Virus record (IMG/VR): IMGVR_UViG_3300030101_000849
Span: 1 to 28,736 of that record
Strand: one strand, 5' to 3'
Length of the DNA stretch: 28,736 bases
DNA from: a virus
The position numbers and the translations under genes are program-made. Every line of letters starts with the position of its first letter. The stretch's first letter is position 1. A model generated the notes under the pieces. The model ran no database searches, had not been told where the DNA came from, and worked only from the letters and a program-made list of their open reading frames with translations. Shown in pieces: positions 1 to 28,736 of this stretch.

Positions 1-492
1 TCTATTGATTTGGGTATTTCTGATGCTCGTTGGAAAGATCTCTACCTTGGTGGTGGTGTTTATGTTGGTGGCACTGGTAGTGCAAATTTTTTAGACGATT
101 ATGAAGAAGGTACTTTTACACCCTCTTTTCTTATTGGTGGATCAACAGCAGGTATATCAGTATCTAATCAAGAAGGTAAATATACAAAAATTGGTAATAT
201 ATGTCATGTCATTGTTAGAATAAATTTATCTAATAAAGGTTCAAACTCAGGTGCTGTTACTGTTGGATTACCTTTTGCTTCAGCAAATACAAGTGGGCAA
301 GGTGGTATTGTGTCTTTTCCTTATACCTTTAATTTTGGTGGAAATACTGTAGATAATAATATATCAGGATTTTGCCAACAAAATAGCTCAAGTTTTGGAC
401 TTTTTCATCAAGCATCTGGTGGTAATGTTGAAGGTGGTGATCTTAACAACAACACTCAATTTAATTTTACTTTAACTTATCAAACAACTTAG
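1..492 (+). CDS. Tail fibre protein, C-terminal part (5' end outside window)
   Basis: The reading frame is open from the first base, so only the last 163 residues of a longer protein are seen. They begin with a segment containing RWKDLYLGGGVYVGGTGSAN followed by LDDYEEGTFTP, a signature I recognise from the C-terminal parts of marine phage tail fibres. The rest is glycine-, serine- and asparagine-rich with alternating small and hydrophobic residues, as expected for a trimeric beta-rich fibre tip. The role is host-receptor contact at the outside of the virion (family knowledge). It is the first gene of the visible late block; the next gene starts 10 bases later. The apparent start at base 10 (TTG) is only an in-frame codon, not the true start. 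The exact receptor and total length cannot be seen. Confidence 0.8.
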   Translation, partial: SIDLGISDARWKDLYLGGGVYVGGTGSANFLDDYEEGTFTPSFLIGGSTAGISVSNQEGKYTKIGNICHVIVRINLSNKGSNSGAVTVGLPFASANTSGQGGIVSFPYTFNFGGNTVDNNISGFCQQNSSSFGLFHQASGGNVEGGDLNNNTQFNFTLTYQTT

Positions 493-501
493 GGGATTAA
501 A

Positions 502-756
502 ATGGCATTAACAGAAGAAACAATAGAAGATAAAATAGAAGTAGTTGGAGATTATAAAATAGTTCAAGTAAGAACTGCAACTGTTATTAAGAAAGATGAA
601 GTAGAACTTACTCGTTCATTTCATCGTCATGTTGTAAATCCAACAGATGATACATCAGGACAATCTGATGAAGTAAAAGCTATTTGTAATGTAGTGCATA
701 CAGATGCAATTAAAGAAGCTTATAAGAAACACTTAGAAAACCAATCAGGAATATAA
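502..756 (+). CDS. Small conserved-type phage protein of unknown function
   Basis: 84 residues, starting at ATG 10 bases after the fibre stop, with a purine-rich AGGGGATTAAA ribosome site. The protein is acidic and soluble, with no membrane segment or recognisable motif; it alternates charged and hydrophobic residues (EVVGDYKIVQVRTATVIKKD), which suggests a small beta-rich domain followed by a C-terminal helix. Short proteins of this kind often sit directly after tail fibre genes in marine phages, so a fibre-associated or assembly role is possible, but this is inference from position only. Confidence 0.65.
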   Translation: MALTEETIEDKIEVVGDYKIVQVRTATVIKKDEVELTRSFHRHVVNPTDDTSGQSDEVKAICNVVHTDAIKEAYKKHLENQSGI

Positions 757-765
757 AAGGGTAAT

Positions 766-1242
766 ATGTTTGACCCTATTACTATTGGAGCTGCACTAAC
801 AACAGCAAGCACAGCATTTGCAGGTCTAAAGAAAGCATTTCAAGCAGGTCGTGATATAGAATCTATGACAGGTGATTTATCTAGGTGGATGGGTGCAGTA
901 TCAGATATAGAACAAAAAGAGAAATCTACAAAAAACCCACCTATCTTTCGTAAAGTATTTGGGTCAGTAGAACAAGAAGCACTTGAAGCATTTGCTGCTA
1001 AGAAAAAACTAGAAGAACAAAGATATGAACTTAAAACCTTCATTCAATTTACACATGGTCATAAAGCTTGGGATCAGTTGTTAGCAATGGAAGGTAAGAT
1101 TAGAAAAGCTAGACAAGAACAGTTATATAGAAGACAAGAGTTTAAAGATAGATGTATAGAGGGATTATTTATATTATTTTTAGTATGCACTATAATAGGA
1201 CTAGGTTGGCTTGTGTGGTATCTTAAATCAATACAGGAGTAG
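766..1242 (+). CDS. Phage protein with amphipathic helices and C-terminal membrane anchor
   Basis: 158 residues, ATG preceded by AAAAGGG. The N-terminus (about 1-25) is alanine- and threonine-rich and mildly hydrophobic, residues about 70-125 are long charged helices, and residues about 133-152 (LFILFLVCTIIGLGWLVWYL) form a clear transmembrane segment close to the end. The topology is a cytoplasmic helical body with a C-terminal anchor. It lies next to a second small membrane protein, which suggests a pair acting at the cell membrane, for example in lysis or in DNA ejection. I do not recognise a named family; position between the tail fibre and structural genes is the only further clue. Confidence 0.65.
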   Translation: MFDPITIGAALTTASTAFAGLKKAFQAGRDIESMTGDLSRWMGAVSDIEQKEKSTKNPPIFRKVFGSVEQEALEAFAAKKKLEEQRYELKTFIQFTHGHKAWDQLLAMEGKIRKARQEQLYRRQEFKDRCIEGLFILFLVCTIIGLGWLVWYLKSIQE

Positions 1243-1245
1243 TAG

Positions 1246-1476
1246 ATGGAAATAAGTATGTGGATGTTCTGGAACATCATCTTAACATTAGTTATAGCTC
1301 CTGCTGTATGGGCATTCAGAGGACTTATACAGGAAGTAAAACGTATAGACATACTACTAAATAAAACAAGAGAGGAGTATGCTACTCGTAAAGAACTAAG
1401 AGATGATCTTACACAGGTTATGGATGCACTACACAGAGTAGAAGATAAATTAGATAAAGTATTGAGCAAGGATTAA
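1246..1476 (+). CDS. Small membrane protein with coiled-coil tail (holin- or spanin-like candidate)
   Basis: 76 residues. The start ATG lies just after the previous stop, with its ribosome site (CAGGAG) inside the upstream gene, so translation is probably coupled. Residues about 6-24 (WMFWNIILTLVIAPAVWAF) form one membrane segment; the rest is a charged helix with heptad-like spacing of L, I and V (VKRIDILLNK...VMDALHRVEDKLDKVL), typical of a coiled coil. One N-terminal membrane segment plus a charged helical tail is the shape of some phage holins and inner-membrane spanins, but no diagnostic motif is seen. A muralytic gene lies two genes downstream, which gives weak support to a lysis role. 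Confidence 0.65.
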   Translation: MEISMWMFWNIILTLVIAPAVWAFRGLIQEVKRIDILLNKTREEYATRKELRDDLTQVMDALHRVEDKLDKVLSKD

Positions 1477-1480
1477 GTAA

Positions 1481-4400
1481 ATGGCAAAAAGAGAAATGAC
1501 AGCAAGAGAAGCCAAACAAAACCTTGAACCTTTTGGTTACAAAGGTCCTGCTAAGTGGGCATCAATAGATGCTTTTGTAGAGGCTAATCCTAGAGCTAAA
1601 GCTGCAGTTACTGCTAACAAAGGAATGTTTGTACAAAGTGAAGCACTAGGTTTTGCACAAGGTGGAGCAGTAGAACCATCTGAAGAAGCTATCAAGAAAC
1701 TAGCTGACCTACAATACTTGTCGTATAAAACTGGTGTGTCTACTGAAGAGTTTAGAGCTGCAAAAGAAGCTGTTGGTATTAACCCTGATCACATGACTTT
1801 TGATGAAAACAAACGTGATGAATATGATCCTAATGCTGTTACAGATTTACTAGCTAAGTATGGTTATACTAATAGTGGTAATCCACTAGAATTTTATGGA
1901 GACAATAAAGCTACAGATCCTGTTGCTAATGCTTTTGTTGAAAAGGATAAACAAAAAGGAACATCTATTAATAATAACGCAGCTAATAAACTTTTTGCAG
2001 AACAAGTTATGGCTGATCAAGGTATTACTGCAGATCAAACTAGTTATGTAACTGTTGGTGAAATGGGTATGACTCTTGATGATCTCAAGAAGGGTTATCA
2101 AAGCAGTATACAAATTGCAAATGATGCTTGGGGTAATAGTGGTTATGAACCAGAAGGCACAGACATATTAGATACAGTTTATTCTCCAACAAAACCTAAA
2201 CCAGATCCTACTCCCACTACTCCTCTTCCTACTAGTATTCCAATAACACCTAATCCACAAGAGGTAGAACAGGCTAAAAAAATATTTGGAGCTGATGGTA
2301 AAGTTACATTACCCACTGGTTATGAACAGCCTGTACAAAAAATGGTTATGCCACAACCTTTTCAACCTACTTCTCCTGTCGCAGGAGTAACAACTGCACA
2401 AGCTCAAACCTTTGGCAATAATCAAGGACAACAGTTTGCAAAGAGAGCTATAGATCAGGCTCAGTTAATTCAACCACAAACACTAGCAGAAAAAACAGCT
2501 GCAGGTATAGCACCTACAATACAGCAAAGACTTTATAGAAATCCACAAGGTATGACTACGTATGTTACAGGAACAGTTAGTCCTGATGGTAAGTTTTCTC
2601 CTACTACTCCTGTACCACAAGGATATACACAAGCTCAACAAATGCAAACAGGTGGTGTGGCTACTCAGAAATTTACTATTCCTAAAGTTGGGGTAGAAGC
2701 AAGTGGAGAAAAGAAAGAAAGTGTAATAGAGGGACAACCACCTGTAATAACACAACCCTACTACCCCTCTGTTACTCCCGAAGAAATAACTACACCAATT
2801 TATACACCACCTACAGTGTCAACAGATTCAAAAAATCCTACAGTTAATGTTGGTGGACAACAGTTAACAAAAGAGCAAGTAGCTCAAGGACAAGCAGATC
2901 TTACAGCAGGTGCAGTGTTAAATCCTGCAGGTACAGTTGCTGCTGCTCCTGTTGCTAATATTAATCCTGATGCATCAGGCACTGTATTATCAGCTACTAC
3001 AGGTCAAGCATTAGGCACTGCTCCTATCGTTACTACTCCTGCACAAGTATCTACAGCTGCTACAGCAGATAAACCATCTGATGCTAAAGCTACTACTGCT
3101 GATCTTCAGAAAGCACAAACATCTGTAACAGCAGCACTAGAAGGTGGTCTTGATCCACAACTTATGATAGATAGTGTTGATGGTATTGGTGATGCTAACT
3201 ATGATCCTAAGACTGGCAAGATAAAAATAAAACAACAGATTGCTGTACCTATAAGTCCGGGTGAAGATCCAAAATTTGAAACTATAGAACAAGAAGTAAC
3301 ACCTGAGCAATTTGCAAATCAATATGGGCTTAATACTAAAGACTTTACATCAGGTGGAGTACAAGCTGCTACCTCTACAGGTCCTACTAAAAAAGTTGTA
3401 GGTCAAACAAAAACTGATACTGCTGTTTCAGATTTAGATGCAGCTCAGATAGATCAAGCTCAAACAGTAAAAGAAATAGATGATCGTAAACTTGAAGCAG
3501 GAGAAACTGTATCAGGTAGTGCTGTTGATCAAACTAAAGTAGGAGAAGCATTTGGTACTGGTGAAGTAAAAGCTGCATCTGTACAAGATGAACTGACTAC
3601 TTTAATGGGACAGTTTGAAGGAGGTAATACACCATCTTGGGCTGCAGGAGCTATGCGTAAAGCAAACATGCTGATGGCTTCAAGAGGTTTAGGTGCATCA
3701 AGTATGGCAGGTCAAGCTGTAATACAAGCTGCAATGGAAGCTGCATTACCAATAGCACAGATTGATACTGCTAATAAACAACAGATGGCTCTAGCTAAAG
3801 CTGAACAAAGAGCTAAGTTTTTACAGCAAGATTTTGATCAAGCTTTTCAAGCTAAGGTTATAAATGCATCTAAGGTTAGTGAGATTGCTAACATGAACTT
3901 TAATGCTGATCAACAGGTAGCATTAGAGAATGCTAAGATGGCACAGACAGTTGATCTACAAAATCTTAATAATAAACAAGCATTAGTAATGGCTGAAGCT
4001 GCACAGTTATCTCAACTTGAAACACAAGGTTTAAGTAATTTACAACAAGCTCAAGTAGAGAATGCTAAAAACTTTTTACAAATAGATATGGCTAATCTTA
4101 ATAATGAACAACAAACAGAGATATTTAAAGCTCAAACAATAGCTAATACTATTTTAAGTGATACAGCTGCAGCTAATGCAAACGAACAGTTTAATGCTTC
4201 AAGTCAGATGCAGGTAGATCAATTTAATAATACTATGCAATCTCAACTTAATCAGTTTAACTCTGCACAACTTAATGCTATGAATCAGTTTAATGCAGGT
4301 GAAGCTAATGCAATACAAAAGTTTAACTCAGAGTTACAAGCAGGTAGAGAACAGTTCAATGCTCAAATGTATGCACAGATAGCACAAGCTAATGCTAAGT

Positions 4401-4702
4401 GGAGACAAGATACAGAAACTATTAATACTGCAGCAGCTAATGAGAGTAACTTTCAATATGCTAAAGATGTTAATGGATTAACTAATAAAGCTATTGACGA
4501 GTTATGGCAAAAAGAAAGAGACTTAATGAGTTATTCTTTTAATGCAGCTGAGTCTGCAAAAGATAGAGTTTTAAGTATTGTTTTAGGGGATAAGAATCTT
4601 GAAGCAGTCAGACTTCAATTAGAACAAAAAGAAGCTGATGCTTTTACAGAGAATATATTTGATTTAGTATTTGGTGGTTTTTCTTTATTTAATAAATCTT
4701 AA
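1481..4702 (+). CDS. Large Q/N/A-rich virion structural protein with 11-residue repeats
   Basis: 1073 residues with start ATG after AAGGATTAAG. The N-terminus contains GFAQGGAVEPSEE (about 57-69). Residues about 235-265 are a Pro/Thr linker. Residues 280-620 are low-complexity T/P/A/Q sequence. Residues about 700-1000 are a long helical, Q/N/A-rich region with almost no Cys. Within it, FN pairs recur exactly every 11 residues (Phe 904, 915, 926, 937, 948, 959), and an earlier NLNN block is repeated 44 residues apart, four times eleven. Such hendecad repeats favour right-handed or straight coiled coils and suit an elongated virion component. It ends with a hydrophobic NIFDLVFGGFSLF segment. 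The role in tail or internal virion structure is inferred from composition and from the adjacent fibre and lysozyme genes. Confidence 0.7.
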   Translation: MAKREMTAREAKQNLEPFGYKGPAKWASIDAFVEANPRAKAAVTANKGMFVQSEALGFAQGGAVEPSEEAIKKLADLQYLSYKTGVSTEEFRAAKEAVGINPDHMTFDENKRDEYDPNAVTDLLAKYGYTNSGNPLEFYGDNKATDPVANAFVEKDKQKGTSINNNAANKLFAEQVMADQGITADQTSYVTVGEMGMTLDDLKKGYQSSIQIANDAWGNSGYEPEGTDILDTVYSPTKPKPDPTPTTPLPTSIPITPNPQEVEQAKKIFGADGKVTLPTGYEQPVQKMVMPQPFQPTSPVAGVTTAQAQTFGNNQGQQFAKRAIDQAQLIQPQTLAEKTAAGIAPTIQQRLYRNPQGMTTYVTGTVSPDGKFSPTTPVPQGYTQAQQMQTGGVATQKFTIPKVGVEASGEKKESVIEGQPPVITQPYYPSVTPEEITTPIYTPPTVSTDSKNPTVNVGGQQLTKEQVAQGQADLTAGAVLNPAGTVAAAPVANINPDASGTVLSATTGQALGTAPIVTTPAQVSTAATADKPSDAKATTADLQKAQTSVTAALEGGLDPQLMIDSVDGIGDANYDPKTGKIKIKQQIAVPISPGEDPKFETIEQEVTPEQFANQYGLNTKDFTSGGVQAATSTGPTKKVVGQTKTDTAVSDLDAAQIDQAQTVKEIDDRKLEAGETVSGSAVDQTKVGEAFGTGEVKAASVQDELTTLMGQFEGGNTPSWAAGAMRKANMLMASRGLGASSMAGQAVIQAAMEAALPIAQIDTANKQQMALAKAEQRAKFLQQDFDQAFQAKVINASKVSEIANMNFNADQQVALENAKMAQTVDLQNLNNKQALVMAEAAQLSQLETQGLSNLQQAQVENAKNFLQIDMANLNNEQQTEIFKAQTIANTILSDTAAANANEQFNASSQMQVDQFNNTMQSQLNQFNSAQLNAMNQFNAGEANAIQKFNSELQAGREQFNAQMYAQIAQANAKWRQDTETINTAAANESNFQYAKDVNGLTNKAIDELWQKERDLMSYSFNAAESAKDRVLSIVLGDKNLEAVRLQLEQKEADAFTENIFDLVFGGFSLFNKS

Positions 4703-4768
4703 TGCTAAATGTTATTCAGAAGTTTAATAGTTATAGCTTCGTTATTATTAATATTAAAAGGGACAGAT

Positions 4769-5554
4769 ATGGCTAGTATATATCAAAAGGCTTACAATAA
4801 ATTATTACAACAAGAGAGTGATACATCTTATCCGGCAAGGGTGGATAAATCAACTGCACCTATGTCTAGACCAAGTGGTTTAGGAAGTAAACAATATGCC
4901 AGTCCTGAAGGTCAAATAGCTAATATACCTACAAACATAGCTATATATGAAAGATTTATGGATATTAGAGAGCGTAATAAAAGTTTAAAAGAAAATTACA
5001 CAAAAGAATTAATGAGCAAGATGAAAAAAGGTTCAGTTAAAACTAGCTCTGGTCAGGACTCAGAATTAATTAAAACTTCTAACATAAAAGATAGTGGAGA
5101 AAGACCTAATAGATACTATGAAGATTTACAAAAAGAATTTCCTAATTTATCCACAAAACAAATAAGTGCTATTATTGGTAATCTGGATCATGAATCTAAA
5201 GGATTTACTGAGTTTTATGAAGAAGGTGTTTCAGTTGGTGGTGAGGGTGATGCACAGTGGACTTCAACTAGAAGAAACGCATTTAGAAAATTTACAAAAG
5301 AAAATAATTTAGATCCTAAGAGTTATGAAGCAAGCAGGGACTTTTTAGTTTATGAGTTAAATAATGATAGGACACATGGTTTTGTTAATTGGAAAGGTTT
5401 TGATAGCTTTAATGATCCCTCAAAAAGTGTTGAAGAATTAGCAGTAATTTTTGAGGATAGATACTTAAGATCTAAAACTAAAAGATTAGAAAGAAGAAAG
5501 AAACTTGCCAAGGGTTATTATTCAGAGTTTAGTGCAAGAAATAGAGAGGAATAA
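4769..5554 (+). CDS. Virion-associated muralytic protein with phage tail lysozyme-type domain
   Basis: 261 residues from the chosen start. That ATG has a strong ribosome site, AAAAGGGA, five bases upstream; an in-frame ATG at 4709 has none, so I prefer 4769. The first about 115 residues are a basic, disordered-looking region. From about residue 120 the sequence follows the phage tail lysozyme pattern: LSTKQISAIIGNLDHES (candidate catalytic Glu in HES), then GGEGDAQWTSTRR and a helical C-terminus. The family cleaves peptidoglycan during DNA entry or lysis (family knowledge). Its place among structural genes suggests a virion-bound enzyme rather than a free endolysin, but no other endolysin is seen in the window. 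The lysozyme assignment rests on these motifs, not on a search. Confidence 0.7.
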   Translation: MASIYQKAYNKLLQQESDTSYPARVDKSTAPMSRPSGLGSKQYASPEGQIANIPTNIAIYERFMDIRERNKSLKENYTKELMSKMKKGSVKTSSGQDSELIKTSNIKDSGERPNRYYEDLQKEFPNLSTKQISAIIGNLDHESKGFTEFYEEGVSVGGEGDAQWTSTRRNAFRKFTKENNLDPKSYEASRDFLVYELNNDRTHGFVNWKGFDSFNDPSKSVEELAVIFEDRYLRSKTKRLERRKKLAKGYYSEFSARNREE

Positions 5555-5557
5555 TAG

Positions 5558-6163
5558 ATGCAGTTTAATAGAGCAATACCGGGTCAGTCTTTAACAACAC
5601 CCCCAAAGAGTGCGCCATACGAAAGACCACCACAAATTTCTGATCCTTTAGAGGCTATTGATTATCATTTAGAGCAGTTAGATGACCCTAAAGCTGTAGA
5701 AGAATTAATGTTTTTTCTACAACTAGGAATAGATTTATCAACATTAGTGGAGGGTGTTGCTAGGAAAGCTGTGCTTGATGGTATACACTCTATAGATATT
5801 AGTCTATCTATTGCCCCTGTAATACACGAGTATATCAAAGGTTATGCTGATGCATTAGACATAGATTATGATGAGGGGTTTGAAGATAAAGAAGAAGAAG
5901 AAAACATAATGTATGGAAGAAGGTTACTTCTTGCTAAAAAGATGTTAGCTGATCAAAAAGAAAGAGATTTTGAATATGATGAAGAAGCAGGATTAACTAA
6001 ACAAGAGGGTATGAATTTTCTTGATGAGCGTGGTAATATAAGAATGCAGAACATTCCAGAGGTAGAACCTAAAGGTAGAGTTGTAGATCCTGATATGCCT
6101 GTTGAAGAAGACCCTGTACTAGAGGCATCAAATGAACCTAAAGGATTAATGGCGAGGACATAA
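5558..6163 (+). CDS. Acidic virion-like protein of the IPGQSLT type
   Basis: 201 residues, ATG three bases after the previous stop, with AGAGAGGAA as ribosome site. The N-terminus MQFNRAIPGQSLTTPPK followed by PYERPP is a pattern I associate with small structural proteins of marine phages, including T4-like cyanophages. Residues about 30-105 are helical with a hydrophobic core; residues 106-200 are strongly acidic (DEGFEDKEEEEN) and probably flexible. No enzymatic motif is visible. The acidic tail and the position between the lysozyme and the ejection-type proteins suggest an assembly or internal virion role. This is inference. Confidence 0.65.
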   Translation: MQFNRAIPGQSLTTPPKSAPYERPPQISDPLEAIDYHLEQLDDPKAVEELMFFLQLGIDLSTLVEGVARKAVLDGIHSIDISLSIAPVIHEYIKGYADALDIDYDEGFEDKEEEENIMYGRRLLLAKKMLADQKERDFEYDEEAGLTKQEGMNFLDERGNIRMQNIPEVEPKGRVVDPDMPVEEDPVLEASNEPKGLMART

Positions 6164-6164
6164 T

Positions 6165-7388
6165 ATGGTTAAATTAACAGCAGTAGGTTTAAGAAACTAC
6201 ATAGATAAAACAAGAGCAAGAAGAGATGCTAGAGAAAAAGCCGTTATGGATATTTATGCTAAATATGGTAGCTCAGGTTTAAGTAAAATATTTCCTATGG
6301 GTAGTGGGTCTTCCAACATAAGTAGAACAAAAGAACAAAAACCAACTGTAGGGTTTTCTAAAATAAAAAGAGATAGTTTAAATCCAGTATTTACAGAACA
6401 AGATGTTAGTATGGAAGAAGCAGGTTATTTAAAACTACTTAGAAAACCTCCCTATAATATAAGTGATGAAACTGTTGCCAGACTTATAGCTAATGGTGAT
6501 CCTACTATTTTTAAAAGGATGTATGAAAAAGCTCAAGAAAAAGCTAGATATTATGAAGGGGAATTAGGAGCAGCAGCACCTGAAAGTATCATAAGCACTA
6601 TTTTAGAAAAATCTGCAGAAGTTCCTGCAAGAGCAGGTGGTAAATTAAATATAGATAAAATAGAATCTTATATAGGTAGAGAGATGGACTCTATGATGAA
6701 GTCTATTATTCAATCACAAAATATTAGTAGAGGTCAAGTAGTATTAGGTGATACTTTTTTAACAAAAGATCTTGGACCTGAGAAAGCAAAACCTTATATT
6801 GATGCAGCTGTTAGTTATTCAATTATGTTTGCACAAAACGCTGATAAAAGAATAAAAGATGAGTTACAAAAACTTACACTGATAGCACAACCTAAAGATC
6901 AAAATGTAAGGGGTCGTGCTTTAACAGATAAAGAACTAGCTCAACAAAAGTTTTTAATAAATTACGGACAGCAATTGGAAGATGCTACTAATTTTTATAA
7001 AGAAACCGATAATCCTATAAGATTGTTTGGGTTATATGGTATAACTGGTTTAATGGCTGAGGCTGAAAGAATGCCTAGGTTATTAAATGAACCTCTTGTA
7101 AAACAGTATACGGGACTATATGGTGGTGTAGCAGGGGAAGATTCTAGAATGATATTAGAGATTCCTGTATTTCGTGATGAAATAGAAAATGTGCAAGCAG
7201 TATTATTAGATGGATACAAACCTTCACAAATACCTCCGTCTCAACAAAGTTTTTTACACAGATTATTATATGGAGGTATTCTTCATAGGGATCAGGTTAT
7301 ACAACTAATTGCAGGAGAAAATTTTAGTGATGAGACTACTATAGGTATGAAATTAGGTAATCCTTTTTCTAAAAACAAGAGATTTTAA
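6165..7388 (+). CDS. Virion-associated protein of unknown function
   Basis: 407 residues, starting one base after the previous stop, with GCGAGGA as ribosome site. It is rich in charged helices with scattered hydrophobic stretches, with no signal peptide and no convincing membrane segment. The N-terminus is basic (about 12 Arg/Lys in the first 30 residues), which would suit nucleic acid contact or packing inside the capsid. The stop TAA is directly followed by the ATG of the 1221-residue gene with no spacer, so the pair is likely co-translated. I do not recognise the family. A role as an internal virion partner of the next protein is inferred from this tight linkage. Confidence 0.6.
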   Translation: MVKLTAVGLRNYIDKTRARRDAREKAVMDIYAKYGSSGLSKIFPMGSGSSNISRTKEQKPTVGFSKIKRDSLNPVFTEQDVSMEEAGYLKLLRKPPYNISDETVARLIANGDPTIFKRMYEKAQEKARYYEGELGAAAPESIISTILEKSAEVPARAGGKLNIDKIESYIGREMDSMMKSIIQSQNISRGQVVLGDTFLTKDLGPEKAKPYIDAAVSYSIMFAQNADKRIKDELQKLTLIAQPKDQNVRGRALTDKELAQQKFLINYGQQLEDATNFYKETDNPIRLFGLYGITGLMAEAERMPRLLNEPLVKQYTGLYGGVAGEDSRMILEIPVFRDEIENVQAVLLDGYKPSQIPPSQQSFLHRLLYGGILHRDQVIQLIAGENFSDETTIGMKLGNPFSKNKRF

Positions 7389-10300
7389 ATGGAAATAGAT
7401 TGGAATAAATTAACATCAGAAACAAATAATTATCCACTGCCTATTACTGGTGGTAATATTACTAGTGAAGAAGAAGATCAACCTGTTTATGTTCCTGTTG
7501 AACTTGATGAAACAGCTTATGAAGATTTAGATAAAATATTTGCTACTGATTATAATAATAAAAGATTAACTAAAGAACAAATACTTAATGACAGAAGATT
7601 TGTTAATGTTATTAGAAATAATTTATCAGCAAGATATACACCGGGTGATACATTAACTAGAGCTAAAAGAGTTGGTGTTGGTTTAGCAGGTGGTGATTTT
7701 GGTGGTATCTATGGTAGAGATTACATGAATATGGATGCTGAAAGATTATTTGAGATATGGCAAAACTATCAAAGATCTTTTAGTGCAGGTCAAACTGTTA
7801 CTGTTGGTAATGAAATAGCATATAGTATGAATGCTTCAGATGATACCAAAGTTAAGTTAGGTGCAGGTTATAAATTATTTGATCAGATGACTAATGCTTT
7901 TACTGGCGATGGTAGTTGGGCAGAGATGGCTGATGCTACTTGGGATTATGCAAAAGCAGGTGTTTATGATCCTGCAACACTATTAGGTTTTGGGCTTGGA
8001 AAGTTGATGGGTTTTGGTGCTACTAAAACCTCAGCTCAAGCTGCTAAATCTTTAATGAAATCAGCTTACACAGAAGCTATAAAAAAGGGAGCAACTACAT
8101 CAAGTGCTAAAGTAATGATTGGTAATGCTATGAAAAATAGTTTACCTTTCGCTTTTATAGATGCAACTATTGGTGGTGGTATTGATGCTCTTTCTCAAAT
8201 GCAGTTAATAGATGTTGGTGTTCAAGAAGAATATAGTTATGCTCAAACTGCTATCAATGCAGTAGCGCAGATGCTTTCAATACCAATACTTACAGGTATG
8301 GGAGCTACTGTAAAAGAACTTAGATCAAGTGTTTTTAAAGATACTTTTTTAGGCTATCAAAAGTTTGATACAGATTTACTTAATCTTGGTTTTGATGAAG
8401 CTAAAAAGAGAATGAAACAAAGAATGAATACTAATGTTATTGTTGATGCATTAGATGATACTTTTGGTTTAATTAAAGGTGACAGTAAAGATTTTTTAGT
8501 TTGGGATAAAATAAAAGAAAGAGCAAAGAAAAGAATAAAAGGTCAGACAATCACACCTCAAGAACAAATTAATGCTTTTTATAGATATTTATTTTTAGGA
8601 AATCCGGGAGATAAAAACGGAAAAGGTAGAACCAAAGGATTATTTGAAGCACTAAATGATGCAGGTTTTACACCACACCCTGCTATGATAGAACAGTATG
8701 GTAATATTACTGGTGTATATGCAAATGCAATGAAAGAGTTTTTAAGTCCTGCTCAAGTTAAAAAGATAGTAGCAAAGTGGGAAGCAGAGACTGGATATAA
8801 ATTAGATTTTAGTCAGATAAGTTATAAAAATAATGATCCTTCACAACCAAAAATTGAGATTGTCCCATCTTCTAAAGTAACCCCATTGAGTTTATCTTCT
8901 CGTTGGGTACTATCAATAGGGGATGCAGCTGAAAGTTTATGGTTGCCATCTGAATTAAGTAGGTTACAAAAATCAGGAGTTGATGTTAGAGATGCTATAG
9001 ACATTGCAGCTGGGAATGCAGGTAAAGAAGACAGTCCTAAAAGATTTCAGTTTGGTTTATCTGTTTATAAAAGATTGTTAACATCTCACTTATCAACAAC
9101 TGGTGCTAACTTAAAAGGTTTTAAAGGACTGGTTGGTTTAAATACTTATGCTGATTTTTTTACAGGTGCTATTAATTTAAGTCAAAGTAAGTTTTATAAG
9201 TACGGATTAAATGATCCTAAAAAGGCAGAAGAGTTTTATAATAAGTATTATGGTAGTGTTTATGGTGCTTTACGTAGAGGTGTTGATGTTATTTCACCAG
9301 ACATTCCTATAGAATATGCTGATTTAATATTAGATATGAACCCTAAACTTGAAGCCAAATTGTTTAGAGATATAGCAGGTGATGGTGGTGTAAGAGAATC
9401 TTTTGAACATTTTAATTTAGACAAAGCAGATATGATAACTTTTGGTATAGGTAAGGTTATGGATGCTGCAACTAAGGGCGCACAAACTTTAACATTTGTT
9501 AGGCTTCAAGATGATTTAACTAAGCGTTGGTCATTTGGTTCTAACATGAATCAATACATAATGAGAGACTATGGAATGACTCCAGAGCAATTTTTTTCTC
9601 AAGTAGATGTATCAATAGAGATGGCATCAAAGAAGTTTCAAAACTTATTAGACAAAGCTGCATATAGAACAATGAGAGAAACTGCATCTGTTAATTGGTC
9701 AACACTGCCTGCTAAAAATGGTATGAGAGCTGCAGCTAGAGTCTTTGAAAAATTTACAAATACCACACCTGCAGGTTTCGTAGTACCATTTGGAAGTTTT
9801 TTAAATACTACTCTTGCTACTATGGGAGACATGACAGGTATAAACGCTTTTAGAGCTAGTTATAGATCTTTAACTGGAAAGAAAGCTGATTTTGCTGATC
9901 CAGAAGTATCAGAGGCTTTTGGAAAATTTGCTGCATCAATGAGTTTAGTTTCATTAGGAGTTTTTGCTGCAAGAGATAGAATAGATCAAGGATTAAGTTA
10001 CTCTCAAGAAAGAAATAATGAAGTATTAAAAATAGGACCTTACTCTATTGGTGGTGGTCAAGATATGGGTGACATAGAAGATAAAACCTATGATTGGCCT
10101 GTGTCTACTATCAGACTATTATCTCAAATTACTGCACATGCTATAGGAGAAACTAACGATTTTAATGATTTTCAATTTAGAAGAATACCCAAAGATCTTT
10201 TAGCTGAGTTAGCTATTCAAACAGGTGGACAAGCTTTTAGAGACTTGGATATGGCAGGAAGTGTTCTTAAAAATGTAGCTAATAAATTAATGGAGGGTGA

Positions 10301-11054
10301 TGCAGGGCCACTTATAGATTTTTTACAAGATTCAAGAAGTCGTATAATACAAGGTGCAACTAGACCCTTTGATACTCCTAATCAAATTATAGGTATGTTT
10401 ACGGATGCAAATATGAATCCTAACTTAAAAGAAGGTATATTTTTGCAGGGAGAAGCAATGAGGTATATTAATAATTTACCTGCTTTGTTTGGTATGCAAC
10501 CATTGTCAGAGGGTTTAACAGAAAAAGCAACACCATTTAGAGGTACTGATAAATCTTTAAATGTAAGTAAAAATGCTTTAGGTGTTCGTGTAATTGAAGA
10601 ACCTAATACTATTGAAAGAATGGTTAATGTTGCAGGTATGAAGTGGTACGATATTTATAGAGTGGATGCTCCTAATAGTATACGTAATCAAATGAATCAG
10701 ATAGCCTATCCCTTTTTTGAATTAAGAGCTGACGAAGCTTTAAGAAAAAACCCTGACTATTTTGATTTAGTTCCTAATACTCAAAAAGAAATATTAGTAG
10801 ATATAGCAAAAAAAGTTAAGGAAGATGTATTAAAACAAATGGAAGCTTCTGTACCAGAGTCTATTAATATTATGAGAGTTCTTAGTAATAAGAATGAGAA
10901 AAAAGTCAAAGCTATAATTAAAACTTTACGACTAGAAGAAGATAATCTAGAAGATATTATTAAGAGACCAGATGCACTAAAAGTCCTCAAAACCATACAA
11001 TATCTTCTAGATAATTATGGAGATTATGATGGAGTTGAAAAGTTTTTTGACTAA
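7389..11054 (+). CDS. Very large internal virion / DNA-ejection-type protein
   Basis: 1221 residues, the last gene of the + strand arm. It is mostly helical. Glycine/alanine-rich, weakly hydrophobic segments, such as TLLGFGLGKLMGFGA near residue 200 and AINAVAQMLSIPILTGMGA near 290, could insert into a membrane. No transglycosylase signature (as in T7 gp16) and no polymerase or nuclease motif is visible. Large proteins of this kind at the end of podoviral structural modules are usually ejected into the host or form the internal core; that role is inferred here. The gene starts immediately after the preceding stop. Its TAA stop overlaps the TAG stop of the convergent small gene at 11051, with no spacer for a terminator. 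Confidence 0.65.
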   Translation: MEIDWNKLTSETNNYPLPITGGNITSEEEDQPVYVPVELDETAYEDLDKIFATDYNNKRLTKEQILNDRRFVNVIRNNLSARYTPGDTLTRAKRVGVGLAGGDFGGIYGRDYMNMDAERLFEIWQNYQRSFSAGQTVTVGNEIAYSMNASDDTKVKLGAGYKLFDQMTNAFTGDGSWAEMADATWDYAKAGVYDPATLLGFGLGKLMGFGATKTSAQAAKSLMKSAYTEAIKKGATTSSAKVMIGNAMKNSLPFAFIDATIGGGIDALSQMQLIDVGVQEEYSYAQTAINAVAQMLSIPILTGMGATVKELRSSVFKDTFLGYQKFDTDLLNLGFDEAKKRMKQRMNTNVIVDALDDTFGLIKGDSKDFLVWDKIKERAKKRIKGQTITPQEQINAFYRYLFLGNPGDKNGKGRTKGLFEALNDAGFTPHPAMIEQYGNITGVYANAMKEFLSPAQVKKIVAKWEAETGYKLDFSQISYKNNDPSQPKIEIVPSSKVTPLSLSSRWVLSIGDAAESLWLPSELSRLQKSGVDVRDAIDIAAGNAGKEDSPKRFQFGLSVYKRLLTSHLSTTGANLKGFKGLVGLNTYADFFTGAINLSQSKFYKYGLNDPKKAEEFYNKYYGSVYGALRRGVDVISPDIPIEYADLILDMNPKLEAKLFRDIAGDGGVRESFEHFNLDKADMITFGIGKVMDAATKGAQTLTFVRLQDDLTKRWSFGSNMNQYIMRDYGMTPEQFFSQVDVSIEMASKKFQNLLDKAAYRTMRETASVNWSTLPAKNGMRAAARVFEKFTNTTPAGFVVPFGSFLNTTLATMGDMTGINAFRASYRSLTGKKADFADPEVSEAFGKFAASMSLVSLGVFAARDRIDQGLSYSQERNNEVLKIGPYSIGGGQDMGDIEDKTYDWPVSTIRLLSQITAHAIGETNDFNDFQFRRIPKDLLAELAIQTGGQAFRDLDMAGSVLKNVANKLMEGDAGPLIDFLQDSRSRIIQGATRPFDTPNQIIGMFTDANMNPNLKEGIFLQGEAMRYINNLPALFGMQPLSEGLTEKATPFRGTDKSLNVSKNALGVRVIEEPNTIERMVNVAGMKWYDIYRVDAPNSIRNQMNQIAYPFFELRADEALRKNPDYFDLVPNTQKEILVDIAKKVKEDVLKQMEASVPESINIMRVLSNKNEKKVKAIIKTLRLEEDNLEDIIKRPDALKVLKTIQYLLDNYGDYDGVEKFFD

Positions 11055-11260
11055 TCTTCTTGATCTAATAAACTATCTGCCCATTCATAAGACTCTTTAG
11101 CTACTTCTACTTTATTTGTTTTACCCTTAGCAATTAGACCTGACATTGCTTGTCCTGCAAGATAACGTCTAGTTGTTAAGGGTTTTGCTTTTCTAGTAGG
11201 TTTTACTAGTCGTAGTCTACGAAAATTTTTAGCTTCCTGTTCTAAATTTTTCCACTTCAT
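11051..11260 (-). CDS. Small basic helical phage protein
   Basis: 69 residues, last gene of the - strand arm. The N-terminal half is basic (NFRRLRLVKPTRKAKPLTTRR) and the C-terminal half is helical (AMSGLIAKGKTNKVEVAKESYEWADSLLDQED). Similar short proteins with an AGQAMSGLIA...A..S...AD.LL pattern are common next to replication genes in phages, without known function. The start lies 32 bases inside the DUF3310-like gene, so it depends on coupled translation; the ribosome site is weak. Its stop codon overlaps the stop of the convergent virion gene. Confidence 0.6.
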   Translation of the reverse strand: MKWKNLEQEAKNFRRLRLVKPTRKAKPLTTRRYLAGQAMSGLIAKGKTNKVEVAKESYEWADSLLDQED

Positions 11261-11636
11261 CTCTTTGTATCCACCTATTTTTAAGTCTGTTTAAATACCA
11301 TAGTGCTTTATCAATGTCTTGAAGACCATTCTTATACTCACATCTCCATAAATACTTTAATACATTTGCAGCATGTGGTGCTATATCGCCAGACATTTTT
11401 TCTGTCATAGCTTCTATAGCTTCAATACATTCTAAATTACCCCTGTTATAATGTTTAGGATTATTAACCGGATCGTTTTTCATAACTCCATATTCTCCTG
11501 TAAATATTTCACCACCTTTATCGTCAAGATAACCACCCATTGTAGGATTGCAGATCTCACATTCAGGGCAGTTTAGATCATCATCTAAATAATTACCACA
11601 CATAGAACAAGTATCTTTAGCATGTATTGTAACCAT
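11229..11636 (-). CDS. DUF3310 / T7 gp1.7-like protein with N-terminal Cys-rich ribbon
   Basis: 135 residues. From residue 52 on the sequence is classic DUF3310: MKNDPVNNPKHYN, then ECIEAIEAMT, NVLKYLWRCEYKNG and DIDKALWYLNRLK. T7 gp1.7, the best-known member, has a nucleotide kinase role linked to dideoxynucleotide sensitivity (family knowledge). The first 51 residues add CxxC-x9-CxxC (Cys 10, 13, 23, 26) plus Cys29, a likely zinc ribbon, which is not part of the usual domain. A ribosome site AGGAG lies in the end of the ribonucleotide reductase gene, in favour of the long form. A second AGGAG sits ten bases before the internal Met52, so a short form is possible. The neighbours (ribonucleotide reductase, MazG) fit nucleotide metabolism. 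Confidence 0.8.
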   Translation of the reverse strand: MVTIHAKDTCSMCGNYLDDDLNCPECEICNPTMGGYLDDKGGEIFTGEYGVMKNDPVNNPKHYNRGNLECIEAIEAMTEKMSGDIAPHAANVLKYLWRCEYKNGLQDIDKALWYLNRLKNRWIQRDEVEKFRTGS

Positions 11637-11637
11637 A

Positions 11638-13545
11638 TTACACTCCTATATCTACAATCTCACATGAGTCACCACTACAAGCCATAGTTTGACTGCCTGA
11701 TGTGGTATCGATCATCTCATACTCTCTTAACTTAGACCAGTTAATTCTAGTATTCATTTTAGAAAGCATATCATCATATTCATCTTTTGTACACTCTTGA
11801 TAAGGTGCTTGCTGATAAACATGATCAGAGTGTGGTAAGAAAGACACACCTGACATTTTGTTAAAGTGTTTAAATACAAATGCACCTACATCTAACCACT
11901 CGTTTTCTTTAACACTAACAGTAATAGATGGTTTATGCTCACACCAATGCTCTTGATATATTAACCAGATGTTTAACTGATCTATAGCAGATAGTTCATC
12001 TCTAACTCTAGAACCTTCAGGTGATTTCATAGGAAAGCTAAATACTGTAGTAGTATCAGGTTTCATTACACATGGTTCACTAGGCACACCTTGATCTATC
12101 ATAAACTTTGTTAATGGATCTTTGTTATCACCACGCACTGTTCTTATATAATACTTAGAATGTCTGGCATGAATACCACTTGCTGAGTCACATAGCTGTG
12201 ATACTGTACCACTAGGTTTAACACAAGTAATAGCAGTGCTTTCTTGTATACCAAACTCTTTAGCATACTTTTTATTAGTGTCAATAGCTACTTGTTTAAA
12301 TCTTGATAGTCTTTTATCCATATCAACTAGGTAACAATTAGTATGTATGTTATCCATAATACCTGTAAGACTTACACCAAGTAATCTTTCTTCTTCAGTA
12401 TTGTTTTTCCATATTTTTCTCAGATACGGAAAGTCTGTAAGTGTAGCTTGAGCTGTTCCTAATATCGTAGCAAGTCTGATTTTATTCTCTATATCTTTAT
12501 CACTATCACCCTCTTTTACTACTACCTCTGTTAAGTTACAGAATTGATAAGGTCTTAGTATTATTTCACTACAAGGGTTAGTGCCAAAGTCATAGTTAGG
12601 ATCTCTTCTTTCATTTTTTGCAGCTTGTTTCTTAGCAGATACTCTATTGAAGATACCTCTTTCACCTGACTTAGATTCTACTAGTGAAGTCCACTCTCGT
12701 AAAAATGTTTCTGAATCAGGTTTGTCTGTATAGACCACAGAATTATTAGACAATGCCATATGTGGTGCAGTCTCCCACCATTGACCAGTCTTAGCATGAC
12801 GCATTCTTATATCAGATAGGTTAGATAAACTAATCATGGCTGATCTTCTAACACCACCTACTACTACAATCTCACCAACTTTACACATAATACTGTGACA
12901 ATCATAGCTAGATAGCTTTCTACCTTTTGCTTCTTTAAACATATTAATAGTAAACTTAAATAGATCTACAAGTGGAGCAGGACCTGATGCTCTACCACCA
13001 AATGTTTTTAGTCTAGCACCTGCAGGTCTAATTAAACTAACGTCATAGCTTGGTATTTCACCTGCATACAGTAACGCAATGAGCATACGGAATGCTCTTG
13101 CCCAACCCTCTTTACTATCTCTAACGACAATAGTAGTTTGACTTTCAGATAATACTTCAGGTACTTCTGGTAGCTTATCTACATACTGTCTTTCAACTGA
13201 GAACCCTACACCAGTACCACATAGTAGTATGTACATAGCTTCATCAAAAGCTTTTATGTCATCTACTGGTAAATAACTACAGTTATAACCTGCTGTATTA
13301 TCTCTATCTAAAGCTTTACCTGCAGTCATTAAAGCTCTCATAGATGGCATAACATCTAGGTTGTGTATAGCTGCCCATACATCGTTACTATCTTTGTCAT
13401 CTAGACCAACCTTTTCAGCCATGTAATCTACATACCTAGTAACAGTTTCACTCCACGTTTCTCTTCTGCCCTCGTCATCTAGCCAACGTGCATATCTTGA
13501 TGTTGCAATAAAGTTTTGGTAATCTGTTGGTAGTGCATTACTCAT
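11638..13545 (-). CDS. nrdJ: Class II (B12-dependent) ribonucleoside-triphosphate reductase, monomeric type
   Basis: 635 residues. It makes deoxyribonucleotides for phage DNA using adenosylcobalamin. Redox Cys89 lies in AGYNCSYLPVDD. The active-site segment is GTNPCSEIILRPYQFCN with thiyl Cys325, Glu327 and partner Cys336; the spacing of 11 between the two cysteines matches the Lactobacillus leichmannii enzyme (408/419). A CVKPSGTVSQL loop and a C-terminal MACSGDSCEI with a C-x4-C pair (623/628), used for re-reduction, are also present. The domain order and size fit the monomeric RTPR type rather than the dimeric NrdJ. It starts with a four-base ATGA overlap after mazG and has AGGAG inside mazG, so the two are coupled. 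Activity requires host or environmental cobalamin. Confidence 0.95.
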   Translation of the reverse strand: MSNALPTDYQNFIATSRYARWLDDEGRRETWSETVTRYVDYMAEKVGLDDKDSNDVWAAIHNLDVMPSMRALMTAGKALDRDNTAGYNCSYLPVDDIKAFDEAMYILLCGTGVGFSVERQYVDKLPEVPEVLSESQTTIVVRDSKEGWARAFRMLIALLYAGEIPSYDVSLIRPAGARLKTFGGRASGPAPLVDLFKFTINMFKEAKGRKLSSYDCHSIMCKVGEIVVVGGVRRSAMISLSNLSDIRMRHAKTGQWWETAPHMALSNNSVVYTDKPDSETFLREWTSLVESKSGERGIFNRVSAKKQAAKNERRDPNYDFGTNPCSEIILRPYQFCNLTEVVVKEGDSDKDIENKIRLATILGTAQATLTDFPYLRKIWKNNTEEERLLGVSLTGIMDNIHTNCYLVDMDKRLSRFKQVAIDTNKKYAKEFGIQESTAITCVKPSGTVSQLCDSASGIHARHSKYYIRTVRGDNKDPLTKFMIDQGVPSEPCVMKPDTTTVFSFPMKSPEGSRVRDELSAIDQLNIWLIYQEHWCEHKPSITVSVKENEWLDVGAFVFKHFNKMSGVSFLPHSDHVYQQAPYQECTKDEYDDMLSKMNTRINWSKLREYEMIDTTSGSQTMACSGDSCEIVDIGV

Positions 13546-13874
13546 CTATTATCTCCTGATCCTTTTATCATATTTCTATTTTTTCTATCTTGTAGTTTTC
13601 TTATATTAATATTCATTATAGTATTTAAATCAGAACCTATATGGTTAGCCAAAGCAGTGAGATAAAAAAGAACATCACCAAGCTCCTTAACAATATCTTC
13701 TTTTGAATAATCTTCATCTCTAAAATACTTTTTAATTTTTTCTGCTACTTCTCCTGCCTCTCCAACTAAACCTAGTGTATTTTCTACTAATCTAAAATCA
13801 CCTGATGTGATAATTAAATCTTCAACTGATTTTGCATAAGCTTCTAGTTTATCGTATTTAATTTTTTCACTCAA
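13542..13874 (-). CDS. MazG-like nucleotide pyrophosphohydrolase
   Basis: 110 residues. The all-alpha NTP pyrophosphatase pattern is clear: GLVGEAGEVAEKIKK (metal-binding Glu residues) then DIVKELGDVLFYLTALA (ExxD). Family members hydrolyse NTPs or dNTPs, and in phages may adjust (p)ppGpp or nucleotide pools. The start codon is TTG at 13872-13874, overlapping the TGA stop of the small gene upstream by four bases (TTGA), with a strong AAGGAG six bases before it. It ends with an ATGA overlap into the ribonucleotide reductase gene. The tight coupling of three genes supports a nucleotide-pool operon. Short single-domain form, unlike the two-domain E. coli MazG. Confidence 0.85.
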   Translation of the reverse strand: MSEKIKYDKLEAYAKSVEDLIITSGDFRLVENTLGLVGEAGEVAEKIKKYFRDEDYSKEDIVKELGDVLFYLTALANHIGSDLNTIMNINIRKLQDRKNRNMIKGSGDNR

Positions 13875-14038
13875 TCTCTTCTCCTTACTACGTCTATATC
13901 ATCAATCTCTAGGTCATCCACATCATAAAGAGCAGACTCTATTATACTAGTAATAGTATCTATATTAGATGTGTCTCCTACTTCTAACATGTTAGAGTCA
14001 TCATCTACGTTTATGTTTATTACAACTTCATACTTCAT
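13871..14038 (-). CDS. Small acidic phage protein (55 residues)
   Basis: ATG at 14036-14038 opens a 55-residue frame, MKYEVVININVDDDSNMLEV at the start and SIIESALYDVDDLEIDDIDV near the end, closing with TGA that overlaps the TTG start of the MazG-like gene. The protein is strongly acidic, with a predicted beta-strand start and an amphipathic helix. An AGGGG ribosome-site-like sequence lies eight bases upstream. It fills what would otherwise be a 200-base gap in a tightly packed operon, and its end contains the ribosome site of the next gene, which argues that it is translated. Function unknown. Confidence 0.65.
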   Translation of the reverse strand: MKYEVVININVDDDSNMLEVGDTSNIDTITSIIESALYDVDDLEIDDIDVVRRRD

Positions 14039-14052
14039 AACAAGAACCCCTA

Positions 14053-14080
14053 GTTATACTTAAATATTATTAAATGTCAA
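14053..14080 (-). promoter_or_regulatory. Candidate promoter for the nucleotide operon
   Basis: On the - strand, TTGACA (14075-14080, containing the metallophosphoesterase TGA) and TATAAC (14053-14058) are 16 bases apart, ahead of the 55-residue gene, mazG and nrdJ. A caveat is that transcription would begin about eight bases before the ATG, leaving the AGGGG site out of the message. Confidence 0.45.
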
Positions 14081-14853
14081 CTGCCATATTCAGCTTTTAA
14101 TCTTTCTAATGAAACAAATTCTGGATCGTATGCACCACTACTTATGTTTCTTTTAATTACTACACCTTTCCACCACTCTAAATTAGCTTGTCCTGCCCAC
14201 CCCTCTTGACCACCTTTAAAACAACCTGCTACTAATCCTATAGATGGGCTAGGAAATGCATCATCTTTAAAGTAAAGATGTCTTCTGTGACTATGTCCTA
14301 CAGTAGTGGAAGAGTGTCTTTTCTTAATCAAACTATAAGCATGGTGTTCACCTGACATAGCAGTGCCGTATGCACCAGTTGCTATATAGTGTGCATAAGA
14401 TACACCATCTTTTGTAAATACATCTGGTGCTGAGTTTTTGTATTCATAGTATTCATCAAACCAAGTTTTAGTTTGGAGGTGACTAAAACTAATACCATAT
14501 TTTAAACCCTCTAGTCTAGGATCAAACCCCACAGCCTTTTTTATTCTATGTTCATGATTACCCTCTGCTCCAAAGAAAGCAGGTCTTTTTCTCTTCATCT
14601 TTTTAAACTTATATCTGATACGTTCTTGAGAATCATTATAACTATTAATATCTTTTTCATAGTTTTGTGATGCTATTGCAGTAGGGTACTTTGTATCGTA
14701 ACTGTTTAGTGATCTCATGTCTGCTCCATCTCCAAGATCAATCACATAGTCAGGTTTAATATCATATATCATTTCACCTAACCAAGTAAATCTCTCATTA
14801 GATACCTCTGGATCTGCATGAGCGCATGTGTATACTACTGCTGTCTTACTCAT
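14077..14853 (-). CDS. Calcineurin-like metallophosphoesterase
   Basis: 258 residues. Conserved metal-binding blocks are present: VIDLGDGAD (GDxxD, about 40-45), GAEGNHEHR (GNHE, about 98-101), HH at about 170-171, and VGHSHRRH (GHxH, about 186-189). The first block, normally D-x-H, reads TCAHAD, so Cys10 stands where the usual first aspartate is. Family members hydrolyse phosphodiesters or phosphomonoesters, and several phage members act on nucleic acid ends (family knowledge). It sits between two small genes in the nuclease part of the arm and starts with an ATGA overlap. A DNA processing role is inferred from neighbours; substrate unknown. Confidence 0.8.
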   Translation of the reverse strand: MSKTAVVYTCAHADPEVSNERFTWLGEMIYDIKPDYVIDLGDGADMRSLNSYDTKYPTAIASQNYEKDINSYNDSQERIRYKFKKMKRKRPAFFGAEGNHEHRIKKAVGFDPRLEGLKYGISFSHLQTKTWFDEYYEYKNSAPDVFTKDGVSYAHYIATGAYGTAMSGEHHAYSLIKKRHSSTTVGHSHRRHLYFKDDAFPSPSIGLVAGCFKGGQEGWAGQANLEWWKGVVIKRNISSGAYDPEFVSLERLKAEYGS

Positions 14854-15122
14854 GATAAAAGTCCTGTATAATTACTGTCCCTCATATCTATTTCTAATGC
14901 CTCCATGTTGTTGTCAAAATAGTTCTTCCATTGATATACTTGATCAAGAGTCTCAAAGAAAAACTCATGATCTATAAGCTTGCCATCTACTTCTACTTTA
15001 CAAACAGCAAACCATTCTAGTTCACCTATGTGAGGATACTCTTCAATATCTTCAGGTGGTAAATCTGTATAGTGATATGGACCTTCTGTCATTGCCCATA
15101 TTTTCATCTTATTAATTTCCAT
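14850..15122 (-). CDS. Small acidic protein of unknown function
   Basis: 90 residues, rich in aromatic and acidic residues (GELEWFAVCKVEVDG...HEFFFETLDQVYQWKNYF), likely a compact alpha/beta fold. Two starts are possible: ATG 15122 and ATG 15107 (MKIWAMTEG); neither has a strong ribosome site, and both would use coupling because the gene overlaps the end of the upstream nuclease gene. The stop overlaps the ATG of the metallophosphoesterase (ATGA). I do not recognise the family. Confidence 0.65.
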   Translation of the reverse strand: MEINKMKIWAMTEGPYHYTDLPPEDIEEYPHIGELEWFAVCKVEVDGKLIDHEFFFETLDQVYQWKNYFDNNMEALEIDMRDSNYTGLLS

Positions 15123-15474
15123 TTATTTTCCAATCTTTTAATAAATCCATGTAGTGTTCTACTCCTATCATTACAACCCAAGGTCTATAATCTGATCTAT
15201 AGAATACTACTGGTTCTCCACCTTTACTTAAACTGTGACTGTGTGCTTGTTCCATATAAGTGTACACAGTTTTTAATTCATTCTTACGTCTTTTAACTTC
15301 TATTGATAATGGTATTCTTTTTTTAGCTTGTGGAGATAATTGTATATCTGCACCTGTATCACCCATAATAGCAGACTTAATATCATCTTTTTCAAACTGA
15401 GGAAAAGACTCTAGTAATTTGTCACGTATTTCTTGTTGACCTAGTCTGCCTTTTGCTTTAGCTGATCTGCTCAT
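15112..15474 (-). CDS. PD-(D/E)XK-type endonuclease / resolvase-like nuclease
   Basis: 120 residues. The basic N-terminus MSRSAKAKGRLGQQEIRDKL provides a helix with Glu15. Then GADIQLSP (Asp43) and LSIEVKRRK (Glu59, Lys61) give the E...D...ExK arrangement of small PD-(D/E)XK nucleases such as phage or archaeal Holliday junction resolvases. It probably cuts branched or recombining phage DNA, the job of T7 gp3. It overlaps the exonuclease gene upstream by 17 bases and the next gene by 11, as in a compact replication operon. The exact substrate cannot be told from the sequence. Confidence 0.7.
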   Translation of the reverse strand: MSRSAKAKGRLGQQEIRDKLLESFPQFEKDDIKSAIMGDTGADIQLSPQAKKRIPLSIEVKRRKNELKTVYTYMEQAHSHSLSKGGEPVVFYRSDYRPWVVMIGVEHYMDLLKDWKINGN

Positions 15475-16321
15475 GTGTCACCTCTTTTACTTTAGGTTGA
15501 TTTTTTACCTTGATAAGAAATTCAGGACCATAAGAATATAGAAAAGTTCTCATCTCAGGCCAACAAGTTTTCTTATATTCACAGTAACTGCATTGTACAC
15601 TTAGCTTAGTGTTAGGACTAGTTTTAGATTGTGGTATTGGATCTATCCTATCTTCTGGTATATCTCCCTTAACCATATCTTTTACTTCTAATATTTCTTT
15701 CTCTTTAGTTTTTAACTCTTCAGAGAAATCATAAACATCCAAACAAACATGTCCATTCTGTTTATCAACTGCAAGAAAAGCACCATGTGTTTTATTAGTA
15801 ACAAGTGGATCATCTTTACCTGCATAAACATATGAACTAAGCTGGGATATATAACCGAATGGATCATCATCTCTTAACCTACCCTCTTTGAATTTTTTAA
15901 AGGCATAACTACTACATGACTTAACGTCAACTGTCATACCATCTATGATAGCATCTCTGTGACCTTTAACACCATGAACATCTAGTTTATCTTGCATTCC
16001 CTCAACCTTGTGTCCACTGGCAGTGGCTAAAGATAATATTAATTCCTCTATCATATCCCCATAAAAAAACTTTAAAAGTGTGTATGCTTCTAATGGTTCA
16101 CCTTTACCTACAAGATTTATTTTGTACCACAGTTTACGTTTACATGGTGTCCCAACTGACGACAAAGATAGATAGGATCTAGGCTCTTGTGGTTTTAAAA
16201 ATCTTTCACAGGAAAGTATGGCTAAATTAGAACTAAAGTGTCTAGTAACAGCTGCATTCCAATTGCCTTCACCTTGTATAGTAGAGTAAATATCTTCTAC
16301 TAATGTATCAATCTTTTTCAT
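15458..16321 (-). CDS. Cas4/RecB-like PD-(D/E)XK exonuclease with iron-sulfur cysteines
   Basis: 287 residues. Landmarks: a lone Cys60 in SVGTPCKRKLWYKI, the nuclease core GHRDAIID (Asp123) and TVDVKS (Asp132, Lys134), a Gln in YISQLSSY (about 160), and a C-terminal C-x2-C-x5-C cluster (Cys244, 247, 253). Cys60 plus these three is the Cas4/AddB-type 4Fe-4S ligand set. Such phage enzymes degrade DNA ends during host DNA breakdown or recombination. It is the counterpart of T7 gp6 by position, between SSB and the resolvase-like gene. Its role in replication or recombination is inferred from this order. Confidence 0.85.
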   Translation of the reverse strand: MKKIDTLVEDIYSTIQGEGNWNAAVTRHFSSNLAILSCERFLKPQEPRSYLSLSSVGTPCKRKLWYKINLVGKGEPLEAYTLLKFFYGDMIEELILSLATASGHKVEGMQDKLDVHGVKGHRDAIIDGMTVDVKSCSSYAFKKFKEGRLRDDDPFGYISQLSSYVYAGKDDPLVTNKTHGAFLAVDKQNGHVCLDVYDFSEELKTKEKEILEVKDMVKGDIPEDRIDPIPQSKTSPNTKLSVQCSYCEYKKTCWPEMRTFLYSYGPEFLIKVKNQPKVKEVTHEQIS

Positions 16322-16460
16322 AAGGTGATCCTTTATGTTTTCTTTTTCTAAATAATTTTTTAAGTTTTACGGGAATAACCTTGAGACTAAACTGAGGAGA
16401 TTGTAAAGATTTAGCCTCAAGGTTTCTAGGTTTAGGTCTCTTAAAAGAGTACTTCTTCAC
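16308..16460 (-). CDS. Short very basic protein nested between SSB and exonuclease
   Basis: I chose a GTG start at 16458-16460, with AAGG six bases upstream, inside the 3' end of the ssb gene. The 50-residue product is extremely basic and ends KKLFRKRKHKGSPYEKD. The pattern RNLEAKSLQSPQF...KLFRKRKHKG recalls short phage proteins with R/K-P-rich starts and a Y/F-R-K-x-K-H-K-G end. It overlaps ssb by 20 bases and the exonuclease start by 14 bases, filling the gap between them. A longer frame to 16508 would overlap ssb more. Expression is not proven; function unknown, possibly nucleic-acid binding. Confidence 0.55.
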   Translation of the reverse strand: MKKYSFKRPKPRNLEAKSLQSPQFSLKVIPVKLKKLFRKRKHKGSPYEKD

Positions 16461-16968
16461 TGGTTGCCTTAGATGGTTTTTTCGTAGAGGGAGGTACGTC
16501 ACCATCATTTTGTGGTTGAATATACTCTACATGCTCAAGGACTTTTACTTTTTCTAGTCTCGTTCCTACATTCTGATATTTGGGTATATCATATACAGAT
16601 AGGTGAACTTGAACAGTAGACCCATTACCAATTGGTCCATCTTCATCATAGCTCCAAGGCGTATCATCATTCTTTACAACAACTGGTGGACCACATTCCC
16701 AATCATTGTTGGTCTTGAACTTCCTATCAAAAGTTATCTTCTGACCCCTGCCTTGAGCATCTATAACACCTTTCTTCATAGACTTAGAAGACTTTAGTTT
16801 ACCAAAGTTATCCTTGTCTAATATTACATCAATAGTACAAGCACCATCACTTGCTTCATATGTACCTTGTGCTTCAGGTGTTGGTTTGTAACCAGTCTTA
16901 TCTCGATTTTGTTCAAATACTTTTGCCCACTCAGAGATGCCAGTTAATATTACTTTTCTTGTTGCCAT
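16441..16968 (-). CDS. Single-stranded DNA-binding protein, phage gp2.5-like
   Basis: 175 residues. An OB-fold-like body is followed by a flexible linker and an acidic end finishing EEVLF, the acidic-aromatic tail of T7 gp2.5-type proteins that binds polymerase and helicase. Internal segments include KITFDRKFKTNNDW and GPPVVVKNDDTPW, and GNGSTVQVHLSVYDI, familiar from marine phage SSBs. It coats single strands at the fork and in recombination. It has a ribosome site TAGGAG and its own good promoter upstream (16998-17027), which would allow high SSB levels independent of the polymerase transcript. Named by motif recognition, not search. Confidence 0.8.
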   Translation of the reverse strand: MATRKVILTGISEWAKVFEQNRDKTGYKPTPEAQGTYEASDGACTIDVILDKDNFGKLKSSKSMKKGVIDAQGRGQKITFDRKFKTNNDWECGPPVVVKNDDTPWSYDEDGPIGNGSTVQVHLSVYDIPKYQNVGTRLEKVKVLEHVEYIQPQNDGDVPPSTKKPSKATSEEVLF

Positions 16969-16997
16969 TTAAGACTCCTATTATTTATCAAAAAGTT

Positions 16998-17027
16998 ATT
17001 GTAACAAATTACTATTTGTATTGTCAA
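16998..17027 (-). promoter_or_regulatory. Candidate sigma-70 promoter before ssb
   Basis: On the - strand, TTGACA (17022-17027) and TACAAT (16998-17003) are separated by 18 bases in the 64-base gap between polA and ssb. This is a near-consensus pair for host RNA polymerase and would boost ssb and the downstream nuclease genes apart from polA. Not tested for chance occurrence. Confidence 0.6.
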
Positions 17028-17032
17028 TAGTA

Positions 17033-18880
17033 TTAATGTATTTCTGAATAATTTTTTCCAAATTGCACATCAATACCTAGTTGTACATTTAATTTAAGCT
17101 GTTCATTTAACTTATCAACTGCCCAATATAATGCATTTTTATGCTCCCTCTCTTCGCCTAAAGGAACTACGTTAATACTTTCATCATGGAACTGACCCAC
17201 AATGTTTGGTCTTTTAGTACGATAGAATGCTACCCACTTGTCAAAGCAGTAAGATCCTGTGCTTTGATTGATAGTAGAGAATGCATCTTTCTCATAGCGA
17301 AGACTATGCCAAAACTTACTAACTGGATTTTGTATCCACATCTCACCTGATACTCTTCGTATTGGTTGAGACTCAGAGAAAGCTTTAACAGACCAATTTC
17401 TTTTCCAGTAAGCATCAAGAAGTTCTTGTGCTTCACGTACAGACATACCTGTCTCTCTGGATAATTTAGCTGCACCTACACCATAGGTTGCAGAATAATT
17501 AACTACTTTAAAATTCTTTCGTAGTGACTTCAAATCTTTTTCACCACTATTATGTTTATTAATATCATCTTGTGTAATCTTACCTGCATGTTTAGCAAGG
17601 TCTAAGTGTGGATCAAAACCATCTCTTGACATTTCTTCTACATACTTTGGATCGTATGGTTTCATGTAGTGTCTTTTGGTAGTGTCTTCAAGAGAGGTCA
17701 TATCAGCACCACACAATACAGTTTCATTAGGTGCTATCAAACAACTACGTATTTCTCTACCCCAAGGCTTATCAACTCCGGGAAGATTAACAAGAGGTTT
17801 CTTATGTTTAAATCTAAATGTATTAGTAAGACCATCTATCTCTGCTTTGAGATAACCATCTTGTTCACACTCAACAAAGCCATTAAAGATACCTAGTCTA
17901 TGTTGTATAATAGTAAGACCCTCTAATGTTGCAACAGCTGAGTTCTTTTCTATTAATAACTTTACAGACTCTGTAAGCTCACCATTTTTTCTGACTTGTT
18001 CTACTTTCTTTTCTTCGCCAGTTTCTTTATTCTTGTTATACTTATAGGTACATGGCTTCCAACCCAAAGACTTTAACCAATCCTTTACTTGATCGGTAGA
18101 GTTAGGATTAGCATCTTCTGCACCTTTTACTACTGTTACTTCACCATTATATCCTTCAGGTAAACCATACTCTTCTAGTAAAGAGTACCATCTCTTACCA
18201 TGAGAAGATAGAGAACCATCTTTTTTGAAACAAACTTTAGGTTTAGTTTGTACTCTGTATAATTTTCTCATTGGCATTGCGTCAGATAGTTCTGAAACTT
18301 TTTCTGCTTGTAAAGAAAGTAATTTATTAACACAAGACTTAGCCATATTTGTATCTAACTTCCAACCTTGTTGTTCAGCTTCTTTCGCACAATCCATTTT
18401 AAACTCTAAGTACCTGAAGAACTTATCTAATTGATACTTATCTTTATATAAATGTAGAAACCTTTTTAACAGGTTTGTCCACAATGCATCTGTTATCATT
18501 ACATCATTAGTACATCTATCAACATACTCTTGTAGAGATAGGTTCTCCCAATCATCTATCTTTAGTTTAGGTATACCAAAGTCAGTAAAGAAACTATCAA
18601 GTCCATGCTTAGGTCTAGTTGGATTAAGAACCCAAGACATAGGCAGAGTATCAAAACGTCTGGCAGTAATATTAATATCTAGTATACGTTCTAATACTGG
18701 CACATCATAACGTATGATATTGTGACCTACTAATCCTTGAGCAGATAACAATACATCTCGCATGTAATTGTAGTCATCTGTAGCAGTACACTTAGATACC
18801 TCATCATCTGTATCTCTGAATACCATACAGTGTATCTTGTCTGGATTAATACCATTAGTTTCAATATCAAATATTATCAT
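17033..18880 (-). CDS. polA: Family A DNA polymerase with 3'-5' exonuclease domain
   Basis: 615 residues, T7 gp5-like. The exonuclease domain shows DIET (Asp5, Glu7), GHNIIRYD (about 52-59) and a CTNDV segment with Asp126. Polymerase motif A is GADMTSLED (Asp393, Glu398). Motif B is R454-x3-K458-x3-Y462-x3-YG. Motif C is HDE (565-567). Position 462, equivalent to E. coli Pol I Phe762, is Tyr, as in T7 polymerase. Length is shorter than T7 gp5 (704). It overlaps the primase-helicase gene by four bases (ATGA), so the two are translationally coupled. It replicates the phage genome; whether it uses thioredoxin as processivity factor cannot be judged. Confidence 0.95.
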   Translation of the reverse strand: MIIFDIETNGINPDKIHCMVFRDTDDEVSKCTATDDYNYMRDVLLSAQGLVGHNIIRYDVPVLERILDINITARRFDTLPMSWVLNPTRPKHGLDSFFTDFGIPKLKIDDWENLSLQEYVDRCTNDVMITDALWTNLLKRFLHLYKDKYQLDKFFRYLEFKMDCAKEAEQQGWKLDTNMAKSCVNKLLSLQAEKVSELSDAMPMRKLYRVQTKPKVCFKKDGSLSSHGKRWYSLLEEYGLPEGYNGEVTVVKGAEDANPNSTDQVKDWLKSLGWKPCTYKYNKNKETGEEKKVEQVRKNGELTESVKLLIEKNSAVATLEGLTIIQHRLGIFNGFVECEQDGYLKAEIDGLTNTFRFKHKKPLVNLPGVDKPWGREIRSCLIAPNETVLCGADMTSLEDTTKRHYMKPYDPKYVEEMSRDGFDPHLDLAKHAGKITQDDINKHNSGEKDLKSLRKNFKVVNYSATYGVGAAKLSRETGMSVREAQELLDAYWKRNWSVKAFSESQPIRRVSGEMWIQNPVSKFWHSLRYEKDAFSTINQSTGSYCFDKWVAFYRTKRPNIVGQFHDESINVVPLGEEREHKNALYWAVDKLNEQLKLNVQLGIDVQFGKNYSEIH

Positions 18881-20475
18881 GCAGCTTCTTCTCTCCCTAT
18901 GACAACCTCTTCAGTTAGGATAGTAGTATCAGGATTGTAGTATACTGTACCTGCATAGCCTAACTTAGCGAATGGTCTATTTTTATCGACAATAAAGGTA
19001 GTAGTATTTTGTACTATCTCATCTTCACTTTCTATATCTCTTTCAATCTTGATACATATAATAGCTTCCTCTTCAAGTGATGATGCATACTTAGTTCTAC
19101 CATCATCATTGACTTGTGATATAAATACCACACCTATATTTAATTCTTTGGATAGCTGTGCCATTCTTGCTCCAAGAGATGTAAGCACAGAGGTAGCACC
19201 ATCTACACCTGATTGACTAAGGTATGCTAGTCTTTGAACATGGTCTACAAAGATATACTCTGCACCATATACAGTTGCAGCTAGTCTAGTATACTCTAAT
19301 AGTTTGAGTGGATCATCATGTGACCTCATCTCAAATACAACTGTACGTTCACCCTCTGTAGCATCCTTTGCAGCTTTTATAACATCTTCTTCTGATATTC
19401 TATTTTCTTTTGCATCATCTTTAGTTCTGACATTAACACCAAGATGATACGTAGCCATAGCTCTGTAGGTAGTAGACTTCATCTCTTCCATGTGCAGTAA
19501 AGCTATACGTGTGTTAGGATTTTTAAGTAGTCCAGTCTCAAAGTATCTTACTACCTCTGTCTTACCTGTACCTCTTGGTGCTTTGATAAATGTAAGACCA
19601 CCTTTAACAACACCACGTATCTTATCATCAAGTCCAGAATGTCCTGTAGGTATGTAATCGTATGGACTCTCTGTAAGTATGGCTTGTTCTACCTCTTCAT
19701 CAGAACAAAAGAAGTTTTCCGGTGAGTATCTCTGTGGCTTTTGAGCTGCCCAATAAAGAGGTTCAATGTCATCTGCTTCAAGAAACTCGTTAGCATCTTT
19801 ATACTTAGACATTGGTACATAGTAAAACTTTTCTGGCAATGATTCATAGATTCTTTCAGCAGCTCGTCTACCTGCTTCATCAAGCTCACCTGCGTAGATT
19901 ACTTCTTTAAACGCATTGAGATAGTTAAAGTTATTCTTAATGAACTTTTCACCAATAGATGCAGATGGCAAAGACTTAACAGGAAACTTCTGTCTTAGTA
20001 TCTGATATAAACTAGCTGCATCAAATTCACCCTCAGTAATATAAATTCTGTGTGATGATCCTTGATTAAACTCAGGACCAAACAGTTCATTCATACCCAC
20101 ACCCCTGTCTTTTATCCAAGACTTAGACTTGTCATTGTAGTCTCTATACTTAACAGTGTGTGGATACTTGTAGGCATAACGAATAGGATTCTCGTTCTTG
20201 TCAGTTTGTATTTGTATACCATAAAGTTTACAAACTTCAGGATCAATACTACGTATACCATCAAAAGTCATTCCACTTACTTCTATGTCCATTACATTTA
20301 CTCTCCTCTTTACAGGGTATCTATGTTCAACCCAATCATATGTACTCAATTTTGTTTTAGATGGATAGGACTCACCACAACTATGACAATATCCATACCC
20401 ATCATTGTGCCAGTTGAATGCATCAGATGATCCACAATCTATATACGGACATGGTTGATGTGGGTTATCGTTCAT
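18877..20475 (-). CDS. Bifunctional DNA primase-helicase, T7 gp4-like
   Basis: 532 residues. The N-terminus has a zinc-binding primase ribbon with Cys9, Cys14, Cys30 and Cys33. A Toprim fold follows with YITEGEFDA (Glu148) and AGELDEAGRRAA (about 195-206). The RecA-like helicase has Walker A APRGTGKTE (about 299-307), Walker B YIFVDHVQRL (Asp411) and FISQVND (sensor Gln454), and ends with the DnaB-type EREI/DKNRPFAK region. It unwinds the fork and makes primers for the coupled DNA polymerase. It overlaps both neighbours by four bases (ATGA). The zinc site is C-x4-C rather than C-x2-C in its first pair. Confidence 0.93.
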   Translation of the reverse strand: MNDNPHQPCPYIDCGSSDAFNWHNDGYGYCHSCGESYPSKTKLSTYDWVEHRYPVKRRVNVMDIEVSGMTFDGIRSIDPEVCKLYGIQIQTDKNENPIRYAYKYPHTVKYRDYNDKSKSWIKDRGVGMNELFGPEFNQGSSHRIYITEGEFDAASLYQILRQKFPVKSLPSASIGEKFIKNNFNYLNAFKEVIYAGELDEAGRRAAERIYESLPEKFYYVPMSKYKDANEFLEADDIEPLYWAAQKPQRYSPENFFCSDEEVEQAILTESPYDYIPTGHSGLDDKIRGVVKGGLTFIKAPRGTGKTEVVRYFETGLLKNPNTRIALLHMEEMKSTTYRAMATYHLGVNVRTKDDAKENRISEEDVIKAAKDATEGERTVVFEMRSHDDPLKLLEYTRLAATVYGAEYIFVDHVQRLAYLSQSGVDGATSVLTSLGARMAQLSKELNIGVVFISQVNDDGRTKYASSLEEEAIICIKIERDIESEDEIVQNTTTFIVDKNRPFAKLGYAGTVYYNPDTTILTEEVVIGREEAA

Positions 20476-20702
20476 CTTCCCTCCATAGTATTCTCAAGAA
20501 TTGTAATTTGATCTTGAATATGCTCTAAATCTTTTTGTATTCTTAGTAAAAATATTAATAGATCATCCCTATCCTGTATAGTGCCTACCTCTTCAACTAG
20601 AATAGCTGTTGAAACACTAGCTTCTTTTAATGCCTCTTTAACCTTTTCATTTTGAAATATAGGATGGATATTTGCGAACTTGTCTGTCGATTGTGTTTTC
20701 AT
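20472..20702 (-). CDS. Small helical protein coupled to primase-helicase
   Basis: 76 residues, strong ribosome site AGAGGAG before the ATG. The C-terminal half (DDLLIFLLRIQKDLEHIQDQITILENTME) is a regular amphipathic helix with heptad spacing, a likely coiled-coil dimer. Its stop overlaps the primase-helicase start (ATGA). It is the first gene after a candidate promoter that overlaps the end of the integrase gene, so it leads the replication transcript. A helper role for the replisome is possible but only inferred from position. Confidence 0.65.
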   Translation of the reverse strand: MKTQSTDKFANIHPIFQNEKVKEALKEASVSTAILVEEVGTIQDRDDLLIFLLRIQKDLEHIQDQITILENTMEGR

Positions 20703-20724
20703 TTAGTCTCCTCTCTTTTTTTGA

Positions 20725-20753
20725 ATAGTATCAGTGATTAATATTAATATCAA
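20725..20753 (-). promoter_or_regulatory. Candidate promoter for the replication operon
   Basis: On the - strand, TTGATA (20748-20753) and TACTAT (20725-20730) are 17 bases apart. The -35 box contains the integrase stop codon TGA. It would drive the 76-residue gene, primase-helicase and polymerase. Confidence 0.45.
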
Positions 20754-21850
20754 GCAATAGTTTTTCTTTTATCTAAAGCTTGTTTGGCAGTGTTGTAATT
20801 ATGTTTGTTATATGGATTAAGACTTTGTACATTCTTGTGTCCTGTAACAGACATGATTGCTAGTTGATCTACACCACTCTCTATCATTTCATTGATAGCA
20901 GTCTTTCTTAGATCCCCAGCCCTAAGGTCATCAGGAAGGTCACACAGAGCTTTAACTATATTTACATGTTCACCTACTTGAGAACACGTATAAGGTCTGT
21001 AGCACCCATCAGAGGGTCTCTGAAAAGGTATTACATATTCTTGCCAACCCCAGTCTTTAAATTGTTCAGTTAACATCTCTAATATATTTGGTGCTATTGG
21101 CAGATTAACTGTAGCACCACGTTTACTTTGCGTAATTATAGCTTTCTTGTCTTCAAAACTAATACAATCCCAAGTTAAGTTACGTATGTCAGCTGGTCTT
21201 TGTCCCCACTCGTAGCACATTAATACTAACAAACCTATATTTCTGTATTTAAAGTGTTCAAATGCAGTATTAAGGAATAATTCTACTTGACTTTTAGTCC
21301 ACACTACTGATCTAGGTTCATGATGTTCTTTCTGTACCTTAGCCATAGGATTGTGTGTTATTACATCAAGAGATACACAATAGTTTAGTAATACAGATAA
21401 CAATCTAGCATGAGTGTTACCACTATTGACGCTAACTAACTCGCACCAAGTCTGGTATGCTTCTGCACAATGCTGAGGATTGATCGTGCCTACAGGTATA
21501 TCTCCAAACTCTTTACCAAATATCTTAGTCCTACACACATAGTGTAACCCATAAGTGTAAGCAATTTCAGTATTATAAGTAAGTCTCTTAAAGTGAAATG
21601 AGTCTCTGTAGTGTGCAAATACCTGACGCAAAGTACTGCGAGAACCTATTCTTCCTGCTTTGATCTCACCCTTTTTATATTTTTCTATTAGTTTTAATAG
21701 TTTGGGTATCTCATATCTGGCAGTTCTACCATCTTGAAACGTAACATTATTTACAACACCTGCAATTTTTACATCATCAGGTGGCACAAATCTCCAAGAT
21801 AAAGTGCCATCAGCTTTACGATACTTAGTTGTATACTTAAACTCCATCAT
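20750..21850 (-). CDS. int: Tyrosine recombinase (phage integrase)
   Basis: 366 residues from ATG 21850; a TTG at 21853 and an ATG at 21847 are alternatives (AGG lies four to seven bases upstream). The N-terminal SAM-like DNA-binding domain spans about 70-170. The catalytic domain has WGQRPADIRNLTW (Arg about 218), TQSKRGA (Lys about 243), AGDLRKTA (Arg about 315, with Asp in place of the usual His), TGHK (His about 338) and NPYNKH (Tyr about 347). All five expected catalytic positions are recognisable and there is no break, so it looks functional. It would recombine attP with a host attB, suggesting a temperate phage. No attP or repressor is recognised in the window. Confidence 0.93.
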   Translation of the reverse strand: MMEFKYTTKYRKADGTLSWRFVPPDDVKIAGVVNNVTFQDGRTARYEIPKLLKLIEKYKKGEIKAGRIGSRSTLRQVFAHYRDSFHFKRLTYNTEIAYTYGLHYVCRTKIFGKEFGDIPVGTINPQHCAEAYQTWCELVSVNSGNTHARLLSVLLNYCVSLDVITHNPMAKVQKEHHEPRSVVWTKSQVELFLNTAFEHFKYRNIGLLVLMCYEWGQRPADIRNLTWDCISFEDKKAIITQSKRGATVNLPIAPNILEMLTEQFKDWGWQEYVIPFQRPSDGCYRPYTCSQVGEHVNIVKALCDLPDDLRAGDLRKTAINEMIESGVDQLAIMSVTGHKNVQSLNPYNKHNYNTAKQALDKRKTIA

Positions 21851-22016
21851 CAAACCTATCTATATCTACATCACCATGTGCATCTTCAATTAGCTGCATG
21901 GCAAACTTATAAATTAATTTTTCTTTTGGTGGACCTTCATTCATGTGAGAGAACATTGCCTCTGCTTCTTCAAATGCCCACTCTCTTATATGATCATAAC
22001 TATACAAATCTCTCAT
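21837..22016 (-). CDS. Small acidic helical protein upstream of integrase
   Basis: 59 residues, MRDLYSYDHIREWAFEEAEA at the start and a C-terminus ending RFDDGV; TAA stop at 21837-21839. It overlaps the integrase start by 14 bases and the upstream small gene by 17 bases, and its sequence contains the likely ribosome site AGG of the integrase. Composition (W, Y, E, A-rich helix, then acidic end) is protein-like and the reading frame is fully used. Coupling to integrase hints at a regulatory or accessory role, but nothing more is visible. A small excisionase is not supported: no helix-turn-helix or basic wing is seen. Confidence 0.65.
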   Translation of the reverse strand: MRDLYSYDHIREWAFEEAEAMFSHMNEGPPKEKLIYKFAMQLIEDAHGDVDIDRFDDGV

Positions 22017-22188
22017 CCTTTCTAAGTTTTATTATCTTATCTCTAATAATAGTTAGCGTTTCATAACGACCATAGCGTAGATAATCATGCTTGTTATCTA
22101 GTAACATTGGTCTACCACTATTAGCATAGTCTAGTATCTCATCTTCTAACCAAAACTCAATATGTTTTAATATCTCTTTATCATTCAC
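22000..22188 (-). CDS. Small charged protein of unknown function
   Basis: 62 residues from a GTG start at 22186-22188, chosen because GGAGG lies seven bases upstream and because the open frame before it overlaps the membrane protein gene with no ribosome site. The sequence begins VNDKEILKHIEFWLEDEILD and continues with an arginine/tyrosine-rich stretch and a basic helix (IIRDKIIKLRKDE). The GTG start overlaps the TGA stop of the previous gene by eight bases, so it relies on coupling. No family recognised. Confidence 0.6.
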   Translation of the reverse strand: MNDKEILKHIEFWLEDEILDYANSGRPMLLDNKHDYLRYGRYETLTIIRDKIIKLRKDERFV

Positions 22189-22399
22189 AGAAATTCCTCC
22201 ATAGTTTACAGTTTGCAGTTTGTTTACATATTCTTTCATGTTTAGCATTTTCCCAACAATCGCCATCAGGTATATGCATTCTGACAAATGTATCCCATGT
22301 ACCTAGAGATGCAAATAGGATCATGGCAGGAAATACTAACATAAAAAATACTATTGCTAAAAACGACAATCCAAACCCCTCATTATGATATGGTTTCAT
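22181..22399 (-). CDS. Small single-pass membrane protein with Cys-containing tail
   Basis: 72 residues. Residues about 9-33 (FGLSFLAIVFFMLVFPAMILFASLG) form a membrane segment. The tail carries four cysteines (48, 58, 64, 71) in an otherwise charged sequence, which would suit disulfide bonds if it faces the periplasm. It overlaps both neighbours (ATGA upstream) in a run of three membrane genes with the DoxX-like protein. Function unknown; a membrane or envelope role in infected or lysogenic cells is inferred. Confidence 0.65.
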   Translation of the reverse strand: MKPYHNEGFGLSFLAIVFFMLVFPAMILFASLGTWDTFVRMHIPDGDCWENAKHERICKQTANCKLWRNFCE

Positions 22400-22599
22400 T
22401 TTAATCCCATCCTTTCTTTATACTCTTCATGTAGATCTCCATTACTCTTACCACCTGTACCATCTACACCAAAGTTACATGTTGCTAAAACGATAAGAAG
22501 AAGAATACAATAATAAGAAAATCTTTTACAGAATAAAAGAAACATTCTATAAGTTTCATCGGATTGTTCTTGACATACTTGTTTTATTTTATCACTCAT
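22396..22599 (-). CDS. Small membrane protein or lipoprotein-like protein
   Basis: 67 residues. A charged, Cys-containing N-terminus (1-27) is followed by a hydrophobic segment CILLLIVLATC (about 31-41) and a short polar tail. The LATC sequence resembles a lipobox but has Thr before Cys, and the N-terminal region is long for a signal peptide, so plain membrane insertion is equally likely. Overlaps both neighbours by four bases (ATGA), so it is coupled to the DoxX-like gene. No family recognised. Confidence 0.6.
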   Translation of the reverse strand: MSDKIKQVCQEQSDETYRMFLLFCKRFSYYCILLLIVLATCNFGVDGTGGKSNGDLHEEYKERMGLK

Positions 22600-23003
22600 A
22601 CTTTGTTACCTCTCAATGCAAAATATAATCCACCAACCCAAAGTAATACATGAAGATTATCATAGAACAACACATCAAGTATACTTTCTGGATCACCTAC
22701 CCATATTACACCAGTCATAATACAACACATAGTTACACCACTAAATCTTGTAATCATATCCCCTACCCAATCAGGCACTTCATACATCCACTGTATGTTC
22801 ATGACTCCACCTAATAATAGTCCGATACCTGCAAAAAATTCACCATAAGTTACAACCCACCATGTTAGGTACGACAAACCATAAGATTCAGCTTCAGCTA
22901 TATCAATAGGCATCTTCCACCAACCCTGTTGTATAAATACAATAGCTAATGGTATTCTCCATAGCCAATGTGTTTGACAAAATTCTGGTATTTTATTTAT
23001 CAT
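22596..23003 (-). CDS. DoxX-like multi-pass membrane protein
   Basis: 135 residues with four hydrophobic segments: about 14-26 (WRIPLAIVFIQQG), 45-66 (TWWVVTYGEFFAGIGLLLGGVM), 85-105 (FSGVTMCCIMTGVIWVG) and 112-130. The opening R-x-x-L-A-I-V-F-I-Q-Q-G-W-W-K and the G-E-F-x-A-G-I-G-L-L-L-G-G block match the DoxX/DoxD pattern. DoxX-type proteins act at the membrane, in some bacteria with thiol or quinone chemistry; the phage role is unknown. Strong ribosome site AAGGAG. It is the first gene of an operon that seems to run through three further small genes to the integrase, under its own candidate promoter. Confidence 0.7.
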   Translation of the reverse strand: MINKIPEFCQTHWLWRIPLAIVFIQQGWWKMPIDIAEAESYGLSYLTWWVVTYGEFFAGIGLLLGGVMNIQWMYEVPDWVGDMITRFSGVTMCCIMTGVIWVGDPESILDVLFYDNLHVLLWVGGLYFALRGNKV

Positions 23004-23014
23004 ACTATCTCCTT

Positions 23015-23066
23015 ACTTTAAGTATATTAATATTAATACTTATAGTATTACTAGTATACTTTAAGT
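23015..23066. promoter_or_regulatory. ACTTTAAGT boxes before the DoxX-like gene
   Basis: Copies at 23015-23023 and 23058-23066, the first directly adjoining the AAGGAG ribosome site of the DoxX-like gene, the second reaching into the loop and arm of the large palindrome. They match the boxes at the rightward promoter at the end of the window, suggesting a common regulator. Confidence 0.5.
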
Positions 23067-23080
23067 AATACTATAAGTAT
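23036..23080. repeat. Perfect 17-base inverted repeat in the DoxX-operon leader
   Basis: Left arm ATACTTATAGTATTACT (23036-23052) and right arm AGTAATACTATAAGTAT (23064-23080) are perfect complements around an 11-base centre. It could be an operator bound by a dimer or tetramer, or a stable 5' hairpin in the mRNA. There is no T-run after it on the - strand to make it a normal terminator. Confidence 0.8.
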
Positions 23081-23107
23081 ATATAGTAACTAATTACTAT
23101 AATTCAA
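23080..23107 (-). promoter_or_regulatory. Candidate promoter for the DoxX operon
   Basis: On the - strand, TTGAAT (23102-23107, containing the TGA of the 78-residue gene) and TATATA (23080-23085) are 16 bases apart. Transcription would start in the 17-base-pair palindrome at 23036-23080 and the ACTTTAAGT boxes lie just downstream, so the site looks regulated. Confidence 0.5.
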
Positions 23108-23340
23108 GACCCCCAATAACTAATATCATTAGGTGTTGCATATAAGTAACGTAATACTAGATTATCCTCACTAGTATCTTCCCATTCACCATCTACAGCC
23201 TGCACAACTGTAGTAATTGTAACTACTGCACCACTCTCTGCAACTGCATGAGCTTTATCATTAGCTTCAGTTAAATCATCAGAATGAAACTGAGCTATTA
23301 CTTTATCATCCTTAGTAACTGTGGTTCTATATACTATCAT
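23104..23340 (-). CDS. Small protein of unknown function
   Basis: 78 residues, with an alternating pattern suggesting a beta-rich fold (MIVYRTTVTKDDKVIAQF, VVTITTVVQAVDG). The ATG overlaps the TAA stop of the peptidase gene by one base (TAATG), indicating coupled translation. Its own TGA stop lies inside the -35-like box TTGAAT of the next promoter. No recognisable motif. Confidence 0.65.
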   Translation of the reverse strand: MIVYRTTVTKDDKVIAQFHSDDLTEANDKAHAVAESGAVVTITTVVQAVDGEWEDTSEDNLVLRYLYATPNDISYWGS

Positions 23341-24314
23341 TAGCTTACCCTTTCCAAATATTCATTAATGTATCCATGATCTTGTAAACCCAATATCTCA
23401 TGTAGATCATCAGCTGTGTAACCAAGCTGCTCTAGTAATTCTGCTATCTCTTCTGGATAGTCCATAACTATGTCATGAACTCTCTCATCACAATCATACC
23501 TGTAACCTCTAGGTGGATGCCCAAAGAAGTAATCATCATCATACCAATCATCATAGTAACTACCATAAGGACTACCCATCTCTATAACAGTATTGTCTCT
23601 GTAATATTGTAACTGATCCCAATCAGCAGATAGTAAAGACTCAAGTAGCTTGTACGCATACACAAGGTCTTGTTTTTCTTCTGTACTATGCTGAGAATAA
23701 TAACCTACACTAACATTAGTACACTCTGATACTTTCGTTCTGTATACATTACTATCGGTATAAGATCCGTTAGGATCTGGTTTGAGTGGTAGATCAAGTG
23801 TCTTTGCTAATAACTTTGCAAACTTGTCAGACGCAGTACGTCTACCCATCTGATGTGTGATGATAGACTTCTTACCATATCTGTCAAAAGAGATAACATA
23901 GTTTACATCATCTAACCACTGTGGATCAGAGTCTACAAGAGATTTACTACCAACACAACCACCCTCTTCTTCTGCATGGATCACATACACACCGGGAATC
24001 TTAGCCTTGATCATGTTACAGATAAGCCATATGCCAGTAGTACAATCAGCACCTAGACACTCACCTTTACTCTTTTTCTTGAGTGATACTACACCATCTT
24101 TTGTCACTGCTAGTTTCTGTCTACCTGACGTTTTGTGTACTGTATCATGGTGAGCAGTAAAACAAACCTGTGGTTTATTACCCACTGTCAATACATAATT
24201 ACCATACTTATCAGGTAAACCCATAATAGGTTCTAAGTATTTGTTACAAAATTCCTTTTGGGTATCACTACCTTGAGGTCTTTTGTACGTCATCATTTCT
24301 ACTAAATCATACAT
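23340..24314 (-). CDS. M20/M28-type zinc metallopeptidase or amidohydrolase
   Basis: 324 residues. Metal-ligand blocks in order: CFTAHHDTVH (His55, Asp57), LGADCTTGIW (bridging Asp90), VIHAEEEGGCVGS (catalytic Glu115, metal Glu116), ISFDRYG (Asp144) and GYYSQHSTEE (His209). This is the ligand order of the M20/M28/M42 co-catalytic two-zinc exopeptidases. Residues about 225-324 add a Tyr/Asp-rich linker and an acidic C-terminus without family resemblance. It probably cleaves small peptides or acylated amino acids in the cytoplasm; the substrate is unknown. Located in the early block, directly after the Cys-rich 516-residue gene with two bases between. Start ATG 24314 has GGAG about ten bases upstream; an internal ATG pair (residues 7-8) is an alternative. 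Confidence 0.8.
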   Translation of the reverse strand: MYDLVEMMTYKRPQGSDTQKEFCNKYLEPIMGLPDKYGNYVLTVGNKPQVCFTAHHDTVHKTSGRQKLAVTKDGVVSLKKKSKGECLGADCTTGIWLICNMIKAKIPGVYVIHAEEEGGCVGSKSLVDSDPQWLDDVNYVISFDRYGKKSIITHQMGRRTASDKFAKLLAKTLDLPLKPDPNGSYTDSNVYRTKVSECTNVSVGYYSQHSTEEKQDLVYAYKLLESLLSADWDQLQYYRDNTVIEMGSPYGSYYDDWYDDDYFFGHPPRGYRYDCDERVHDIVMDYPEEIAELLEQLGYTADDLHEILGLQDHGYINEYLERVS

Positions 24315-24316
24315 TA

Positions 24317-25867
24317 TTATTTATCTCCTTCTTCTTCTTCAGGATCATACCATAATCCATCATCATTTCTAACCCAACCTTTTTTCTCTAACTCAGGCAC
24401 ACAAACAAACTGACCATCTGTTGTCTCACCAATCTTATTATCTCTGTATATCATGCAAGTCCACTCGCACTCAAAGTAACCTAAGTCATGTATCTGATCA
24501 TTAGGTATCCACACATCTTCTGGCTCAGAATATACACAATTCTCAGTGTCCCAAAATTCATCTAGTTCCTCAATATAGATAACGTGATCGTGATCTCTCC
24601 AAACATACTCTTCATGTGGATACACCTGAACAAGATCCTCATGTGGATAGTAGTCATCTGTCCAAGAACAGTAATCATACCTCTCATAAAAACAATCCTC
24701 ACAATACATCTCATCACCATAAGATCTTATATAGTCCTCATCAATATGACAACCACAGTCATCACAAGAACAACCTCCCTCATGCAGAATACCATTATAC
24801 TGACTAGCATCAATATCACCATAGTTATCTATCACTAAATAATCTTTACTTTCTATTGATAAACTTCTAGGTTCATAATCTAAGTAAGGTCCGATTACAC
24901 CACCATCATAAGGTATGTGTAATAACCTAGCACCTACCCAATCAGCATGTTTACGTTCAGCATCAATCCTATCTAACTCATCTTTTATTTTATCCATAGA
25001 ATGCTCACACACACCATAAATCGGACCTGCCTGTGGTCTATCCGTCTTATCTGTATGATAGACTAAACATCTAGAACCTGTGCGACCTTGACTATCTTTG
25101 GTATAGTAGAGAACAAAGTCACCTGATCCATACACATAAGCTGGATGATGTGATTGATCTGCAAAAGCATATCGCATACAAGAACAAGCAAGGGACTTAC
25201 GCATAACAGTAGTCTTAGGATTGCCCATAGGTGCGTGGTTCTCTTCTTTGTACACACTAGCAATTACATTTGGATCACTAGTATGATGCAAGGTATAATC
25301 TTTACTACCAAACTCAAGATTGTATTTGTCTACTACTTCCCCAAGACCTGCATCACTAAGCTCTGGAAATATCATACGAATAGCTTTACCCACTTTCATA
25401 GCAGTTTCTCTCTCACGTATACGATCTTCATAAGATTTAGTAATAGATATCTTACCCACAAACTTTTGTGAACGAAAAGGATTAAGACAATCTAGACGAT
25501 CACGTAGTTTATTATCTGGCATACTAATAAACACACCTGCTACATTACTGTGAAACCAATCACACAGTTCAGCATCAACTCTTGAGTGATCCCTGAATAA
25601 TGAATTGTTACTTTTGGTGACAACTGCACCCCAATCTTTAAGCACAGGATCAGTAATCTCTTTACCTTGATAGACCTTGAAACCCTGCTCACAGTTTGTA
25701 ACATGATAAAGAATATTATCGATAAGCACCATGCCATCTTGTAATATATCATCATCTGTTTTGGTGAATCTATCCCCCCTCAATATAGGATAGGCTTTAC
25801 CTGCCCTGTAAGGAATATCAGCAGGATAAATCGCACCATTACGTTCTGGTTTTATGTAAAAGCTCAT
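24317..25867 (-). CDS. Large early protein with C-terminal Cys-rich (zinc-finger-like) domain
   Basis: 516 residues, ribosome site GAGGAG. The central part contains a SLACSCMRYAF block followed by a GSGDFVLYYTKDSQGRTGSRCLVY region; I know this SCMR-type layout from uncharacterised phage proteins. Residues about 383-415 hold closely spaced cysteines and a histidine (CSCDDCGCHID, MYCEDCFYERYDYC), very likely a treble-clef or LIM-like zinc site. The last 100 residues are highly acidic and rich in Asp, Glu, Trp and Tyr. No catalytic motif is recognised. By position it is an early gene, and it is preceded by two tiny coupled ORFs. A host takeover or nucleic-acid-binding role is inferred from the zinc cysteines. 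Confidence 0.75.
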   Translation of the reverse strand: MSFYIKPERNGAIYPADIPYRAGKAYPILRGDRFTKTDDDILQDGMVLIDNILYHVTNCEQGFKVYQGKEITDPVLKDWGAVVTKSNNSLFRDHSRVDAELCDWFHSNVAGVFISMPDNKLRDRLDCLNPFRSQKFVGKISITKSYEDRIRERETAMKVGKAIRMIFPELSDAGLGEVVDKYNLEFGSKDYTLHHTSDPNVIASVYKEENHAPMGNPKTTVMRKSLACSCMRYAFADQSHHPAYVYGSGDFVLYYTKDSQGRTGSRCLVYHTDKTDRPQAGPIYGVCEHSMDKIKDELDRIDAERKHADWVGARLLHIPYDGGVIGPYLDYEPRSLSIESKDYLVIDNYGDIDASQYNGILHEGGCSCDDCGCHIDEDYIRSYGDEMYCEDCFYERYDYCSWTDDYYPHEDLVQVYPHEEYVWRDHDHVIYIEELDEFWDTENCVYSEPEDVWIPNDQIHDLGYFECEWTCMIYRDNKIGETTDGQFVCVPELEKKGWVRNDDGLWYDPEEEEGDK

Positions 25868-25899
25868 AGTTTTTCTCCTCTCTTAGCTGTTGTATACAT
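25864..25899 (-). CDS. Micro-ORF 2 (11 residues), coupled leader of the 516-residue gene
   Basis: ATG overlaps the TGA of micro-ORF 1 (TGATG) and the frame MYTTAKRGEKL ends in TGA that overlaps the start of the 516-residue gene (ATGA). The large gene's ribosome site (GAGGAG) lies inside this ORF, so ribosomes reading it would uncover or pass that site. The peptide itself is probably unimportant; the arrangement suggests translational coupling. Too short to be supported by composition. Confidence 0.4.
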   Translation of the reverse strand: MYTTAKRGEKL

Positions 25900-25958
25900 C
25901 ACTTACCACCTTTCCATAAAGTAACTAAGTATTGCCAATGGTTATCTTTATTATACAT
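25899..25958 (-). CDS. Micro-ORF 1 (19 residues), MYNKDNHWQYLVTLWKGGK
   Basis: ATG 25956-25958 has a strong AAGAGGTGG ribosome site at proper distance. The 19-residue peptide ends with TGA that shares bases with the next ATG (TGATG). It is aromatic and basic, with two Trp, not simple AT-rich filler. It lies alone in the only gap between the 82-residue gene and the 516-residue gene. Strong initiation signals argue that it is translated; whether as peptide or as leader is not known. Confidence 0.45.
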   Translation of the reverse strand: MYNKDNHWQYLVTLWKGGK

Positions 25959-25984
25959 ATACCACCTCTTTTTTATTATGTCAA
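25956..25984 (-). promoter_or_regulatory. Weak candidate promoter before the micro-ORFs
   Basis: On the - strand, a perfect TTGACA (25979-25984, containing the TGA of the 82-residue gene) is 17 bases from TATATG (25956-25961); a perfect TATAAT lies six bases further (25950-25955) but at 23 bases. The start would fall inside micro-ORF 1, so the promoter and that ORF may be alternatives. Confidence 0.3.
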
Positions 25985-26229
25985 CTGTGTAAAAAATTAA
26001 TTTCTGATTGTATTTTTTCTTCCTTTTCTAATATCTCACTATCAAGAGTTGCTTTTAATTCTTTTAGTTGGGCTAATGTCCAATGGTCACGAATTAAATA
26101 AGCAGTTCGCATAGTATTACATTCATGTTTATCTATTCTTTGTAAATAATTATAACCATATTCTTTGTGTTCTTTTTTAGTGTGTTTAAAACCATCACCC
26201 ATTTCTTCATTTGTTTTCCAATGTTTCAT
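25981..26229 (-). CDS. Small charged helical protein
   Basis: 82 residues from ATG 26227-26229, chosen because GAGGAGG lies about seven bases upstream; the open frame before it has no such site. The sequence is rich in Lys, Glu and His (MKHWKTNEEMGDGFKHTKKE), and its C-terminal half (LAQLKELKATLDSEILEKEEKI) is a strong amphipathic helix, a likely coiled coil. Its stop TGA lies inside a TTGACA box. Early-region position suggests a host-interaction or regulatory role; no family recognised. Confidence 0.65.
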   Translation of the reverse strand: MKHWKTNEEMGDGFKHTKKEHKEYGYNYLQRIDKHECNTMRTAYLIRDHWTLAQLKELKATLDSEILEKEEKIQSEINFLHS

Positions 26230-26261
26230 TTTATAATCCTCCTCTATGTCAAACATAATTT

Positions 26262-26549
26262 TTAAGACCAATCATTTCTATCATCAACATACAATGGATA
26301 ACCTAGCCTTTTGTAAAAGTCAGCACAGGCATCCATCAAATTCATATCATAGTGTCCACTATAATAAGTATATTGACCATCATCCATTACATCTTCAGCA
26401 ATGGTCATAAAGGGTCGATCCTTAAACGTAGGATTAAGAACCTTACAAATAATATAAGTATTACCCGTATCATTAGTTTCTCTATCCATCACTAACACTT
26501 CAGTCATACCTATATAAAGGCAGTTGTACATCTTTTCATACTCATTCAT
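26262..26549 (-). CDS. Small acidic early protein
   Basis: 95 residues from ATG 26547-26549 (GGAGAG five bases upstream); an ATG at 26564 lacks a ribosome site. Composition is acidic and rich in Met, Tyr and Asp, with blocks such as YIGMTEVLVMDRETNDTGN and TYIICKVLNPTFKDRP suggesting a small beta-rich domain, and a C-terminal ACADFYKRLGYPLYVDDRNDW. No membrane segment. Function unknown. Confidence 0.6.
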   Translation of the reverse strand: MNEYEKMYNCLYIGMTEVLVMDRETNDTGNTYIICKVLNPTFKDRPFMTIAEDVMDDGQYTYYSGHYDMNLMDACADFYKRLGYPLYVDDRNDWS

Positions 26550-26560
26550 ATAACTCTCCA

Positions 26561-26686
26561 TCATTTAATTATAATAGGGTACAAAAACCCACTCATACCG
26601 AATAGATTAAGTACCAACTCAATAAGGTATACCACCACTATAATAATGATACAATACCTTAATCTTCCATAAACATAATAATCCAT
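26561..26686 (-). CDS. Tiny membrane protein (41 residues)
   Basis: ATG 26684-26686 has GGAG six bases upstream. The product begins MDYYVYGRLRY and continues with a hydrophobic stretch IIIIVVVYLIELVLNLF, a clear membrane segment, then GMSGFLYP. The TGA stop overlaps the first two bases of the ATG 26562-26564 and precedes the ribosome site of the next gene. A positively charged residue pair before the segment fits the positive-inside rule. One more example of small membrane proteins in this early block. Function unknown. Confidence 0.55.
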   Translation of the reverse strand: MDYYVYGRLRYCIIIIVVVYLIELVLNLFGMSGFLYPIIIK

Positions 26687-26691
26687 GAAAC

Positions 26692-26795
26692 ACTCCATCA
26701 CTTAAATTAATAGGCAGTTTTACTAGATGCCTAGCTAGGTGAAAGGTTCATTCTTATTTAGCTAATGAGCTTTATGCGTGTGACTCCATCACTTA
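26692..26795. repeat. 13-base direct repeat ACTCCATCACTTA
   Basis: Copies at 26692-26704 and 26783-26795, 91 bases apart. On the - strand each reads TAAGTGATGGAGT, which carries a GGAG ribosome site; the first copy serves the 41-residue gene and the second leads only to a five-codon frame. A related TGATGGAG is before the 95-residue gene. May be remnants of a duplicated gene boundary. Confidence 0.5.
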
Positions 26796-26902
26796 CATCA
26801 AGTGTTATAATGAACCAATAACACAAATAAACAAACAATACATCATTTGTTTATTAATATTATTGAATAGGTAAGCAACCACCTCATGCGTAGCTGCTTA
26901 CC
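26745..26902. repeat. Series of three inverted repeats in the early intergenic region
   Basis: Between the 183-residue gene and the 41-residue gene lie 229 bases without a convincing gene. They hold GGTAAGCA/TGCTTACC (26870-26877, 26895-26902), AATAAACAAA/TTTGTTTATT (26826-26835, 26846-26855) and GGTTCATT/AATGAACC (26745-26752, 26809-26816), the last enclosing small hairpins such as CACTT/AAGTG. On the - strand the second is followed by U-rich sequence and may be a weak terminator; the last may be a structured leader or small RNA. No tRNA T-loop is present. Confidence 0.55.
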
Positions 26903-26915
26903 TTATAAGGATCAA

Positions 26916-27467
26916 TTACTTAGTCATTAAGTATTCATTGATAAGTTTGTAAAAATCCATATCAATGTTATCTACTTTATGCTTTTCGCTATCTTTCTCA
27001 GCACCTTGTAAAGCTTTCTCAATAATTGCTTTTGTTTGGTTAGCAATTTTAAGAGTATCAACACCCTTGTATTCAGCTTCTTTTGTGAAAGTAGACCAAG
27101 TATTTTGATGTGCAGTCACCACATCATCATAAGATACCTTAGTCTGTTTCTTATTATATGTGAAAAGAGATTTTCCATCATCACCCTTTACCCATTGAAA
27201 ACCACAATGTGCTTCAATCCATGCTTTGATTGCGTTATTGCGTACTGCTGATCCATCAAGCTCTAATACTAGAGTATTCATAAATCTGCAAGCAGTGCCT
27301 ACATCACCTGATTGATGCCAACGTAACATCACTTTAGTCAATACTGATTGAATAGCATTATTAACAGTTTTTACTTTTGATTTTACTGCAATAATATCTT
27401 TCTCAATCATTGCATCAGTTACAGTTACATTTAAAGTTTTTGGTAATTTTACGTTTGATTTAGTCAT
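26916..27467 (-). CDS. First early gene: helical protein of unknown function
   Basis: 183 residues from ATG 27465-27467, chosen for the GAGGAG upstream; an in-frame TTG-type start to 27521 is not supported. It is almost all helical and mixed-charge, with Trp-containing segments (VMLRWHQSGDVGTACRFMN, AIKAWIEAHCGFQWVKG) and a Lys/Asp-rich C-terminus. Good candidate promoter at 27539-27567, giving it its own transcript as the first gene of the leftward arm. I do not recognise the family. Early-gene position and high charge make a DNA- or host-protein-binding role possible. Confidence 0.7.
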   Translation of the reverse strand: MTKSNVKLPKTLNVTVTDAMIEKDIIAVKSKVKTVNNAIQSVLTKVMLRWHQSGDVGTACRFMNTLVLELDGSAVRNNAIKAWIEAHCGFQWVKGDDGKSLFTYNKKQTKVSYDDVVTAHQNTWSTFTKEAEYKGVDTLKIANQTKAIIEKALQGAEKDSEKHKVDNIDMDFYKLINEYLMTK

Positions 27468-27538
27468 AATTTTTATCTCCTCATAATATGACAAATATTG
27501 CATACCATCATTGATATACAATACAATTCATACATCAC

Positions 27539-27567
27539 ATTATAAGAAACTTGAAAGGTGCGATAAA
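27539..27567 (-). promoter_or_regulatory. Candidate early leftward promoter
   Basis: On the - strand, TATAAT (27539-27544, perfect) is 17 bases from TTTATC (27562-27567, weak -35). It lies about 70 bases before the 183-residue gene and overlaps one arm of a long inverted repeat, which suggests regulation by a protein bound at the -35 region. Confidence 0.5.
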
Positions 27568-27654
27568 CAAAGATTAGACATAACATACTAAGAGTGTAAA
27601 CAATCAAGCCATACACTAATAGCGTACTGCTAAACACCTCTTTGCTATCGCACC
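27557..27654. repeat. Long-range inverted repeat upstream of the first early gene
   Basis: GGTGCGATA (27557-27565) and TATCGCACC (27646-27654) are perfect complements, extended by CAAAG (27568-27572) and CTTTG (27640-27644), and enclose a second pair AGTGTA (27593-27598) / TACACT (27612-27617). The left arm overlaps the -35 region of the early promoter. It could be paired protein sites or a structured RNA. Confidence 0.6.
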
Positions 27655-27915
27655 TAATACTGCCGACCCACTCGCTTTTTTGCATACCTTTAACGTATAC
27701 CATACTTTGATAGTAACTAGCACTTCTGTGGACTGTCTGATTACAGGTTACTTGTGGTTAGCTTTCAACCCGATATCAGCAATATAAGACTACTCTATTT
27801 TTTATAGGGAAAGTTTTATGAGTAGTTATAGAAAACCCTATTATCTTATTATATATAAATCTAAAATTTCTGTTTTTATAAAATCCTTTTGTTGTCGTTG
27901 TTAAGTGACAGATAA

Positions 27916-27942
27916 TAACCCTTAAAAACTTTACAAGGGTTA
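27916..27942. repeat. Eight-base hairpin TAACCCTT / AAGGGTTA
   Basis: Arms at 27916-27923 and 27935-27942 with an 11-base loop. The + strand continues into an A-run and then TTTAACTTTTTT, so it is at best a weak terminator. It lies in the control region with no gene next to it. Confidence 0.4.
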
Positions 27943-28129
27943 ACAATAAAAAAAATTTAACTTTTTTGTAAAATAGTTGTTAAGTTATTGATATTAAAGA
28001 GAAATAAATTTTTACATTACGTTACGTCAACTAATAAAATAAATTAATATTATTAGTGTAGTTTAGAATAATTCTAAATAGTTTTGATTAGTGTACAATA
28101 TTCTAAACAATAGGTAATTTTTAAATAAA

Positions 28130-28230
28130 TAGTTTAGCATTAAACTAAATTAATGAGATAGTTTAACATTAAACTAATTTGATGCAGTATAATCTAATGA
28201 TAAACTAAATAATGATTTAATACTAAACTA
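28130..28230. repeat. Array of TAGTTTA-N4-TAAACTA palindromes
   Basis: Two near-perfect 18-base copies (28130-28147, 28159-28176) and two with degenerate left halves (28190-28207, 28213-28230). All four right halves are exactly TAAACTA. Start-to-start offsets are 29, 31 and 23 bases. A related palindrome, TTTAGAAT-A-ATTCTAAA, is at 28062-28078. Typical of operator clusters or replication-initiator sites; the binding protein is unknown. Confidence 0.7.
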
Positions 28231-28358
28231 AAAATGTAATTCTTTTAGGGATATAGCCACAAAAACACTAAAAAGTGATGCGATATCAATTATTTATAGT
28301 CGTTTTATAATCTTATATTCTAAAAGTTATCTAATAAAATCAAATACTTAGCTAAAAA

Positions 28359-28425
28359 TGTCAAGAACTTGACGAATATGTCAATATTTTGACGCAACTC
28401 CTCATCAAGTGTCAAATTTTTGACA
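28359..28425. promoter_or_regulatory. Triple palindrome TGTCAA-N4-TTGACR
   Basis: Three 16-base sites: TGTCAAGAACTTGACG (28359-28374), TGTCAATATTTTGACG (28379-28394) and TGTCAAATTTTTGACA (28410-28425). Offsets of 20 and 31 bases are near two and three helical turns, so all sites face the same side of the DNA. Arms are fully conserved while the centre varies, as expected for dimer-bound operators. Regulator unknown. Confidence 0.75.
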
Positions 28426-28466
28426 GTAGTTTTAAAGAAAGGTAGGGCGCGCAAGGGCCAGTACCC

Positions 28467-28513
28467 CCCCTCTAGATAGTATGTATACCCAATGACAGAG
28501 GGGTAAATTTTTG
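28467..28513 (+). terminator. Terminator-like hairpin in GC-rich island
   Basis: CCCCTCT (28467-28473) pairs with AGAGGGG (28497-28503) around a 23-base loop, followed by TAAATTTTT on the + strand. The loop is long for a classic terminator. It would separate the arrays to its left from the rightward promoter at 28601. Confidence 0.4.
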
Positions 28514-28600
28514 AAGTGTTAACTACATGGCTGTTAACAAGTAAATTTAGAGTAATTGTTGCAGTAATCCTACATATTTTAATTTATTTTGTATTAATAC

Positions 28601-28630
28601 TTGACAGGGGGGCATAAAGTGTTATATAAT
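28601..28630 (+). promoter_or_regulatory. Consensus rightward sigma-70 promoter
   Basis: On the + strand, TTGACA (28601-28606) and TATAAT (28625-28630), both perfect, are 18 bases apart. Transcription would start near 28637, within tandem ACTTAAAGT boxes, and leave the window to the right. This is the strongest promoter seen in the window and suggests a rightward gene just beyond base 28736. Confidence 0.75.
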
Positions 28631-28632
28631 AT

Positions 28633-28709
28633 ACTTAAAGTAATACTTAAAGTGCTTTATTACTACTTCTTATATAGTATTAATAATATACTTTAAGTAT
28701 ACTTTAACG
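28633..28709. promoter_or_regulatory. ACTTAAAGT box cluster at the rightward promoter
   Basis: ACTTAAAGT occurs at 28633-28641 and 28645-28653 (12 bases apart), its reverse form ACTTTAAGT at 28690-28698, and a degenerate copy at 28701-28709. They lie at and just after the predicted start of the rightward transcript, the place of a repressor operator. The same 9-mer occurs twice before the DoxX-like gene. Confidence 0.55.
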
Positions 28710-28736
28710 TAAATCATAAAAATTTTAATCTTTATT

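Follow-up and report, generated by a model that had tools for sequence, protein, structure and literature searches.

A helically phased palindrome array in the early/late control region of HMO-2011-type marine phages, and its recurrence as a putative operator element among environmental viruses

The stretch of DNA that we analysed (the window; 28,736 nucleotides) is an entire linear contig whose record stops at position 28736, and the DNA to its right was therefore read from a relative, the 56,980-base contig L125. The left part of the window carries rightward structural genes, and the right part carries leftward genes for RNR, MazG, a polymerase, a primase-helicase, an integrase and a peptidase. 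Past the right end of the window, L125 continues with a rightward late/packaging operon comprising small genes, TerS, terminase and portal. The TerL protein of L125 is 71 to 78% identical to those of CRP-2, CRP-9, CRP-13 and HMO-2011, and its module order matches that of HMO-2011. Judging from the TerL identities, the window represents part of a marine podophage of the HMO-2011 type; a nucleotide search returned no near-identical phage records. The polymerase and primase-helicase (17033 to 20475) match HTVC103P rather than HMO-2011 or CRP-2, and the integrase and RNR match HMO-2011 and CRP-2, a pattern by which the replication module is mosaic. An unannotated ORF for a hydrophobic 41-aa product (26561 to 26686, minus strand) is 100% identical in L125 and 95% identical in the contig L124.

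The leftward early and rightward late operons diverge from a noncoding region of ~1.2 kb. The first gene of the early operon (phrog_1448) spans 26916 to 27479 on the minus strand. Directed toward the late operon is a sigma-70 consensus promoter, TTGACA-N18-TATAAT (28601 to 28630, plus strand), which matches at 12 of 12 positions, is the same in L125 and resembles promoters in many HMO-type relatives. The leader of the late transcript includes a stable hairpin at 28637 to 28705 (z −5.3) that is nearly identical in L125 and that may be either a leader RNA or a further operator array. The late leaders of many relatives likewise fold well, with abundant ACTTAAAGT/ACTTTAAGT repeats. An Rfam search of positions 27400 to 28736 gave no match. 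The span 28441 to 28530, a GC-rich element and after it ...AATGACAGAG...GTTAAC..., stands amid the AT-rich region; it is recognisable in four further contigs (L290 to L292 and L295) and is reverse-complemented in CRP-9 and CRP-13. Its candidate roles are cos, origin or regulatory element.

Between the operons, ~180 bp upstream of the late promoter, lie three palindromes without strand assignment that match TGTCAA-N4-TTGACR exactly and are the same in L125. Site 1 is TGTCAAGAACTTGACG (28359 to 28374), site 2 is TGTCAATATTTTGACG (28379 to 28394), offset by 20 from site 1, and site 3 is TGTCAAATTTTTGACA (28410 to 28425), offset by 31 from site 2 and matching on both strands. A motif search found no exact copy elsewhere in the 28,736-base window, and a reversed-pattern control gave no matches over the same span. 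Taking 10.5 bp as one helical turn, the two spacings come to 1.90 and 2.95 turns, which places the three site centres within ~50 degrees on one face of the helix; half-sites are separated by one turn and neighbouring sites by two to three. Thus, the original prediction of three 16-base palindromes with invariant arms, at these offsets and on one face of the DNA, is confirmed in each respect. First-order Markov simulation of the 1.26-kb intergenic region, run 3000 times, never yielded three copies of a palindrome class with 5-bp arms, an N4 gap and at least two G/C per arm; any such class arose in 14 runs. If up to two mismatches are permitted, the whole window holds 15 matches versus a shuffle mean of 6.9. 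This rise is only mild, and the signal therefore resides in the cluster of exact sites.

The array has been preserved in relatives that retain it. An alignment of the window with L125 shows no change at any of the 48 site bases or in either spacer length; inside the array just two substitutions occur, both in spacers, whereas the rest of the intergenic region shows many substitutions and indels. In L125, the array accounts for every occurrence of the motif over 57 kb. All three sites recur, at identical offsets, in a third contig, L293. L293 is also the only array carrier among 66 contigs fetched via the neighbouring late gene, the TGTCAA array being absent from the other 65. Several of those 65 bear a different class of phased palindrome in the same slot. 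The array occupies this slot in 13 HMO-type or related sequences, the window included. The original prediction had called for a motif search of the phage and its relatives and had held that the array should occur at the same place in related phages. The first of these confines the motif to the array in the window and L125 and recovers it in L293, but many relatives are without it; the second has a mixed outcome, with the array in the same slot in those 13 sequences and missing from most of the contigs fetched.

Three palindrome classes, one or two per relative, share this slot: TGTCAA-N4-TTGACR, TAGTTTA-N4-TAAACTA and TTTGTGA.TCACAAA. The window itself contains the second class as a phased array without strand assignment at 28130 to 28230, made up of TAGTTTA-N4-TAAACTA and degenerate copies (28130 to 28147, 28159 to 28176, 28190 to 28207 and 28213 to 28230). 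The TAGTTTA and TGTCAA classes occur together in the window, L125 and L293, and the TAGTTTA and TTTGTGA classes occur in the same order in L279 and are both present in CRP-13. CRP-9 has the TAGTTTA class, and CRP-1, CRP-345 and CRP-603 have the TTTGTGA class. No sequence examined combines TGTCAA with TTTGTGA, and many HMO-2011-type relatives have none of the three. The third class, TTTGTGATCACAAA, shows offsets of ~31 and of 43 to 45 or 75 in CRP-1, CRP-13, CRP-345, CRP-603, L279, L280 and L291. Exact pairs of TAGTTTA-N4-TAAACTA were also present in 24 IMG/VR stretches; the first late gene is the same in nine of them. The exchange of three classes in one slot is what would be expected if the specificity of a regulator changes, and by this comparison operator specificity appears to turn over within a conserved frame.

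The TGTCAA palindrome extends well beyond this phage group. Pairs of sites 18 to 48 bp apart, the criterion for our scan of IMG/VR, are present in at least 120 stretches, versus four for a composition-matched, permuted control palindrome. Among the matches listed, 282 distinct sites yield the consensus SYGTCAA-WWWW-TTGACRS, wherein the palindrome is extended outward and the centre is AT-rich, also in many contigs that are GC-rich. Neighbour offsets among the matches listed (145 distinct) bunch at whole helical turns (Rayleigh R 0.37 at 10.5 bp), with a nominal p of ~2e-9 that is optimistic, as the contigs are partly related and not independent. Intergenic DNA contains 86% of the 399 sites among the matches listed versus 25% of bases. 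In 44 loci among these same matches, the array has a gene for the terminase large subunit no more than 3 kb away, mostly downstream, and early genes often run away from it on the opposite side; some arrays lie between co-directional late genes, after terminase or inside a structural operon. Many of the phages concerned are unrelated, and most are without sign of lysogeny. Four contigs (L034, L101, L018 and L087) hold 7 to 13 dispersed GTCAA-N4-TTGAC sites, a distribution that resembles a regulon more closely than it does one array. Given the excess over the control, the intergenic placement and the whole-turn spacing, the palindrome is, on sequence grounds, a recurrent operator-type element.

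In the window, sites 3 and 2 supply a weak leftward promoter-like match, TTGACA-N18-CAAAAT (28386 to 28415, minus strand; 10 of 12 positions). Its function is doubtful, because the pooled arrays among the matches listed show no enrichment of a −10 box downstream of TTGACA. Sites in these pooled arrays are in general off promoters, and a general role of the TTGACA arms as −35 elements was not supported.

The palindromic form, the one-turn half-sites, the phasing and the intergenic position are hallmarks of operators for dimeric proteins. We give about an even chance to the prediction that the array comprises operators at which a dimeric, probably phage-encoded protein regulates the early/late control region. 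In this reading, a homodimer with sequence-specific DNA binding would occupy the three palindromes and, from there between the two diverging operons, would set early versus late expression, perhaps through cooperative binding, bending or looping at a distance from the late promoter at 28601 to 28630. The binder would probably be a product of the phage itself, encoded at another genomic position and acting in trans. Weighing against regulation is the general separation of the pooled sites from promoters, to which the ~180 bp between the window array and the late promoter conforms. The original description of the array as having the layout of cooperative repressor operators is thus sustained insofar as a phased, dimer-type array is conserved in L125 and L293 and phased in IMG/VR, but not as to the immunity switch attached to it.

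We found no recognisable HTH gene adjoining the array in the window or in L125, in agreement with the original view that the window holds no recognisable repressor. The same prediction had proposed looking for an HTH gene just right of position 28736; in L125 this place is taken by the rightward late operon, with no HTH repressor beside the array. Pfam and PHROGs searches for HTH domains found no regulator among the small early and late gene products of either the window phage or L125, and no regulator family was common to the genes adjoining arrays in viral contigs, where the neighbouring proteins include serine resolvases in three members and HTH_3 in two. Resolvase domains were present in three of 130 array-neighbour proteins scanned, and in L061 a serine resolvase gene (7125 to 7676) lies directly beside the array. 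L125 also encodes an HTH-looking 139-aa protein between its TerS and TerL genes (3128 to 3547, minus strand) that has no significant Pfam or PHROG match. It was rejected as an array-specific binder, because HMO-2011 and CRP-2, both free of the array, have its HTH-looking region in well-conserved form. The first late gene product, tested as a candidate binder, is predicted with modest confidence to be all-helical, and no fold match was found for it. A literature search for the motif found nothing relevant among the papers listed.

Phased palindromes beside a long AT-rich noncoding region could instead be replication-origin iterons, whose cognate phage initiator would bind them and melt the adjoining DNA, as lambda O does at ori. 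Lambdoid O proteins differ in specificity, and a palindrome class that varies between relatives resembles this arrangement. GC skew moreover flips sign at divergent arrays, of which the window array is one. The skew tracks gene direction, however: the sign switches at 18 of 18 divergent arrays versus none of eight co-directional ones, the setting in which an origin and gene direction can be told apart, and this weakens an origin role. The 7 to 13 dispersed sites in some contigs and the want of a recognisable initiator also count against it, as does the position of the array outside any initiator gene, unlike the lambda iterons. We therefore consider an origin function unlikely.

The original prediction had paired the array with the integrase as an immunity switch. 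In such a switch, a CI-like prophage repressor would bind the three sites cooperatively and shut the early operon, deciding between lysis and lysogeny. A tyrosine integrase is indeed present in the window and L125, the different phased classes in the slot could be immunity types, and the array shares with lambda OL/OR its three phased palindromic operators, half-sites about one turn apart and a divergent control region. Unlike at OL/OR, we found no CI/Cro-type gene adjacent to the array in the window or L125, and the nearest strong promoter is ~180 bp away. To the right of the array, L125 has the late operon and no repressor gene. In 24 array-bearing contigs longer than 30 kb, a tyrosine integrase was found in three and not in 21, and a CI/Cro-type HTH_3 domain exceeded the family cut-off in one and not in 23; many array-bearing contigs are short and often fragments, and these gene counts are lower bounds. 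For most of the phages that carry the array, no lysogeny gene turned up. CRP-3, which belongs to the HMO-2011 type and is reported to integrate at tRNA-Met (PMC6918029), has none of the three palindrome classes in the stretch fetched. The claim of an immunity switch is not upheld by these counts, by the late operon to the right or by CRP-3, and we regard it as quite improbable. The stoperators of mycobacteriophage L5, 13-bp sites with a TGTCAAG core, offer another likeness as short repeats in intergenic DNA, but they are asymmetric and scattered, whereas the present array is palindromic and single in both the window and L125.

Host proteins might also be exploited by the phages through these sites. 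The IHF consensus is WATCAANNNNTTR, and the core TCAA-N4-TTR is common to the array sites, but IHF sites are asymmetric and both outer arms are symmetrically conserved here. A host MarR-type regulator is suggested by bacterial GTCAA-N4-TTGAC sites, which have the same arms and are often paired beside MarR-family genes (11 of 61 upstream-facing neighbours). Those sites have different, GC-richer centres (such as CCAG/CTGG in Actinobacteria, among the bacterial loci L137 to L216), and no MarR protein exceeded the cut-off in the 24 long array-bearing phage contigs. The 16-mer is present in just 11 of 115 genomes of Alphaproteobacteria, the class taken as a proxy for the host. This rarity argues against a conserved host regulon, which was not supported on the proxy class, and we deem a host binder distinctly improbable.

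A cosB- or pac-like packaging site bound by the small terminase is very improbable: many arrays do lie 0.3 to 2.6 kb upstream of terminase genes and a conserved GC-rich element adjoins the array, but the role is weakened because TerS is ~5 kb away in L125 and the same TerS family occurs in the array-free HMO-2011 and CRP-2, and furthermore the L125 contig runs continuously through the array, which is hence internal, and some arrays follow terminase or lie within a structural operon.

A broader proposal concerns the palindrome as a whole. It is possible, though we would not call it probable, that SYGTCAA-WWWW-TTGACRS defines a widespread and so far undescribed operator family, deployed as phased arrays of two to seven sites, with three interchangeable classes in the HMO-2011-type slot. 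Such sites would be read by a phage-encoded regulator common to, or exchanged among, unrelated and mostly lytic marine phages, in which it would set the early/late programme. HMO-2011-type phages have been described as a dominant and broadly distributed marine viral group (PMC9038755), and neither a repressor nor a promoter is mentioned in PMC9038755 or PMC6918029. The conserved phased array marks a control region in these phages and provides a concrete bait for finding the regulator, and the exchange of three classes in one slot makes possible a co-variation search for the cognate proteins. Its recurrence in so many IMG/VR stretches, with no integrase in the majority of the longer contigs, suggests that control of this kind is common among environmental phages and that the array is not an isolated immunity region.
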